This document shows positions 1 through 64,000 of a DNA stretch of 64,000 nt, in pieces. Below the pieces are notes generated by a model. The model saw only the letters and a list, made by a program, of their open reading frames with translations. It made no database searches and was not told the origin of the DNA. Where the stretch lies: NCBI RefSeq assembly GCF_028898945.1, contig NZ_CP118607.1, positions 2,528,001 through 2,592,000 of the forward strand, given 5' to 3'. The first letter of the stretch is position 1; every line of letters starts with the position of its first letter. The DNA is from Pseudomonas sp. PSKL.D1 (lineage in GTDB: Bacteria; Pseudomonadota; Gammaproteobacteria; Pseudomonadales; Pseudomonadaceae). The translations under genes were made by a program, and so were the position numbers.

Positions 1-457
1 TGCCGAAGGCCAAGTCCAGTTCGCCATCGAGCAACTGGGCCAGCATGGTCTCGCGGCTGGCCTGACTGATGGCCAGGTCCACGCCGGGTGCGGCCCGTCG
101 CACATAGCGCATCAGGGGCGGCAGGATGATGCGCGAGGCATAGTCGGACAACGACAGGCGAAAGCGCCGCTGCGCCTGGGCAGGCTCGAACTGCGGGGTG
201 GCGAGCAGGCCGTTGAGGCTGCCCAAGGCATCCTGCAAGGGTTTGGCCAGGGCCTGGGCGCGGGCGGTGAGCACCATCTGGCCGCGTTGGCGAACCAGCA
301 AGGGGTCGTTGAAGTGGGCGCGCAGTTGCGCCAGCGCATGGCTGACCGCCGGCTGGCTGCGGTGCAGGCGCAGGGCGGCGCGGGTGACGTGCCGTTCGCT
401 GAGCAGCGCATGCAGGGCCAACAGCAGGTTGAGGTCGATCTTGCGCAGTTCATCCAT
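1..457 (-). CDS. LysR-family transcriptional regulator (3' end cut off by window edge)
   Basis: The minus strand reads MDELRKIDLNLLLALHAL and then a winged helix-turn-helix with the LysR signature residues (RAALRLHRSQPAVSHALAQL). About 152 residues are present. The DNA-binding domain and the start of the substrate-binding domain (FRLSLSDYASRIILPPLM) are visible and the rest lies outside the window. The start is the ATG whose complement is 455-457. A second, overlapping ATG in another frame at 453 gives a protein unlike any family and is rejected. The protein should be a cytoplasmic DNA-binding regulator. The effector and target are unknown because its usual divergent partner would lie upstream, and here the upstream neighbour is mobA on the same strand. 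Confidence 0.9.
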   Translation of the reverse strand, partial: MDELRKIDLNLLLALHALLSERHVTRAALRLHRSQPAVSHALAQLRAHFNDPLLVRQRGQMVLTARAQALAKPLQDALGSLNGLLATPQFEPAQAQRRFRLSLSDYASRIILPPLMRYVRRAAPGVDLAISQASRETMLAQLLDGELDLAFG

Positions 458-493
458 GGGGCGAATGTGACCGGGTGGGATTGAAGGGTTGCA

Positions 494-1066
494 TCAGGCT
501 AGCAAATCCGGGCTGTTGAAGTTGCTCAGCCGCGGATCAGCCTTGCCACAGTCCAGTGCTTGCATCGCCCCGCGCAACAGGGCTTTTTGCAGGCTGCGTT
601 CGCCTTCGGCCCATGCCTGTTGCAGTACGGGCAACACCGAGCGCGGCAGTACGCAGAACATTGGTTGCCAATACCCGCCCTGACGCACCATGGCCGTACT
701 GTCGCTGGCCACGGCAAGGCTCAAGAGGCCCTCGATCAAGGTTTTATCCACCAAGGGCGCATCGCACGCCAGCACCACCACCCACTCGTGCTGCGCCACC
801 GCCAGGCCCGCGATCACGCCGGCCAGTGGCCCGGGGAAGTCCGCCTCGGCGTCTGCCACCAACTGGTCGGCAAAGGGCCGGTACTGCTCGGCGTTGCGGT
901 TGCATGACACCACCACATCGTCGCTCAGTGGCCGCACCACTCGGTGCACATGCGCCACCAAGGGCTCGCCGCGCCATGGCACCAGCCCTTTGTCGCGCCC
1001 GCCCATGCGCAGGCCGCGGCCACCGGCCAGAATGAGGATGGAGCAGGGGGGCAAGGCAGGGTGCAT
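494..1066 (-). CDS. mobA: Molybdenum cofactor guanylyltransferase MobA
   Basis: 190 residues, the usual MobA length. The N-terminal nucleotide-binding motif is ILILAGGRGLRMGGRDKGL, which fits the MobA consensus LAGGxxxRMGxxDK, and LACDAPL near residue 100 is the metal and nucleotide-binding loop. MobA joins GMP from GTP to molybdopterin to make the MGD cofactor of DMSO-reductase-type enzymes such as nitrate reductase and formate dehydrogenase, in the cytoplasm. The ATG at 1066 is chosen because homologues start just before PPCSILILAGG. The open frame extends further upstream to 1156, but that extension runs into the efflux permease gene and is not MobA-like. A strong hairpin (1073-1101) lies directly before the ATG, so no normal ribosome-binding site is seen. 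Confidence 0.95.
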   Translation of the reverse strand: MHPALPPCSILILAGGRGLRMGGRDKGLVPWRGEPLVAHVHRVVRPLSDDVVVSCNRNAEQYRPFADQLVADAEADFPGPLAGVIAGLAVAQHEWVVVLACDAPLVDKTLIEGLLSLAVASDSTAMVRQGGYWQPMFCVLPRSVLPVLQQAWAEGERSLQKALLRGAMQALDCGKADPRLSNFNSPDLLA

Positions 1067-1067
1067 G

Positions 1068-1101
1068 AAAAAGGGTTCCGGGCAGTCAATGCCCGGAACC
1101 C
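1068..1101 (-). terminator. Rho-independent terminator of the efflux operon, abutting mobA
   Basis: A perfect inverted repeat (gggttccgggca / tgcccggaaccc, 1073-1101, short loop) is followed on the minus strand by TTTTT at 1072-1068. It lies 26 bases past the stop of the permease gene and ends two bases before the mobA ATG. It should end efflux transcripts and insulate mobA. Confidence 0.85.
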
Positions 1102-1127
1102 TCTCATTCAGCGCGGCGGTTGTCCAG

Positions 1128-4100
1128 TCAGGCTTGCTCGCCGGCGGGTTGTTCAACCGGGGGCCGTTTGCTCAGGCGCATCACCACCACGAAGAACACC
1201 GGCACGAACACCACGGCCAGGGTGGCGCTGAGCATCCCGCCGATCACCCCGGTGCCGATCGCCTGCTGGCTGGCCGAACTGGCGCCGGTGGCGATGGCCA
1301 GGGGCACCACACCCAGAATGAAGGCCAGCGAGGTCATCACGATGGGGCGCAGACGCAAGCGGGCGGCCTGCACGGCGGCCTCGACGGCATCGACGCCCTG
1401 GTCCACCAGGCTTTTGGCGAACTCGATGATCAGGATGGCGTTTTTCGCCGACAGGCCGATCAGGGTGATCAGGCCGACCTTGAAGAACACATCGTTGGGC
1501 ATGCCGCGCAGGGTTACCGCCAGCACCGCACCCAACACGCCGAGTGGCACCACCAGCAACACGGCGGTGGGGATCGACCAGCTTTCGTACAGCGCCGCCA
1601 GGCACAGGAACACCACCAGCAGCGACAGCGCCATCAGCAGCGGTGCCTGGCTGCCCGACAAGCGCTCCTGCAACGACAGCCCAGTCCATTCAAGGCCTGC
1701 ACCCGCGGGCAACTGGGCCACCAGCCGTTCGACTTCGGCCATGGCCTCGCCCGAGCTGTAGCCGGCCGCCGGCTCGCCGGAGATCGACACGGCCGGGTAG
1801 CCGTTGTACCGGGTGAGCTGTACCGGGCCGCTGACCCATTTGGCCTGCACGAATGCCCCCAATGGCACCATCTTGCCGCTGCTGTTGCGCACGTGGATTT
1901 TCAGCAGGTCTTCCACCTGGCTGCGCTGGTCACCCTCGGCCTGCACCACCACCCGCTGCATGCGCCCCTGGTTGGGGAAGTCGTTCACGTAGTTGGAGCC
2001 CACCGCGGTGTTCAGCACTTCACCAATATCGGCAAACGACACGCCCAGCGCATTGGCCTGGCGCCGGTCGACTTCCAGTTGCACCTGTGGGCTTTCCGCC
2101 AGCGAGGCTTCACGCACGTTGGCCAGCACCTTGCTCTTGCCGGCGTTGGCCAACAGTTCGTCGCGGGCGGCCATCAGCGCGGCATGGCCCAGGCCGCCCC
2201 GGTCCTGCAAACGGAACTCGAAACCGGTGGATTCGCCCAAGCCGTCGATGGGCGGCGGCAGCACGGAGAAGGCCACGGCATCCCTGATCTGGCTGAAGGC
2301 CTGGGTCGCACGGTCGGCGATGGACTGTGCGCTGTCCTCCCCCCCACGCTCGGACCAGTCCTTGAGCGTGGTGAACGTCAAGGCAGCGTTCTGGCCGCTG
2401 CCCGAGAAGCTGAAGCCCAGAATCACGGTGGTGTTGCCAACCCCGGGTTCCCCGGCGTTGTGCGCCTCGATCTGCGCCGCCACGTGCTCGGTGCGCATGC
2501 GGCTGGCACCCGGTGGCAGTTGCACGTCGGTGATGGTGTAACCCTGGTCTTCGGTGGGCAGGAAGGCGGTGGGCAATTGGCTGAAGCCATAACCCAGCAC
2601 GCCCAGCAGCACCGCGTACACCAGCAGGTAGCGGCCACTGCGCCTGAGCGCCTGCATCACCCAGCGCTGGTAGCCGTTGCTCACCGCTTCGAAGCCGCGG
2701 TTGAAACCGCCGAAAAAGCCTTTGCGGGCGTGCTGCTCGCCTTTGGCCACCGGTTTGAGCAGCGTGGCGCACAGGGCCGGGGTCAGGCTCAGGGCCAAAA
2801 ACGCCGAGAACAGGATCGACACCGCCATGGACACCGAAAACTGCTGGTAGATCACGCCCACCGAGCCTTTCATGAAGGCCATCGGCAAGAACACCGCCAC
2901 CAGCACCAGGGTGATGCCGATGATGGCGCCGCTGATCTGGCCCATGGCCTTGCGTGTAGCCTCTTTAGGCGGCAAGCCTTCCTCGGCCATGATCCGCTCG
3001 ACGTTCTCCACCACCACGATGGCATCGTCCACCAGGATGCCAATGGCCAGCACCATGCCGAACAGCGTCAGCACGTTGACCGAAAAGCCCATGGCCAGCA
3101 TCACGGCGAAAGTGCCTGCCAGCGCCACGGGCACCACCAGGGTCGGGATCAGTGTGTAGCGCAGGTTCTGCAGGAACAGGAACATCACCGCAAACACCAG
3201 CAGCATGGCTTCGAACAGGGTGTTGATGACCTGCTGGATCGACACCTTGACGAAGGGCGAGGTGTCGTAAGGGATGTCCCACTTCACGCCCTCGGGGAAG
3301 TAGGGCGCCAGTTGCTCCATTTTCTCGCGCACCAGAGTGGCGGTTTGCATGGCATTGGCGCCCGGCGCCAGCTGCACGGCAAAGGCCGTGGCCGGTTTGC
3401 CGTTCAGGCGTGTGCCGTATTGGTATTCCTGGGCGCCGACTTCCACCCGCGCGACATCACCGATGGTCACGCTGGACCCGTCCGGGTTGGCCCGCAGCAC
3501 GATGGCGGCGAATTCTTCGGGCGTGCTCAACTGGCCCTTGACCAACACGTTGGCGGTGATTTCCTGGGTGCCGCGTGCGGGCAGGTCGCCGATGCTGCCG
3601 GGGGCAACCTGGGCGTTCTGCGCGGCGATGGCGTTGGCCACGTCGTTGGGCGTGAGGTTGAAGCCAATCAGCTTGCGTGGGTCGATCCAGATGCGCATGG
3701 CGCGTTCGGAGCCATACAGCTGCGCCTTGCCCACACCCTTGAGGCGGCGGATTTCGTTCATCACGTTGCGCGCCAGAATGTCGGACAACGCGGTTTCATC
3801 CAGGCTGCCGTCTTCGGAGGTGAGGGTGCCGAGCAGCAGGAAGCCCGTGGACACCTTTTCCACCTGCAAGCCCTGCTGGGTCACCGGGCGCGGCAAGCGT
3901 GACTCCACCACCTTGAGGCGGTTTTGCACATCCACCTGGGCCAGGTCCGGGTGCGTGCCCGGCTCGAAGGTGGCGGTAATGGTGGCGCTGCCCAGGCTGC
4001 TTTGCGATTCGAAGTACAGCAGATTGTCGGCGCCGTTGAGCTCCTGCTCGATCAGGCTCACCACGCTTTCGTCCATGGTCGCGGCCGAGGCGCCGGGGTA

Positions 4101-4244
4101 CACGGCGTAGATTTCCACCTGCGGTGGCGCCACGTTGGGGTACTGCGCAACCGGTAGCTGCGGGATGGCCAGCGCACCGGCCAGCAGGATGAACAGCGCG
4201 ACCACCCAGGCGAAAATCGGGCGGTCGATGAAGAACTGCGGCAT
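1128..4244 (-). CDS. RND multidrug efflux permease (HAE1 family, MexD-like)
   Basis: 1038 residues, full length for the HAE1 family of proton-driven tripartite drug pumps. It starts MPQFFIDRPIFAWVVALFI, the family N-terminal helix. VAQYPNVAPPQ, LLYFES, FEPGTHPDLAQVDVQNRLK and QGLQVE are closer to my memory of MexD than to MexB or MexF. The TM4 proton-relay motif is present as GILVDDAIVVVENVERIM, with the paired aspartates. It should sit in the inner membrane and take substrates from the periplasm. It lies 11 bases after the membrane-fusion gene in one operon. No outer-membrane factor gene is in the window, so an OprM or TtgC-type channel encoded elsewhere is presumably used. The substrate cannot be told from sequence. 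Confidence 0.95.
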   Translation of the reverse strand: MPQFFIDRPIFAWVVALFILLAGALAIPQLPVAQYPNVAPPQVEIYAVYPGASAATMDESVVSLIEQELNGADNLLYFESQSSLGSATITATFEPGTHPDLAQVDVQNRLKVVESRLPRPVTQQGLQVEKVSTGFLLLGTLTSEDGSLDETALSDILARNVMNEIRRLKGVGKAQLYGSERAMRIWIDPRKLIGFNLTPNDVANAIAAQNAQVAPGSIGDLPARGTQEITANVLVKGQLSTPEEFAAIVLRANPDGSSVTIGDVARVEVGAQEYQYGTRLNGKPATAFAVQLAPGANAMQTATLVREKMEQLAPYFPEGVKWDIPYDTSPFVKVSIQQVINTLFEAMLLVFAVMFLFLQNLRYTLIPTLVVPVALAGTFAVMLAMGFSVNVLTLFGMVLAIGILVDDAIVVVENVERIMAEEGLPPKEATRKAMGQISGAIIGITLVLVAVFLPMAFMKGSVGVIYQQFSVSMAVSILFSAFLALSLTPALCATLLKPVAKGEQHARKGFFGGFNRGFEAVSNGYQRWVMQALRRSGRYLLVYAVLLGVLGYGFSQLPTAFLPTEDQGYTITDVQLPPGASRMRTEHVAAQIEAHNAGEPGVGNTTVILGFSFSGSGQNAALTFTTLKDWSERGGEDSAQSIADRATQAFSQIRDAVAFSVLPPPIDGLGESTGFEFRLQDRGGLGHAALMAARDELLANAGKSKVLANVREASLAESPQVQLEVDRRQANALGVSFADIGEVLNTAVGSNYVNDFPNQGRMQRVVVQAEGDQRSQVEDLLKIHVRNSSGKMVPLGAFVQAKWVSGPVQLTRYNGYPAVSISGEPAAGYSSGEAMAEVERLVAQLPAGAGLEWTGLSLQERLSGSQAPLLMALSLLVVFLCLAALYESWSIPTAVLLVVPLGVLGAVLAVTLRGMPNDVFFKVGLITLIGLSAKNAILIIEFAKSLVDQGVDAVEAAVQAARLRLRPIVMTSLAFILGVVPLAIATGASSASQQAIGTGVIGGMLSATLAVVFVPVFFVVVMRLSKRPPVEQPAGEQA

Positions 4245-4255
4245 GGGTCAGGCCC

Positions 4256-5425
4256 TCACTGGCCGTTGTGCTGGGCGATGGGCGCGTTGCCCGTGGAGGC
4301 GTCGACCTGAACTTGGTCACCGGCCTTGACGTGCTGCAGGCCTTCGACCACCACGCGCTCGCCGGGTGCCAGGCCCTCGCTGACGACCCAGCGGTCGCCC
4401 AGCGCGTTGCCCAGGGTGACCGGGCGTTCGCTGATTTGGGCCTGGGCATCGACCACCAACACTTTGGGCACGCCAGCGCTGTCACGCAGAATTGCCCGTT
4501 GCGGCACGCTCAGGCCCTTGGGCTGCACCGCTTGCTGCAGGCGCACGCGCACGTAGCTGCCGGGCAGCAGGTCGAGGTCAGGGTTGGGGAATTCGCTGCG
4601 CAGGGTGATCTGATTGGTGCTGGGGTCGACGCTGATGTCCGAGAACAGCAGCTTGCCAGGCAGCGGGTAGGCGCTGCCGTCGTCCTGGATCAGCGTGGCG
4701 CGGGCCTCGCTGGCACCGGCCTGTTGCAATTCACCGGCCCGCAGCGCGCGGCGCAGGGCGTTCAGCTCGCGGGTGGACTGGGTGATGTCGGCGTGGATCG
4801 GGTCCAGTTGCTGGATGGTGGCCAGCGGCGTGGTTTCGTTTTGCCCCACCAGTGCGCCCTCGGTCACCAGTGCGCGGCCGATGCGCCCGGCAATGGGGGC
4901 GGTGACGGTGGCGTAGCCGAGGTTCAGGCGGGCCCGTTCCAGGGCCGCCTTGGCTTCGGCCACGGCGGCGTCCGCTTGCAGGAAAGCAGCCCGGGCGTTG
5001 TCGTATTCCTGGCGGCTGACGGCCTTGTCGTCCACCAACTGGCGGTAGCGCTGCTCCTGCAGGCGCGCCTGGTACAGGTTGGCCTGGGCCTTGGCCAGCG
5101 TGGCGCGGGCGCTGTCGTGGTCGGCCTTGAACGGGGCCGGGTCGATCAGGAACAGCACATCGCCCTGCTTGACGTCGCTGCCTTCGCGGTAGACCCGCTT
5201 GAGCACCACACCGGCCACCCGGGCGCGCACTTCGGCGGTGCGCGGGGCGAGGATGCGGCCGCTGAGCTCGGTGCTGATGGCCAGGGGTTGCAGTTGCAGG
5301 GTTTCGACGCGTACCTGGGGCACAGGTGGTTTGGCGGCCTGTTCGGTGGCGTCGTTGCAACCGGCCAGTGCCAGCAGCGCCAAGAGCGCAACGGGGCGCA
5401 GGCGAAGGGGGGGAATGATAGGCAT
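4256..5425 (-). CDS. RND efflux periplasmic adaptor (membrane fusion lipoprotein, MexC-like)
   Basis: 389 residues. A lipoprotein signal ends in LLALLALAGCN, so Cys23 should be lipidated and anchor the protein to the inner membrane. The body has the adaptor order: barrel-sandwich half (RVAGVVLKRVYREGSDVKQG, then LFLIDPAPF), a coiled-coil hairpin (residues about 100-170), the second half (LNLGYATVTAPIAGRIGRAL) and a beta-barrel domain (ATIQQLDPIHADITQ). TAPIAGRIGRALVTEGALVG is nearly identical to what I recall of MexC. It should link the permease at 1128-4244 to an outer-membrane channel. It is the first gene of the efflux operon, transcribed away from the two-component genes at 5618-7639, which are the obvious candidate regulators. 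Confidence 0.94.
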   Translation of the reverse strand: MPIIPPLRLRPVALLALLALAGCNDATEQAAKPPVPQVRVETLQLQPLAISTELSGRILAPRTAEVRARVAGVVLKRVYREGSDVKQGDVLFLIDPAPFKADHDSARATLAKAQANLYQARLQEQRYRQLVDDKAVSRQEYDNARAAFLQADAAVAEAKAALERARLNLGYATVTAPIAGRIGRALVTEGALVGQNETTPLATIQQLDPIHADITQSTRELNALRRALRAGELQQAGASEARATLIQDDGSAYPLPGKLLFSDISVDPSTNQITLRSEFPNPDLDLLPGSYVRVRLQQAVQPKGLSVPQRAILRDSAGVPKVLVVDAQAQISERPVTLGNALGDRWVVSEGLAPGERVVVEGLQHVKAGDQVQVDASTGNAPIAQHNGQ

Positions 5426-5563
5426 ACGGATCTTCCGATGATGACCGGGTGCATGCTACGGCAGGAACGACAGTGATGGCTGTTAGCAGCTGTAGGATGT
5501 GTGTGAAAAAGTGTGAAGATTAGCCCTGCGTCGGCCTGGGGATCTATATTGTGCCTGTCTGTG

Positions 5564-5599
5564 CCGGCCTCTTCGCGGGTTTACCCGCGAAGAGGCCGG
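5564..5599. repeat. REP palindrome, 17-base perfect arms
   Basis: ccggcctcttcgcgggt (5564-5580), two bases, then its exact reverse complement (5583-5599). This is the P. putida-type REP sequence. Unusually it lies only 18 bases before the response-regulator start rather than at an operon end, so it would be in the mRNA leader or overlap the promoter. Confidence 0.85.
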
Positions 5600-5617
5600 T
5601 GAAGTTTTCACTCGCCC

Positions 5618-6334
5618 ATGTTGCAACCCTCTATGCCAAACATCCTCCTGGTAGAAGACGACAGCGCCTTGTCCGAACTCATCGCCAGCTACCTGCAACG
5701 TAACGAATTCCATGTCCGGGTGATCGCCCGGGGCGACCATGTGCTGGAGGCCTTCCACCAGGACAAGCCCGACCTGGTCATCCTCGACCTGATGCTGCCC
5801 GGCATCGACGGCCTGCAGGTGTGCCGGCTGCTGCGCCAGGCCTCGCTGAGCCTGCCAATCCTGATGCTCACTGCCCGCGATGACAGCCACGACCACGTGC
5901 TGGGCCTGGAAATGGGCGCCGACGACTACGTGACCAAACCCTGCGAGCCACGGGTGCTGCTGGCCCGGGTGCGCACCTTGCTGCGGCGCAGCAGCGTCAA
6001 TGAACCGCGGCTGGACAGCGACCAGATTCTGATCGGTGGCCTGCGCATCGACCTGGCCGAGCGCCTGGTCAGCTGGCGGGGCGAAGAGGTGGAACTGTCC
6101 AGCGGCGAATACAACCTGCTGGTGGTGCTGGCGCGCAACGCGGGCGAAGTGCTCAGCCGCGACCGCATCCTGCAGCAGTTGCGCGGCATCGAGTTCAACG
6201 GCACTGACCGTTCGGTGGACGTGGCCATTTCCAAGCTGCGCCGCAAGTTCGACGACAGCGCCGGTGAAGCCCGCAAGATCAAGACCGTGTGGGGCAAGGG
6301 CTACCTGTTCAGCCGCGTCGAGTGGGAGTGCTGA
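5618..6334 (+). CDS. OmpR-family response regulator
   Basis: 238 residues. The N-terminal receiver domain has the acidic pair (LVEDD), the phospho-acceptor Asp in VILDLMLPG (residue 57 from this start) and the conserved Lys in YVTKPCEP. The C-terminal winged helix (ELSSGEYNLLVVLARNAGEVLSRDRILQQL, shown here only as the landmarks SGEYNLLVVL and VLSRDRIL) binds DNA. The second ATG, at 5633 (MPNILLVEDD), fits homologues equally well. Neither start has a clear Shine-Dalgarno sequence, although ggtgaag lies before the first. The sensor kinase follows after six bases. The divergent efflux operon is the likely target, by position only. Confidence 0.93.
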   Translation: MLQPSMPNILLVEDDSALSELIASYLQRNEFHVRVIARGDHVLEAFHQDKPDLVILDLMLPGIDGLQVCRLLRQASLSLPILMLTARDDSHDHVLGLEMGADDYVTKPCEPRVLLARVRTLLRRSSVNEPRLDSDQILIGGLRIDLAERLVSWRGEEVELSSGEYNLLVVLARNAGEVLSRDRILQQLRGIEFNGTDRSVDVAISKLRRKFDDSAGEARKIKTVWGKGYLFSRVEWEC

Positions 6335-6340
6335 AGCCCC

Positions 6341-7639
6341 ATGCTGAAGATCCTGGTGCGCCTGTACCTGGTGATCATCGTTGCCTATGCCGGTGCGTTG
6401 CTGTTGATCCCCGACACCATCGTCGGCCTGTTCCATGACCGCTTCATGGCCTACAACCTGGACCAGGCCAAGGGTGTGCAAACCCTGATCGTGCGCCAGT
6501 TCAGGCAAACCCCGCGCGAGCAGTGGCCGGCGGTGCAGCAGGACCTGGCCAAGGCGTTCGCGCCGCTCGAACTCACCTTGCAGCGCATCGACCAGGCTGG
6601 CTTGAGTACGGCCGAGCGCGCCCGCCTGGAGCACGGTTTGTTCGCGGTGCGGATTGCCGAGTGGGGCTACTACGAAACAGTGCTGGCGCCGCTGGACGAT
6701 CAATGGTTGGTCAGCCTGCACGCACCGCCGGACCCGTTCGACATCAACGTGCTGTCGTGGGGCGTGACGGTGCTGATCGGCGCCGCCATGCTCGGCTGCC
6801 TGCTGCTGTGGGTGTGGCCGCACTGGCGCGACCTGGAGCGCCTGAAGGAAACCGCCCGGCGCCTGGGCCAAGGCCAGATGGCCGAGCGCACGCACATTTC
6901 GCCGCATTCTAACATCGGCGAGCTGGCGGGGGTGTTCGACACCATGGCCAGCGACCTGGAGCGCCACGTCAACCAGCAGCGCGAACTGCTCAATGCGGTG
7001 TCCCACGAGCTGCGCACGCCGCTCACCCGCCTGGACTTCGGCCTGGTGCTGCTGTTTGACGAGGTGCCGCCCACCAGCCGCAAACGCCTGCTGGAACTGG
7101 TCGGCCATGTGCGCGAACTGGACGAACTGGTGCTCGAGTTGCTGTCCTACAGCCGGTTGTACAATGCTGACCAGGCGCGTGAGCGGGTGGAAGTGTCGTT
7201 GCTGGAGCTGGTCGACAGCGTGCTGGGTGGCTTCGCCGAAGAACTCGACAGCCGCGGCATCCAGTGGGAGGTACGCGCCGAAGAAGGCCTGCCGCGCTTT
7301 GTACTCGACCCGCGGCTGACTGCCCGGGCGGTGCAGAACCTGGTGCGCAACGCCATGCGCTATTGCGACCAGAGCCTGCTGCTGCGTTTGCGTCTGGAAG
7401 CGGACGGCGCGTGCCTGCTGACCGTCGAGGATGACGGCATCGGCATTCCGGCCGAAGAGCGGGAGCGGATCTTCCAGCCGTTCTACCGCCTGGACCGCAG
7501 CCGCGACCGCAGCACCGGCGGCTTTGGACTGGGCCTGGCGATCAGCCGGCGGGCGATCGAGGGGCAGGGCGGCACCCTGACGGTGGCGCAGTCGGCCTTG
7601 GGCGGCGCGCAGTTCAGGATTCGCTTGCCAGCCGGCTAG
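6341..7639 (+). CDS. Sensor histidine kinase (RstB-like architecture)
   Basis: 432 residues. A transmembrane helix at the N terminus (LVIIVAYAGALLLIP) and a second near residue 140-165 (VTVLIGAAMLGCLLLWVWP) frame a periplasmic sensor of about 110 residues. A HAMP linker follows, then a HisKA helix with His222 in AVSHELRTPLTRL. The ATPase domain has N (NLVRNAMRYC), G1 (DDGIGIP) and G2 (GFGLGLAIS) boxes. All catalytic motifs look intact. It should phosphorylate the regulator encoded immediately upstream. The inducing signal is unknown. Its last 26 bases overlap the 3' end of the diguanylate cyclase gene on the other strand. Confidence 0.93.
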   Translation: MLKILVRLYLVIIVAYAGALLLIPDTIVGLFHDRFMAYNLDQAKGVQTLIVRQFRQTPREQWPAVQQDLAKAFAPLELTLQRIDQAGLSTAERARLEHGLFAVRIAEWGYYETVLAPLDDQWLVSLHAPPDPFDINVLSWGVTVLIGAAMLGCLLLWVWPHWRDLERLKETARRLGQGQMAERTHISPHSNIGELAGVFDTMASDLERHVNQQRELLNAVSHELRTPLTRLDFGLVLLFDEVPPTSRKRLLELVGHVRELDELVLELLSYSRLYNADQARERVEVSLLELVDSVLGGFAEELDSRGIQWEVRAEEGLPRFVLDPRLTARAVQNLVRNAMRYCDQSLLLRLRLEADGACLLTVEDDGIGIPAEERERIFQPFYRLDRSRDRSTGGFGLGLAISRRAIEGQGGTLTVAQSALGGAQFRIRLPAG

Positions 7640-8705
7640 ACCACAGCACGTAGCGGTCCTTGCCGGTGTGCTTGGCCTCGTACAGGGCCTGGTCGGCCTT
7701 GATCAGGGCCATGGTCAGGGTGTCGTCGTCGTTGATATGGGCCAGGCCGATACTGATGGTCACCGGGTGCTCGCCCGTGTCTTCGCGCACGCGCTGGCAC
7801 AGGTCGCTGACCTGCTGCTCGGCCGCGGGCTGGTCCAGGCCCTGAAAGATCACGGCGAACTCCTCGCCGCCCAGCCTGGCGAACTCCTGGCCGGCCATCG
7901 CTGCGCGGATGTGCACGGCTACACGCTTGAGCACTTCGTCACCAACGTCATGGCCAAAGCGGTCGTTGACCTTCTTGAAGTTGTCGATGTCGATCATCGC
8001 CAGGTATTGCCCGGGTGCGGCGGCCTTGAGTTGCCGCTCGGCCTTGAGCATGAACGAGCGGCGGTTGGGGATGTCGGTCAGCACGTCCACGTAGGCTTGT
8101 TCCAGCAGCATCTTGGACATGTAGTAGTTGTGCAGTTTGGTCTGGCGCAGGCGCAGGTAGCTGTAGATCACCAGGCCGCTGAGGAAGATTGCGTAGCTCA
8201 GCACCATGGCGGCTTCCAGGTCGTCCAGGTCGATATTGGTGTCGTAGAAAGGGTTGAGCATGGCCCAGGTGATGGCCATTGCGCAGAAGAACGACCAGCG
8301 CCGCACCGGCAGCACCGACACGCTGTACAGCACCGTGGAGGTGCCCAGCGCCAGCCATACCGGGCGCAGGGCAATGGGGATGCCTTCGATGACCAGGCGC
8401 ATGCCCAAGGTGATGACGGTGATGAACAGCAGGTTGAGCACATCGAAATGGTGGCTGTGCCGGGTGAAGCCCAACACCACGGTCAGGCTGCCCATCAAGG
8501 CCAGGAACAGGCCGGAAAGCCAGGTGAAGCCTTGGCCGCCGATGTAGCTGACGATCAGGTCGAAGACCAGCCACACCACAATGCTGACGCAGAAAATCAG
8601 CTGGCAAAAGCGGCGCGAGACGTCGAATTCGTGCTGGCGGAACTCGGCGCGCAGGGCGGCGGGGGCGACCTGTTGGCGGACGTGGTCTTCGATGGTTTTG
8701 AACAT
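7614..8705 (-). CDS. Membrane diguanylate cyclase (GGEEF)
   Basis: 363 residues. About six transmembrane helices (residues 30-190, for example LIFCVSIVVWLVFDLIVSYI) form an N-terminal sensor region. A C-terminal GGDEF domain follows, with ARLGGEEFAVIF near residue 276, the active variant of the signature. The inhibitory RxxD site expected just upstream is missing: residues -7 and -4 from the motif arginine are Met and Gln. The enzyme should make c-di-GMP without product inhibition at that site. It starts at 8705, where cgcaggagccctcg provides an AGGAG site; in-frame codons upstream lie in a REP and are rejected. It is the last gene of the wecB-nfrBA block, and the block contains a c-di-GMP receptor domain in NfrB. 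Confidence 0.92.
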   Translation of the reverse strand: MFKTIEDHVRQQVAPAALRAEFRQHEFDVSRRFCQLIFCVSIVVWLVFDLIVSYIGGQGFTWLSGLFLALMGSLTVVLGFTRHSHHFDVLNLLFITVITLGMRLVIEGIPIALRPVWLALGTSTVLYSVSVLPVRRWSFFCAMAITWAMLNPFYDTNIDLDDLEAAMVLSYAIFLSGLVIYSYLRLRQTKLHNYYMSKMLLEQAYVDVLTDIPNRRSFMLKAERQLKAAAPGQYLAMIDIDNFKKVNDRFGHDVGDEVLKRVAVHIRAAMAGQEFARLGGEEFAVIFQGLDQPAAEQQVSDLCQRVREDTGEHPVTISIGLAHINDDDTLTMALIKADQALYEAKHTGKDRYVLWSSRLASES

Positions 8706-8730
8706 CGAGGGCTCCTGCGATAAAGGCTTG

Positions 8731-8804
8731 GCCTGTGCTGGCCTCATCGCGGATGAATCCGCTCCTACAAGAGCGGATTCATCCGCGATGAGGCCGGCAC
8801 AGGC
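8731..8804. repeat. REP pair (34-base arms)
   Basis: gcctgtgctggcctcatcgc... (8731-8764) and its complement (8771-8804), with one mismatch and a six-base loop. It fills almost the whole gap between the DUF4434 gene and the cyclase gene. It could end or weaken transcription between them, or protect mRNA 3' ends. Confidence 0.9.
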
Positions 8805-8806
8805 AA

Positions 8807-9646
8807 TCAATTCAGGGGCAGCAACCCTCGTGCCCACGGCCGGTACCTCAGGGCAAACACTGCTTCCTCATGGCACCCGCCATGCAATGCCGGCGCCGCA
8901 GGCTCCGCCCGGAACGCTTGCCCCGGCGCGCTTACCTGCCGAAACGCCTCGCGTACCACCCCTACTTGGCAAGGCAGCGCCTGCTCATACCCTTGACGCA
9001 CCAGGGCCGGCAGCCGGCCGGTGCCGGCGCCATCCTGCCACCACACCTTCAGGCCCAGGCCTGCCAACTGTTCCAGCCACCCGGCATTGACCCGCGGAGC
9101 CAGCTTGCCGGCACTGAACGCACTGATGTGCAGCGGTTTGTCCAGCTGCCGGTTAAACGCCTGCAACTGGCTATACAGCGCCTGACGGCGGCTGGCATCG
9201 CGAAAATGATGGTCGTCCAGCTCCATGGGCAGGTACCAGCCAGCCACGGGTAACTGCCACCCCTCGCGCACCTTCTGGTACTGGCCGAGCGAACGGCCCA
9301 ATTGCGCCTTCCAGTAATTGCTCAGGCCATCGCTGTCGAGTTCGTCGATGCGGGTGTAGTAAGCCGGGTCCATGTACAACCCCAGCACCAGCTCCAGGCC
9401 CTGTGCGTGCGCTTGGCGCAGGCTGTTGGCCAGCCAGCCCTGGGCGCCGCCGAAGTCGCTGTCGCCGTAGGCGCTCCATTGCACGATCAGGGTTTTGCCG
9501 CCTTGTGCCACGGTCGCCCGCCATAGCTGTTGCCATTGGACGGGCGTCAGGGCCGCGTCGCGGTTGAGCGGTTGGTAGAACAGGCGCTGGTCCGCCAGGG
9601 CCGGCAGGCACAGGGCGAGCATGCAGATTGCCAGTAATTTACGCAT
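8807..9646 (-). CDS. DUF4434-type exported protein of the Nfr operon
   Basis: 279 residues with a signal peptide (MRKLLAICMLALCLPALA, cleavage before DQ). The sequence after it (RLFYQPLNRDA, GKTLIVQWSAYGDSDFGG, LVLGLYMDPAYY, VAGWYLPMELDDHHF, ALYSQLQAFNRQL) fits the DUF4434 family, which resembles TIM-barrel glycoside hydrolases. Candidate acidic residues are in YLPMELDD, but none is proven. It is encoded directly after nfrA: the ATG shares one base with the nfrA stop (TGATG), so translation is coupled. A periplasmic role in processing or exporting the Nfr glycan is an inference from this context. The C-terminal 30 residues run to 8807, next to a REP. Confidence 0.82.
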   Translation of the reverse strand: MRKLLAICMLALCLPALADQRLFYQPLNRDAALTPVQWQQLWRATVAQGGKTLIVQWSAYGDSDFGGAQGWLANSLRQAHAQGLELVLGLYMDPAYYTRIDELDSDGLSNYWKAQLGRSLGQYQKVREGWQLPVAGWYLPMELDDHHFRDASRRQALYSQLQAFNRQLDKPLHISAFSAGKLAPRVNAGWLEQLAGLGLKVWWQDGAGTGRLPALVRQGYEQALPCQVGVVREAFRQVSAPGQAFRAEPAAPALHGGCHEEAVFALRYRPWARGLLPLN

Positions 9647-12639
9647 CAGAAGCTCATCTCCGCGCCCACCAGCACGCCGTTGGCGCGCTCATACAGGTTG
9701 CCCCCCAGCGATTGCTGGTACTCGGCACGCACTTTCAGCGTGCCGCGGTAGGCGTTGTAACGGTCGTCGTCGAACCACCATTGCCAGCGCACGCCGATGC
9801 CGGCGCGGGCGTCCTGGCGCCAGTCGTTGCTTGGGTCCTGGCTGGAGAACTCGAGGAAGCCGTAAGGCATGAGGGTTTGCGGTGAGCTGCCCGGCAGCTT
9901 CCAGGCATGGCCTTGCTGGTAGCGCGATAACCACGCGTGGTCGCCGGCGCGGGTCCACCAGGCAGCGTCCAGGTACAAAAAACGCTCGTTCCAGTCGTCT
10001 TCGTCCACGCGCCAGTCGTTGCGCCAGTCGCCTTGGTCGAGGAACGAGGCGGTGGCCCGCAGCAACAGGTCGTTGCTCGATTCGGCGTGGCTGCGCAAGT
10101 CGCCCCAGTTGCTGCCGACCTTGCTTGGGTTAAGCAGCTCGCCCAGGCTCAGGCCGCTGTACTGGTCGTCGTCGATCTGGCGCTGGTGGTAAAGCTCGGC
10201 GTACAGGTTGAGGTTGGCCTGGCCAAGGGGTTTGTAACGCAGGCCCACGCCGGTGCCCATGCTTTGGGCGTACTCGTTGCGGCCCTGGCCGCCAAACAAT
10301 ACGCGGCCATACACCGAGAGGGTGCTGCCGTTGCGGCTGGGTTCTTCACCCAGGGCATGGTCCCACATGGCCAACTGCACGTTCTGCGATTGCGCCCGGC
10401 GGGTGGTGCCACTGCGCTCGCCGGTGTCGAGAAACTTGTCGTTGGTGGAGGTGCCGGCGGGCGACCAGGTGCTGGCCAGGGTGACGGTGTCGCGCCGCGC
10501 CAGCGCCTCGTGGGCGCGGCGCTGGCGGTATTTGCGTGCTTCCAGGCTGCCGTACTCGTCATCGCCGTCGACCAGGTTCTGCTCCACATCGAGCACGCGG
10601 CGCAGCTCGCGGCGGGCCGAGGCACTGTCTTCGGCCTCGTCGTAGCGCAGGGCGAGGGTTTCGCCCAGGCGGTAGTCTTCGGGGAAGTCGCGGGTGGCCT
10701 GTTGCAGGTAAGGGATCGACTGGCGGCGCTGGGCCTTGTCGGCTGAGCCGGCCAGGCGCGTGCCGTAGTCGGCGCGGTAGCGGGGCTGGTCGGGGGCCAG
10801 GCGTACGGCTTCGGCCAGCCAGGCGGTGCTTTGCGCCGTATCCCCGGCCAGTTGCGCGGTGCTGGACGCCGCATAGTAGTGGTCGGCACGCGGCTTGTGC
10901 GCCAGGGCCTGACGCTGCATGCCCAAGGCGGCCTGCAGGTCACCCTGTTCTTGCGCGATGGCCGCGCCCAGTGCCCAGTCGTCGGCGCTGGTGTGCGCCG
11001 CGGCGTCCCAGTAGCGCCGCGCGGCCTGGGCATCGCCGGCATTCAGCGCGCCGCGGGCGGCGGTCAGCCGGGCGTTGTCGGTCCAGGCGCTGGCGGGCAG
11101 GCTGCGCCAGATCGGCAGTGCGGCTTCGGAATCGCCAGCGGCTTCAAGGGCGTAGGCCAAAGGCAGGCGGTCGCCGGGGCCGCCCAGCCGCTCGGCGGCC
11201 TGGTAGTAGACCACGGCCTCGCCGGGCTGGTCGGGCATGGCGCAGCGGCCGAGTGCACGGTACTGGCCAGCTTCTACCGGCGTGGCCGGGATGGCCTGGC
11301 GCACGCTGTCGCACTGGCCCGCTTCGGCCAGCCGGCCCAGCAACTGGGCGCGGGTATCGGGGTCTACTTTCGGCACGAGGCTGAGTGCGCGCCGTGTGTC
11401 CAGCGGGCTGTCGGTGCGGGCGTAGAGGTTGCCCAGGCGCTGCAGCAGCGCGGGCGTCAGGCGCCCATTACGGCGGTCATAGGCCTGTTCCAGCAGCGTG
11501 CGGGCATGAGCGTGCTGGCCCTGTTGCACCAACAGGAAGGTGGCTTGCTCAAGGGCGGCCAGGTCACCGCTCTGGCGGTAGCGCTTTTCCCATTCGCTGG
11601 CAGTGCGCGGTTGCGGCGGTGGCGCCGGGTCGCCGTACAGGCGCTGCTTGAGGATGGCATGGGCGCGCGAGTCGGCCGTGGCCGGGCAGCCTTTGAACTG
11701 CTCGCGGGCGAGGTCCGGGTCGTGGCGCGACAGCCAGTCGACTGTTTCCAGGCAAGGGCGTTGCAGCGCGTTGCTCAGGCGCATGACCAGCGCAGCATCA
11801 TCCCCTTCACGGGCCAGTTCCCACAGTTGCTGGCGGTGCTCGGGTTGTTGCAGCTGCTCGGCGGGCAGGGCTTGCAGCCAGCGTTGGGCCTGCTGGTTGT
11901 GGCCCACGGCGATCGCCCGGTTGGCCATGGCCAGGCGGGCCTGATTGGCGGCTTGCGCCGAGGGGGCGCTGGGCAGCAGTGCGTTCAGGCCTTGTTCGTC
12001 GAGTTGCTGCACATAGGCGTTGGCCAGCCGCTGCCAATCCTGGGGCGGCAACTGGCCCTTGGCGGCCAGCGGTTGCAGTTGGTCGATGGTTTCTTTCCAG
12101 TTGCGCAGCTGTTCGGCGAAGTTGGCGCGGGCCAGGCGCAGCACTTGCCCGTCATCACGTGGCGGTAGCTGGCTGAGCCAGTCCAGCGCCTTGCCCGCAC
12201 CGCCGAACTTGGCCAGGCTCAGGCTGTAGGCTTGCCACAGGCGTACCCGCTGCATGCTGTCGGCACTGGCCAGCCAGCTTTCCACCACGCTGGCGGGTGG
12301 CGGGTCCTGTTCGATCCAGGTCAGGCGCAGCTCCAGCAGCGCGTTGGCGTGTTCCGGTCCGTCCTCCAGCTGTTCGGCCAGGGCTTGCGCTTCTTTGTAA
12401 CGGCGCTGGTGGGCCAGGGCTTCGACCAGCAGGGCGCGGGCCTCGTCATTGTTGGGCACGCGGCCCAGTACATGGCGGGTGAGGCGTTCCACCTCGGCCC
12501 AGTTGTCCTTTTTGGCTTCGCGGTAGCTGCGCTCCATGAACGGGTAGCTGGTAAAGCGCTGGAAGTCGGTCATGGGCGCGGCCAAGGCCGTGGAGCACAG
12601 CAGCAGGCCGGCGAGGCTGAAGGTAAAGCGCGGCGTCAT
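9646..12639 (-). CDS. nfrA: NfrA-like outer-membrane glycan secretion protein (TPR plus porin)
   Basis: 997 residues, close to E. coli NfrA. A signal peptide (FSLAGLLLCSTALAA) is followed by a long TPR-like helical region (residues about 25-720, full of A/L-rich repeats such as NDEARALLVEALAHQRRYKE). The C-terminal third (residues about 740-997) has alternating aromatic beta-strands and ends in NGVLVGAEMSF, a terminal Phe typical of outer-membrane barrels. The layout resembles BcsC and PgaA. In E. coli NfrA is the outer-membrane receptor for phage N4 and is thought to export the NfrB/WecB glycan. Start and stop overlap the neighbours (ATGA with nfrB, TGATG with the DUF4434 gene), so this is one transcript. 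Confidence 0.88.
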   Translation of the reverse strand: MTPRFTFSLAGLLLCSTALAAPMTDFQRFTSYPFMERSYREAKKDNWAEVERLTRHVLGRVPNNDEARALLVEALAHQRRYKEAQALAEQLEDGPEHANALLELRLTWIEQDPPPASVVESWLASADSMQRVRLWQAYSLSLAKFGGAGKALDWLSQLPPRDDGQVLRLARANFAEQLRNWKETIDQLQPLAAKGQLPPQDWQRLANAYVQQLDEQGLNALLPSAPSAQAANQARLAMANRAIAVGHNQQAQRWLQALPAEQLQQPEHRQQLWELAREGDDAALVMRLSNALQRPCLETVDWLSRHDPDLAREQFKGCPATADSRAHAILKQRLYGDPAPPPQPRTASEWEKRYRQSGDLAALEQATFLLVQQGQHAHARTLLEQAYDRRNGRLTPALLQRLGNLYARTDSPLDTRRALSLVPKVDPDTRAQLLGRLAEAGQCDSVRQAIPATPVEAGQYRALGRCAMPDQPGEAVVYYQAAERLGGPGDRLPLAYALEAAGDSEAALPIWRSLPASAWTDNARLTAARGALNAGDAQAARRYWDAAAHTSADDWALGAAIAQEQGDLQAALGMQRQALAHKPRADHYYAASSTAQLAGDTAQSTAWLAEAVRLAPDQPRYRADYGTRLAGSADKAQRRQSIPYLQQATRDFPEDYRLGETLALRYDEAEDSASARRELRRVLDVEQNLVDGDDEYGSLEARKYRQRRAHEALARRDTVTLASTWSPAGTSTNDKFLDTGERSGTTRRAQSQNVQLAMWDHALGEEPSRNGSTLSVYGRVLFGGQGRNEYAQSMGTGVGLRYKPLGQANLNLYAELYHQRQIDDDQYSGLSLGELLNPSKVGSNWGDLRSHAESSNDLLLRATASFLDQGDWRNDWRVDEDDWNERFLYLDAAWWTRAGDHAWLSRYQQGHAWKLPGSSPQTLMPYGFLEFSSQDPSNDWRQDARAGIGVRWQWWFDDDRYNAYRGTLKVRAEYQQSLGGNLYERANGVLVGAEMSF

Positions 12640-14810
12640 GCCACCTCCCGGGTCAGGTCAAGGGCGGCCTGCTGTTCGCTGGCCTGTTCGGCAAGGGCCT
12701 GTTGCAGCACGGCCTCGGTGATGATGCCGCGGGCGATCAGGTGTTCGCCCAGGCTTTGCGTCTCGGGGTCGAAGTCGATCAAGGCCTGGTTGAACAGGGT
12801 GACCGGCACCATGCCGCGCACCTGCAGCAGGGCACCAAGCATCACCTGGTGGGTGCTGACCTGTTCGATCAGCTCGGCGTTGTCCTGATGGCGCTCCAGC
12901 ACGGCGAGCATTTCGCCGGTTTCCGGTTTTTGCCAGGGGCTGGGGTAGTAGTAACGCAGGCCCAGCGTAACCCGGCCTTGGGGGGCGAGGCGGCAGCGTA
13001 CGGGGCGCTTGAGCTGGCGGCTGATCACACCGAGGGAAACCTGGCTTACCGGGCTTTCGCTGGCCAGGATCAGGGTGTCGCCCTCTTCGTCGACCGGCAG
13101 CACCCCATAGTGGGTGGCCAGGCGGCGTGGCAGCTTGGCGATCAGCTGTGGGTCGAGCTTGAACGGGTTCAGCGGTGCCCAGGGCAGGTCGAGCTGTTCG
13201 GCCAGGGTCTCTACCAGTTGCTCACTGGTCAGCCAGCCACGCAGCAGCAGTTCGCGGCCCAGACGGCGGCGTACCGGGCTGGTGATGGCCTGCTCCAGCT
13301 GGGCCTCGCTGATGTAGCCTTTTTCCACCAGGCGGTGGCCCAGCGGTGTGCGCGCCGCCGTGGCCAGGGCCGGGAATTCGTGGGTGGTCTTGTCCCACGC
13401 CACCCGGCGTGAGTCGCCCATTTCCATGACTTGGCGCAGGGCGCGCAGGTTGGCGAAGAAGTTGACGAAGTTGCTCCACATCATGCGCGGCGCCGACAAC
13501 AACCCTTCGCCAATGCCGTAGTAACGGGTAACGAACCAGCCGCGCTGGAACAGGCGGTTGACCAGCATCAGGCCGTTAAGCCACAGCAGCGTACTGAGCA
13601 GCGCGCTGTCGCCGAGGATCGACATGAACCGCCAGCTTTCCGGGGCAATTACCGTGACCAGCCAGATGGCCAGCAATACCAGCAGCAACAGGTTGACCAA
13701 AAAGCTCAGCAGATAGGCAAACAGCCCACGGCGGTCGCGCCAGAGGAAGTAATTGAGGGCACCGGTGCGGCTCCAGCCCAGGTTGCTGGTGCCCTGGAAC
13801 ACGATGCCGACGATCCACCGGGATTTTTGCCGGATGGCGTGCTGCCAGTCGCGCGGGAAGTGCTCGCGCACGCAAATCACCTGGGAGAACTCCCGGCTCA
13901 TGCCCGGGCGCCATTCGTGCTTGAGCGCCAGTGCCGGGTCGGTGACCGAGTAGCGGGCGAAGATGCACTTCATGCCTTTTTGCTTCAGGCGAAAGCCGAT
14001 GTCGTAGTCTTCGGTGAGGCTTTGCACGTCGAAGGCGATGCCGTCGCCGTCTTCCAGCAGGGCGCTGATGGCACGGCGGCTGAAGCAGGTGCCCACGCCG
14101 GCGCTGGGCACCTGGCCGGTCAACGCTTCACGCACGATCACGTCCTTGCCGTGGTTTTCGGCAAACTCGTCCACGTAGTGCCCGGCGGTGAAGCCTTTCC
14201 ATTCCGGTGCATAGGGGTACACCGGGATCTGGATCATGTCCTTGTTCGGCAGCAGGTAGTTGAACAGGCGCAGTTCCATGGGCGAGATCACGTCTTCGGC
14301 GTCATGCAGGATGAACCCGGCAAACTCGATGCGGGCATCGTCCTGAAAGCGCAGGATGGCGTCGATGATGTTGTTCAGGCAGTCGGCCTTGCTGGTGGGG
14401 CCGGGGCGGGCGCATACCACTTTGTGCACGTTGGGGTAGTGCAGGCATACAGCGTCGACGTCGGCCTGGGTTTGCGGGTCGTTGGGGTAGGTGCCGACGA
14501 AGATCTGGTAGTTTTCGTAGTCGATGGTCGAGGCGGCCAAGCGTGCCATCTCGCCGACCACGCCGACTTCGTTCCAGGCCGGGACCATGATAGCCAGGGG
14601 CTTTTCCGGCACCTCGAACAGGCGCTTTTCGTCTGCGCGCTCGTGCTTGTCGTAGATGCGAAAGCGCCGGATCAGCTTGCGGCTCCAGTAGCAGAGGTCG
14701 ATGAACAAATCGTCCAGGCCCAGCAGGAACATCAGGGTGGCAAGGACGATCGCCAGAATTTTCAGGCCGAACAGCACATAAGTCAGTACATCGATGAAGA
14801 CCAGGCTCAT
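12636..14810 (-). CDS. nfrB: NfrB-like glycosyltransferase with c-di-GMP-binding MshEN domain
   Basis: 724 residues. An N-terminal membrane helix (YVLFGLKILAIVLATLMFLL) precedes a GT2 catalytic domain: VPAWNEVGVV, SKADCLNNI, HDAEDVI and QKSRWIVGI, the Q-x-x-R-W motif of processive enzymes. More membrane helices lie near residues 365-420. The C-terminal 250 residues hold MshEN repeats. RRLGRELLLRGWLTSEQLVE, continuing TLAEQ (residues about 514-538), matches the RLGxxLxxxGxxxxxxLxxxLxxQ c-di-GMP motif, and a second such repeat starts SLGEHLIARGIIT. In E. coli NfrB is the c-di-GMP-activated enzyme that polymerises the ManNAc-based N4 receptor glycan. Here it lies between wecB, which supplies UDP-ManNAc, and nfrA, which exports. 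Confidence 0.9.
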   Translation of the reverse strand: MSLVFIDVLTYVLFGLKILAIVLATLMFLLGLDDLFIDLCYWSRKLIRRFRIYDKHERADEKRLFEVPEKPLAIMVPAWNEVGVVGEMARLAASTIDYENYQIFVGTYPNDPQTQADVDAVCLHYPNVHKVVCARPGPTSKADCLNNIIDAILRFQDDARIEFAGFILHDAEDVISPMELRLFNYLLPNKDMIQIPVYPYAPEWKGFTAGHYVDEFAENHGKDVIVREALTGQVPSAGVGTCFSRRAISALLEDGDGIAFDVQSLTEDYDIGFRLKQKGMKCIFARYSVTDPALALKHEWRPGMSREFSQVICVREHFPRDWQHAIRQKSRWIVGIVFQGTSNLGWSRTGALNYFLWRDRRGLFAYLLSFLVNLLLLVLLAIWLVTVIAPESWRFMSILGDSALLSTLLWLNGLMLVNRLFQRGWFVTRYYGIGEGLLSAPRMMWSNFVNFFANLRALRQVMEMGDSRRVAWDKTTHEFPALATAARTPLGHRLVEKGYISEAQLEQAITSPVRRRLGRELLLRGWLTSEQLVETLAEQLDLPWAPLNPFKLDPQLIAKLPRRLATHYGVLPVDEEGDTLILASESPVSQVSLGVISRQLKRPVRCRLAPQGRVTLGLRYYYPSPWQKPETGEMLAVLERHQDNAELIEQVSTHQVMLGALLQVRGMVPVTLFNQALIDFDPETQSLGEHLIARGIITEAVLQQALAEQASEQQAALDLTREVA

Positions 14811-15961
14811 GCGTCATCCTGTGGTTTGGCAGTGTCCTCGAACCATTGGCTCAGGCGTTCGGCGATGAGTTCGCTGGCGTGGCCGTCACCGAACGGGGTG
14901 AATACACGGGCCATTTTCTTGTAGGCCTCGGGGTCGTCGAGCAGTTGGCTGGTTTCCCTGACGATGCGTTCGGTCAGCGTGCCGACCAGCTTCACCGTGC
15001 CGCCTTCGAGCACCGAGGGGCGCTCGGTGACCTTGCGCAGCACCAGCACCGGTTTGCCCAGCGCCGGGGCTTCTTCCTGCACGCCACCGGAGTCGGTGAG
15101 GATGATGTGGGCACGGTTCATCAGCCACACGAAGTGCTGGTAGTCCTGTGGGGCCACCAGGTGAATGTTGTCGCGCCCGGACAGCAGCCCATACACCGAC
15201 TTTTGCACTTGCGGGTTGAGGTGCACGGGGTAGACGAACTGCACGTCGGGGTAGCGCAGGGCCAGCTCCGCCAGCGCCAGGCAAATGCGCTCGAAGCCTG
15301 CACCGAAGTTTTCCCGGCGGTGGCCGGTGATCAGCACCATGCGCTGGTCATCGCGCAGCGCGGCCAGCGGGGAGTCGACCGCGGGGTGCCATTGGGTGTC
15401 GGTGAGGTATTCACGCATCCACAACAAGGCGTCAATCACCGTGTTGCCGGTAACCTGGATGTGTTCCAGCGGCACGCCTTCACGCAGCAAGTTGTCGCGC
15501 GCTTTGGTGGTGGGGGCGAAATGCAGGTCGGCGATCACCCCGGTCAGGCGGCGGTTGGCTTCTTCGGGCCAGGGTTGTTGCAGGTTGCCAGTGCGTAACC
15601 CGGCCTCCACGTGGCCGATGGGGATGTGCCGGTGGAAGGCGGCCAGGGCGGCAACAAAACTGGTGGTGGTATCGCCGTGCACCAGTACCAGGTCGGGCTT
15701 GACCTGGTCGTAGGCTGTGTCGATTTTGTCCAGCAGGTCGCGGGCCAGGCCGTTCAGGGTCTGGTTCTGGGTCATTACCTTGAGGTCCTGATCGACGCTC
15801 AGGCCAAAGGCGGTCAGTACCTGCTCAAGCATTTCGCGGTGCTGGCCGGTGGAGCAGATATGCAGATCGATATCGGGCCACTCGCGCAAGACCCTGGCCA
15901 GAGGCGCCATCTTGATCGCTTCTGGGCGGGTACCGAATACCATCATGACCGTGTTAGCCAT
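14807..15961 (-). CDS. wecB: UDP-N-acetylglucosamine 2-epimerase (non-hydrolysing)
   Basis: 384 residues, full length. It starts MANTVMMVFGTRPEAIKMAP, the family hallmark, with VHGDTTTSFVAALAAF, HVEAGLRTGN and TDSGGVQEEAPALGKPVLVLR later. It interconverts UDP-GlcNAc and UDP-ManNAc in the cytoplasm. The ATG at 15961 is chosen for homology and a cgaggaacaagacg site. The open frame runs on upstream to 16270, but that part is unlike any WecB. Its stop overlaps the nfrB start (ATGA), so its product is probably meant for NfrB. E. coli also needs WecB for the NfrAB phage receptor, but there the gene is in the ECA cluster rather than in this operon. It is the first gene, so the operon promoter lies at 15962-16235. 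Confidence 0.95.
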   Translation of the reverse strand: MANTVMMVFGTRPEAIKMAPLARVLREWPDIDLHICSTGQHREMLEQVLTAFGLSVDQDLKVMTQNQTLNGLARDLLDKIDTAYDQVKPDLVLVHGDTTTSFVAALAAFHRHIPIGHVEAGLRTGNLQQPWPEEANRRLTGVIADLHFAPTTKARDNLLREGVPLEHIQVTGNTVIDALLWMREYLTDTQWHPAVDSPLAALRDDQRMVLITGHRRENFGAGFERICLALAELALRYPDVQFVYPVHLNPQVQKSVYGLLSGRDNIHLVAPQDYQHFVWLMNRAHIILTDSGGVQEEAPALGKPVLVLRKVTERPSVLEGGTVKLVGTLTERIVRETSQLLDDPEAYKKMARVFTPFGDGHASELIAERLSQWFEDTAKPQDDA

Positions 15962-16143
15962 CGTCTTGTTCCTCGTTCGATTCCCTGGACGAATGGATAC
16001 GCCTTGGCGCAGCTTGCAATGGATAGATACAAGCAGCCGTCGGCGGGGTTGTCCAATGCAGGGGGCAGGCAAGGTCGTAAGGGGCGCGTGGCGGCCCGAA
16101 GCCAGGGAATGGGTGGTGCGGAAACAGCGTAGCCTAGTTATTT

Positions 16144-16172
16144 TTGACTGAACGGTCAGGCAAAGATGTATT
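16144..16172 (+). promoter_or_regulatory. Candidate sigma-70 promoter of the PACE gene with overlapping inverted repeat
   Basis: ttgact (16144-16149), a 17-base spacer and tgtatt (16167-16172) match the -35 (5 of 6) and -10 (4 of 6) boxes. tgactgaacggtca (16145-16158) is an imperfect inverted repeat over the -35 that could be a repressor site. No regulator gene is adjacent. The 274-base gap between wecB and the PACE gene otherwise shows no gene. Confidence 0.45.
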
Positions 16173-16235
16173 TCATGCTTTTTCTTGCAGATTGCTTCTT
16201 GTATTTTTGTAGGTCGATTTGTCAGGGAGCTGAAC

Positions 16236-16667
16236 ATGCAAGGCAAGGCACGCAAGATCGTCCAGGCCATCTTCTACGAAGCCATCGCCGTGGCCTGCGT
16301 GGCACCGGCACTGGAGCTGGCATTCGGCGCGGGCATGGCCCAGTCCACGGTGTTGTCGATCCTGATGTCGGGCATCGCCATGAGCTGGAACATGGGCTAC
16401 AACTGGGTGTTCGAGCGCTGGGAAGCCCGCCAGCAAAAACGTGAACGCACCTTCATGCGGCGGCTGCTGCATGCGCTGGGCTTTGAGGGTGGGCTGGTGC
16501 TGATCCTGCTGCCGTTGGTGGCCTACTGGCTGGATGTCAGCCTGTGGGCGGCGCTGCTGACCAACCTGGCGCTGTTCGTGTTCTTCTTCGTTTACGCGTT
16601 CGTGTTCCAGTGGGGCTTCGACAAGGTGTTCGACGTGCCGCTGTCGGCGCAGCAAGCCAAGTGTTGA
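16236..16667 (+). CDS. PACE-family (AceI-like) multidrug efflux protein
   Basis: 143 residues with four transmembrane helices in two bacterial-transmembrane-pair repeats. Repeat 1 is IFYEAIAVACVAPALELAFG, including the membrane Glu important in AceI. Repeat 2 starts GGLVLILLPLVAYWLDV. Between them is NMGYNWVFERWE, the usual loop signature. PACE proteins export cationic biocides such as chlorhexidine, or short-chain diamines, by proton exchange. The ATG at 16236 is chosen because gggagctgaac gives a good ribosome-binding site and the extra upstream residues (from 16185) are not family-like. It is divergent from the wecB-nfr operon. Confidence 0.9.
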   Translation: MQGKARKIVQAIFYEAIAVACVAPALELAFGAGMAQSTVLSILMSGIAMSWNMGYNWVFERWEARQQKRERTFMRRLLHALGFEGGLVLILLPLVAYWLDVSLWAALLTNLALFVFFFVYAFVFQWGFDKVFDVPLSAQQAKC

Positions 16668-16701
16668 CTTCGCCACGCGTGGCGGGATAAGTTCCTACCC
16701 C

Positions 16702-16764
16702 ATGAACACATTCCCGCACGTGAACGCCATTATTATTACCGCCATTATCAGCTTGGCGGGCTAG
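16702..16764 (+). CDS. ilvA leader peptide (isoleucine attenuator)
   Basis: A 20-codon open frame reads M-N-T-F-P-H-V-N-A-I-I-I-T-A-I-I-S-L-A-G-stop. Five of its codons are Ile: three in a row (16729-16737) and two more (16744-16749). It ends 88 bases before ilvA. This is the layout of an amino-acid attenuator: scarcity of charged Ile-tRNA would stall the ribosome on these codons. Confidence 0.85.
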   Translation: MNTFPHVNAIIITAIISLAG

Positions 16765-16810
16765 CGCGTACGTGCACCGAACCCGCCCTGGAGGCGGGTT
16801 TCTTCTCTCT
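16755..16810 (+). terminator. ilvA attenuator: terminator and competing antiterminator
   Basis: aacccgcc (16780-16787), loop ctgga, ggcgggtt (16793-16800) and then a pyrimidine-rich tail form a terminator. An earlier ggcggg (16755-16760), at the end of the leader peptide, can pair with cccgcc (16782-16787) instead. A ribosome that reaches the leader stop covers 16755-16760 and lets the terminator form. One stalled at the Ile codons leaves it free to make the antiterminator, so transcription reads into ilvA. Confidence 0.82.
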
Positions 16811-16852
16811 GACTCCTGGGCAAAACCAAAAAAAGCCAAGGAGTTGCCCCCG

Positions 16853-18415
16853 ATGACCAGCCTCAATGTCAGCCCGCGTACACCGCTCACGCCCCAGCAA
16901 TTGTTGACCGAACAGGTGCGCCGCATCCTGTCGGCGCCGGTGTACGACCTGGCCATTGAAACACCGCTGCAACAGGCGCCGGCCTTGTCGGCCAACCTTG
17001 GCAATCAGGTGCTGCTCAAGCGCGAAGACCTGCAACCCACGTTCTCGTTCAAGATCCGCGGTGCCTATACACGGTTGTCGCGCCTGAGCACCCTGCAGCG
17101 CGAGCGCGGGGTGATCACCGCCTCGGCGGGCAACCATGCCCAGGGGGTTGCCCTGGCGGCCGCGCACCTGGGAATCAAGGCGACCATCGTCATGCCCACC
17201 ACCACCCCTTCGCTCAAGGTCGAGGGCGTTCGTTCGCGGGGTGGGCATGTGGTGCTGCATGGCGAAAGCTTCCCCCATGCACTGGCCCATGCGCTGCAAC
17301 TGGCCGACAGCGAGGGCGCGACGTTTGTACCGCCGTACGACGACCCGGATGTCATCGCCGGGCAGGGCACCGTGGGCATGGAGATCCTGCGTCAGCAACC
17401 GGGCGCGCTGGATGCCATCTTCGTGCCGGTGGGCGGCGGAGGGCTGGTGGCGGGCATCGCTGCCTACGTGAAATACCTGCGCCCCGACGTGAAAGTGATT
17501 GGCGTGGAGCCGGAAGACTCCAATTGCCTGCAGGCTGCCATGGCGGCGGGCGAGCGGGTGATCCTGCCGCAAGTCGGCACCTTTGCCGATGGGGTGGCGG
17601 TGGCGCAGATCGGCGCCCATTGCTTCGAACTGTGCCGCCACTTCGTGGATGAAGTGGTGACCGTGAGCAGCGATGAGCTGTGTGCGGCGATCAAGGACAT
17701 CTACGACGACACCCGCTCGATCACCGAGCCATCGGGCGCCCTGGCCGTGGCCGGCATCAAGAAGTACGTGGCCCGTGAGGGTGTAGAGGGCCAGACCCTG
17801 GTGGCCATCGATTCTGGCGCCAACGTCAACTTCGACCGCCTGCGCCATGTGGCCGAGCGTGCCGAGTTGGGCGAGCAGCGCGAGGCGATCATCGCCGTGA
17901 CCATCCCCGAGCAGCCGGGCAGCTTCCGTGCGTTTTGCCAGGCGCTGGGCAAGCGGCAGATCACCGAGTTCAACTACCGCTTCTACCCGGGCAAGGAGGC
18001 GCGTTTGTTTGTGGGGGTGCAAACCCACCCGGTGCACGACCCGCGCGAGCAGTTGCTGGCCAGCCTGCGTCAGCAGGGCTACCAGGTGCTGGACCTGACC
18101 GACAACGAACTGGCCAAGCTGCACGTACGCCATACCGTGGGCGGGCATGCGGCGCCAGGGGCGGATGAGCGCGTGCTGCGCTTTGAGTTCCCGGAGCGGC
18201 CGGGGGCGTTGCTGGGCTTCTTGGAGCGGCTGGGCAAGCGGTGGAACATCAGCCTGTTCCATTACCGTAACCACGGGGCGGCGGAGGCGCGAGTGTTTGC
18301 GGCGCTGGAGGTGCCGGTGGAGGAACAGGCGGGGTTGCCGTTGGCGCTGGATGAAATGGGGTATCGGTATTGGGATGAGACTGAGAACCCGGCGTATCGG
18401 TTGTTTTTGGGGTGA
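16853..18415 (+). CDS. ilvA: Threonine deaminase (threonine ammonia-lyase, biosynthetic)
   Basis: 520 residues, the length of the allosteric biosynthetic form. The PLP lysine is Lys67 in FSFKIRGAYTRL. The serine loop is SAGNHAQGVA and the phosphate-binding loop is VGGGGLVAGIA. Two C-terminal ACT-like regulatory domains follow: one begins at QREAIIAVTIPEQPGSF and the other at RVLRFEFPERPGALLGF. These are where isoleucine and valine would act. It converts threonine to 2-oxobutanoate, the first step of isoleucine synthesis, in the cytoplasm. The start at 16853 is preceded by aaggagttgcccccg. The Ile-rich leader and terminator upstream give transcriptional attenuation in addition to the allosteric control. 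Confidence 0.96.
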   Translation: MTSLNVSPRTPLTPQQLLTEQVRRILSAPVYDLAIETPLQQAPALSANLGNQVLLKREDLQPTFSFKIRGAYTRLSRLSTLQRERGVITASAGNHAQGVALAAAHLGIKATIVMPTTTPSLKVEGVRSRGGHVVLHGESFPHALAHALQLADSEGATFVPPYDDPDVIAGQGTVGMEILRQQPGALDAIFVPVGGGGLVAGIAAYVKYLRPDVKVIGVEPEDSNCLQAAMAAGERVILPQVGTFADGVAVAQIGAHCFELCRHFVDEVVTVSSDELCAAIKDIYDDTRSITEPSGALAVAGIKKYVAREGVEGQTLVAIDSGANVNFDRLRHVAERAELGEQREAIIAVTIPEQPGSFRAFCQALGKRQITEFNYRFYPGKEARLFVGVQTHPVHDPREQLLASLRQQGYQVLDLTDNELAKLHVRHTVGGHAAPGADERVLRFEFPERPGALLGFLERLGKRWNISLFHYRNHGAAEARVFAALEVPVEEQAGLPLALDEMGYRYWDETENPAYRLFLG

Positions 18416-18470
18416 GGGTATAGGGCTGGGTTTTTGTGGTGTTGGTGAGGTCGAGCGCCGCGCGCACGGC

Positions 18471-18544
18471 GCATCGCGGCGGTCCGACGTCTCGGTAAAT
18501 CCGCTCCTACAGGTGCATGCGCAATCCCTGTAGGAGCGGATTTA
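18471..18544. repeat. REP element, inverted pair, extended form
   Basis: taaatccgctcctacagg (18496-18513) and its exact complement (18527-18544) lie between the convergent ilvA and hypothetical genes. The stretch 18471-18512 is also repeated in reverse orientation at 54522-54563, with about three mismatches over 42 bases, so the repeat unit is longer than the palindromic core. Confidence 0.85.
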
Positions 18545-18559
18545 TCCGCGATAGGGCCA

Positions 18560-19726
18560 TCACCGCTCGCGCATGAAAAACCCCGCTACAAACTTGCGAA
18601 ACGTCTCCAGGCTCTTGAAGTCGGCATACCGCTTGAAGTTCTCGGCATCGGGCTCGGGGCCGATCGGCTGCTCCAGCAGCGAAACGGACAGCACCCGGTC
18701 CTGGTCGGAGGTCAGCACCAGTTCGTCCATCACCTGGCCGCCGATCACCGGCCTGCGCATCTGCACCTTCACGCCTTTGCCGGCCATCCAGTCGATCAGC
18801 GACACCAGCGCCTTCAGCGGTTCGCGCTCTTCGTCGCGGTACACCGGGAACATATGCACGCGTGACAACACCGGCACGCTGGCCACGTGGATCAGCTCGT
18901 AATAATGGCTGCCTGCAGTGGTGGGCGAATACAGTGCAAGGGCCAGCAGCGGCCCTGAAGTGCGGCTGCCGCCCCAGTACAGGTGATGGCCCTGGAAATC
19001 GAAGCCGTCCTCGCTGCGGTTATTGAACACCTTGCGGCCTTTGACCTGGTCGACGCAGTCCAGCATCAGCCCATGGCGGCGGTGGTTGCCGAACACCGTG
19101 GCCTCGCGAAGGCGGGCCTTGAGCATCATCATGTGCTTCATGTCCAGGCGGGTTTCCAGGTAGTTGCTGGCCGGCACTCGTTCGAGCAAGGGGTAACGGC
19201 TGGCAACGCTGCGCAGTTCGGCAAACTGGCTGGTGAGGTCTTTTTTCAGGTGGGTGGCGTAGAGGTTGAGGCCGCTGATTTCGACCCAGGTCAGCAGCAG
19301 CGACAACAAGCGCTGCTGCTCGCGGCGTTCGTTGCCCTCTGCACCTTTACCGAAATCCCCGATCAGGCGCAGCGGGGTGTCTGGCGGCAGCCACGCGGCA
19401 GGGGGCGAAGGTTCCTCGGCGCGCTCGGCGGCCTCGCGTTCATCCTTGGTGAACGGGCACCCGGGTGCATGCTCGGCGGTGCCGGGGTTGTTCTTGAGAA
19501 ACAGCGTACCGGTGCTGCCGTTGAGGGTCACGTTAAGCACCGGCAGGGCATCCGTGCGGCAGTCGCAGGCCAGCCACTGGTTGGCGCTGCGCACCTTCAT
19601 CAGCAACTGGTTGGCCTGCAGCAGGCGGGGGCCGACGAGGGAGCCGCTGGCAAAGCCTGCCAACAGGTCTTCTTCGGCCGGGGTCAGGCTACGCACCTGC
19701 GCGGCGGTTTTGTCGATGATTCGCAT
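18560..19726 (-). CDS. Hypothetical protein with a possible zinc-binding cysteine cluster
   Basis: 388 residues, codon use like its neighbours, so a real gene. I do not recognise the family with certainty; DUF1173-type proteins are one possibility. No signal peptide or membrane helix is seen. Residues about 55-95 hold WLACDCRTD and then EHAPGCPF, a C-x-C...H-x3-C arrangement that could bind zinc. KHMMMLKARLREATVFGNHRR and ELIHVASVPVLSRVHMFPVY are long conserved-looking segments. It is convergent with ilvA across a REP, and 63 bases downstream of the stop of the VOC gene, on the same strand. No function is proposed. Confidence 0.75.
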   Translation of the reverse strand: MRIIDKTAAQVRSLTPAEEDLLAGFASGSLVGPRLLQANQLLMKVRSANQWLACDCRTDALPVLNVTLNGSTGTLFLKNNPGTAEHAPGCPFTKDEREAAERAEEPSPPAAWLPPDTPLRLIGDFGKGAEGNERREQQRLLSLLLTWVEISGLNLYATHLKKDLTSQFAELRSVASRYPLLERVPASNYLETRLDMKHMMMLKARLREATVFGNHRRHGLMLDCVDQVKGRKVFNNRSEDGFDFQGHHLYWGGSRTSGPLLALALYSPTTAGSHYYELIHVASVPVLSRVHMFPVYRDEEREPLKALVSLIDWMAGKGVKVQMRRPVIGGQVMDELVLTSDQDRVLSVSLLEQPIGPEPDAENFKRYADFKSLETFRKFVAGFFMRER

Positions 19727-19789
19727 GAAGCGGCTCCAGGCTACGAACCTGAAGCTTCAGGCAAACCCGTGCCGCTTTCAACTCGCGGT

Positions 19790-20257
19790 TTAGCTGCCAC
19801 CGAACATTTTTGCCGCGCGGGCGCGGATTTCTTCGACGGTGAGGTCTTCCTTGTGGGTGGAGACGAACCACATATTGCCGAACGGGTCTTTCAAGGTACC
19901 GCTGCGGTCGCCATAAAACTGGTCCTGCACCGCGTGCAATTGGGTGGCGCCGGCAGCGAGGGCTTGGGCGTAGACCTTGTCGCAGTCTTCCACGTACAGG
20001 TGCAGGCCGACGGCCGGGGCGCTGATGGTCTGGCTGGCCGCAAGGCTACCTTCCATGTCGCAGGGGTCGGCCAGCATCAGCGATGAGTCGCCGATTTTCA
20101 GCTCGGCATGGCCGACCCGGCCATCGGGGCCTTCAAGGCGGAACATCTCCTCGGCGCCAAAGGCCTGTTTGTAGAATTCGATGGCTTTGGCGGCGTCCTT
20201 GATGCCCAGGTACGGGGTGATGCTGTGCTGGCCTTCGGGGATGGGTTTGGCGGTCAT
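19790..20257 (-). CDS. VOC-family (glyoxalase/bleomycin-resistance-like, PhnB-type) protein
   Basis: 155 residues in two beta-alpha-beta-beta-beta repeats: ITPYLGIKDAAKAIEFYKQAFGAEE, shown here by its core AIEFYKQAFGAEE, and VGLHLYVEDCDKVYAQALAAG. The tail is FYGDRSGTLKDPFGNMWFVS, very typical of PhnB-like VOC proteins. Substrate unknown; no complete metal site can be assigned. The ATG at 20257 is chosen over a TTG six bases upstream because aaggag lies eight bases before the ATG. Confidence 0.9.
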   Translation of the reverse strand: MTAKPIPEGQHSITPYLGIKDAAKAIEFYKQAFGAEEMFRLEGPDGRVGHAELKIGDSSLMLADPCDMEGSLAASQTISAPAVGLHLYVEDCDKVYAQALAAGATQLHAVQDQFYGDRSGTLKDPFGNMWFVSTHKEDLTVEEIRARAAKMFGGS

Positions 20258-20324
20258 GTTCAACGCTCCTTTGCGAGGGGGCGCAGCGGTGCGCCCTGTT
20301 GCAATAGAGTCGTTTACAACGATG

Positions 20325-20355
20325 GAAAATCGACCGGGTTGCTAGATCGATTTTC
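20325..20355 (-). terminator. Possible terminator after the aldehyde dehydrogenase gene
   Basis: gaaaatcga (20325-20333) and tcgattttc (20347-20355) form a nine-base-pair hairpin just past the stop at 20371. It is AT-rich and has no long T tract, so it is a moderate candidate. Confidence 0.45.
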
Positions 20356-20370
20356 TATAACCGGCCGCCT

Positions 20371-21990
20371 TCAGAAAATGTAATCGGTGGTCAGGAAGCT
20401 GGACTGGCGATTGCGGATGATCTCGCTGATCAGTTCCTTGTTGGCCTCCAGGAAGCGCGTGGCCACCAGTGTGCGAATGGAGAACACGCGCAACGCGTCA
20501 TGCACTGACAGCGTGCCCTCGGCACTGTTCTTGCGCCCGTTGAACGGGTAGGTGTCGGGCCCGCGCTGGCACTGGGCATTGAGGTTGATGCGCCCAACCT
20601 GGTTGGCGAAGGTGTCGACCAGATTGCCGATGGTTTGCGGGTCGTTGCCGAACAGGCTCAATTGCTGGCCGTAGTCGGAATCGAGCACGTAGTCGATCAC
20701 CGTTTGCAGGTCGCGGTACGGCACCACGGGCACCACCGGGCCGAACTGCTCTTCGTGGTACACGCGCATGCTGCTGTTTACCGGGTAGAGCAGGGCGGGG
20801 TAGAAGAACGAGCCGCGGCTTTGCCCACCGCCTTGGTTCAGCACACGGGCGCCGTTGGCTGTGGCATCGGCCACCAAGCCATTGAGGTAATCGACCTTGC
20901 CAGGCTCCGGCAGCGGCGTCAGGGCCACGCCGGGTTCCCAGGGCATGCCGGGCTTGAGGGCCGCCAGTTTGCGCTGGAACTTGTCGAGAAACGGCTCGAC
21001 CACGTCTTCGTGCACGAACAGGATTTTCAATGCGGTGCAGCGCTGGCCGTTGAACGACAACGCACCGGTGACGGCTTCCTCCACGGCGTTGTCGAGGTCT
21101 ACCTGGGGCAGCACGATGCCGGGGTTCTTGGCGTCCAGGCCCAGCGCGGCGCGCAGGCGGTGGGGGCGTGGGTGGAGTTTTTTCAGGTCGCTGGCGGCCT
21201 TGTGGGTGCCGATGAAGGCAAACACATCGACATTGCCGCTGGCCATCAGTGCACTGACGGTTTCGCGGCCACGCCCATAAATCACGTTGATGACCCCGGG
21301 CGGGAAGCTGTCGCGGAAGGCTTCAAGCAAAGGGCGAATCAGCAGCACGCCGAATTTGGCCGGTTTGAACACCACGGTATTGCCCATGATCAGCGCCGGA
21401 ATCAGGGTGGTGAAGGTTTCGTTGAGCGGGTAGTTGTAAGGCCCCATGCACAACGCTACGCCCAGCGGGGCGCGACGGATCTGGCCGAGGGTGCCTTGTT
21501 CGAGCTCGAAACGGCTGGAGCGGCGGTCAAGGTCCTTGAGGGCGTTGATGGTGTCGACGATGTAGTCGCAGGTGCGGTCGAACTCTTTTTCCGAATCCTT
21601 GAGGTTTTTGCCGATTTCCCACATCAGCAGTTTCACCACGGCGGTGCGCTGCTCGCGCATGCGTGCCAAAAAGCCTTCGACGTGCTGGATACGCTCGGCC
21701 ACACGCATGTTGGGCCAGGCGCCTCGGCCCTTGTCGTAGGCCTGCACGGCAGCATCCAGCGCCGTCAGTGCGGTGTCGGCATCCAGCAGTGGGGCACTGC
21801 CCAGGATGACCTGGCGCTCACCTGCCTCGTCTTTGAGCCATACCGGGCTGCGCACGGTGGCCAGTGGGCCGTCCCAGCGCCTGAGTTCGCCATTGACCAG
21901 ATAGTCGCGTTGCTCGAGCGGCTCGCCGAGGCGCCAGGTGTCGGGGATGCTTTGCGCGGTAGGAAACAGTGAATCGAGCAGACGGTCCAT
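20371..21990 (-). CDS. Aldehyde dehydrogenase, NADP-dependent glyceraldehyde-3-phosphate dehydrogenase (GAPN) type
   Basis: 539 residues, slightly longer than most aldehyde dehydrogenases. APLGVALCMGPYNYPLNETF and NTVVFKPAKFG form the cofactor site and SFNGQRCTALKILFV holds the catalytic Cys. EEQFGPVVPVVPY and INLNAQCQRGPDTYPFNGRK are GAPN-like. The usual catalytic Glu in the ELGGKNP motif is replaced: the segment reads ALGLDAKNPGIVL. Whether this clade uses another base is not known to me. The likely role is oxidation of glyceraldehyde-3-phosphate to 3-phosphoglycerate with NADPH formation, or of a similar aldehyde, in the cytoplasm. The start ATG at 21990 is divergent from the GGDEF-EAL gene. 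Confidence 0.85.
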   Translation of the reverse strand: MDRLLDSLFPTAQSIPDTWRLGEPLEQRDYLVNGELRRWDGPLATVRSPVWLKDEAGERQVILGSAPLLDADTALTALDAAVQAYDKGRGAWPNMRVAERIQHVEGFLARMREQRTAVVKLLMWEIGKNLKDSEKEFDRTCDYIVDTINALKDLDRRSSRFELEQGTLGQIRRAPLGVALCMGPYNYPLNETFTTLIPALIMGNTVVFKPAKFGVLLIRPLLEAFRDSFPPGVINVIYGRGRETVSALMASGNVDVFAFIGTHKAASDLKKLHPRPHRLRAALGLDAKNPGIVLPQVDLDNAVEEAVTGALSFNGQRCTALKILFVHEDVVEPFLDKFQRKLAALKPGMPWEPGVALTPLPEPGKVDYLNGLVADATANGARVLNQGGGQSRGSFFYPALLYPVNSSMRVYHEEQFGPVVPVVPYRDLQTVIDYVLDSDYGQQLSLFGNDPQTIGNLVDTFANQVGRINLNAQCQRGPDTYPFNGRKNSAEGTLSVHDALRVFSIRTLVATRFLEANKELISEIIRNRQSSFLTTDYIF

Positions 21991-22129
21991 GGGTACTGCA
22001 CCTCACGTATTTAGGCCAGGTGAAACGCTTCAGCCAGCAGCATGCGCCTGGCGTAAGAAAAACACCAGTCTGGCTCAACATTGCCGAGCCTGCGCCGATA
22101 CAGGAACAATCGACTGTGTCCGCAGGCCT

Positions 22130-23734
22130 ATGATCGCTTCCAATTCTCCCTCTTCCGATGAGCACAAGTCGGTTGCCCGCAAGGTGCGCCAGGCTTTTGG
22201 TCGATTGTTGCCTGTCGCTTTTGCCGTGGCCGGCATCGGTGTGTCACTGGCTTTGGGGCACCTTGACGTGCATCACCGGCAGGATGGCCTGGGTGCCAGC
22301 CCGTTTGCCTCGCCACTGTTCTGGTTTGCGCTGGCCTGCACGGGCCTGACCACGCTGTTTCTGGCCCAGATCAACCGCAAGCAGCAGCAGTTGCAGCAGC
22401 GTAATCAGGAGCTGCGCCGTTCCCAGGCTCAGCTTGAGCGCCTGGCCCATTACGACACCATCACCGGGCTACCCAACCGTGTACTGTTTCAGCAGCAGTT
22501 GGCGCAGGCCATCCTCAAGGGCGAAGGGCTGGCTGTGCTGTTGCTGGATATCGATGGCTTCAAGCAGGTCAACGACAGCCTTGGCCACGCGATGGGCGAC
22601 TTGTTGCTGCAACAGGCCACCGCGCGTTTTTTACAGGAGTTGGACAGCCCGGACCGGGTCTGCCGGCTGGGCGGTGACGAGTTCGTGTTCATGCTGCGCG
22701 GTACCCAGGGGCAGGTCAGCCATCAGTTGGCGCACTTGCTGCGTTGCCTGCAACGGCCATTTGACCTGAACGGCAACGCCGCGCTGGTGACCGGCAGTAT
22801 CGGCCTGGCCTGGTGCCCTCAGCACGGTGCAGACGTGGGCAGCCTGCTGCGTCACGCTGATACCGCCATGTACGCAGCTAAAGAAAGTGGGCGCAATACC
22901 TGGCGGCCCTACCACGCTGACATGACTGCCCGCCTGCAGCAGCGCCTGGACCTGGAACGCAACCTGCGCCGCGCCTTGCAGGCCAATGAGTTCGAATTGT
23001 GGTACCAGCCCAAGGTCGACTTGTTCAGCGGTGGCCTGCAGGGGGTCGAAGCGCTGCTGCGCTGGCGTGACCCGGTGCATGGCTTGGTGCCGCCCGCCGA
23101 ATTCATCCCCTTGGCCGAACGCACCGGGCTGATCATTCCGCTGGGGGAGCGCGTGCTGGAGCTGGCCTGCGCGCAAATGGCCGTCTGGCGTGACGAAGAC
23201 CGGATGCCCGGGCCTCTGGCAATCAACGTGGCGGCGCTGCAGATCGAGCGCAGTGACTACGTGACCAGCCTGGCCCAGGCGCTGGAACGTCATGACTTGG
23301 CGCCCAGCCTGCTGGAGGTGGAAATCACCGAAAGCCTGCTGATGGAAAGCCAGCAGCAGGCATGTGCGGTGTTGGCCCAGTTGCAGGCCATGGGCGTGAC
23401 AACGGCCGTGGACGACTTTGGCACTGGCTATTCGTCGCTGGCTTATCTACGTGCCTTGCCCATCGACCACTTGAAGATCGACCGCGCCTTCATCAAGGAC
23501 TTGCCCGATGACGATGATGCGGTGGCCGTGGCCCGTGCCATCATCGACCTGGGGCATGCGTTGGGCTTTCGCATCACGGCAGAGGGTATCGAGACGCAGG
23601 ACCAGTACGACTTCTTGCGCAATGCCGGTTGTGACCAGGGCCAAGGCTACTTGCTGGCCCGGCCGATGCCGGCCGCGGAGCTGGCGCGCTGGCTGGCGAC
23701 CCGCATCGAGCGGGGCCGCCAGGCCGGCGCTTGA
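22130..23734 (+). CDS. GGDEF-EAL dual-domain c-di-GMP protein
   Basis: 534 residues. Two transmembrane helices (LLPVAFAVAGIGVSLALGHL and SPLFWFALACTGLTTLFLAQI) enclose a short periplasmic loop. A glutamine-rich linker follows, then a GGDEF domain with intact RLGGDEFVF (residue about 181) and an EAL domain with VEALLRW (residue about 307), NVAALQIE, DDFGTGYSSL and IKIDRAFI-like LKIDRAFIKD. Both active sites look complete, so the direction of net activity cannot be called. The ATG at 22130 is chosen because the upstream extension (from 21938) overlaps the divergent gene and has no family match; the ribosome-binding site (gcagg) is weak. It stops six bases before the stop of the LRR-toxin-like gene on the other strand. 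Confidence 0.92.
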   Translation: MIASNSPSSDEHKSVARKVRQAFGRLLPVAFAVAGIGVSLALGHLDVHHRQDGLGASPFASPLFWFALACTGLTTLFLAQINRKQQQLQQRNQELRRSQAQLERLAHYDTITGLPNRVLFQQQLAQAILKGEGLAVLLLDIDGFKQVNDSLGHAMGDLLLQQATARFLQELDSPDRVCRLGGDEFVFMLRGTQGQVSHQLAHLLRCLQRPFDLNGNAALVTGSIGLAWCPQHGADVGSLLRHADTAMYAAKESGRNTWRPYHADMTARLQQRLDLERNLRRALQANEFELWYQPKVDLFSGGLQGVEALLRWRDPVHGLVPPAEFIPLAERTGLIIPLGERVLELACAQMAVWRDEDRMPGPLAINVAALQIERSDYVTSLAQALERHDLAPSLLEVEITESLLMESQQQACAVLAQLQAMGVTTAVDDFGTGYSSLAYLRALPIDHLKIDRAFIKDLPDDDDAVAVARAIIDLGHALGFRITAEGIETQDQYDFLRNAGCDQGQGYLLARPMPAAELARWLATRIERGRQAGA

Positions 23735-23740
23735 GGGCGC

Positions 23741-26700
23741 TCAGAGTTCCAGCAGCTCCACGGCGGGGCTGTCCAGTGCAAGGTCACGGAATGCAGCGTC
23801 CACATCCATGCGCTCCAGGCGTTGCCAGAGCGCTTCGAAGCCCGCATTGAGATCGTCCAGGTCGCCGATGTCGTCGATGAGGTTGCGCAGGTCGCGGCGG
23901 TACTGCAGCGGCAGTTTCAACCACAATGCGCGTCGTTCTGCGCTGGCCTCGGCCAGCAAGGGTTGGTACTCCATGTCCGCGACCATCAGGTCTTCGCCGT
24001 GGGTTTGAAAGTACTCTTCGATTTCTTCAAGCATGGGCAAACCCAACGAAGGGCTCTCCAGGCTCAGGGCGCTGGCAGTGCGCGCAGGCAAGGTGAATCC
24101 ACCCGGCAGGCGCTGGAACTGATTGCCCGAAAGGTCGACGATTATCGGTGACTCCAGGCGCTCCAGGCCTTGGGGTAAGTGGGTCAGGCTGCAATTGACC
24201 AGAAACAGCGACGAGATCCTCGGCATGCGGCTCAAGTCGGGTGCATTGAGCAGCGGGTTTTCAGACAGTTCCAGTACCCGCAAGGCGGTCAGGCTTTCAA
24301 GCGTGACCTGAGCCTGGCTGTCCCAGGTGATGCGGTTGTGTTCCAGTTCCAGCCACTGCAGTTCTTGTGGGTTGGGGATCTGCGGCAGCCGGTCAAATCG
24401 GCAACCGGTCAGGATCAGCCGCTTCAGGTTTGGCATCCGCTGCAGCCATTGCACGGGCAGCTCGCTGAGCGCATGGTTGCCGCGCAAGTCAAGTTCGCCC
24501 ACGTGGCCGAGGCCGTCGGGCATTGCGAGGGCGTTCAAGTCGTGGTTTTCCAGTGCCAGGTCACTGAGGTCGAGGCTTTGCAGGCTTACACCGTCTGCCA
24601 GCCAGCGCACCGAGTTACGCCGCCAGCTATTGACGATTCTGGCACTGGCGCTTTGGCGGCGCGCGCTGTTCGCCCAGCGGCCGAGGTCAAGACGCAGCCG
24701 CTGCAGGGCGTTTTCGCGCAGGCGCAGTTCAGTTTCAGGTGAGCGCAAAGTACGGGCCCAGTCCTGCAAGGTTTGTTGGATGTCTTCCGGCGTGGTGGAC
24801 GGGTACAACCTGCGCAAGCGGGCCTCGACGCAATTGCTGAAGGCCAGTGAAGGCCGAGGCAGCGCTTCACCGGGCGTGCCGCCGCGAAGCCCCAGGCGCC
24901 GTGAGCCAGGGCGCTGCGCGGCAGCACCCCAAAGGCGCATTGGCCATCGCTCGCGTTCAGCCGCCACGAGCTTTTGCACCCGGCTGCGCAGCCGGGTGGC
25001 ACTGCCCCAGGTTTCCCTGAGGTATTGCGGCGCGGCTGAGTACAGTGCCTGGTAGGCATCGTTGAACAGGGGGCCGGGTGCGGGACGCTCACCCAAGTAC
25101 ACTTCATAGCCTTCGCCCGAACGCAGCAGCAGGCAGCGTTGGCCGGCCTGGGTGTCGCCGATCGAGGCCAGCAGCTCGCTGTTCGGGCTGTTGGCACGAA
25201 TATCGAGGCGCAACTCAGTGGGCCAGCGATCAAGGCGCTGCACGCATGCCAGCAACAGCCTCTCGCTGTCACGGGTGCCCAGGCCCGGTATATACAGCCC
25301 CTCAATTGCGCGGGCCAGAGCGGCTTGCGTGTCCCCTGGCGCCACGGGCGCGTGCAGGTTTACCAACGCGTCTTGCGACAGCGCTGGCAAGCGTTTGGCC
25401 AGCACCATGCGTTGCAGGGTCGATGCGAGCAACGGGGGCGTGGGTTCACCGGCCAAATGCACCGCCTGCAGGCGCGCCCGGCTGACGCCGCTGATTACCA
25501 GCGCCTGTTGCAATTCGGTGTCATTGAGCGTCGCCACCGGCAAGCCCAGCCGCCGCACGGCCTGGCTGTCGGGCCATGCCAGTGGGCTTTCGTGTTCCCC
25601 GCGCCAGCTGCCCTCGCCATTGTGTTCGAGCAATGGTTCGTAGGCGTTTGCATCTGACGGGTGTTTGATGCGCCAGCGTTGCTCGCCTTCATCCAGGCGC
25701 ACTTCGTAAAGTTCGCCGTCCATACGCATAAAAGTGGCGCCCAGGTGGGAATAAAGGCCCATCTGATTGGCGTGAAGGCCCGGTGGAAGCTGCGTGGGGC
25801 TTGCGTAACCCGTAAGGTCGGCACGCCAGAGCCGGCGGCTGCCATCCGGCATGCGTATAGGCTCAAGCTGCCTTAATACCGAGCTTTTTAGTAGTTTGAG
25901 GGCGTGGATACCGCCGATGAGGGTGAGGTTCAGTGCCACGTTCTCGACGTGCTGCAGGGCCAGGTGGCGGTCGCCAATGCTCCAGGCTTGATAACCTTCG
26001 TACACCTCGTCCATCAGTTGCCAGGCCAGTACCGCTGTCATGACAGTACCGAGTGCCGGTACGAACATGCCGGCCAGCATCAACACATTCAGGCCCAGGC
26101 TTTCCCATTGCTCAACACGACGCTGGTGCGCTTGTGCATCCACATCCGCCGTTGGTACCGCTACTGTGGCGGCTTCGGTGTGCAGGCGCGTGACATGATC
26201 GTCGTACAGGAAGGCGAACAACGGGCGTTCGATGCGGGTACACCTAAGGTGCAGGTCGGCCCCTTGGCGCACGGGCCAGGGCTGGTCATCGGGCGTGTCG
26301 CCCGTGGCATCGAGGTTCTGCCGCAGCAGGTCGGCAAACCGATGGCGCTGCGGAGTCGAGACGTAACGCTGGAAGGCTTTGCGGTAAGCCGGTTGTAGCA
26401 ATTGCGTGGCAAGGTGTTGGTGCAGGGCGGCCAGGCCTGCGAATTGCAGCACAGCCTGCTCGTCGCCTGGCAGGTAAAGCAACAGCCCGCCATGGCCATC
26501 TTCAATGATCAGCACTTCGTGAAGGGGAATGCCGAACAGGGTGGCTTGCCAGCAGGGTGTGGTGGCGCCGGCCAACAGGTTACCGATGGCATCCCGCCCC
26601 TGGCCGCTGATGGCATGGTGCAACACTGCCAGGTCTGCGGCCAGGCGCAGGCGGTCGCGCTGAACCTGGATAAAATTGGCGCGCACGGGTTGGGAGCTGT

Positions 26701-27370
26701 CGCTGAACATGGCCCGCAGATGGGCCTGGTAGCGTTGCCCAAGGTCCAGTTCGCGGCAGGCCGTGGCGAAGTCTTCGGGCGTGAGGGCCAACGCCTTGAT
26801 GCGAAACGACTCCGAGGGCAGGTCGATGTCGACCTGTGTTTCGCTGTCACCGAGGGTGGTCTGGCCTACCACCGTGAGGGGTTCGAACGTCGCGTCCCCC
26901 GCCAGTGCCAATGCGCTGTCGCGCCCGAACGAAATGCCGTCTTCGAAGTTGTGCAGGGCTGCCTCCAGCAACCGGGTGCGCGTGTGGGTGGTGACGTAGG
27001 TACCGAATGTGAAACGGTGATGCACTTGCACCAACTCGGTGGTGTGAAGCGGCACTGACAAGCCGTGGTCGGCCTGCAGTTTTTGCGCAAGCAGCGGTTC
27101 GGCGAATGCTGCAATGCTGTTCAGGCCTTTGAGTGAACGTGCCAATGCCTGCTGTGAGCATTCCAGGAGGGCCTGGCTGGCAATGACGGCTTCGCGAAGG
27201 TCGGGCGCCGCGTTGTCGAACCACGCGGCCTGCGTCTGCGGCAAGCCCTGGCTCGGCACCAAGCTTTCGCGCAACGCTTGCCAGTGCGTGGCGTTTGCCT
27301 GCTGTGCCCAGGCGGGAAGCTGTTCTGCTATCAGGTAGTGATTGAGGTTTTGCGAGGCGGGGTCGGTCAT
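23741..27370 (-). CDS. Dermonecrotic-toxin-like (DUF6543) protein with leucine-rich repeats, no NEL domain seen
   Basis: 1209 residues. The N-terminal two-thirds resembles the DUF6543 / dermonecrotic toxin N-terminal region of Pseudomonas (FTFGTYVTTHTRTRLLEAAL is a landmark), with a hydrophobic hairpin near residues 423-453 (LNVLMLAGMFVPALGTVMTA). About six leucine-rich repeats follow (residues about 930-1093; LQSLDLSDLALENHDLNAL, LQWLELEHNRITW, LRVLELSENPLL). Related proteins continue with an NEL-type E3 ubiquitin ligase domain with a catalytic Cys. Here only about 115 residues follow the repeats and they contain no Cys. No type III signal or signal peptide is certain. The ATG at 27370 is chosen over a TTG at 27412. 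It stands alone, divergent from the exopolysaccharide locus. Confidence 0.8.
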   Translation of the reverse strand: MTDPASQNLNHYLIAEQLPAWAQQANATHWQALRESLVPSQGLPQTQAAWFDNAAPDLREAVIASQALLECSQQALARSLKGLNSIAAFAEPLLAQKLQADHGLSVPLHTTELVQVHHRFTFGTYVTTHTRTRLLEAALHNFEDGISFGRDSALALAGDATFEPLTVVGQTTLGDSETQVDIDLPSESFRIKALALTPEDFATACRELDLGQRYQAHLRAMFSDSSQPVRANFIQVQRDRLRLAADLAVLHHAISGQGRDAIGNLLAGATTPCWQATLFGIPLHEVLIIEDGHGGLLLYLPGDEQAVLQFAGLAALHQHLATQLLQPAYRKAFQRYVSTPQRHRFADLLRQNLDATGDTPDDQPWPVRQGADLHLRCTRIERPLFAFLYDDHVTRLHTEAATVAVPTADVDAQAHQRRVEQWESLGLNVLMLAGMFVPALGTVMTAVLAWQLMDEVYEGYQAWSIGDRHLALQHVENVALNLTLIGGIHALKLLKSSVLRQLEPIRMPDGSRRLWRADLTGYASPTQLPPGLHANQMGLYSHLGATFMRMDGELYEVRLDEGEQRWRIKHPSDANAYEPLLEHNGEGSWRGEHESPLAWPDSQAVRRLGLPVATLNDTELQQALVISGVSRARLQAVHLAGEPTPPLLASTLQRMVLAKRLPALSQDALVNLHAPVAPGDTQAALARAIEGLYIPGLGTRDSERLLLACVQRLDRWPTELRLDIRANSPNSELLASIGDTQAGQRCLLLRSGEGYEVYLGERPAPGPLFNDAYQALYSAAPQYLRETWGSATRLRSRVQKLVAAERERWPMRLWGAAAQRPGSRRLGLRGGTPGEALPRPSLAFSNCVEARLRRLYPSTTPEDIQQTLQDWARTLRSPETELRLRENALQRLRLDLGRWANSARRQSASARIVNSWRRNSVRWLADGVSLQSLDLSDLALENHDLNALAMPDGLGHVGELDLRGNHALSELPVQWLQRMPNLKRLILTGCRFDRLPQIPNPQELQWLELEHNRITWDSQAQVTLESLTALRVLELSENPLLNAPDLSRMPRISSLFLVNCSLTHLPQGLERLESPIIVDLSGNQFQRLPGGFTLPARTASALSLESPSLGLPMLEEIEEYFQTHGEDLMVADMEYQPLLAEASAERRALWLKLPLQYRRDLRNLIDDIGDLDDLNAGFEALWQRLERMDVDAAFRDLALDSPAVELLEL

Positions 27371-27685
27371 GGTCGGGCCCTTGCTGTTGAATGAGCAGGC
27401 AGCAAGCGCCAATGGGTTGAGCCCGGCGAGGTAGATAATTAGTTATTGCCGATATTAATGAATGAAATTCTCGTTGCCGGTGAAATTGACGTCATAAAAT
27501 AGAGTGAGTTAGTAGCAAAATGCCGCTTGCCAATCGCCGGGGTTGCATCTTAAATTGTTACTGAATGTAAGGGCTAAGTTGGCGATTTGTTGTCGTTTAT
27601 TCAAACACTTACCGGGTTGATTTGAACAAATACCCGAACCTCTTCCGATCAGGCCATTGAATTAAACAAAGGACGTTGAAGAAGA
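27371..27685. other. AT-rich divergent intergenic region, no gene seen
   Basis: 315 bases, clearly AT-richer than the surroundings, between the toxin-like gene and the first gene of the exopolysaccharide locus. It must hold both promoters. tgaaattgacgtcataaaat (27481-27500) includes the palindrome tgacgtca and a half match to the FleQ consensus. No small reading frame with a ribosome-binding site was convincing. Confidence 0.55.
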
Positions 27686-28840
27686 ATGAAAGCGCAACTG
27701 AAGGCCGCCGCCCGCAAACTCATCTCACCGTCCATGCGTTACGAGATCAGGAATGTCTCAAGCATGGTACGCGATGCTTTGGGCCGCGCTTGCTTGTGGC
27801 GGTGGGAGATCGCCCGCTTCAAGCTGGAACACGCCAGCCCTTTCGAAATCCTCTACATCGGCCGCAAGCAGCAGCGGGAGATGGCCAAACTGTTGATCGG
27901 TGGCAAGCAACAGCGCGATGCCGGGCCGGGTGAGGCCTCTGCCGCTGGTGCAGCGGAAAACCACGTGGTGGTGGTCAGTGAAGTGCCCACCGCCGGTGCG
28001 CTATCGGTGCCCCACTACCTGAGCGCGGTGGTGCCGCTGGGGCGTTCGCTGGACGACATCACCGGGCGCTACGACAGCGAGTTGCGCCGCAGCATTCGCA
28101 AGAACCGCCCCCTGTACCAGATCCGCCAGACCGTTGCCGATGACGAAATCGCCATGGCTGACCAGGACCTGCTGCGCCCGTATGCCTCCGCACGGCAGGG
28201 CATCCATGCCGCGCAGTTTGCCACCGAGGAAGTGTTCAGGCTGGCCAAAGGGGTCGGGCGGCTTGACCTGATTACCCTCGACGGCGAAGTGGTGGCTTGC
28301 CATTTGGGCTGTGAGATTACCCGGGGTGGCAAGCGTTACTGGAGCACCTTGCGATTCGGCTATTGCGAAGCCGTGTTCTCCGATGCCAAACGGCTGCGCG
28401 AGGTCAATTCCATCACCACGTTCATGGCGCTGGAGTGGGCGCTGGAAAACGGCTACGACTACTACGACATCGGCTTGTGCCTGGCCCGGCCCGATGACGG
28501 CTTGCTCAAGTGGAAGCGCCGGCGCGGTGGCGATATCGATTCGCTGGGTAACCATGCCTATCTGTTTATCCGCCTGCCCAAGAACGGCACGGCCAGATTC
28601 TTGTGGGACACGCCGCTGTTCGCCATGGAAGGTAACAAGCTGACACTGCACCTGGGGGTGCCGGACGGTGCCAGTGACGAAGAGCTCGCCAGTCGATACC
28701 ACGAAATGGTCTTTGGCGGGCTGCACAAGATTTACCTGTATGGCGCCAGAAGTGCAGGGGACGCGTTCATCGAAACCTTGCGCACACGCTATGCCAATTT
28801 CAAGTCGCCACCCTTGATGGAACGGGTGTCGTCCAGCTGA
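27686..28840 (+). CDS. FemAB/GNAT-like acyltransferase of the exopolysaccharide locus
   Basis: 384 residues, no signal peptide. Residues about 120-310 look like a GNAT or FemAB fold: ELRRSIRKNRPLYQIRQT, then GRLDLITLDGEVVACHLGCE, YWSTLRFGYCEAVFSD and MALEWALENGYDYYDIGLCL, followed by LLKWKRRRGG. That order (self-contained acyl-transfer core ending in a 'YDIG...KWKRRRG' block) is typical of FemAB-like proteins found in exopolysaccharide and exosortase clusters. It probably transfers an aminoacyl or acetyl group, but the donor and acceptor are unknown. First gene of the plus-strand export block; the start is preceded by aaggacgttgaagaaga. The GT61 gene follows after 69 bases. Confidence 0.72.
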   Translation: MKAQLKAAARKLISPSMRYEIRNVSSMVRDALGRACLWRWEIARFKLEHASPFEILYIGRKQQREMAKLLIGGKQQRDAGPGEASAAGAAENHVVVVSEVPTAGALSVPHYLSAVVPLGRSLDDITGRYDSELRRSIRKNRPLYQIRQTVADDEIAMADQDLLRPYASARQGIHAAQFATEEVFRLAKGVGRLDLITLDGEVVACHLGCEITRGGKRYWSTLRFGYCEAVFSDAKRLREVNSITTFMALEWALENGYDYYDIGLCLARPDDGLLKWKRRRGGDIDSLGNHAYLFIRLPKNGTARFLWDTPLFAMEGNKLTLHLGVPDGASDEELASRYHEMVFGGLHKIYLYGARSAGDAFIETLRTRYANFKSPPLMERVSSS

Positions 28841-28909
28841 TTCGCCAGCTGTGCCGGACGACAGGCGCCCTGCGCCAGGCATTCACCCGTTACCTGTGGA
28901 GGGCACTTC

Positions 28910-30028
28910 ATGGACAGCAATATCTCGAAATTCAGTGAGTCACCCGTTGCCGTTGATCATTCCTGGACGCTGGCTGCCTATTGGCACATCGCCAGGAAGC
29001 GCCTTGCGCGCAAAGCCGACATCGATCTCAAGCACGTGGCTCATCGCGCGTGGGATGTTGCTCCCGGTGAAGTCACCGTTTCGCCCCCGGCCATTTACCT
29101 GCCCAATCAGCTGGAGCGCGTCACAGGCTGGGAAGCCAAGCGGTTTTTCCCTTACGTGCACCCCGCGCGCACCATGGAAGGTGGCCTCACTGCGCAGCAG
29201 GGCCCCACGCGTGGCTATCTGCTCAAGGACGTGTGGCTCATTGATGGCGCGCTGTACAAGGGCAATGCCAGCCACTGGCTGGCCAGAAAACCCAGCACCT
29301 GGCCGCGTGTGGTGGTGGAGCATGAAGTGCACCGTGGCGCTGCGTATTGCACGCTCAATGGCAATACCTGGTTCGGTACCTGGCTGATGGAGGATTGCCC
29401 CACCTACGCGCTGGCGTGCAACGAAGGGGTGCCATTCACCACCGCCCCGTCGGCGCGATATCCGCTGTTCACGCAAACCCCCGCGTATGAACATTTGCTG
29501 GGGATGCAGCCGTTGCGGCTACACAGCGCGTTCTTCCATGAGCTGGTGCTGTTCGACGACCTGAGCAACAACCGCAGCCGGCATCAACGTTACAGCGCCA
29601 TGGGTGACAAGTTGTTGTCGCACGTGGATGCAACCCCGCACCCCGGAGTTTTCATCCTGCGTGGCGCCGACGGTGACTTGCGGCTGTTGCGCAACGAACT
29701 GGAAATTGCCGAGCACCTGCGTACGCACAGGGGGTTCAGGGTCATCAACCCCATGAAGTGCGACGTACCCACGATCGTGGCGGCCTGTGCGGGGGCGAGG
29801 GTGGTCATTGGGGTGGAGGGCAGCCAGCTGGTGCACGGCGTCAACGTGCTGCAGCCGGGCTGCGGGCTACTGACGTTGCAGCCGCCCAACCGCTTTGTCA
29901 GCTACTACAAATACCTGACGGATCGCGACCATCAGCACTTCGGTTTTGTGGTGGGGATGCCTGAAGGTGATGGCTTCACCATCGACATCGAAGAAGTGGA
30001 GCGTACGCTCGACCTTTTTCCGTCATGA
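28910..30028 (+). CDS. Glycosyltransferase family 61 (DUF563) protein
   Basis: 372 residues with no signal peptide or helix. The C-terminal half carries the DUF563 pattern: LSNNRSRHQRYSAMGDKLL, VFILRGADGDLRLLRNE and ARVVIGVEGSQLVHGVNVLQ, where the usual form is GxxGAxLxN. GT61 enzymes transfer xylose, GlcNAc or similar sugars. In this locus it should add a side-chain or backbone sugar on the cytoplasmic face. The ggagg six to seven bases before the ATG is a clear ribosome-binding site. Confidence 0.85.
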   Translation: MDSNISKFSESPVAVDHSWTLAAYWHIARKRLARKADIDLKHVAHRAWDVAPGEVTVSPPAIYLPNQLERVTGWEAKRFFPYVHPARTMEGGLTAQQGPTRGYLLKDVWLIDGALYKGNASHWLARKPSTWPRVVVEHEVHRGAAYCTLNGNTWFGTWLMEDCPTYALACNEGVPFTTAPSARYPLFTQTPAYEHLLGMQPLRLHSAFFHELVLFDDLSNNRSRHQRYSAMGDKLLSHVDATPHPGVFILRGADGDLRLLRNELEIAEHLRTHRGFRVINPMKCDVPTIVAACAGARVVIGVEGSQLVHGVNVLQPGCGLLTLQPPNRFVSYYKYLTDRDHQHFGFVVGMPEGDGFTIDIEEVERTLDLFPS

Positions 30029-30210
30029 CTCACCCGTGAAGCGCAATGATTCGTATCTGTTCTCGCCGGTGAAACACTTTTCGAACGCAGCCAGCGGGCT
30101 ACAGTGCGAACAGAAGAATGGGAAAAAGCCGGCTTAGCTTGCAACCTGCCAACGTTTTCAATGGCTTATTTACAACCGCCAGCTTTACGCCCACACCGCA
30201 GTTTCTGCCT

Positions 30211-30224
30211 GGCGGTAATTTGAC
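30211..30224 (+). promoter_or_regulatory. Candidate FleQ box 1
   Basis: ggcggtaatttgac matches 10 of 13 informative positions of the published FleQ consensus as I remember it (GTCaNTAAAtTGAC). It lies upstream of the export block of a locus of the type FleQ and c-di-GMP control in pseudomonads. Confidence 0.4.
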
Positions 30225-30322
30225 GAATACGCCCCCCGCCGATTGAGATTTATTATGGTGTCGGATCATTGACGTAGTGGCATGGTGCCCATAAGCTCAA
30301 ATCAACACCGCAACAAACTCCC

Positions 30323-30336
30323 GTCAAATTAATAAC
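30323..30336 (-). promoter_or_regulatory. Candidate FleQ box 2
   Basis: On the minus strand this reads gttattaatttgac, matching 11 of 13 informative positions of the same FleQ consensus. It lies 27 bases before the microprotein ATG and in inverted orientation to box 1. Confidence 0.42.
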
Positions 30337-30362
30337 AACTGTCCTCTTTGCAGGAGGGGATC

Positions 30363-30539
30363 ATGCGCTCGACTCTGTTCATCAAGTCCATATTCTTGTT
30401 GGTGTTGTTGAGTGGTGCGGCTCGTGCGGCAGATTCTTATATGAACCAATCCAGTGTGGTCCCTTTGGCAACAGCGGGGTGGCTGTTTGCATTCGCGGTA
30501 GTTGGTTTTGTTGCGGTTGCCAATAGAAGAAAAGTTTAA
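30363..30539 (+). CDS. Exported microprotein with PEP-CTERM-like C terminus
   Basis: 58 residues. A signal peptide (LFIKSIFLLVLLSGAARAA) is followed by only about a dozen polar residues (DSYMNQSSV). The C terminus is VPLATAGWLFAFAVVGFVAV, ending ANRRKV: a V-P-L motif, a hydrophobic helix with W-L-F, and a basic R-R-K tail. That is the three-part plan of PEP-CTERM / VPxxx-CTERM sorting signals. A strong caggaggggatc site precedes the ATG at 30363. It is the first gene before the OPX protein. Function unknown: it could be a sorting substrate, a tiny membrane-spanning partner of the export complex, or a relic of a longer protein. Confidence 0.75.
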   Translation: MRSTLFIKSIFLLVLLSGAARAADSYMNQSSVVPLATAGWLFAFAVVGFVAVANRRKV

Positions 30540-30828
30540 CGTTGTTTGTTGTTTGGGGTGCCAGCCGGTTGACGCTAGTTTTACCTAACTTTACGTTTCC
30601 AGGGCTGACAGCCGCTTGTCAATTTTCCAGCCATTGCTATATTCCAGTAGCCAGCGCCCCAGACGGCGTGAGCCGGCAACGGCAGGTGAGGCGGCATCGC
30701 GGTACGGTAGAGGGCCTCCAGGACGACGGCCAACGCAGCCCGGATCAGGCTGCGAAGTGGAGCGAGAGGCTTGGCGCGGTTCTCATTCAGTGCTCTTAAC
30801 CTGGGCCGTATGGCCGGAGGGACCCCTC
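30540..30828. other. 289-base leader before the OPX gene, no gene seen
   Basis: GC content rises to local average after about 30640. I looked for a JUMPstart or ops element (ggcggtagcgt) and found only the loose resemblance ggcggcatcgcggtacggtag (two halves, 30691-30711), which I do not call. A long untranslated leader for the export genes is possible. Confidence 0.4.
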
Positions 30829-31386
30829 ATGGTGCGTTTGCTGATATCTCTTTTCTGCGTGCTGGCCGCCTGGTCCGGCGCATCCGTTGCCGACGATAAC
30901 AACGCGGCCTATCTGTTAAGCCCGGGTGACAAGGTGCTGGTATCCGTCTGGCAGGAGGACACCCTGCGCCAGGAAACCGTCGTACTTCCCGATGGCAGTA
31001 TCACCTTTCCCCTGGCGGGCCGGGTTGATGTTGCGGGCCTTGATGTCACGGCGGTCGCCAAAAAAATCTCAACCAAACTCGAACCTTACCTTGCTCAGCC
31101 CAATGTCAGCGTGGTCGTCACCAGCACGGCCGGCAACATGGTTTACGTGCAGGGCAAGGTGATCAAGCCCGGCCCCGTGCCCATGGCAGGCCCTACCGCC
31201 GTGCTGCAGGCGCTGAGCATGTCGGGTGGAATGGACAAATTCGCTGACGAAAGTGCCATCAAGGTGATTCGCGGCAGCGGCCCTACGCAAAAAGTCATGC
31301 CGGTGCGATACAAGGATCTGATTTCCGGGCGTGACATGTCCACCAACTTCCAACTTCAGGCTGGCGATACGCTGGTCGTACCTTGA
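30829..31386 (+). CDS. Short polysaccharide export (OPX, Wza-family) protein
   Basis: 185 residues. A signal peptide (LLISLFCVLAAWSGASVA) has no lipobox Cys. The mature protein has a polysaccharide-export domain (YLLSPGDKVLVSVWQEDTL, VVLPDGSITFPLAGRVDVAG) and one SLBB domain (MVYVQGKVIKPGPVPMAGPT, AVLQALSMSGG). It ends directly after them, so the C-terminal alpha-helical outer-membrane barrel of E. coli Wza is missing. OPX proteins of this short class need a separate outer-membrane beta-barrel, and one is encoded next. It should form the periplasmic part of the export channel. The ATG at 30829 is chosen because it begins the signal peptide and follows ggagggacccctc. Confidence 0.9.
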   Translation: MVRLLISLFCVLAAWSGASVADDNNAAYLLSPGDKVLVSVWQEDTLRQETVVLPDGSITFPLAGRVDVAGLDVTAVAKKISTKLEPYLAQPNVSVVVTSTAGNMVYVQGKVIKPGPVPMAGPTAVLQALSMSGGMDKFADESAIKVIRGSGPTQKVMPVRYKDLISGRDMSTNFQLQAGDTLVVP

Positions 31387-31408
31387 CCTTCACTATTAAG
31401 AATAACTA

Positions 31409-32524
31409 GTGCCTATTTTTCGAACTTCGCGTATTGCAACGGCAATCATGATGGTGCCGTTTGCGGGGGTGGTAAATGCCGCCACTTGGCAGTCGACGGT
31501 CGTGGTGCCCACCACCGTCGAGTACGACAGTAACCCGTTGCTCCTGACGTCCGAGGAGAAAGGTGTGACGCGTACGATCATTGCGCCCGACTACAACCTG
31601 ATCGGCCAGTTCGACCGCGATCAGTTGCGTTTTGGGCTGGGGATGCATGTGTTGCGCTCGTCGGACCGGTCGATTGTCGATGACCGCGAAGACCCCAACG
31701 TCAGCCTGGGCTGGCAGCGTGCCACCGAAACCGGCGGCTTCGGCTTGCTGGCCCAGTACAACGAAAGCTCCACCTTGTCGGGTGCAGTGCAGGACACCGG
31801 CGTGGTCACCACCGATGGCACGCAGAAGATGTCCACGCTCACGGCCAACTGGAGCAGCGCGGTGACCGAGCGCAGCACGCTGGCCAACGAAGCGCGCTAT
31901 TCACATGCGCGCTATGACATCAGCACGCTGACCGGTTATGACGAATATTCCAACTTCACCAGCTGGACCTACGCGTGGAGTGCCCGCACCGACATCATCA
32001 CGGGCTTTCAGGCGCGGCGTTATGAGCCACAGGACGACACCACGGCCATCGCCAACAACAGTTACGTGCCGCGCATCGGCATCAAGCACCAGTTCACCGA
32101 GCGCCTTGAAGGTGCCATGCACATCGGCGTCAACAAAACCACCGGCTCCGGTGGCGGGCAGCGCGGGGAGGGCGGGGCGTCGCTGTTGTACCGCGGTGAT
32201 CGAGCCGAAGCCAGCCTCAGTGCCGAACGCAGTACGGTGGCCAGCGCCGAGGGCGGGTTTACGGAACTCGACATGGTGCGCGGCGGCTACAGTTACCGCG
32301 TGACCGAACTGGACCGCGTGGGTGTGGAAGCGTCCTGGCAGGACGCCAAAGGGCAGACGCCCAACACGCTGCAAACCTACAGCCTGTGGGCCAGCCGCGA
32401 GTTTTCGCCGGCATGGGATTTGCGTTTCTCGGTGATGTACAAGCAGCGTCAGCAAGACGGCTTGCCGGATGCAGACGCCACGATCGTTGGAATGACGCTG
32501 ACGTACCGATACCCCGACATCTAA
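31409..32524 (+). CDS. Outer-membrane beta-barrel of the exopolysaccharide export system
   Basis: 371 residues. The start is GTG, with a signal peptide ending in PFAGVVNAA. The rest is almost wholly amphipathic beta-strands with alternating aromatic residues (LRFGLGMHVLRSSDR, GFGLLAQYNESS, WDLRFSVMYKQRQQ), ending in MTLTYRYPDI. This layout and position match the barrel partners of short OPX proteins and the barrels seen in exosortase-associated exopolysaccharide loci. It probably provides the outer-membrane pore. No clear Shine-Dalgarno sequence is seen. It lies 22 bases after the OPX gene and 21 before the chain-length gene. Confidence 0.85.
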   Translation: MPIFRTSRIATAIMMVPFAGVVNAATWQSTVVVPTTVEYDSNPLLLTSEEKGVTRTIIAPDYNLIGQFDRDQLRFGLGMHVLRSSDRSIVDDREDPNVSLGWQRATETGGFGLLAQYNESSTLSGAVQDTGVVTTDGTQKMSTLTANWSSAVTERSTLANEARYSHARYDISTLTGYDEYSNFTSWTYAWSARTDIITGFQARRYEPQDDTTAIANNSYVPRIGIKHQFTERLEGAMHIGVNKTTGSGGGQRGEGGASLLYRGDRAEASLSAERSTVASAEGGFTELDMVRGGYSYRVTELDRVGVEASWQDAKGQTPNTLQTYSLWASREFSPAWDLRFSVMYKQRQQDGLPDADATIVGMTLTYRYPDI

Positions 32525-32545
32525 TTTTCAGCACGGGTGGCCAAC

Positions 32546-34114
32546 ATGAAGTCTGACTACGAGCTGTCCATCAAAGATTACATCGCCATCATCAAGGACC
32601 GCGCCTTGTTGCTGGGGGTGTGCATCGTGGTCATTCTTGCGGCGACCGTCGGGGTCGCCGTTACCGTGCCGCCCATCTACCAGGCCACCGGCACTATTTT
32701 GGTGGAGTCGCAGCAGATTTCGCCGGACCTGGTGTCGGCCAGCAACAACAGCTTTGCCGATGAACGCATCGAGGTGATCCGCCAGCGGGTGATGACCCGC
32801 GAAAACCTGCTGCGCATCATCGACAAGTACGGCTTGTTCGCCGACCGGGGCAACCGCTTCAGCGAAACCGACAAGATCGACCAGATGCGCAATGCCATCG
32901 TGGTCGCCACCCTCAGCACCTTCATCAAGGGGCGCGGCGAAGCAACGGTGGCCTTCACGGTTTCGTATGAAGACAAAAAGCCTGAAGTCGCCAAGGAAGT
33001 GGCGGACGAACTGGTCAACCTGTTCCTTAACGAGAACATGAAACAGCGCACCGAGCGCGCCACCGAAACCACCGAATTTTTGACCCAGGAAGCCAACAAG
33101 CTGGGCGCTGAACTGGCCGACCTGGAAAACAAGCTGGCAGACTTCAAACAGGCGCATGCCAATGCCCTGCCGGAAAACCAGCAACTGCGCATGAGCATGC
33201 TGTCGCGTTCTGAACTTGAGTTCCGCGAGGTGGACCGTGATTACAAGTCTGCCCAGGAAGAGCTGCGCTACCTGGAGCTGGAACTGTCTGCCGCCAGCGC
33301 CGGCGTACCCGCGCAGGGTGCGGGCAGCAGGCCGGCAAGCGCGGACCAGCCGCAGGACCTGGCCAGCCTTAAAGCCGAATACGCACGCCTGTTGACCAAG
33401 TACAAAGAAGCCCACCCGGACGTGCAAGCCATCAAACGCAAGATCGAGGTGCTGCAAGCCTCCGGCGAAAAAGGCATCGCGGCGGCCGCTTCACTGAACC
33501 TGGACGCCGCCCGCGTGCGTACCAAGATGGCTGCTGCCCAGTCGCGCATTGCCTCGCTGGCCGAGCAAAAGCGCCAGCTCACCACCAAGATGGAAGGCTA
33601 CGAAGCCGACATCCTCGAAGCGCCGCAAGTGGAGCGTGGCCTGGTCACCCTGATGCGTGACCACGAAAACGCCCGCAAGAAGTACGAGGAAATCCGCGCC
33701 AAGGAAATGGGCGCCAAGATCACTGAAAGCCTGGAGCAAGAAAACAAGGCCGAGCGCTTCGTGCTGCTTGAGCCGCCGCTGATGCCGGAAAAGCCGGTCA
33801 AACCCAACCGCAAGAAAATCGTCGCCCTGGGCCTGGTGCTGGCCCCGGCGGTGGGCGGTGGGCTGGTGATGCTGCTGGAGATGCTCAACCAGCGCGTGCG
33901 CGGTGTAGGCGCCCTGGAAAGCGTGCTGGGCAAGCGCGTGCTGGTGGCGGTGCCGTACATCAACACCCACGCCGACCTGGCCAAACGCAGAAAGTGGATA
34001 AAACTGCTGATCGCGGCCGGGTTGGCACTGGTTGCTATGCTGTTGGTGGTCGTGCATGTGTTCTACATGCCACTCGACCTCCTGCTGTTTAAAGCGATGG
34101 CTCGGTTTGAATAG
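32546..34114 (+). CDS. Wzz/GumC-type chain-length (polysaccharide co-polymerase) protein
   Basis: 522 residues. TM1 is LLLGVCIVVILAATVGVAVT (residues about 22-42). A large periplasmic coiled-coil follows (TEFLTQEANKLGAELADLEN is representative), then a proline-rich MPEKPVKPNRKKI and TM2 (LGLVLAPAVGGGLVMLL). A further C-terminal helix is present (LLIAAGLALVAMLLVVVHVF). No kinase domain is fused; the ATPase is the next gene. It sets polymer length and links Wzy to the OPX channel. GTG at 32537 and ATG at 32546 are both possible; ATG is chosen, with gggtgg upstream. Confidence 0.9.
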   Translation: MKSDYELSIKDYIAIIKDRALLLGVCIVVILAATVGVAVTVPPIYQATGTILVESQQISPDLVSASNNSFADERIEVIRQRVMTRENLLRIIDKYGLFADRGNRFSETDKIDQMRNAIVVATLSTFIKGRGEATVAFTVSYEDKKPEVAKEVADELVNLFLNENMKQRTERATETTEFLTQEANKLGAELADLENKLADFKQAHANALPENQQLRMSMLSRSELEFREVDRDYKSAQEELRYLELELSAASAGVPAQGAGSRPASADQPQDLASLKAEYARLLTKYKEAHPDVQAIKRKIEVLQASGEKGIAAAASLNLDAARVRTKMAAAQSRIASLAEQKRQLTTKMEGYEADILEAPQVERGLVTLMRDHENARKKYEEIRAKEMGAKITESLEQENKAERFVLLEPPLMPEKPVKPNRKKIVALGLVLAPAVGGGLVMLLEMLNQRVRGVGALESVLGKRVLVAVPYINTHADLAKRRKWIKLLIAAGLALVAMLLVVVHVFYMPLDLLLFKAMARFE

Positions 34115-34125
34115 GGAATGCAGCG

Positions 34126-34932
34126 ATGGACAGAAATACGCCGGCAGTAGGAAAGAACGTTCATCAAGTATCACTGACCCCCGTCGAAACCCCGAAGGCG
34201 CCCCTGGTGCGCAACCAGACCGAACTGCTGGGCGAGTTCGACTACGTGCAGACCCGCGTGGTACCGCTGAACCCTGAGCACCTTGAGCGCAACCGCATCG
34301 TCTCGTTCAACAAGAACTCGAACATGAGCGGCGCCATCGACCTGCTGCGCACCCAGGTGCTGCAGGCCATGGAGGAAAACGGCTGGCGCACCCTGGCAAT
34401 CACCTCGCCAACGCCCGAAGCGGGCAAAACCGTGCTGGCCATCAACCTGGCCATGAGCATTGCCCACCACACCAACAAAACGGCGCTGCTCACCGACTTC
34501 GACCTGCGCCGGCCCAAGGTCGGCAGCAAGCTTGGCCTGCCGATGGACAAAGCGCTCAACGAGTTGCTTGGCGGCAAGGCCTGGCTCGAAGAAGTGCTGG
34601 TGAACCCGACCTTGCCACGCTTTGTGGTGTTGCCGACGCGTGAACCCATCCCCATGTCCACCGAGGTGCTGTCGTCGCCACGGGTGAATCAACTGATTGG
34701 CGAACTGCGTGATCGGTATGAATCGCGAATCTGCATTTTCGACCTGCCGCCGCTGTTGAGTTCGGATGATGCGATTACCGTGTTGCCGAAGTTTGATTGT
34801 GTGTTGTTGGTGGTGGCCAATGGGGTGAACAGCAAGAAAGAGATCGAGGATTGCCTGTATCACCTGGCGAACGCGAACCTGATCGGGGCGGTGTTGAACA
34901 AGGCGGATGAGAAACCCCGGGCGTATTATTGA
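34126..34932 (+). CDS. BY-kinase-like (CpsD / exosortase-associated autokinase family) ATPase
   Basis: 268 residues, cytoplasmic. Walker A is ITSPTPEAGKTVLAINLA, very like the SPTPGAGKT form of exosortase-associated tyrosine autokinases. Walker A' is TALLTDFDLRRPK and Walker B is ICIFDLPPLLSSDD. The C-terminal tyrosine cluster of true BY-kinases is reduced to YY at the very end (RAYY). It should pair with the chain-length protein encoded 11 bases upstream and cycle phosphorylation or ATP binding to control polymer assembly. Last gene of the export block, convergent with galE across a REP. Confidence 0.88.
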   Translation: MDRNTPAVGKNVHQVSLTPVETPKAPLVRNQTELLGEFDYVQTRVVPLNPEHLERNRIVSFNKNSNMSGAIDLLRTQVLQAMEENGWRTLAITSPTPEAGKTVLAINLAMSIAHHTNKTALLTDFDLRRPKVGSKLGLPMDKALNELLGGKAWLEEVLVNPTLPRFVVLPTREPIPMSTEVLSSPRVNQLIGELRDRYESRICIFDLPPLLSSDDAITVLPKFDCVLLVVANGVNSKKEIEDCLYHLANANLIGAVLNKADEKPRAYY

Positions 34933-35005
34933 GGCTTGGAACGGCCTTGCCAACACAACGCCGCCCTCAAGGAACTGCACATAACGTATTGAATTAGCAG
35001 GGACA

Positions 35006-35136
35006 TGTGGGAGCGGCCTTGCCGGGGCGCCGGACCGGTCGGAAAGGGGCGCGAAGCGGCCCCAAGATCTCAGCTTCGCAGCCAAAAATGCCGGGGCTGC
35101 TGTGCAGCCCTTTCGCGACACAAGGCCGCTCCCACA
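35006..35136. repeat. REP pair between convergent autokinase and galE genes
   Basis: tgtgggagcggccttg (35006-35021) and its exact complement (35121-35136) enclose about 100 bases. The whole 319-base gap 34933-35251 holds only this repeat region; no gene is seen. It probably ends both transcripts. Confidence 0.8.
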
Positions 35137-35251
35137 GTGACCGCGTCAATTTTTAGGTTTTGTACCAGACAATTGCTCCCACAGGGTATGCGACACACTC
35201 GCTGCCGCAGTTCCCTGTGCGACAGCGCAGCCCGAATGCGCTGGGTGATCG

Positions 35252-36214
35252 TCAACGCCAAGGATACCGCTGCTCCCACCCCCAGGCATGCCCCACAATC
35301 GTCTCCAGCCCCGCAAACCGAGGCGCCCACCCCAGCAGTTCCCTGGCCCGGCTCGCATCCGCCACCAACCGGGCCGGGTCGCCATCACGGCGTGGCGCTT
35401 CGATCACCTCGATCCGCTGCCCGGTCGCCGCGCGGGCTGTCTCGATCACCGCCTGCACTGAAAACCCCTGGCCATTGCCGAGGTTGAACGCTGTGGTGTC
35501 GCCGCCGGCCAGCAGATACTGCACTGCCAGTTCATGCGCCGACGCCAGGTCCGCCACATGCACATAATCCCGAATGCAGGTACCGTCGGGGGTGTCGTAG
35601 TCGTGGCCGAATACGGTAATGGCCTGGCGCCGCCCGGAGGCGGCCTGCAGGATCAACGGGATCAGGTGGGTTTCCGGCTCATGGCATTCCCCTAGTTGCC
35701 CGTCGGGGTCAGCGCCGGCGGCATTGAAGTAACGCAGGCTCACCGACTTCAGCCCGTAGGCCCGGTCGAAGTCCTGCAAAATCTGCTCGACCATCCACTT
35801 GCTGCGCCCGTACGGGTTGATCGGCGCCTTGGGGTGGGCTTCGTCGATGGGGGTATAGTGAGGGTCGCCGTAGACGGCGGCACTGGAAGAAAAAATCAGG
35901 TACTTGATACGCGCCCGTATCATCGCTTCAAGCAGGGTCAGGGTGGCCGCGACATTGTTGTGGTAGTACTTGTCGGGGTCTGCCACCGACTCACCCACCT
36001 GAATGTGCGAGGCGAAGTGAAACACCGCATCGAACCGGCACTCGGCAAACAGCGCATCCAGGGCCTGCGCATTGGCGATGTCCAGTTCGACCCATTCGAT
36101 ACCGGGGCCGGTGGGTGCGATGTCTGCCACCACCACGTCATGGCCCGCCTGCAGCAAATGCTTGACCATGTGCGACCCGATGTAACCTGCACCGCCGACA
36201 ACCAAATACTTCAT
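35252..36214 (-). CDS. galE: UDP-glucose 4-epimerase
   Basis: 320 residues. The N-terminal Rossmann motif is VVGGAGYIGSHMVKHLL. The catalytic pair is SSSAAVYG and Y-x3-K in PYGRSKWMVEQIL. LRYFNAAGADPDGQLGE and GTCIRDYVHVADLA are GalE landmarks. It interconverts UDP-glucose and UDP-galactose, so the polymer probably contains Gal or GalNAc. It is last in the wzy-hydrolase-galE minus-strand block, 66 bases after the hydrolase gene, and supplies precursor for the glycosyltransferases. Confidence 0.95.
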   Translation of the reverse strand: MKYLVVGGAGYIGSHMVKHLLQAGHDVVVADIAPTGPGIEWVELDIANAQALDALFAECRFDAVFHFASHIQVGESVADPDKYYHNNVAATLTLLEAMIRARIKYLIFSSSAAVYGDPHYTPIDEAHPKAPINPYGRSKWMVEQILQDFDRAYGLKSVSLRYFNAAGADPDGQLGECHEPETHLIPLILQAASGRRQAITVFGHDYDTPDGTCIRDYVHVADLASAHELAVQYLLAGGDTTAFNLGNGQGFSVQAVIETARAATGQRIEVIEAPRRDGDPARLVADASRARELLGWAPRFAGLETIVGHAWGWEQRYPWR

Positions 36215-36280
36215 CCAATCCTCCTGGAACAGACGCAGCGTCGAATGCCTGGATTACAGGTCTGAATTGACTCTAGATGG

Positions 36281-38869
36281 CTATTTCAGGAACAGCCAAT
36301 TGCTCATCTGCTTGCCGTCGAAGCTGATGGCGTAACGGCCGTTTTTATAGTCAGTGGCCAACACGGTTTCTTTTCCGTCACTGCTGCGTGTGTGCAGCTT
36401 CAACCCGGCGGGGGCGCGTATGTTCAGCGTGCCTTGCAGGGGTTCAACATGGAACGGGGTCATGTCATCGGGCCGGGGTACGGCGCGCGTGCCCAGCGAG
36501 ATCAGCAAGCTGCGCGATTGATTGAGCGGTTTGGCGTCCAGGCTTTGCACCGCGACGCTGGCATAGGGTGTTTTCAAGTCAATCCTGATATCTCCCACCT
36601 CCGTCGAGCGGCCGCCCAGCCAACCGCTGGCGGCCTGGGTCAGGGGCGTGTTGATGGTGTAGATGCCTTGCTGCCAGTTGCGCCGCAGTTCACCGGTGTC
36701 GGACACGGCTTCATCGGCATCGGCAGCCAGCAACGACTGATTCGGGTCTTTGAGTACCTGGGCGTCACCCGGCACAGCGCCCGCTTGCAACCACGGCAGT
36801 TCAGGCGTTGATGGCATGGCGATCTGCAACCGGCCCTTTTCCATGGCCGTGCGCAGCAGCACCGAGTTGCCCGGGGTGATGAACTGGCCGAACAGGGTGG
36901 CAGGCGAGGGGGCAAATACATAGCGGGTAGTGGCCATGTGCACGTCCTCGCGGCGGTACAGCAGCGCGGCAGCGGGGAGGGTGGCCAGCAGCGCCGGGTC
37001 GTTGTAGGCGTGCCAGTTGTCGGCCCGGCGCCAGCCTTCGGTAAAGGCCTGCTGGCTGTAGGCGTACTGCATCATGGCTTGCCAGCCCTGGTGGGCGGCG
37101 GTGGCGGCCACGTACAGCGGCAGCGCGTGGCGGTCGGGCAGGGGGAAGGGTTCGGCGTTCCATTCGGTGACGGTCATCGGCTTGCCCAGTACCTGGGCGG
37201 CACCCAGCCAGTGGATCATGCCGTCGGTGGTCAGCGGGTTCTTCTCCAGTTGGCCTATGCCGCCGTAGGCGTGGGCATCGACCACGTCGCCGGCGGTCAG
37301 CGCGGGCAGGGCGGCCAGGCCGTTGCCACCCCAGGTGCTGGTGGTGACGATGGGCACTTTCACGCCCAGCCCGCGCAGGTGCGCGATCATGTCGACGTTG
37401 AAGCGCCGCTCCAGGTCGTTGAGAAACAGCTTGGCCGGGCCGGGCTCCCAGGCGCGCCAGGCCTGGTCGGCGGGCAGGCCGGTGCGGGCGGCGAAGGCCT
37501 TGGCGTGGTCCATGTACAGGCGGCTGTGCTTGGGCACGTTTTTGTCGGGCAGCAAGGCGTTGCCGAAATGCTGGGTGATGTCGTTTTCGTTGGTGATCAG
37601 TACGCCGGCAATCGCCGGGTCGTCCTTGTAGGCAAGGCCGGTGAAGCTGTTGACGTGGCTGAGGTACTGCTCGGCGAAGCGCTTCATCGCCTGCTGGAGC
37701 GTGACGTTGACGTAGGCGTAGCCTTTGATGCCGGTGTGGTTTTCACCTTTTGCCAGTTCGTCGAAGGCGTAGATGTTGTCGTTCGCGGTGACGATGCGCT
37801 CCACATGCATGTCGAGCCACACGTAGATGCCTTCGTCCTTGAGGCACTTGATCCACCAGTCGATCTTCTTCAGCGAGGCCTCGCTCAGCTGCCCTGTGTT
37901 GCGCAGGGCCTGCATGTCGCCGAACAGGTTGGGGTTGACCCAGGGCGAGTCGTGGTGGTGCAGGCGCACAAGGTTGAAGCCCAGGGCCGACAGGCGTTTG
38001 GCCTGATGCCGGATTTCATCGTCGGGGGTGTTGAACAGGGCATAGGCTGACAGGTTGGTGCCCCAGAAGCGCGCCGGGGTGTTGTCGGCGAACAGCAGGT
38101 TTTCGCCGTCCGCTTTGACGAACCCCCGCTTGCCGGCCGGTTTTTCGGTGGCGTTGAGGAACGACAGGTCGACGGGGGCGGTGCGCCAGTCGAGTTGATC
38201 ATCCGGCCATTGGCTGGGGTCGGCGAGGCCAAAGCGCTCGGTCGGTGTTGCGCCCAGGGCAATGTCCCCCGTCACGTTCACCGTGGCCTTGAACTGTTGC
38301 TGCCCGGGTTGGATAGGGTCGGTGTAAAAGAAAGCGCGGATCTCCGAGGTGTCGCCACGCTCGAAATACACCCTGGCCAAGGCAGGTTCAACGCGCATTT
38401 CGATACGCCGGGTTGGTGTGCCCCACGCCCAGCCACGGTTGCCGGGCAACAGCACCGGGTCGCCCATTTCGCCGCTGATCAACGCCGGGTCGAAGCGAAA
38501 CACCATGCCGCCCCCCATCACGTCGCGCTTGAGGCTGTGCGCCGTGAGGTCGAAAGCCCAGCTCAGCGTTTGTACCTGGGGCCGGGTGATTGCCGCCTTG
38601 AGGTCGAAGTCCAGCTGCGGGTTCTTGCCCGTCAGGCTGTAGTCAAACGGGCCGTTGACCTTGAATACGGTGCCAAAACCGGTCCAGTCCCAGTTCGCCC
38701 CCCAAAAGTCGAAGCGCGGCACCATCGCCGGCCCGCCACCCAGGGTAAGGTTGGGCAGGCCGCTCTTTTCGTCAACGCTGACGACCCAGGCCGAAGCCTG
38801 CCCGGCCAGTGGCAATAACAGCAGGCAGAACAGTGCCGAAGCCTGGAGTACCGGGCGCAAGAAGGGCAT
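36281..38869 (-). CDS. Exported glycoside hydrolase (clan GH-A, cellulase-like fold)
   Basis: 862 residues with a signal peptide (FCLLLLPLAGQASA). A beta-rich N-terminal region is followed by a (beta/alpha)8 domain (LGFNLVRLHHHDSPWVNPN, GIYVWLDMHVERI). The acid/base candidate is Glu in ITNENDI (residue about 427) and the nucleophile candidate is Glu in VTEWNAEPF (residue about 569), the spacing and sequence of clan GH-A. A C-terminal beta domain follows. It is encoded five bases after wzy, so it is surely part of the same system. It may trim polymer in the periplasm or release chains. Substrate specificity cannot be read from sequence. Confidence 0.85.
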   Translation of the reverse strand: MPFLRPVLQASALFCLLLLPLAGQASAWVVSVDEKSGLPNLTLGGGPAMVPRFDFWGANWDWTGFGTVFKVNGPFDYSLTGKNPQLDFDLKAAITRPQVQTLSWAFDLTAHSLKRDVMGGGMVFRFDPALISGEMGDPVLLPGNRGWAWGTPTRRIEMRVEPALARVYFERGDTSEIRAFFYTDPIQPGQQQFKATVNVTGDIALGATPTERFGLADPSQWPDDQLDWRTAPVDLSFLNATEKPAGKRGFVKADGENLLFADNTPARFWGTNLSAYALFNTPDDEIRHQAKRLSALGFNLVRLHHHDSPWVNPNLFGDMQALRNTGQLSEASLKKIDWWIKCLKDEGIYVWLDMHVERIVTANDNIYAFDELAKGENHTGIKGYAYVNVTLQQAMKRFAEQYLSHVNSFTGLAYKDDPAIAGVLITNENDITQHFGNALLPDKNVPKHSRLYMDHAKAFAARTGLPADQAWRAWEPGPAKLFLNDLERRFNVDMIAHLRGLGVKVPIVTTSTWGGNGLAALPALTAGDVVDAHAYGGIGQLEKNPLTTDGMIHWLGAAQVLGKPMTVTEWNAEPFPLPDRHALPLYVAATAAHQGWQAMMQYAYSQQAFTEGWRRADNWHAYNDPALLATLPAAALLYRREDVHMATTRYVFAPSPATLFGQFITPGNSVLLRTAMEKGRLQIAMPSTPELPWLQAGAVPGDAQVLKDPNQSLLAADADEAVSDTGELRRNWQQGIYTINTPLTQAASGWLGGRSTEVGDIRIDLKTPYASVAVQSLDAKPLNQSRSLLISLGTRAVPRPDDMTPFHVEPLQGTLNIRAPAGLKLHTRSSDGKETVLATDYKNGRYAISFDGKQMSNWLFLK

Positions 38870-38874
38870 GGGCG

Positions 38875-40401
38875 TTACCTGGGTTGGAGTACGGAAGGGG
38901 AAAGTTCGGCGCTTTCTGCAAACCTGAGCCTGCGCACCATCTGCGCATACGCCACGCCCAGGCCGCCCACCGACCAGTACACCACCGGGATGACGGTGAT
39001 GCTGCTGACGGTGAAAATGATCACCATGATGCCGATCAGCGTTGCCAGCAAGGCGCGCCCAAGGCGCCGATGCTCATCCTCCTTGTCGGGGAATGCCCGC
39101 AGGGCCTTGAAGATCGCCCACAACACACTGGCAAAAAAGGCAATGAACAGCGACATACCCACCAGGCCGAAGCGCAACGCCAGGCTGATGTAGCTGTTGA
39201 CGATGTCGATGATGCCTTCGCCCTGGATCATCGACTGCATCTCGGGGGTACTGCGGAAATCGAACGAGCCGAACAGCGGGTTGCGCTGGATGGTGATCCA
39301 CGAGTTGTCCAGCAGGCGCTGGCGGTAGGTGATGTTCTCTTTCTCAAGGTTGCCCACGAACGGCAACAGGTCGAGCACCTTTTCGCCCCCCGGTACCACG
39401 GTCAGCATCGGCAACGCCAACAAACCGGCGCAGGCCAGCAACAACAAGCGCTTGAATGCGCGCTTGCCGGTGGCGATGAACACGCCAATGATCACCACGG
39501 TGCCAATCCAGGGGCCGCGCGACAGCGGCACCACCAGCCCGGCGGCCAGCAGCAAAGCACCCATCAGGCGCTGCCAGCCGCTGCGCACGTAGGCCTGTAC
39601 GAACAGGTACAAGCCGATGGCCACGCTGATCACGTAGGCCAGGGCAATTGCCTGGCCGGTGGTGGCACTGGCGCGCAGGGCGCCACCCCGGCTGAGGTAG
39701 CTGGACATGCTCCACTGCACGCCCATGGCGTTGATCAGGCCGTTGTACAGCAGCCAGTGGCGGCTGTACTCGGCCACGGCAATGATTGCCAGCAGGAAGG
39801 CGGCCAGCACGAAGGCCAGCAGGGCGTCCTTGAAGTCTTGCAGGGTCTTCAGGCCGCGGCTGGCGACGTAATACGGCAGGAACACGTCCAGGTACACCGA
39901 CACGCCCTGGCGCAGGGTGTCGGTTACCGTGGTGTCGCGCAGGTAGAGCAGGGTCATCAGCACCAGGCTGGCGGCCAGTAACTTGTCGGGCAGGGTGCGG
40001 CCAAAGCGCAGGGTGTCACTCTGCTTGCTCAAGGCCAAGGCCGCGGGCAACAGCACGCACAAGGCCAGGATGCGGATATGGTTGAGTTCGATCAGGTAGT
40101 TGATCACGCCAAAGCCCGGGATCTCCACTGCGGCAGGCGGGATGGCGAACACCAGCATGAAGAACAGCGCCAAGGTGTTGTGCTCGCGCCGACGGGCCAC
40201 GAACAAGGTGATCATCGCCGCAGCCGTGTACACCCAAAAGCTGTGGGAAAAGAACGCCAGCAGGGTAATCAGAAACCACAGGTTGCGCCGCCGCTTGAAG
40301 TCCCGGTCGGGGATCAGGTCGTTGGCTGGCCGCCGCGCGAGAAAAAACACCACGCTGGTGACGAACAAAATGACGATCAGCGCACGAAAATGTTCAGGCA
40401 T
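38875..40401 (-). CDS. Wzy-type exopolysaccharide polymerase (O-antigen ligase/polymerase family)
   Basis: 508 residues with about 12 transmembrane helices (ALIVILFVTSVVFFLAR at the N terminus, LLATLIGIMVIIFTVSS near the C terminus). Near residues 300-420 is a larger periplasmic loop with the Wzy_C-like region (NITYRQRLLDNSWITIQRNP, LFGSFDFRS), where conserved Arg residues act. It joins lipid-linked repeat units in the periplasm. First gene of the minus-strand block. Its promoter shares the 95-base gap 40402-40496 with the divergent flippase gene. Confidence 0.87.
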   Translation of the reverse strand: MPEHFRALIVILFVTSVVFFLARRPANDLIPDRDFKRRRNLWFLITLLAFFSHSFWVYTAAAMITLFVARRREHNTLALFFMLVFAIPPAAVEIPGFGVINYLIELNHIRILALCVLLPAALALSKQSDTLRFGRTLPDKLLAASLVLMTLLYLRDTTVTDTLRQGVSVYLDVFLPYYVASRGLKTLQDFKDALLAFVLAAFLLAIIAVAEYSRHWLLYNGLINAMGVQWSMSSYLSRGGALRASATTGQAIALAYVISVAIGLYLFVQAYVRSGWQRLMGALLLAAGLVVPLSRGPWIGTVVIIGVFIATGKRAFKRLLLLACAGLLALPMLTVVPGGEKVLDLLPFVGNLEKENITYRQRLLDNSWITIQRNPLFGSFDFRSTPEMQSMIQGEGIIDIVNSYISLALRFGLVGMSLFIAFFASVLWAIFKALRAFPDKEDEHRRLGRALLATLIGIMVIIFTVSSITVIPVVYWSVGGLGVAYAQMVRRLRFAESAELSPSVLQPR

Positions 40402-40496
40402 GGGCTACAGGCACCTGTGTGTCGGTGGACGACGGCTAGCGTCATGGCTAATTGAAACTATAGTGACTTCTAGCCATTCAGTCAGAGATTGAATTC

Positions 40497-41873
40497 ATGC
40501 CGTCGATTGAAGTGTCAGCAGCTGGGAGTCTGCGTAAAAGAGCACTGGGCGCCGGGGCATGGAACCTGGTGTCGCTGGTTGCCTCGCAGGTGATGCGGCT
40601 GGGTGGCAACTTGATCATGGCGCGTTTGCTGCTGCCGGAAATGTTCGGGGTGATGGTCATTGCCACCACCGTGTCGGTTTTATTGCACCTGCTGTCGGAT
40701 GTGGGCCTGCGCCAGAACATCATCCAGAGCCCCCGTGGTGACGACCCGCTGTTTCTCAATACCGCCTGGACCGTGCAGATTCTGCGCGGCCTGGTGCTGT
40801 TTGCCCTGACCTTGCTGCTGGCCGTGGCCGCCTGGTTCGCCCAGCGCGCCGAGCTGTGGCCGGCCGGCTCCACTTACGCCGCGCCAGAGCTGCCGGTGGT
40901 GCTGGCAGTTACCGGGGTACAGGCCATCATCTGGGGCTTCCAGTCCACCAAGATAGATGTGGCCGTACGAACTTTCCAACAGAAGCGCGTGGTATTGATC
41001 GAACTGATTTCGCAGTTCGTCGGGTTGGTCGTGATGCTGGCGATCGGTTGGTTCACGCACACCATCTGGTCGCTGGTGGCGGCCGGGGTGGTTGCCGCAT
41101 TGGTGGGCACGGTGCTTGGCCACACGTCCATCGAAGGGCCTGCCAACCGCCTGCAGTGGGACCGCAGCGCGCTGGACGAACTGGTGAATTTCGGCCGCTG
41201 GATCCTGTTGTCATCGATTGTTGGCGTACTGGCCATGTATGGCGACCGTATCTGGTTCGGGGCCAGCATGTCGGTGGCGGAACTGGGGGTGTACTCCATT
41301 GCCGTGCTGATCCTGGGGTCCATCCAGACTGGGCTGATGAAGCTGTTCGGCGCGGTGGCGCTGCCAGCGTTCAGTGAAGCCACCCGCGACGGTGACAAAC
41401 CGCGCCTGCGCCTGCTCTACGACCGCTTCAAGTTGCTGGTCGACTTGGTGACGCTGTTTGTCTGTGGTGGTTTTTTGACCGCAAGCCCCCTGCTGATCGG
41501 TTGGATGTACGACGAACGTTACGCCGAGGCGGGCACCATGCTGGCCATTTTGTCGCTGTCGTTCCTGACCTTGCGCTATACCTTGACGCATCAGGTATGG
41601 ATTGCCCTTGGGCATACCAAATACCAGGCCATGGACAACATCATCCGCCTGGTGTCGCTGTGGCTGCTGCTGCCCCTGTTGCTGGCCATCGGCGGGCCGC
41701 ACCTGGCGATTTACGGGGTGGCCCTGCACGCCTTGCCTACGCTGGCGCTGATTGTTTACGTAAACCGCAAACTGGAGATTTTCAACCTCAAACGTGAGCT
41801 GATGGTGCTGCCGATGGTGGGGGTGGGCGCGCTGTGCGGTGAATTGGTGACACGGTTCTTCCATTGGCTGTGA
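40497..41873 (+). CDS. Wzx-type lipopolysaccharide/exopolysaccharide flippase (MOP superfamily)
   Basis: 458 residues with about 12 transmembrane helices. The N-terminal part (LRKRALGAGAWNLVSLVASQ, LGGNLIMARLLLPEMFGVMV) is typical of the polysaccharide-synthase branch of MOP transporters. It should flip undecaprenyl-linked repeat units across the inner membrane. First gene of the long plus-strand synthesis block. It shares a 95-base divergent promoter region with wzy, so polymerase and flippase could be co-regulated. Confidence 0.92.
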   Translation: MPSIEVSAAGSLRKRALGAGAWNLVSLVASQVMRLGGNLIMARLLLPEMFGVMVIATTVSVLLHLLSDVGLRQNIIQSPRGDDPLFLNTAWTVQILRGLVLFALTLLLAVAAWFAQRAELWPAGSTYAAPELPVVLAVTGVQAIIWGFQSTKIDVAVRTFQQKRVVLIELISQFVGLVVMLAIGWFTHTIWSLVAAGVVAALVGTVLGHTSIEGPANRLQWDRSALDELVNFGRWILLSSIVGVLAMYGDRIWFGASMSVAELGVYSIAVLILGSIQTGLMKLFGAVALPAFSEATRDGDKPRLRLLYDRFKLLVDLVTLFVCGGFLTASPLLIGWMYDERYAEAGTMLAILSLSFLTLRYTLTHQVWIALGHTKYQAMDNIIRLVSLWLLLPLLLAIGGPHLAIYGVALHALPTLALIVYVNRKLEIFNLKRELMVLPMVGVGALCGELVTRFFHWL

Positions 41874-41977
41874 CGGTGTGCTCTACACAGGCGGTGCCAA
41901 GGCGATGGGCAGGATGGCGCATCGCGGATTCGGGGCTAGGATTCAAAAGAAAAAGGCACAGCACAGGTTTGGGGATC

Positions 41978-42166
41978 ATGGGGAAGCTAACGTTTTGCAC
42001 ACTGGCGCTTAACCGCCGGGGTTTTCTTCGTCACTGTGTCTTGCTGGGGGTGGGCGGGGCGGTATTTGGCAGCTCGGCCATTGCGGCCGCCAAACCGGCA
42101 GCGAAAACCGGGTATGTGGTGATCAACGGATGGGTATTGCCGTCCCAGTACTTCCGGGACCAGTAG
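41978..42166 (+). CDS. Tat-signal micropeptide next to GMC oxidoreductase
   Basis: 62 residues. Residues 11-36 form a twin-arginine signal: NRRGFLRHCVLLGVGGAVFG, then SSAIAAA. Only about 25 residues remain after cleavage (KTGYVVINGWVLPSQYFRDQ). The ATG at 41978 follows ggggatc. The stop is two bases before the oxidoreductase ATG at 42169, so the two are translated together. I do not recognise the family. The likely role is that of a Tat-carrying partner which exports or anchors the GMC enzyme, which has no signal of its own, as small subunits do for gluconate dehydrogenases. This is inference. Confidence 0.7.
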   Translation: MGKLTFCTLALNRRGFLRHCVLLGVGGAVFGSSAIAAAKPAAKTGYVVINGWVLPSQYFRDQ

Positions 42167-42168
42167 GT

Positions 42169-43635
42169 ATGATCAAGGACTATCAGGCGCAGAAGACGCT
42201 GCGCGATACCTATGATTTTTGCATCGTCGGCGCCGGGCCGGCGGGCATCACGCTGGCTTTGCAGCTGGCAAAGGCCGGCTGGAGCGTGGTGTTGATCGAA
42301 GGCGGTGGCCATGAGTACGCCCCGCGTTCGCAGGAGCTGTACCATTGCACCTCGTCGGGCTGGGAGCTTTACCCGGGCGAGACGCGCCTGCGTTTTCTCG
42401 GCGGCACCTCCAACCACTGGGCCGGCCGCTGCCGCCCGTTCACGCCTTCGGACTTTGCCGTGGCGCCTCAGGGAGGCTTGCCAGGCTGGCCGATCCCCTA
42501 CGCGGAGATCGAGCGCTACCTGGCTGCGGCCATGGACATCGTGGACTTGCCCCAGGGCGCGGAATTTCACGCCATGAACGCGGCCTTGAAAGGCGGCGAT
42601 TTCGACGCTGACCGTTTTCTGCTCAGCCCGCCAACACGCTTTGCGCAGAAGTACGCCACGGCACTTGAAGAAACCGCCGGGCTGGATGTGTTCATCAACT
42701 GCAATTGCGTGGACCTCGAGTTCGACAAGGCCTCGGCCAGCCTCAAGGCCGTGCAGGTGTCGGATTACGACTTGCACCGTGAGCGCATCGTGGCCAGGCA
42801 TTACGTGCTCGCTACGGGCGCGATCGAAAATGCCCGGCAGTTACTCAACAGCCAGTCGCTGCGCGAGGCTGGCGTCATTACCGCTGACGGGCTGGCCGGC
42901 AAATGCTTCATGGAGCACCTGAACGTTGAAATGGGCGGCTTCATCCTCAAAGACGGTGAAGACACCAGCCCGCATCAGTACTACACCACCGACGCCTTTG
43001 TTGCCGAATACAGCGCAGGCAAGGGCAATGTCACCACCTCTGTGCTGGATGATGTGCAGACCTATGGCAGAACCGCCGAGGTCAAGCACTTTCTGGAGAG
43101 CCTGGCCTGCGAGATGGGCGTGGCCAGCAAGATCGAGTTCGTGGCCAAGTTCAGCTGCCCCGGTGACGGCGTGATCAGCACCATGATCGAGCAGTTTCCC
43201 AGCGCGAAAAGCCACATTTCGCTGCTGGAAGAAAAAGACGCGCTGGGCGTTGCCAAGGTCAACGTCAATTGGGTGCTCAGCGAGTACGACCGGCACACCA
43301 TCAGTTGCATTGGCAGCGAGCTGGCCAAGCAGTTTGCCGACATGGGCCTGGGTTTCGTCAAGCTCAACCCCTTTGTCTACGACGCCAGTATCCCCCTGAA
43401 GATGCAACCGCATGCACATCACATGGGCACCACGCGCATGGCGGCGTCGCCGGAACATGGCGTGGTCGACAGCAACTGCAAGGTGTTTGGCACCGAGAAC
43501 CTTTATGTCGCCGGCAGCAGCATTTTCGCCACCGGCGGCGCTTCCAATCCGACCATGCCACTGTTGCAGTTCGCGTTGCGCCTGGCGGACCACCTCGACC
43601 AGAAAATGAAGTCCACACGCAGTGCCGTGGTGTGA
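42169..43635 (+). CDS. GMC-family FAD-dependent oxidoreductase of the exopolysaccharide locus
   Basis: 488 residues. The FAD-binding motif is YDFCIVGAGPAGITLALQLA (residues about 14-33). FLGGTSNHWAGRC is the second FAD contact. The GMC C-terminal region has HAHHMGTTRMAASPEHGVVD with the conserved His, then NLYVAGSSIFATGGASNPTM. It should oxidise an alcohol or sugar hydroxyl. No signal peptide is seen; a Tat micropeptide is encoded directly upstream. It may modify the polymer or a sugar precursor. The ATG at 42169 is chosen over an upstream codon at 42130 that overlaps the micropeptide. Confidence 0.9.
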   Translation: MIKDYQAQKTLRDTYDFCIVGAGPAGITLALQLAKAGWSVVLIEGGGHEYAPRSQELYHCTSSGWELYPGETRLRFLGGTSNHWAGRCRPFTPSDFAVAPQGGLPGWPIPYAEIERYLAAAMDIVDLPQGAEFHAMNAALKGGDFDADRFLLSPPTRFAQKYATALEETAGLDVFINCNCVDLEFDKASASLKAVQVSDYDLHRERIVARHYVLATGAIENARQLLNSQSLREAGVITADGLAGKCFMEHLNVEMGGFILKDGEDTSPHQYYTTDAFVAEYSAGKGNVTTSVLDDVQTYGRTAEVKHFLESLACEMGVASKIEFVAKFSCPGDGVISTMIEQFPSAKSHISLLEEKDALGVAKVNVNWVLSEYDRHTISCIGSELAKQFADMGLGFVKLNPFVYDASIPLKMQPHAHHMGTTRMAASPEHGVVDSNCKVFGTENLYVAGSSIFATGGASNPTMPLLQFALRLADHLDQKMKSTRSAVV

Positions 43636-43734
43636 AGCAGTATCGGGTTGAGCGCGACACGGTCAGCACCTAGAAGAACGAGACCGGGTACGCCTCAGGG
43701 ACAGTCAGAAAGCATTATCGACGAGGCAGACAGC

Positions 43735-44352
43735 ATGTTTGGATGGCTACGGAGTGCCGTGGGGTATTACGTGAACGCAACCGGCCGTGGCAGCGGGCTG
43801 TGGCGCAAGTTCTGCAACCCGACGCCGCTGGAGTGGGGCACCTACCTGGCGCGATGGGGCAAGTTCCACTCCGTGGGCCACAGCGTCTACATCAATTGCG
43901 GCGTATGCGTCACCGACCCGACCCTGGTGCGCATTGGCAACTGCGTGGGCATGTCGGACTGCACGCTGATCGGCCATGACGCGGTGGTCATGCTGATCGA
44001 GCACCTGTACGACAAGCAGCTGGACTCTGTGGGCTATATCGATATCCGCGACAACTCCTTCATCGGCCACGGCGCCATCGTGATGCCGCGGGTGACCATT
44101 GGCCCCAACGCGGTGGTCGCCGCCGGTGCGGTTGTCACCAAAGATGTGCCACCGGGCATGGTGGTGGCCGGCAACCCCGCCAAAGTCATCTGCAGCCTTG
44201 AGGAGCTGGCCAGCCGGGTTGAAGCGCGTTGCAACGCCTACCCGTGGATGGAGATGGTCAAGCAGCGCCAGGGTGCGTTCGACCCCGACCTGGAGCCAAC
44301 CCTTGCCGCGTCGCGCAAGGAGTATTTCTTCGGGGAGGGCCGCAATGGCTAG
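43735..44352 (+). CDS. Hexapeptide-repeat acyltransferase (LbetaH)
   Basis: 205 residues. The isoleucine-patch hexapeptide repeats run from VYINCGVCVTDPTLVRIGNC through GYIDIRDNSFIGHGAIVMPR to VTIGPNAVVAAGAVVTKDVP, ending VVAGNPAKVI, the signature tail of sugar O-acetyltransferases. It acts on a nucleotide sugar or lipid-linked sugar in the cytoplasm. The ATG at 43735 is chosen (cgaggcagacagc upstream). Its last eight bases overlap the next glycosyltransferase gene. Confidence 0.88.
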   Translation: MFGWLRSAVGYYVNATGRGSGLWRKFCNPTPLEWGTYLARWGKFHSVGHSVYINCGVCVTDPTLVRIGNCVGMSDCTLIGHDAVVMLIEHLYDKQLDSVGYIDIRDNSFIGHGAIVMPRVTIGPNAVVAAGAVVTKDVPPGMVVAGNPAKVICSLEELASRVEARCNAYPWMEMVKQRQGAFDPDLEPTLAASRKEYFFGEGRNG

Positions 44353-45301
44353 CAAACCCGTCGATGTGATGGTGGTCAACTTCAACACGGCCTCGCTGCT
44401 GCAGCCGATGTTCGATGCCCTGCGCCAAGCCAACAGTGAGCGGCTGGCCAGCTACCTGGTGGTGGACAACGCCTCGGCGGACGATTCGGTGCAGCGCATG
44501 GCCGAGGTGTGCCCCGAAGCGCTGCTGCTGAGCAACAAGCAGAACATCGGTTTTGGCCGGGCCAACAATCAGCTGTTGGCGCACCTGCAAGGCAAGTACG
44601 CGCTGCTGCTCAATACCGATGCCTTTGTTGCCCGCGACAGCCTGGAGAAAACCCTCGCCTACATGGACGAGCACCCCGAATGCGGCGTGCTGGGCGTGCG
44701 CCTGGAAGGCCGTGACGGGGAATTGCAGCCCAGCTGCCGTTACTTCCCCACGCCTTTGAATATTTTCGTGGCCCGCACCGGCCTGTCGCGCTTGTTCCCC
44801 GGCTTGAAGATGGTCGACGAAATGAATTGGGACCACGGCTCGGTGCGCGAATGCGACTGGCTGCCGGGGTGCTTTTACCTGGTGCGCCGCGAAGTGCTCG
44901 ACAAAGTCGGCCTGTTCGACCCGCGCTACTTCCTTTATTACGAAGAAGTGGACCACTGCAAGCGGGTAAAAGAGGCCGGCTGGAAGGTGGTGTTCTACCC
45001 GCATACCACGGTGGTGCACATCGGCGGCGAAAGCTCCAGGTCCGTGGCCGAGCTGGAGGCGGCCAGCCGGCAGATCTCCGCGTACCAGATCGAAAGCGAG
45101 CTGCTTTATTTTCGCAAGCACCATGGCGTGTCGGGGCTGGCGCTGCACATGGCGCTGGTGTGCCTGGGCGACCTGGTGCTGGCGCTCAAAGCCTTGCTCA
45201 AAGGGCGCGGCTGGGGCGCGATCAAGGCCTGCTGGCGGCATACCCAGGCCACTTGGGCGTTACTGCGCAAAACCCGCTATGCCACACAACCAACCCGGTA
45301 G
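44345..45301 (+). CDS. Glycosyltransferase family 2 (rhamnosyltransferase-like)
   Basis: 318 residues. DVMVVNFNTASLLQPMFDAL begins the nucleotide-binding fold. NKQNIGFGRANNQLLAHL and LLLNTDAFVARDSL carry the sugar-nucleotide contacts, and LPGCFYLVRREVLDKVGLFD with YYEEVDHCKRVKEAGW are typical of dTDP-rhamnosyl and related GT2 enzymes. A cytoplasmic, membrane-associated transferase that adds one sugar of the repeat unit. The ATG at 44345 is inside the end of the acetyltransferase gene, so translation is coupled. Confidence 0.9.
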   Translation: MASKPVDVMVVNFNTASLLQPMFDALRQANSERLASYLVVDNASADDSVQRMAEVCPEALLLSNKQNIGFGRANNQLLAHLQGKYALLLNTDAFVARDSLEKTLAYMDEHPECGVLGVRLEGRDGELQPSCRYFPTPLNIFVARTGLSRLFPGLKMVDEMNWDHGSVRECDWLPGCFYLVRREVLDKVGLFDPRYFLYYEEVDHCKRVKEAGWKVVFYPHTTVVHIGGESSRSVAELEAASRQISAYQIESELLYFRKHHGVSGLALHMALVCLGDLVLALKALLKGRGWGAIKACWRHTQATWALLRKTRYATQPTR

Positions 45302-45309
45302 GTGATGCC

Positions 45310-45834
45310 ATGTTCGACAACATTCGCGCAGATTTGCGTGCCTACGGCGGCGATTGGGGCGCCCAGGGCTTCTGGGTAATGCTGGTGTACCGTTTTGGCC
45401 GCTGGCGCTATGGCGTGCGCCCGGCACTGCTACGCAAGGTGTTTTCGTTCATCTACAAGGTGCTGTTCAAGTTCGTGCAGATCATTACCGGGGTCGAGTT
45501 GCCCTGCGAAGTGGAGGTGGGCCGCAACTTCGTCATCGACCATTTTGGCGGCATTGTCATCAGTGGTTACGCCAAGTTCGGCGATGATTGTCGCATCCGC
45601 AACGGCGTGGTGGTGGGGCTGAAGAATGTCAGCGAGCCGACCGCGCCGGTCATCGGCAACAACGTCGATATCGGCGCCGGGGCCAAGGTGCTGGGCAATA
45701 TTCGCATCGGCAACAACGTGGTCATTGGCTCCAACGCGGTGGTGCTGATTGACGTGCCGGACAACGCGCTGGCCGTTGGCGTGCCGGCCACGGTGAAAGT
45801 GCGCCAACAGAGTGAAACGACAGCGTACACATAA
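45310..45834 (+). CDS. Serine-acetyltransferase-like hexapeptide acetyltransferase
   Basis: 174 residues. An N-terminal helical part (MLVYRFGRWRYGVRPALLRK) precedes hexapeptide repeats (FVIDHFGGIVISGYAKFGDD, IGNNVDIGAGAKVLGNIRIG, NNVVIGSNAVVLIDVP, ending AVGVPATVKV). It belongs to the SAT/WcaB-type group. The surrounding glycosyltransferases make sugar O-acetylation more likely than cysteine synthesis. Second acetyltransferase of the locus. The ATG at 45310 follows aggtgatgcc. Confidence 0.86.
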   Translation: MFDNIRADLRAYGGDWGAQGFWVMLVYRFGRWRYGVRPALLRKVFSFIYKVLFKFVQIITGVELPCEVEVGRNFVIDHFGGIVISGYAKFGDDCRIRNGVVVGLKNVSEPTAPVIGNNVDIGAGAKVLGNIRIGNNVVIGSNAVVLIDVPDNALAVGVPATVKVRQQSETTAYT

Positions 45835-45886
45835 GCCCGTCATGATCAAGGGCAGCAGGCACAACGCGTTCGGGGCGGGGAAGCGC

Positions 45887-46864
45887 ATGGTGACAGGCAT
45901 TGGAGTGGTGGTGATCGGGCGTAACGAAGGCCTGCGCCTGGAGCGCTGCCTGGCCTCGTTGGCCGGCTGCGCGGACCAGGTGGTGTATGTGGATTCCGGG
46001 TCCAGCGACGGTTCCGTCGAGCGGGCATTGGGCCATGGCGTGGACGTGCTGGCGTTGGACATGTCGATCCCGTTCACGGCGGCACGTGCGCGCAACGAGG
46101 GGTTCAGCCGTTTGTGCGCACTGGTGCCGAGCCTGCGGTATGTGCAATTCGTGGACGGCGACTGCGAAGTGATGGCCGGCTGGCTGGCCAAGGCCCAGGC
46201 CTTTCTCGATGAGCACCCTGCTGTGGCGGTGGTGTGTGGCCGGCGCCGGGAACGCTTCCCGGAGCGCTCGGTGTACAACCAGCTGTGCGACCTGGAATGG
46301 GACACCCCGGTCGGTGAAGCCAAGGCCTGCGGCGGTGATGCGCTGATGCGGGTGGAAGCCTTCACCGCGGTGTCTGGCTACCGCCCGGGGCTGATTGCGG
46401 GCGAGGAGCCCGAACTGTGCGTACGCCTGCGCGCCCGTGGCTGGAAGATCTGGCGGCTGGATGCCGAAATGACCCTGCACGATGCCGACATGACGCGCTT
46501 TGGCCAATGGTGGCGGCGCAGCGTACGCGGTGGTTATGCGTTTGCCGAGGGCGCCTACCTGCATGGCCACCCGCCAGAGCGGCACTGGCGCCGCGAGTCG
46601 CGCCGTGCCTGGATGTGGGGGCTGCATGTGCCCCTGGCCACACTGGTGGCCTGCCTGCTGGTTGGCCATTGGGGGCTGTTGGTGTTGCTGGTGTACCCGT
46701 TGCAGATCTTGCGCCTGGCCCGGCGGGGCAGCCGGTCGCAGCGGGAAAACCGGTTGTTGGGTGTGTTTCTGGTGTTGTCCAAGTTCCCCGAGATGATCGG
46801 GCAGGTGAAGTTCCTGCTGGACCGGCTGACGGCCAGCAAGGCGACCTTGATCGAGTACAAATGA
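45887..46864 (+). CDS. Glycosyltransferase family 2 with C-terminal membrane segment
   Basis: 325 residues. GVVVIGRNEGLRLERCLASL and YVDSGSSDGSVERAL form the GT-A fold core; FVDGDCEVMAGWL contains the metal-binding DxD-like GDC. CGGDALMRVEAFTAVSGYRP and GEEPELCVRLRARGWKI follow. A C-terminal hydrophobic stretch (LATLVACLLVGHWGLLVLLV) should anchor it in the inner membrane. The ATG at 45887 is chosen (ggggaagcgc upstream). ATG at 45842 and GTG at 45812 are in frame but lack good sites. Confidence 0.88.
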   Translation: MVTGIGVVVIGRNEGLRLERCLASLAGCADQVVYVDSGSSDGSVERALGHGVDVLALDMSIPFTAARARNEGFSRLCALVPSLRYVQFVDGDCEVMAGWLAKAQAFLDEHPAVAVVCGRRRERFPERSVYNQLCDLEWDTPVGEAKACGGDALMRVEAFTAVSGYRPGLIAGEEPELCVRLRARGWKIWRLDAEMTLHDADMTRFGQWWRRSVRGGYAFAEGAYLHGHPPERHWRRESRRAWMWGLHVPLATLVACLLVGHWGLLVLLVYPLQILRLARRGSRSQRENRLLGVFLVLSKFPEMIGQVKFLLDRLTASKATLIEYK

Positions 46865-46865
46865 C

Positions 46866-49826
46866 ATGGCCATCAAGCGAGGACCACTCACCAACAGCCT
46901 GTTCACGGTGCACCCGGGTTACTCGCCGCGGGCGCTGAAAAACAAGCTGAAACTGACCCTGCTGATGATCCGGCAGTGGCCACAGTTGCAAGCCTTCAAT
47001 CAACGCATGGCGGCCGCCTTGGGCGAGGAGGGGTATACCGCACTGGGCGACGACACCCTCGGCATCGTCCAGTGGCCCTACATCAGCAAGGGCTGGGAAG
47101 CGCCCGAACGGCTGGAGGCGGTGGCGTCGCACTATGAAGTGGTGGGCAGCCAGTTCCCGAGCCTGTTGCTGTTGGGGCGTGAAGGCAGCCGCACCCTGTG
47201 TGACCTGTCGGCGTTTTCTCAAGGCTGTACCCTGGTGCTGGACCGGCCCATCTGGTTCAAGCGTGAAGGCGAACTGGTGCTCAACCTGTTCCAGGGCGAG
47301 CTGCGGGTGGCGTCGCTGGCGTTCAGCCTGCGCCGCGAGCAGGGTGAACTGTGCCTGTTCATCGGCGCCGTGCAGGGCATTCATAAAGGTGTCGACAGTG
47401 AAACATCGCTGAACATCTACCGCGATCTGACCAAGGATTTTGAAGGACTGCGCCCAAGGAGCCTGCTGATCGAAGCCATCAAGTGCATGGCGCGCCTTGT
47501 CGGTGTAACACGTATCCATGCGGTCAGTGACCAGTACCGCCACCACCGCCATCGCTATTTTGGCGCAGACACGGGCCGTGAGCTGGCTGCCAATTACGAC
47601 GTTATCTGGCTGGAAAGTGGCGCCGAACCCTCTGAGCGGGACGATTTTTTCACCATTCCCCTGGCCGCCGCCAAACGCTCGCTTGAAGAAGTAGCCCCCA
47701 AGAAACGCGCGATGTACCGCCGTCGGCATGCTCTGCTCGATGACCTGTTCGCGCAGCTTGCGGCCGCGCTGCCCGACTGCGCGGCGCAGGCGAAACTGGC
47801 GCTGCATCGCTATCGTCTGGGCAGCGCACTGGCCGCGCAACAGCACCAGGCGCCCGAGCCACGGCCATCGCTGCCCGCCAGGCTGGCTGCGATCGTGCGT
47901 CAGATGCTGACCGAGCCGCGTGCCGACCAGCGCTTCATTGCCTACCTGCGCAAGGCCGGAGTGGCTGCTACCTGCAGGAAGCTGCTGCGTGAACTGATCA
48001 AGCACGGCCCACGGCTGCTGTGGAAACCGGCCGAAAGCAACCGCAAGAGCCTGCCGTTGAACGACCCCGGCGTGCCGGCCAGTGAGTTGTTCCCACGGGA
48101 AATGCTGCTGGTCACAGAGCTGCCCGCCGTCGGAAGGCCTGCGTGGTTGCATACCGCATTGCAGGCGCTTGGCTATCACTGTCGGGTAGTTGACTGGCGC
48201 GACAGCGCCGCCTGCCTGAATGCCCTGCAGACTTCAGCGGCACTGATCGTTCACCGCCTGCCGGCCGTTGAGCCGATCATGCAACTGCTTACGCAAGCCA
48301 GACGCCTTAAAGTGGCCACCTATTGGGATGTGGACGAAGCGATCTTCGACCCTCATCTGTACCGTCAACAGCATGACCTCAGTGGCATGGGCGAGGAGCG
48401 CATCAACCAGATCATGGGCGCTGTGCTGCTGTTTCAACAGGCAATGCTGGCCTGTGATCGCGCCATGGCGGCCACCCCGGCGCTGGCCAAAGTGATGCTC
48501 GACCTGGGCGTTGGCCATGTGAGCGTGGTGGAGGGCTCCGAGCAATTGGGGCAACTCTTCCCGCTGCTGTTGCCGGAGCGGCGCAGGCGCGTGCTGTCGG
48601 CCAACGTGTTCTTCGCCCCGCGCAGTTTTGGCGGTGCCACGGTGGTGGCCGAACAGATGGCACGGCTGATGGTGGCCACGTCGCCGTTCCAGCAGTTTAT
48701 CTTCACCTCGCTGCCGGAGGCGGACGCCGCGCCCTACAGCCTGTATCGCTACGAGGCGCACGGCGCTGCGGTGATCGGGATGGGCCTGCCGGACACGCGC
48801 ACGGGCCTCGAGGATTTCGAGAACCCCGCGACCACACCGGTGTTCGACGCCGTGCTCAAGCGCATCGCGCCGGACCTTGTGCACATGCACTCCATCCAGG
48901 GCTTTGGGGCGCAATTGGCCGACAGTTGCCGACGTGCCGGCATCCCGTTCGTGGTTACCGTGCACGATTGCTGGTGGATCTGTGGCCGCCAGTTCATGAT
49001 CAACAACCATGGCCGCTACTGCGGGCAGAGCACCATTGACGAAGATGTGTGCGCAAAGTGTGTGGATGACGCCACGCTCAACCGCTACCGCCAGGCCTTC
49101 CTCGCCAACACGCTGAAGCAGGCCAACCTGGTGCTGGCCCCCAGCAGCTTTGCCCGTAACTTGTATATCGCCAATGGCTTCGATGCGGCCAAGGTGCGGG
49201 TTAACCGCAACGGTATCTTGCCGCCTGCCGCCGACTTCGAGCGCTTGCCCGGCAAAACCGTGCGTTTCGGTTTTGTAGGGGGCAACACCACCATCAAGGG
49301 CATTGACGTCATCAATGCTGCATTTGCCTCACTTACACGCACGGATTACGAACTCAAGCTGGTCGACAACCTCTTGCACCTGGGGTTTCGCTCGTTCAAC
49401 CGCAACAGCATGAAAATCCCCGGCACCGTGAGCATCTTCCCGGGTTACACCCAGGCCAACATGGACGACTTCTTCGCCGGCATCGACGTGCTGCTGTTCC
49501 CGACCCTGGTCAAGGAAACCTTCGGCCTGGCCGTGCGTGAAGCCTTGGTGCGCGATGTATGGGTGATCAGCACCCATGCCGGTGGCACGGTCGAAGACAT
49601 CATCGACGGCGTGAACGGTACGCTGATCCCGTTGAGCTCGGACGAAAAGTACTTGCGCCAGGCCATCGTCGACATCCTCGACAACCCCGAGCGCTACCGC
49701 CAGCACCGCAACCGTTTCAAGCAGAACATCACCTTGTGCAGCGACCAGGCCCTGGAGCTTCAGGCCCTGTATGACGATGTGCTCAAGGCGAGCCTGCCGG
49801 CAGAGGGCGTATGCCCCCAGCGCTGA
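46866..49826 (+). CDS. Fusion: VirK/YbjX (DUF535) domain plus GT4 glycosyltransferase
   Basis: 986 residues. Residues about 10-300 match DUF535 (VirK/YbjX): FTVHPGYSPRALKNKLKLTL, LGIVQWPYISKGWEAPERL, LCLFIGAVQGIHKG, IHAVSDQYRHHRHRYF and YDVIWLESGAEP. Residues from about 411 form two Rossmann-like glycosyltransferase halves (REMLLVTELPAVGRPAWLHT, YWDVDEAIFDP, then VLSANVFFAPRSFGGATVVA, HMHSIQGFGAQLADSC and VTVHDCWWICGRQFM). The GT4 motif E-x7-E is in KETFGLAVREALVRD (residue about 884). VirK/YbjX proteins are usually separate and linked to envelope or lipid A stress. Here one is joined to an exopolysaccharide glycosyltransferase. The ATG is two bases after the previous stop. Confidence 0.85.
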   Translation: MAIKRGPLTNSLFTVHPGYSPRALKNKLKLTLLMIRQWPQLQAFNQRMAAALGEEGYTALGDDTLGIVQWPYISKGWEAPERLEAVASHYEVVGSQFPSLLLLGREGSRTLCDLSAFSQGCTLVLDRPIWFKREGELVLNLFQGELRVASLAFSLRREQGELCLFIGAVQGIHKGVDSETSLNIYRDLTKDFEGLRPRSLLIEAIKCMARLVGVTRIHAVSDQYRHHRHRYFGADTGRELAANYDVIWLESGAEPSERDDFFTIPLAAAKRSLEEVAPKKRAMYRRRHALLDDLFAQLAAALPDCAAQAKLALHRYRLGSALAAQQHQAPEPRPSLPARLAAIVRQMLTEPRADQRFIAYLRKAGVAATCRKLLRELIKHGPRLLWKPAESNRKSLPLNDPGVPASELFPREMLLVTELPAVGRPAWLHTALQALGYHCRVVDWRDSAACLNALQTSAALIVHRLPAVEPIMQLLTQARRLKVATYWDVDEAIFDPHLYRQQHDLSGMGEERINQIMGAVLLFQQAMLACDRAMAATPALAKVMLDLGVGHVSVVEGSEQLGQLFPLLLPERRRRVLSANVFFAPRSFGGATVVAEQMARLMVATSPFQQFIFTSLPEADAAPYSLYRYEAHGAAVIGMGLPDTRTGLEDFENPATTPVFDAVLKRIAPDLVHMHSIQGFGAQLADSCRRAGIPFVVTVHDCWWICGRQFMINNHGRYCGQSTIDEDVCAKCVDDATLNRYRQAFLANTLKQANLVLAPSSFARNLYIANGFDAAKVRVNRNGILPPAADFERLPGKTVRFGFVGGNTTIKGIDVINAAFASLTRTDYELKLVDNLLHLGFRSFNRNSMKIPGTVSIFPGYTQANMDDFFAGIDVLLFPTLVKETFGLAVREALVRDVWVISTHAGGTVEDIIDGVNGTLIPLSSDEKYLRQAIVDILDNPERYRQHRNRFKQNITLCSDQALELQALYDDVLKASLPAEGVCPQR

Positions 49827-49847
49827 CTGAACTTCCCAGGGAGCCCT

Positions 49848-51050
49848 ATGCGTATTGCTTATTTCATCAACCAGTACCCGAAGGTCAGCCACAGCTTCAT
49901 CCGCCGGGAAATCCTGGCGCTGGAGCGCCAGGGTGTAGAGATTCAGCGCATTGCCCTGCGCGGCTGGGACGGGGAGTTGCAGGACGCCGAGGACATCGCC
50001 GAGCGCGAAAAGACCCTGTATGTGCTGCAGGCTGGGGTCAAGGGCTTGTTGAAGCCGCTGTGGCAGGTGCTGCGGGTTCAGCCCCGGCGCTTTGGCTCGG
50101 CCCTGTGGCTCACCGTGCGCATGGGCCTGCGTGCCGATCGCCCGCTGCCGTATCACCTGGTGTACCTGGCCGAAGCGTGCCGTGTGGTGCAGTGGCTGCA
50201 CGCCTTTGGCGCCGAGCACGTGCATGCGCACTTCGGCACCAACTCCACCGAGGTTGTGATGCTGGCCAACGCCCTGGGCGGGCCGGCGTTCAGTTTTACC
50301 GTGCATGGGCCTGAAGAGTTCGACAAACCGCAGTTTCTGCACGTAGGCGAAAAGGTGCGTCGAGCGGCGTTTGTTGCATCCGTGAGCTCATATGGGCGCA
50401 GCCAGTTGTACCGCTGGGTGGCCCACGAGTACTGGCCGAAGGTCAAGGTGGTGCATTGCGGGCTGGAGCCGAGTTTTCATGAAGTGCCCGCCGTCGCGGC
50501 GCCTGAAGCCCCGCGGCTGGTGTGCGTAGGGCGCCTGTGCGAGCAGAAGGGCCAATTGCTGTTGCTGGAAGCAGCTCGTCGGCTGTTGGCACAAGGTGTG
50601 GCCTTTGAGCTGGTGCTGGCCGGTGATGGCGAAATGCGCCCGCAGATCGATGCGCTGATCGCCCGTCATGGCCTACAGGCGAATGTGCGCATTACCGGCT
50701 GGATCAGCAGTGCGCAGGTGCGAGAAGAAATCCTCGCTGCACGTGCCTTGGTGTTGCCGAGTTTTGCCGAAGGCTTGCCAGTGGTGATCATGGAAGCCAT
50801 GGCCTTGCGCCGGCCCGTGCTCACCACGTACGTGGCAGGCATCCCTGAACTGGTGCGCCCCGGCGAGAATGGCTGGCTGTTCCCGGCGGGTGCCGTGGAT
50901 GAATTGGCCGTGGCCATGGCCGATTGCCTGGCGCAGCCGGTGGACGTTTTGCAGCGCATGGGCGAGGCGGCGCGCCAGCGCGTGCTGCAACGCCACGACA
51001 TCGACACCGAGGCGGCCAAGCTGGCTGGCTATTTCAAGGCATTGGCATGA
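49848..51050 (+). CDS. Glycosyltransferase family 4 (colanic-acid-type)
   Basis: 400 residues. RIAYFINQYPKVSHSFIRRE is the classic N terminus of WcaL/AmsK-like colanic acid transferases. VHAHFGTNSTEVVMLANAL and FTVHGPEEFD are in the N-terminal half. The C-terminal half has LVCVGRLCEQKGQLLLLEAA, LAGDGEMRPQIDALI and PSFAEGLPVVIMEAMALRRP, with the E-x7-E motif. It transfers one sugar with retention from a nucleotide sugar. A cagggagccct site precedes the ATG. It overlaps the next gene by four bases. Confidence 0.93.
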   Translation: MRIAYFINQYPKVSHSFIRREILALERQGVEIQRIALRGWDGELQDAEDIAEREKTLYVLQAGVKGLLKPLWQVLRVQPRRFGSALWLTVRMGLRADRPLPYHLVYLAEACRVVQWLHAFGAEHVHAHFGTNSTEVVMLANALGGPAFSFTVHGPEEFDKPQFLHVGEKVRRAAFVASVSSYGRSQLYRWVAHEYWPKVKVVHCGLEPSFHEVPAVAAPEAPRLVCVGRLCEQKGQLLLLEAARRLLAQGVAFELVLAGDGEMRPQIDALIARHGLQANVRITGWISSAQVREEILAARALVLPSFAEGLPVVIMEAMALRRPVLTTYVAGIPELVRPGENGWLFPAGAVDELAVAMADCLAQPVDVLQRMGEAARQRVLQRHDIDTEAAKLAGYFKALA

Positions 51051-52237
51051 TGACGGTGATCACCTGGCTGTTGGGCGCGTTGGCACTGTTGGTGTTGCTG
51101 CCGGTGACGGTGTTGTTCGCACAGGTTGTGCTGGCCTGCCTGCCGGCACGGGCTGCTGCACCTGCGGGTGGCGTGCGGCCTCGGGTGGCAGTGCTGGTGC
51201 CCGCGCACGATGAAGCCTCGGGGATTGCTGCGACGGTGCAGGGGATTTTGCCGCAGTTGGTCGAGGGTGATCGCTTACTGGTGGTGGCCGACAACTGCTC
51301 GGACCAGACCGCGGCCCTGGCCCGCGCCGCTGGGGCCGAAGTGGTGGAACGCCAGCATGCACAGTTGCGTGGCAAGGGCTACGCACTGGACTGTGGCGTA
51401 CGCCACCTCGTGGCAGCACCGCCTGATGTGGTGGTGGTCATTGATGCCGACTGCCAGGTCAGCCCCGGCTCCGTTGACCACTTGGCCCGGCGCTGCGTTG
51501 AAATGGGCGGGCCCGTGCAGGGCCTGGACCTGATGTGCGCGCCGCCGGGCGCCGGGTTGAAAGTGCAGATTGCCGAGTTCGCCTGGCGCGTGAAAAACCT
51601 GGTGCGCCCGCTGGGCTGGGCCCGGGCCTGCCTGCCGTGCCAGCTGATGGGCACGGGCATGGCCATCGGTTGGCACGACATCGCGGCGGCCAACCTGGCC
51701 ACCGGGCACCTGGTTGAAGACTTGAAGCTGGGGCTGGACTTTTGTCGCTATGGCAAACCGCCCGTTTTCTGCCCCCAGGCCTGTGTCACCAGTTTGTTCC
51801 CGACCAGCCAGGAAGGCCTTGCCGGGCAACGCACGCGTTGGGAGCATGGTCATCTTGGCGTACTGCTGACCGAAGGGCCGAAATTGCTGGTGGCTGCGCT
51901 GGCGCGGCGCAACGTGCCGCTGCTGGCCATGAGCGTGGACTTGATGGTGCCACCGCTGGCATTACTCAGCCTGCTGCTGATGGCGGTGTTCACGGTTGCC
52001 TGGCTGGCATTCGGTGTGCTGGGCATTGTGTTCCCTGCGGTGGTTGCCACCCTGGCGCTGGCCATGCTGGGCAGCGCCGTATTCTTGGCGTGGGCGCGGT
52101 TCTCCCGCGACGTGATCCCGTTTTCCGTATTGGCGTACGCGCCGCTGTACGCACTGAAAAAGGTGCCGCTGTACCTGGGCTTCCTGGTCAGGCGCCAGGT
52201 CGAATGGGTACGCTCGAAACGGGATGACAATCAATGA
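51047..52237 (+). CDS. Membrane glycosyltransferase family 2 (cellulose-synthase-like topology)
   Basis: 396 residues. An N-terminal helix (ALALLVLLPVTVLFAQVVLA) is followed by a GT-A domain: VAVLVPAHDEASGIAATVQG, VVADNCSDQTAALA, VVVIDADCQV and QRTRWEHGHLG, which is the Q-x-x-R-W motif. C-terminal helices are ALLSLLLMAVFTVAWLAFGV and VVATLALAMLGSAVFLAW. The topology resembles processive synthases, but single-sugar transfer is also possible. The start overlaps the previous stop (ATGA), with a second ATG at 51050. The end overlaps the next gene (ATGA). Confidence 0.88.
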   Translation: MMTVITWLLGALALLVLLPVTVLFAQVVLACLPARAAAPAGGVRPRVAVLVPAHDEASGIAATVQGILPQLVEGDRLLVVADNCSDQTAALARAAGAEVVERQHAQLRGKGYALDCGVRHLVAAPPDVVVVIDADCQVSPGSVDHLARRCVEMGGPVQGLDLMCAPPGAGLKVQIAEFAWRVKNLVRPLGWARACLPCQLMGTGMAIGWHDIAAANLATGHLVEDLKLGLDFCRYGKPPVFCPQACVTSLFPTSQEGLAGQRTRWEHGHLGVLLTEGPKLLVAALARRNVPLLAMSVDLMVPPLALLSLLLMAVFTVAWLAFGVLGIVFPAVVATLALAMLGSAVFLAWARFSRDVIPFSVLAYAPLYALKKVPLYLGFLVRRQVEWVRSKRDDNQ

Positions 52238-52971
52238 GCTGGCAACGTAACTGGCAGGCAGTGATCGAGCGTATGCAACTGGTCGCCGACTCGGCCGACG
52301 AGCAGCGCGTGCTGGCGCGCCTGAGTGCGCCGGGGCGGGCGACCGTGCTGGGCTTCGTCAATGCCCATGCCCTGAACATGGCCGCCCTCGATGGCGGGTT
52401 CTGCAAGGCGTTGAGCGCTGCCGATGTGTTGCTGCGCGATGGTTCGGGCATGGCCATCCTGTTTCGTCGCCTCGGCCAGGCGCCAGGGCTCAACACCAAC
52501 GGCACTGATTTCATCCCCAAGCTGCTGGCCAGTTACGCCGGCAGGCGCGTGGCGTTCTGGGGCACCGAGGCGCCCTGGTTGCCGGAAGCCGCCAGGCAAT
52601 GCGAGGCCCGGTATGGTGTGCAGGCGGTCTCGGTCCACCATGGTTTCGATGAGCCGGCGGTTTACGAAGACTTGGCGCGCAACCTGCAGCCTGAACTGAT
52701 CGTGTTGGGCATGGGCATGCCGAAGCAAGAGGCGCTGGCAGCCCGGCTCGCCAGCTGCGGCGTGCCCTGCGTGATCGTGTGTGGTGGCGCGATCCTGGAC
52801 TTTATGGGCGGCAAAGTGACGCGTGCACCGCGCTGGCTGCGGCACCTGGGCGGGGAGTGGTTGTATCGTCTGGCGAAGGAGCCGCGCCGCCTGTTCATGC
52901 GTTACGTGGTCGGCAACCCGCTGTTTTTGCTGCGCACTTACCAGTTCTCGGGGCGAAGGCAAAAGCCCTGA
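52234..52971 (+). CDS. WecG/TagA/CpsF-family (GT26) glycosyltransferase
   Basis: 245 residues. GRATVLGFVNAHALNMAALD, DVLLRDGSGMAILFRRLG, NTNGTDFIPKLLAS, VAFWGTEAPWLPEAARQCEA and LIVLGMGMPKQEALAARLAS are the signature GT26 segments, and the Asp in DGSGM is catalytic in relatives. Related enzymes add ManNAc, ManNAcA, GlcA or Glc to a lipid-linked acceptor. UDP-ManNAc could come from wecB at 14807 in this window, but that link is speculative. ATGA overlap with the upstream gene. Confidence 0.93.
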   Translation: MSWQRNWQAVIERMQLVADSADEQRVLARLSAPGRATVLGFVNAHALNMAALDGGFCKALSAADVLLRDGSGMAILFRRLGQAPGLNTNGTDFIPKLLASYAGRRVAFWGTEAPWLPEAARQCEARYGVQAVSVHHGFDEPAVYEDLARNLQPELIVLGMGMPKQEALAARLASCGVPCVIVCGGAILDFMGGKVTRAPRWLRHLGGEWLYRLAKEPRRLFMRYVVGNPLFLLRTYQFSGRRQKP

Positions 52972-53083
52972 GTGCGCCCGCAGGGATGGCCGGGTACTGC
53001 TACATTGATGGCAACTGACGAATATTGGCCCGGCGGTTTTTTGGCAACCACCGCTGCAGCGCACATTGCGATGAGGTCTGAGC

Positions 53084-54505
53084 ATGGTTTTCGAACCCAG
53101 AAGCAGTCGGTCGTTACTCCAGCGTCGAAGCAGCGTCAGCAACGCCATCCAGGCCGGCCTGGACGGCATTGCCGTGACCGGCGTGGCCTGGTACCTGATT
53201 TACGACCAGATCGGCTACATCACCTCGGACTACGTGATCATGCTGCTGTTGCTGATCGGTGCGCTGGCGGTGATCTACGACCATTACGCTATCTACCGTA
53301 CCAACGTAGGGCTGTCGATCAAGGCGTTCCGGCTGTTCAAGGCCTGGTCGGCCACGTTCTGCTTTTTGGTGGTGCTGGCGTTTTTGACCAAAACCAGCGA
53401 GGTCTACTCGCGGATGGTGGTCGGGCAACTCTTCGTTTTCGGTTATTTCGTGCAGCTGTTCCTGCATTTTGCCGTGCGCGAGGTGCAAAAGCGCTTCACG
53501 GCCCATGCCCGGCTGGACAACGCGCTGATCATCGGGGGAGGGGACTTGGCCAACTTCCTTTACCAGAAGATCAGCAACAACCCCTGGTTTGGCGAGCGGG
53601 TAATGGGTTGCGTGCTGACGGACGAAGGGGCATGCCTGGCGAAGGAGGGGGCTGACGGCAAGCAGCGGCTGCCTGTGTTGGGGCATATCGGTGAATTGGA
53701 CGCAATTGTTGCCCAGCATGCGATCCGCACGGTTTACCTGGTAACGCCGCTGGGTGGCTCCAAGGTGATCAACGACGTGTACCTGAAGCTGCTCGACAAG
53801 TGCATTGCGGTGAACTGGGTGCCGGATATCTTCTCGCTGCGCCTGATCAACCACAGTGTGCGCGAGATCGCCGGGATTCCCGTGCTCACCCTCTCCGAAA
53901 CCCCCCTCACCGGCATGAGCCTGTTCCTCAAGAACCTCGAAGACCGGGTGTTGGCGGCGCTGATCGTGCTGTGTATTTCGCCAATCCTGCTGGCGATTGC
54001 CGTGGTTATCAAGCTCGACAGCCCAGGGCCGGTGTTCTTCCGCCAGGAGCGTACCGGGTGGACCGGGGAGTCGTTCCGCATCTGGAAGTTCAGGAGCATG
54101 CATGTGCACCAGCCGGAAGGTGGCGTGGTCAAGCAAGCGCAAAAGAACGACCCCCGGCTGACCAAGGTGGGGGCGTTCATCCGCCGCACCAGCCTGGATG
54201 AGCTGCCGCAGTTGTTCAACGTGTTGACCGGCGAAATGTCGCTGGTTGGCCCACGGCCCCATGCTTTACAGCATGATTCGCTGTACTCGCAGGACATCGT
54301 CGACTACTTCGCCCGCCACAACATCAAACCGGGCATGACCGGGTTGGCGCAGGTGCGGGGGTTCCGGGGCGAGACGAAGAATGTTGAGCAGATGATTCAG
54401 CGGGTGGACTCGGATATTGAATACATCAACAACTGGTCATTGTGGCTGGATTTTGTGATTCTGGTGCGCACGCTTAATGCGTTTACAGGCAAGCATGCTT
54501 ATTGA
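53084..54505 (+). CDS. Undecaprenyl-phosphate sugar phosphotransferase (initiating enzyme, WcaJ/GumD-type)
   Basis: 473 residues. Four to five N-terminal helices (VTGVAWYLIYDQIGYITSDY is part of one, YVIMLLLLIGALAVIYDHYA another) are followed by a Rossmann-like middle domain (ALIIGGGDLANFLYQ). The C-terminal bacterial sugar transferase domain has a helix LAALIVLCISPILLAIAVVI, GPVFFRQERTGWTGE, WKFRSMHV, RRTSLDELPQLFNVLTGEMS, then LVGPRPHAL and ends in GKHAY. It puts the first sugar-phosphate, probably Glc or Gal, on undecaprenyl phosphate. The 112 bases upstream (52972-53083) are the only sizeable gap in the block. gatgaggtctgagc precedes the ATG. Confidence 0.95.
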   Translation: MVFEPRSSRSLLQRRSSVSNAIQAGLDGIAVTGVAWYLIYDQIGYITSDYVIMLLLLIGALAVIYDHYAIYRTNVGLSIKAFRLFKAWSATFCFLVVLAFLTKTSEVYSRMVVGQLFVFGYFVQLFLHFAVREVQKRFTAHARLDNALIIGGGDLANFLYQKISNNPWFGERVMGCVLTDEGACLAKEGADGKQRLPVLGHIGELDAIVAQHAIRTVYLVTPLGGSKVINDVYLKLLDKCIAVNWVPDIFSLRLINHSVREIAGIPVLTLSETPLTGMSLFLKNLEDRVLAALIVLCISPILLAIAVVIKLDSPGPVFFRQERTGWTGESFRIWKFRSMHVHQPEGGVVKQAQKNDPRLTKVGAFIRRTSLDELPQLFNVLTGEMSLVGPRPHALQHDSLYSQDIVDYFARHNIKPGMTGLAQVRGFRGETKNVEQMIQRVDSDIEYINNWSLWLDFVILVRTLNAFTGKHAY

Positions 54506-54521
54506 TAGCCCAACCGTCCTG

Positions 54522-54623
54522 CTGTAGGAGCGGATTCACCGAAACGTCGGACCGCCGCGATCCAGGCGACGCGGTGGATGGCACCGGCTTCGCCGGTGAT
54601 CGCGGCTGAAGCCGCTCCTACAG
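54522..54623. repeat. Extended REP element with internal hairpin
   Basis: ctgtaggagcgg (54522-54533) and ccgctcctacag (54612-54623) bound the element. caccggcttcgccggtg (54582-54598) is a hairpin inside. 54522-54563 is the inverted second copy of the 42-base word at 18471-18512. It lies between the convergent sugar transferase and LysR genes. Confidence 0.82.
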
Positions 54624-54678
54624 GCCGTTGTGCAGGCTTTGAATGGAGCGGTTTCACCCGCAAACACGGGCAAGCGCA

Positions 54679-55614
54679 TCACGTCAACGCATGCAGCCCT
54701 CTGAACGCCCGCGCTTCCTCCACCAACCAGTCATGCACCGCCCGGGCCCCCGGCTGGTTCAGCCCACCGGGCGGGTAATGCACCACATAGCGCTTATGAT
54801 TCGCGATGGGTGTGCCAAAGGGCACGATCAAAGCACCACGCTCCAGTTCATCATTGAGCAACGTGCGCCGCGCAATCGCCACGCCAATGCCGGCAATTGC
54901 CGCCTCTATCGTCAGGTGGTTACGGTTGAACGTGTGCCCCCGCCGCACATCCAGCCCCCTGGCACCGATGCCTTCCAGATAAAACTCCCACTCGGCGAAT
55001 TCCGAGCTGCCACGCCAGGCAGTCATATCATGCAAAAGCGGGTAGTGCACCAGGTCTGCCGGGCCATGCAGCGGTGGCCGGCCGCGCAGCAGGGCGGGCG
55101 AGCAAACGGGGAAAATCTGCTCGTCGAGAAGCGGCGTCGACAACATGCCCGGGTAGCTGCCGTCATTCAGGTCGATGGCCAGGTCAAAGTCTTCCGGGTT
55201 CAGGGCCTGGGCGCTGTCCTCGGCGACCAGGCGCAGTTCGATGTCCGGGTAACGCTGTTGAAAACGCGGTAGCCGGGGTGTCAGCCATTTGGCGAGGAAC
55301 GACGGGATCGAACGCAGGCGCAGGGTGCCGCGGATTTCGCCGGCGTCCAGCCTCACCAGTTCGGCCTCGATGCTGCCGTAGGCTTCGGCCACTGTTTGGG
55401 CAAGGCGCTGGCCTTCGGCACTGAGCTCCACCCCACGGGCACGGCGCAGAAACAGCCTATAGCCCAGGCGCTCTTCGAGCTGACGCATCTGTTGGCTCAC
55501 GGCGCCGGGGGTGATGTGCAGTTCTTCGGCGCAGCGGGTGAACGACAAATGCCGCGCGGCACAGGCGAAAACATGCAGCCAGACAAACATCTGGCCATTG
55601 AGTTGGCGTTTCAT
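54679..55614 (-). CDS. LysR-family regulator (GcvA/DsdC-like), probable regulator of serine dehydratase
   Basis: 311 residues. The winged helix ([40 protein letters not shown]) is of the GcvA type. The effector domain is [20 protein letters not shown] onward. It is divergent from the L-serine dehydratase gene, with 146 bases between them. That is the usual LysR-target layout, so the dehydratase is the likely target and an amino acid such as serine the likely effector. A T-N11-A site was not assigned with confidence. Confidence 0.92.
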
Positions 55615-55760
55615 CGTTTAGCGTGGCTAAAGCCTGGCTTAGGAACTTTCGTTGGTCATTGACCGGTTTGCAGAGCAGTATCACGCAAATTGGAGTCTCC
55701 GTTCAATTTTTCAGACAATCCGTACAGTGGCTTTATCCGCCAGTACGTTCAGGCATTAGC

Positions 55761-57137
55761 ATGGCTATCAGTGTTTTCGACCTTTTCAAGATTGGCATCG
55801 GCCCGTCCAGCTCCCACACCGTAGGCCCGATGCGGGCGGCGGCGACCTTTGCCCAGGCGCTGCGTGAGCGTGGCCTGCTGGCTCGGGTCGGGCGCGTGGA
55901 AGTGCGCCTGTACGGCTCGCTGTCGGCCACCGGTGTTGGACATGCCACTGACCGGGCCTGCCTGCTTGGGCTGATGGGGCAATGGCCAGACCGGATCGAC
56001 CCGGCAACCATCGAGCCGCGCATCAACCAGTTGATGCAGGAGCAATGCCTGATGCTCGACGGCAGCCACCCGCTGGTCTTCGATTACAGCCGCGACATGC
56101 TGCTATTGGACGAGAGCCTGCCCTATCACCCCAATGCCATGACCCTTCATGCAGAAGGCGAGCAGGGCGTTTTGTTCAGCCAGACCTACTATTCCGTGGG
56201 CGGTGGCTTTATCGTCGAGCAGCAGGAAGTTGATGCACCCCGGGCTGCAGAGCAGGGCGTTTGCCTGCCCTACGAATTTTCCAGCGGTGCCGAGCTGCTG
56301 GCCTTGTGCAAAGCTAATGGCCTGAGTGTGGGGCAATTGATGATGGCCAATGAGTGCGCCTGGCGCCCGGAGGCTGAAGTGCGCGAGGGCTTGCTGCGGA
56401 TTTGGGGCGCCATGCGCGATTGCGTCGAGAACGGCCTGCGCAATGAGGGCATCCTGCCGGGTGGCTTGCAGGTCAAGCGCCGGGCAGCGCGTTTGCACCG
56501 CAGCTTGCAGGAGTTGGGCAAACCCAACGTCATCGGGTCGACCTTGAGCGCCATGGAGTGGGTCAACCTGTTTGCCCTGGCCGTCAACGAAGAGAACGCC
56601 GCAGGTGGGCGCATGGTCACGGCGCCTACCAATGGCGCGGCTGGCATCATTCCCGCCGTGCTGCACTACTACATGAAGTTCAACCCTGAGGCGACTGACG
56701 ACGACGTCGTGGCCTTCCTGCTCGCAGCGGCTGCGGTCGGCATCCTGTGCAAGAAAAACGCATCGATCTCCGGTGCCGAAGTCGGTTGCCAGGGGGAGGT
56801 GGGTTCAGCGTGTTCCATGGCTGCAGCCGGCCTTGCCGAAGTGTTGGGTGCAACGCCGCCGCAATTGGAGAACGCTGCCGAAATCGCCCTGGAACACAAC
56901 CTGGGCCTGACCTGCGACCCGGTAGGCGGGCTGGTGCAGGTGCCGTGCATTGAGCGCAATGCCATTGCTGCAGTAAAAGCGATCAACGCCGTACAGATGG
57001 CCCTGCGAGGCGACGGCGAGCACTTTATCTCACTCGACCGGGTAATCCGCACCATGCGCGACACCGGGGCGGACATGCATGCCAACTACAAGGAAACCTC
57101 GCGGGGTGGTTTGGCGGTTGCGTTTGTCGAGTGCTGA
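55761..57137 (+). CDS. sdaA: L-serine dehydratase (iron-sulfur, single chain)
   Basis: 458 residues. The beta domain starts [20 protein letters not shown]. The alpha domain has [15 protein letters not shown] and the cluster cysteines: Cys343 and Cys354 in [15 protein letters not shown], and [18 protein letters not shown] with two more. It deaminates L-serine to pyruvate and ammonia through an oxygen-sensitive 4Fe-4S cluster in the cytoplasm. The ATG at 55761 is chosen because the family starts exactly there; the reading frame continues upstream to 55623 into the divergent regulatory region. Confidence 0.96.
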
Positions 57138-57156
57138 TAGCGCGCGGGGCGAGCGT

Positions 57157-57170
57157 TAGGAAATTTCCTA
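57157..57170. promoter_or_regulatory. 14-base perfect palindrome upstream of the broken toxin-antitoxin pair
   Basis: taggaaatttccta is its own reverse complement. It lies about 86 bases before the toxin-fragment ATG and 20 after the sdaA stop. It could be the operator bound by the HTH antitoxin, but no second site is seen. Confidence 0.4.
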
Positions 57171-57255
57171 CAAATCACGGCGAAACCGCAGACTATGCAC
57201 ACCATGTCGATGTTGGAAAACTATGCCCGCCACGGGTATGGTATGGGGATGTCAC

Positions 57256-57420
57256 ATGGAAGTTTTCAAGCGCAGGGATTTCGCGCGTTGGCAAATGGCG
57301 CAGCGACTGACTGACAGCATGTTGTGCCAGGCCGTCAACGAGATGCGCCTCGGGTTGATTGATGCGAGCCTCGGCTGTTTTCTGTGGCACTTTCCCGAGC
57401 GTTGCAATCAGGTGTTTTGA
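57256..57420 (+). pseudogene. Truncated RelE/HigB-type toxin fragment
   Basis: The 54-residue frame MEVFKRRDFARWQMAQRLTD...MRLGLIDASLG matches only the first half of the RelE/ParE-type toxins that pair with HTH antitoxins (family pattern FxxKxFARW...GLIDADLGG). The family then continues for about 60 residues (KKRxxxxGxGKSGGYRT...YGFxKNER), which are missing. Here the frame reads ten unrelated residues and stops 12 bases before the antitoxin. The RNA-cleaving core is therefore absent. An internal deletion is the simplest explanation. Confidence 0.72.
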
Positions 57421-57432
57421 TGGAGGTGGTGT

Positions 57433-57738
57433 GTGAGCAGCAAGCTTGTCGAGTCGTTGCGTGAAGACCTGGCTGCCCTGCATGAGGCAGGTGCTGTTAC
57501 CAAAGTAACATTGCGTGATTTCGAGTTGCTTTGCCCTGCGCCGGTTCGCGACTTCAGTGCGCTGGACATCCGGCATTTGCGTGAGGCCCTCAATTTCAGC
57601 CAGTCGGTGTTCGCCCTGCACCTGCATACCAGCGCATCGACCATTCGAAAATGGGAACAGGGCGAAACACGGCCGGCAGGGCCGGCCTTGAAACTGCTCA
57701 ATGTCATAGCCAGCAAAGGGTTGCAGGCTATTCTTTGA
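57433..57738 (+). CDS. HTH antitoxin (HigA/NadS-like), orphaned
   Basis: 101 residues starting at GTG, with ggaggtggt before it. The C-terminal half is an XRE helix-turn-helix: LDIRHLREALNFSQSVFALH, LHTSASTIRKWEQGETRPAG and PALKLLNVIASKG. This is the antitoxin type encoded downstream of HigB-like toxins. Since the toxin is truncated, it should no longer be needed as an antitoxin, but its DNA-binding domain looks intact and may regulate its own promoter or other genes. Confidence 0.85.
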   Translation: MSSKLVESLREDLAALHEAGAVTKVTLRDFELLCPAPVRDFSALDIRHLREALNFSQSVFALHLHTSASTIRKWEQGETRPAGPALKLLNVIASKGLQAIL

Positions 57739-57820
57739 CACCTCAAGTAATTTCTGGATTGGAAAAAACATTTAAAAACAATGTGATGACCTGTTTATCT
57801 AATGTTCTTTAGCATGGTGG

Positions 57821-59116
57821 TCAACTCAAAGCCTCACGTATCCGGTACCACATCATCCCCAACGCCAGCAGCGGCGAACGCAACGCTTTGCCCCCCGGGA
57901 ACGTCAGGTGGGGCACGGCACTGAATATGTCCAGCCCCTGGCTGTGCCCCAGCGCGATGCCCTCAGCCAGCAATTTGGCCGTCCAGTGCGTCACATTCAG
58001 CCCGTGCCCGGAATAGCCCTGCGCGTAATATACGTTCGGGTGCTGGCTCAGGCGGCCGACTTGGGGGAAACGGTTGGCGGTGATGCCGATCATGCCGCCC
58101 CACTGGTAATCGATGCGCACATCCGCAAGTTGCGGGAACACCTTGAGCACCTTGGGCCGCATGTAGGCGCCGATGTCCTTGGGGTCGCGGCCTGAATAGT
58201 GGCAGGCACCGCCGAACAACAGCCGGCGGTCGGCGGTGAGGCGGTAATAGTCCAGCCCGACTTTCTGGTCGCACAGGGCCATGTTCTGAGGGATCAGTGA
58301 GCGCGCAACGGCTTCAGGCAGCGGCTCGGTTGCCACCACGTAACTGCCGGCCGGCAGCACTTTGCCACTCAGGCGCGGCTCCAGTTCGTCCAAGTGGGCG
58401 TTGCAGCCGAGCACCAGGCTTTGCGCCCGGACCCTGCCGCGTGCGGTATGCAGGGTCACCGTGCTGCCATGCTCGATGCGCAGCACCGGGCTTTGCTCGA
58501 AAATCCGCACGCCCAGGCCTTGGGCGACGCGGGCCTCGCCCTGAACAAGGTCGAGCGGGTGCAGATGGCCTGAACCCATGTCCACCAGCCCGCCCGCATA
58601 CAGGTCGCTGGCCACGATGCTGCCCATGTGCTGTGGCTCGATCAGTCGTGTTTCGTGGCGGTAGCCCAGGTCAGCGAGATCCGCCTGCTCATCCTTGAAA
58701 GCGGCGAACTGTGCTGGCGTATTGGCCAGCTCGCAGAAGCCCCAGCGCAGGTCGCAGGCGATGCCATATTGCTCGATGCGCCTGGCCACCAGCGCCACAG
58801 ACTCGATGCCTGCCTGCTTCAGGTAGCGCACGCCATCCTGGCCGACGTAGCGGGCAAAGCCGCTGACGTCGTGGCCAATGCCACGTATCAGCTGGCCGCC
58901 GTTGCGCCCGCTGGCGCCCCAGCCGATGCGCCGGCCTTCCAGCAAAATCACTGAAAGCCCGCGTTCGGCCAGCTCCAGCGCGGCGTTGACGCCGGTCAGG
59001 CCACCGCCGACCACGCAGACATCGGCCGTCAGTTCGCCCTCAAGGCTAGGGTAGGTAGAGGCATCGCGCGCCGTGGCGGCGTAGTACGACGCGGTGTGTT
59101 GGGTAGTTGCAAGCAT
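57821..59116 (-). CDS. FAD-dependent amine oxidase of the gamma-glutamylputrescine oxidase (PuuB/OrdL) type
   Basis: 431 residues. FAD-binding is DVCVVGGGLTGVNAALELAE, with an ADP-binding LLEGRRIGWGASGRNGGQLI, the signature of the DadA/PuuB group. The C-terminal part has YQWGGMIGITANRFPQVGRL and YYAQGYSGHGLNVTHWTAKL. It should oxidise a gamma-glutamylated polyamine to the aldehyde and hydrogen peroxide. Third gene of the glutamine synthetase, binding protein, oxidase operon, 14 bases after the binding-protein gene. Confidence 0.92.
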   Translation of the reverse strand: MLATTQHTASYYAATARDASTYPSLEGELTADVCVVGGGLTGVNAALELAERGLSVILLEGRRIGWGASGRNGGQLIRGIGHDVSGFARYVGQDGVRYLKQAGIESVALVARRIEQYGIACDLRWGFCELANTPAQFAAFKDEQADLADLGYRHETRLIEPQHMGSIVASDLYAGGLVDMGSGHLHPLDLVQGEARVAQGLGVRIFEQSPVLRIEHGSTVTLHTARGRVRAQSLVLGCNAHLDELEPRLSGKVLPAGSYVVATEPLPEAVARSLIPQNMALCDQKVGLDYYRLTADRRLLFGGACHYSGRDPKDIGAYMRPKVLKVFPQLADVRIDYQWGGMIGITANRFPQVGRLSQHPNVYYAQGYSGHGLNVTHWTAKLLAEGIALGHSQGLDIFSAVPHLTFPGGKALRSPLLALGMMWYRIREALS

Positions 59117-59130
59117 GGCGCGGCCTCGGC

Positions 59131-61670
<2,540 letters not shown>

Positions 61671-61790
61671 ACAGACCTCTTGGTTGGGTTTTGTGTGCCC
61701 GGCGGGTAAGGGTGGCTTCCCAGGCGCCGTGCTGAGGGCTATCTTGGGCGCAGCCCCGGTGGCTGATCTATCCACTTTCTTCTCAGATAA

Positions 61791-61809
61791 ATGCACCAAA
61801 AGAGTGCAT
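61791..61809. promoter_or_regulatory. Candidate NtrC-binding site in the polyamine divergent promoter
   Basis: atgcaccaaaagagtgcat has perfect six-base arms (atgcac and gtgcat). The inner 17-mer tgcaccaaaagagtgca matches the NtrC consensus TGCACC-N5-GGTGCA at all but the last inner positions. It lies between the glutamine synthetase-like gene and the AraC gene, 13 bases before the latter's GTG. No sigma-54 -24/-12 box was found beside it. Confidence 0.6.
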
Positions 61810-61821
61810 ACAGGACAGCGC

Positions 61822-62721
61822 GTGACAACGCCCAATGCCATGCAGGTTCAGGCTTTCCACACCACTGACGTGACCGAGCAGGTGCGTGCGACCCCCGGTT
61901 GGCAGCAGCAATACCGGCAAATGTCGCCCGGCCATTTCAGCGGCCAGCTGCGCTGCCTGGGGCTTGATGGGGTGGAGGTTTACGAAGAACGGCTGAACAC
62001 GCGGGTCGAGCAGTTTTTCCGTGCGCCCAGCGGCTCACTGGCATTCTGTTTTGATCAGAGCGAAAACAGTCTGTATCTGCTCAACGAGCAAAGCCGCAAT
62101 ATCTGGATTACCCCGGAGAACTATCAGGAAGTCGCGGTGGTGTTCGACCGCGCCTTCCTGGCCACGCATGGCCTGGACCCGCAGCGTCTGGAAGGTTTGT
62201 TCATGGTGCCCCTGGGCAGTGGCCAGAATGCACTGTTCGGCAGCTGGCTCAGCGCCACCCTGACACGGTTGGGCCATGCCGACTGCCCGCTGCAAGGCCA
62301 GGCGCTGGCAGAACAGCTGCTCGAAGACTGCCTGTTCATCCTCGACAACGCCTGCCAGCGTTTGCAGGGCGGGGCACTGGGCAGGCGCGGTGAAGAGCGG
62401 GCGATCATGCAGCGGGTCAGTGAATGGGCCGCCGATTGCCCGGAAGAAACCTTGAACCTGATGGAACTGGCCGAGGTTGCCGGGGTTTCTCTGCGCCAGT
62501 TGCAACAAGCGTTCAAAGCTTTTACCGGGATGCCTCCTGCCCAATGGCTGCGCTTGCGGCGGTTGAACGGCGCCCGCCGTGATTTGTTGTACGCAAATGA
62601 GGCTACGGTGGCGGAAGTGGCCATGCGCTGGTCGTTCTGGCATTTGGGAAGATTTTCAGAGAGTTACCGGCAGCTCTTCAAGGAGTTACCCAGCGAGACC
62701 TTGCGGCGCGGCAGGCGTTAA
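61822..62721 (+). CDS. AraC-family transcriptional regulator
   Basis: 299 residues. The C-terminal double helix-turn-helix is LNLMELAEVAGVSLRQLQQA, FKAFTGMPPAQWLRLRRLNG and ATVAEVAMRWSFWHLGRFSE, then SYRQLFKELPSET, a full AraC signature. The N-terminal part is an unassigned ligand domain. GTG at 61822 is chosen because caggacagcgc lies before it; the ATG at 61840 lacks a site. It probably controls the divergent polyamine operon, by position. Confidence 0.9.
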   Translation: MTTPNAMQVQAFHTTDVTEQVRATPGWQQQYRQMSPGHFSGQLRCLGLDGVEVYEERLNTRVEQFFRAPSGSLAFCFDQSENSLYLLNEQSRNIWITPENYQEVAVVFDRAFLATHGLDPQRLEGLFMVPLGSGQNALFGSWLSATLTRLGHADCPLQGQALAEQLLEDCLFILDNACQRLQGGALGRRGEERAIMQRVSEWAADCPEETLNLMELAEVAGVSLRQLQQAFKAFTGMPPAQWLRLRRLNGARRDLLYANEATVAEVAMRWSFWHLGRFSESYRQLFKELPSETLRRGRR

Positions 62722-62760
62722 AAATGCTATCGTGCGCGGTAGTTTCCACCTGAGGTTCCG

Positions 62761-64000
62761 ATGTTCTACCTGCCCTTGCCCAGTGAGCTGGCGGACCGCT
62801 TTGCCAGCGCGCCCAGCAATACCGACCTGTTCACCCGCGTCAGCTTGCTGGAAGCCGCCGCCGTGCTGTTCGTGCAGAACCTGCCGCGTCAGGCTGCCAG
62901 TGGTTCTGCCGATGCCCAAGAACGCCGGTTTGCCGAGATCGTGCGCATCGCCACTGAAGTGGACGTTGCCGCGCCGGGGCGCTTCCAGGGGCAGGTGGGC
63001 CAGCATTTTGACCGTGAAGCCTTCGCCATGGGGCTGGGCATGCTGGGTGAAAACGGTGCCGGCCTGCTGTCGGCGGAGGTGGAGTATGACGTCGGTGAAC
63101 TGCTCGACGCCGAGGGCCAGTGGAATTTTCAGTTCGCCGACACTTACCGCCAGCGCGCCACACCGCTACACCCGGTGCACCTGACGTCGCTGGCCAGCGA
63201 TCTGCGCCTGAGCGATCAGCAAAACCGTTTGTTGCGCGAGTTCATCAGCGGTGTGGACGAGTCTGTGGCGGTGCAAGGCTTTGCTGGTACGGGCAAGACC
63301 TTTCTGATTCACCAGTTCGCGCGCTTGCTGGCCCCGCAACGCACGCTGTTGCTGGCACTGACCGAAGGCCAGTTGCGCGCACTGCAGGCACGGGTGAAGG
63401 ATGCAGCGGCTTACACCGCACTCACGTTCGGCCAGCTGGCGGATGAAATCCTCAACCGTGACCTGACCAGCAACGGCTGGCGCTTGCGCGACCCTTACCG
63501 CACCAAACTGTCGTGGCGCCCGCAGGAGGCGCAGGTGGTGAAATGGCTGGGCATCCCCGACATCGGCCCGTTGGCCGCGCGCGACGTGGTTGCCCTGTGC
63601 ATCAAGGCCGTGCGCAGCTTTTGCCGCAGCGCCGACAGCCAGATGCAGTTGCATCACCTGCCGTGGCCCGGCCCCGGTATCACGCCTCTGGACCAGGAAG
63701 TATTGCTGGAGAAAGCCCGGCTGTACTGGCAGGAGCTTATCCGCCCCTCGGCGCGGGAAATTCAGCTGCCGGTGCGCGACTACCATCGGGTCAAGCTGCT
63801 GTCGTTGACGGCCGAGGTGATCGACGCCCGGTTCAGCCATGTGATCGTCGATGAGGCCCACGAATTGTCCGCGCCCATGCTGGCGGTGCTGGACCGCAGC
63901 CCGCAAGCCGTGATTGCCTTGGGTGACGAGCTGCAAAACCTCAATGGCCTGAGCCCGCACCACGGCCATTTCATCCGCCAGCGCTGCATCGACCATTCCT
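62761..64000 (+). CDS. Superfamily 1 (UvrD/Rep-like) DNA helicase-type ATPase, 3' end cut off
   Basis: 413 residues are present and the frame runs off the window end. Walker A is VQGFAGTGKTFLIHQF (residues about 175-190) and Walker B is HVIVDEAHELSAPMLAVLD, with DEAH followed by GDELQNLNG, a Q-motif-like segment of SF1 enzymes. Before the ATPase core are about 165 residues without a clear match (MFYLPLPSELADRFASAPSN). It should unwind or move along nucleic acid using ATP. A clear ctgaggttccg site precedes the ATG. Role unknown; conserved in Pseudomonas as far as I recall. Confidence 0.85.
   Translation, partial: MFYLPLPSELADRFASAPSNTDLFTRVSLLEAAAVLFVQNLPRQAASGSADAQERRFAEIVRIATEVDVAAPGRFQGQVGQHFDREAFAMGLGMLGENGAGLLSAEVEYDVGELLDAEGQWNFQFADTYRQRATPLHPVHLTSLASDLRLSDQQNRLLREFISGVDESVAVQGFAGTGKTFLIHQFARLLAPQRTLLLALTEGQLRALQARVKDAAAYTALTFGQLADEILNRDLTSNGWRLRDPYRTKLSWRPQEAQVVKWLGIPDIGPLAARDVVALCIKAVRSFCRSADSQMQLHHLPWPGPGITPLDQEVLLEKARLYWQELIRPSAREIQLPVRDYHRVKLLSLTAEVIDARFSHVIVDEAHELSAPMLAVLDRSPQAVIALGDELQNLNGLSPHHGHFIRQRCIDHS

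Follow-up and report, generated by a model that had tools for sequence, protein, structure and literature searches.

Described Nfr systems and the Pseudomonas locus

The nfrB, nfrA and ybcH genes of the Nfr (N4 glycan receptor, NGR) system sit in this order between cusS and envY in Escherichia coli K-12. According to the available excerpts of PMC8669469 and PMC8669472, several of the catalytic and MshEN residues of E. coli NfrB were mutated, and substitutions at D169, D267, W330 and G491 stopped N4 infection. For pseudomonads, the excerpts of Junkermeier & Hengge 2021 (PMC8669469) describe wecB as an immediate neighbour of nfrB where an organism has no other WecB (e.g., P. soli SJ10). They also describe a GGDEF protein that accompanies the nfr operon in the majority of pseudomonads, suggested as a possible fourth gene, with a specific role, of the full nfrBA-ybcH operon. 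Since both linkages are reported there, the arrangement examined here is not new, and the core of the finding has been in print since 2021. No functional study of nfr in Pseudomonas was found in the open-licence literature searched, and PMC6467409, in its accessible part, merely cites the E. coli NfrA and NfrB. Achromobacter clusters, which have an NfrB-type core and a linked wecB in common with the present locus, carry BcsB and O-acetyltransferase homologues in the excerpts consulted (PMC8669472, PMC8669469).

The locus lies in the window, i.e., the whole stretch of 64,000 nucleotides of Pseudomonas sp. PSKL.D1 that was analysed. It shares with the E. coli system, as excerpted in PMC8669469 and PMC8669472, the NfrB, NfrA and YbcH families, the nfrB-nfrA-ybcH order, and the c-di-GMP-binding and catalytic residues, but differs by the linkage of wecB and of a diguanylate cyclase gene. 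As the E. coli operon already includes ybcH, the DUF4434 gene is no addition of the Pseudomonas cluster, whose extra linked genes are wecB and the cyclase gene. With the Pseudomonas loci of PMC8669469 (P. soli SJ10 and "most pseudomonads") it has in common the linked wecB and the cyclase gene immediately 3' of nfrBA-ybcH; no difference of kind was seen relative to the excerpts of that paper, and P. soli LMG 27941 has the same five genes.

Gene content and proposed mechanism

Five genes follow one another on a single strand (Table 1), in the order wecB, nfrB, nfrA, ybcH and diguanylate cyclase. Open reading frames and family matches bore out the order, strand and coordinates given in a preliminary description of this DNA, and also the overlaps it had reported among the first four genes (wecB/nfrB 4 bp, nfrB/nfrA 4 bp, nfrA/ybcH 1 bp). 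A specific curated cut-off was passed by WecB, NfrB, NfrA and YbcH. Among the best 80 of 174 named loci, the identical overlap was found in 66 of 68, 34 of 35 and 39 of 43 relatives, respectively, counting only relatives with an alignment beginning at residue 1; this selection over-represents close relatives, and two of its loci are titled Pantoea. The cluster is flanked on one side by ilvA and a PACE transporter gene, and on the other by a convergent RstAB-like two-component pair scoring below the RstA and RstB cut-offs. PADLOC returned no defence-system match for the cyclase, YbcH or NfrB.

Table 1. Features of the nfr locus, with positions in the window and family-model scores in bits (cut-off in brackets)
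Feature	Positions	Strand	Description	Family models
wecB	14807-15961	-	384 aa, non-hydrolysing UDP-GlcNAc 2-epimerase	TIGR00236, 472 (210)
nfrB	12636-14810	-	724 aa, membrane GT2 synthase with C-terminal MshEN c-di-GMP-binding domain	NF008411, 1265 (1170); MshEN
nfrA	9646-12639	-	997 aa, exporter with TPR and C-terminal barrel regions	NF007302, 1332 (1223); NfrA_C; TPR_19
ybcH (DUF4434)	8807-9646	-	279 aa, TIM-barrel protein, signal-like N-terminus	NF007404, 398 (344)
REP-type palindrome	8731-8804		between ybcH and the cyclase gene; 34-nt arms, 6-nt loop	
membrane diguanylate cyclase	7614-8705	-	363 aa, six predicted helices, then GGDEF domain	PF00990 (GGDEF domain), 122 (23.8)
promoter-like element	16024-16056	-	TTGGACAAC-N11-CTGCTTGTATCTA, upstream of wecB	

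The cluster is read, with a probability of about 0.8, as the Pseudomonas form of the Nfr exopolysaccharide system, with the following proposed mechanism. WecB would convert UDP-GlcNAc to UDP-ManNAc, which NfrB would polymerise across the inner membrane once c-di-GMP binds its MshEN domain, and NfrA would take the chain through the outer membrane. In the periplasm, YbcH would probably trim or release the chain as a glycosidase, using its conserved Glu pair. The adjoining six-helix GGEEF cyclase, devoid of the usual product-inhibition site, would raise c-di-GMP near NfrB, as DgcJ does in E. coli. This reading draws on gene content, motifs, conservation, the association of the locus with a wecB supply, and a fold model; gene linkage alone is no proof of a single pathway. 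Local activation by the cyclase, a ManNAc polymer and a role as phage receptor are suggested by analogy with E. coli. In E. coli the phage-receptor glycan pathway is scattered, whereas here it would be compact, at one locus, where single deletions could probe the supply of substrate, gating by c-di-GMP and the trimming of chains. The parts of most value are the hydrolase hypothesis for YbcH, the upstream element, which is unique in the genome, and the partial forms in which the cluster is found among relatives.

YbcH as a candidate glycoside hydrolase

The structure model of YbcH displayed a TIM barrel, with the invariant Glu142 on strand 4 (residues 134-144) and the invariant Glu233 on strand 7 (residues 229-233). 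Glutamates on strands 4 and 7 of such a barrel are the rule for clan A-like retaining glycoside hydrolases. The barrel together with the invariant pair suggests a retaining glycosidase rather than a scaffold, and on the strength of this model YbcH is probably a retaining glycoside hydrolase. No sequence relatives of YbcH were found in the PDB (best E 0.084), and Foldseek with the YbcH model gave mixed TIM barrels (hydrolases, aldolases and reductases) with TMq of at most 0.52 among the 50 matches listed. The term DUF4434 was not found in the open-licence literature searched.

If YbcH were a scaffold without enzymatic activity, which is the proposal made for E. coli, the Glu pair would be structural; this is rather less likely than not. 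Acting on the Nfr glycan in the periplasm as a retaining hydrolase, YbcH could set the chain length or free chains from the export complex, which would make the operon a full make-export-trim machine. Taken jointly with the proposal that Nfr-type glycans are the receptor of Pseudomonas phages carrying N4 gp65-like proteins, this claim is tentative and stands somewhat below even odds. The enzyme hypothesis is a concrete one for a protein hitherto called a putative scaffold.

The diguanylate cyclase

A reading frame of 407 aa was rejected for the cyclase: its GTG start lies inside ybcH, and the ATG at 8705, preceded by AGGAG, was the better start. The latter leaves a gap of 101 bp between ybcH and the cyclase gene, which contains the inverted repeat with arms of 34 nt. 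The REP half-repeat matched the genome 309 times (146 + 163) at up to 3 mismatches, against 0 for the reversed control. A search for a terminator-like site at this gap, of little weight in Pseudomonas, found none. The REP gap may separate expression of the cyclase from that of the operon.

GGEEF was invariant in 68 rows (drawn from the window and the best 80 of 174 named loci), a sequence of the GG(D/E)EF active-site form that is consistent with a catalytically competent cyclase. RxxD was found in 0 of the 67 cyclase rows from the best 80 of 174 named loci at the I-site position. The AF2 model (pLDDT 82, pTM 0.51) showed six membrane helices followed by a helix leading into the GGDEF domain. 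Its top Foldseek match, across nearly the whole model, was the membrane diguanylate cyclase ImcA of P. aeruginosa (8wcn), on which it superposes poorly (TM 0.40, rmsd 12.6) with 23% identity, and no orthology is claimed. Orthology with DgcJ was rejected (78.5 bits against the NF040885 cut-off of 500); the model has no periplasmic domain, whereas DgcJ is reported with a periplasmic dCache domain in the excerpts of PMC8669472.

Distribution in the genus and separability of the cyclase

NfrB matches, counted at E <= 1e-100, were found in 56 of the 199 genus genomes surveyed. They formed two groups, clade I, to which this system belongs (30 genomes, 76-100% identity), and clade II (27 genomes, 39-44%), with genome G025 in both. 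NfrB relatives in clade II include proteins named P. syringae and P. viridiflava. All 30 clade I genomes had a ybcH match, 24 had wecB directly upstream of nfrB, and 27 encoded the membrane domain of the cyclase (26 after ybcH on the same contig, in one case in two pieces, and one on another contig). Of the best 80 of 174 named loci, 67 had an intact wecB, 2 a damaged one and 11 none. The cyclase gene could be scored in 79 of these loci, the contig of the remaining one ending in ybcH; 67 carried it whole after ybcH, 1 had a remnant and 11 lacked it. The cyclase had been expected in the orthologous operons of most relatives, which agrees with these counts in both the named loci and the genus genomes.

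On the NfrB tree, the state of the cyclase gene changed at least 8 times and that of wecB 3 times. Partial clusters were found in four genomes: G193 kept the cyclase gene alone, G089 wecB and the cyclase gene only, and G015 wecB alone, while in G007 ybcH was accompanied by the second half of nfrA and by two pieces of nfrB covering residues 536-656. All four have ilvA, three have the kinase pair and two the PACE gene, which places them at the same site. Piecemeal states of the cluster thus exist, and the cyclase can occur without the glycan genes. It is separable from nfr: several nfr lineages lack it, and 10 of the 199 genomes carry it but have no clade I nfrB. Six of these 10 were inspected, and three of the six had the gene beside an RND-like operon.

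The cyclase could be a neighbour with a separate function, NfrB being switched on by the overall c-di-GMP pool or by a different cyclase of the genome. The absence of the cyclase from several nfr lineages, its retention in G193 and G089 at the ilvA-kinase site, the REP gap preceding its gene and the abundance of other candidates (34 GGDEF frames, 35 matches, in the genome, the cyclase being one of them) all speak for such independence. It is nevertheless unlikely: in 19 of the best 80 of 174 named loci the aligned cyclase gene begins 17 bp within ybcH (23 bp in one more), so that other members of the genus often have the two genes tightly coupled, and the cyclase gene is intact in most loci. 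No sigma-70-like promoter was found before the cyclase gene, nor before wecB, in a scan of positions 7500-16300 that says little for Pseudomonas (0 against 1.1 expected). Local activation of NfrB by the adjoining cyclase is preferred here. Families, motifs and context lend good support to the earlier proposal that this is a glycan system of Nfr type, gated by c-di-GMP and provided with a substrate enzyme and a cyclase of its own. The term "self-contained" is too strong in view of the repeated state changes, the cyclases without clade I NfrB and the other GGDEF frames.

NfrB, substrate supply and the polymer

NfrB was 51% identical to E. coli NfrB. In 81 rows (the window and the best 80 of 174 loci), residues D170, D268, W332, G491 and G518 were invariant, and both the GT2 catalytic residues (E. 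coli D169, D267, Q326, R329 and W330, in Q326xxR329W330) and the key MshEN residues (E. coli L490, G491, L518 and G519) were the same in 81 of 81. The MshEN region matched MshE and PilF-type c-di-GMP domains in the PDB. The RLGxxLxxxG motif previously described as intact is present at residues 516-525 (RLGRELLLRG), while the first half-motif has PLG instead of RLG.

The linked wecB was the sole WecB match of the genome among the matches listed (E <= 1e-20), a gene content that points to supply of UDP-ManNAc, the expected WecB product. No WecC match in the genome reached the family cut-off of 459 bits (best 163), and there was thus no sign that an ECA-type pathway competes for UDP-ManNAc. Each of the six clade I genomes without adjacent wecB had, at another place, a WecB match scoring 527 bits or more, and among the 24 wecB-linked genomes a second match of at least 450 bits was found in G025 alone, at its second, nfr-like locus; this comparison covers matches from 450 bits upwards, those listed reaching down to about 214 bits. 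The wecB pattern rests on few events (the three state changes), and the six unlinked genomes are therefore not independent.

A mixed or modified glycan in place of a ManNAc homopolymer appears improbable. Acetyltransferase-like genes are added in the related clade II loci, which speaks for it, but the operon examined here holds one synthase and one sugar-supply gene, with no modifying gene seen. BcsB-like and/or acetyltransferase genes are likewise reported for Achromobacter and Simplicispira nfr-like clusters (in the published excerpts); this operon has none of them.

Upstream element

The window and ten relatives aligned on ATTGGACAACC-N-CTGCTTGTATCTA upstream of the cluster (11 sequences). 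As a regular expression, the element was found ahead of wecB in 30 of the 67 loci that have this gene, and ahead of nfrB in all 11 that lack it, with just 42 matches within the 1.96 Mb of all loci collected. Its place is thus before wecB, or before nfrB when wecB is absent. The expression is too strict for the P. fluorescens group, and most of the 14 loci inspected among the 37 non-matching wecB loci had a related form. At up to 3 mismatches the element occurs once in the genome, at the site given in Table 1. It is probably the promoter or operator of the operon.

Phages with gp65-like proteins

By analogy with N4, the Nfr glycan could be the receptor for gp65-bearing Pseudomonas phages, which are possible test reagents for this role. 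N4 gp65, annotated as tail sheath and receptor-binding protein, matched 56 phage records (E <= 1e-20), of which 12 bear the title of a Pseudomonas phage. Matches extended over most of its length in inbricus (54% over all), Arace01 (44% over 83%), and PspYZU01 and Ppu-503 (35% over 73%), compared with 17-27% in the other Pseudomonas phage records.

Variation at the nfr locus

In other genomes, incomplete nfr clusters (loci L087 to L090, see table) occupied the corresponding chromosomal site. The promoter-like element upstream of wecB occurred once in the whole genome, and was common to nfr loci with wecB and to those without it. At the other end of the cluster, the diguanylate cyclase gene (reverse strand) overlapped tail-to-tail by 26 bp (7614-7639) with a forward-strand histidine kinase gene (6341-7639). 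Cyclases of the same subfamily were also seen away from nfr at loci L092, L096 and L097, adjoining a transporter operon that we take to be RND-like from the starts of its proteins.

Nfr-like operons of clade II (NfrB 39-44% identical to that of the window) were read at L084, where wecB was accompanied by BcsB-like, MshEN-bearing NfrB-like, NfrA-like, AlgF-like, AlgX-like and DUF4434 genes, and were further found, likewise in Pseudomonas, at L085 and L086. In all 27 clade II genomes, wecB and the nfrB-like gene shared a strand, with wecB lying 2.4-2.8 kb upstream.

Features of the nfr loci compared
Feature	Location	Content
Promoter-like element, conserved	window 16024-16056	
Clade II nfr-like operon, Pseudomonas	L084 1637-12402	gene content read at locus
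Partial cluster	L089	cyclase gene alone
Partial cluster	L087	wecB + cyclase gene
Partial cluster	L088	wecB alone
Partial cluster	L090	nfrB remnant + part of nfrA + ybcH

Two records titled Pantoea sp. (L007 and L020) carried a locus of Pseudomonas type, with NfrB identity of 93-94% and flanks identical in kind to the Pseudomonas locus; these titles are probably wrong names.

Judging from phage records, putative receptor-binding proteins resembling phage N4 gp65 are present in Pseudomonas phages inbricus, Arace01, PspYZU01 and Ppu-503.
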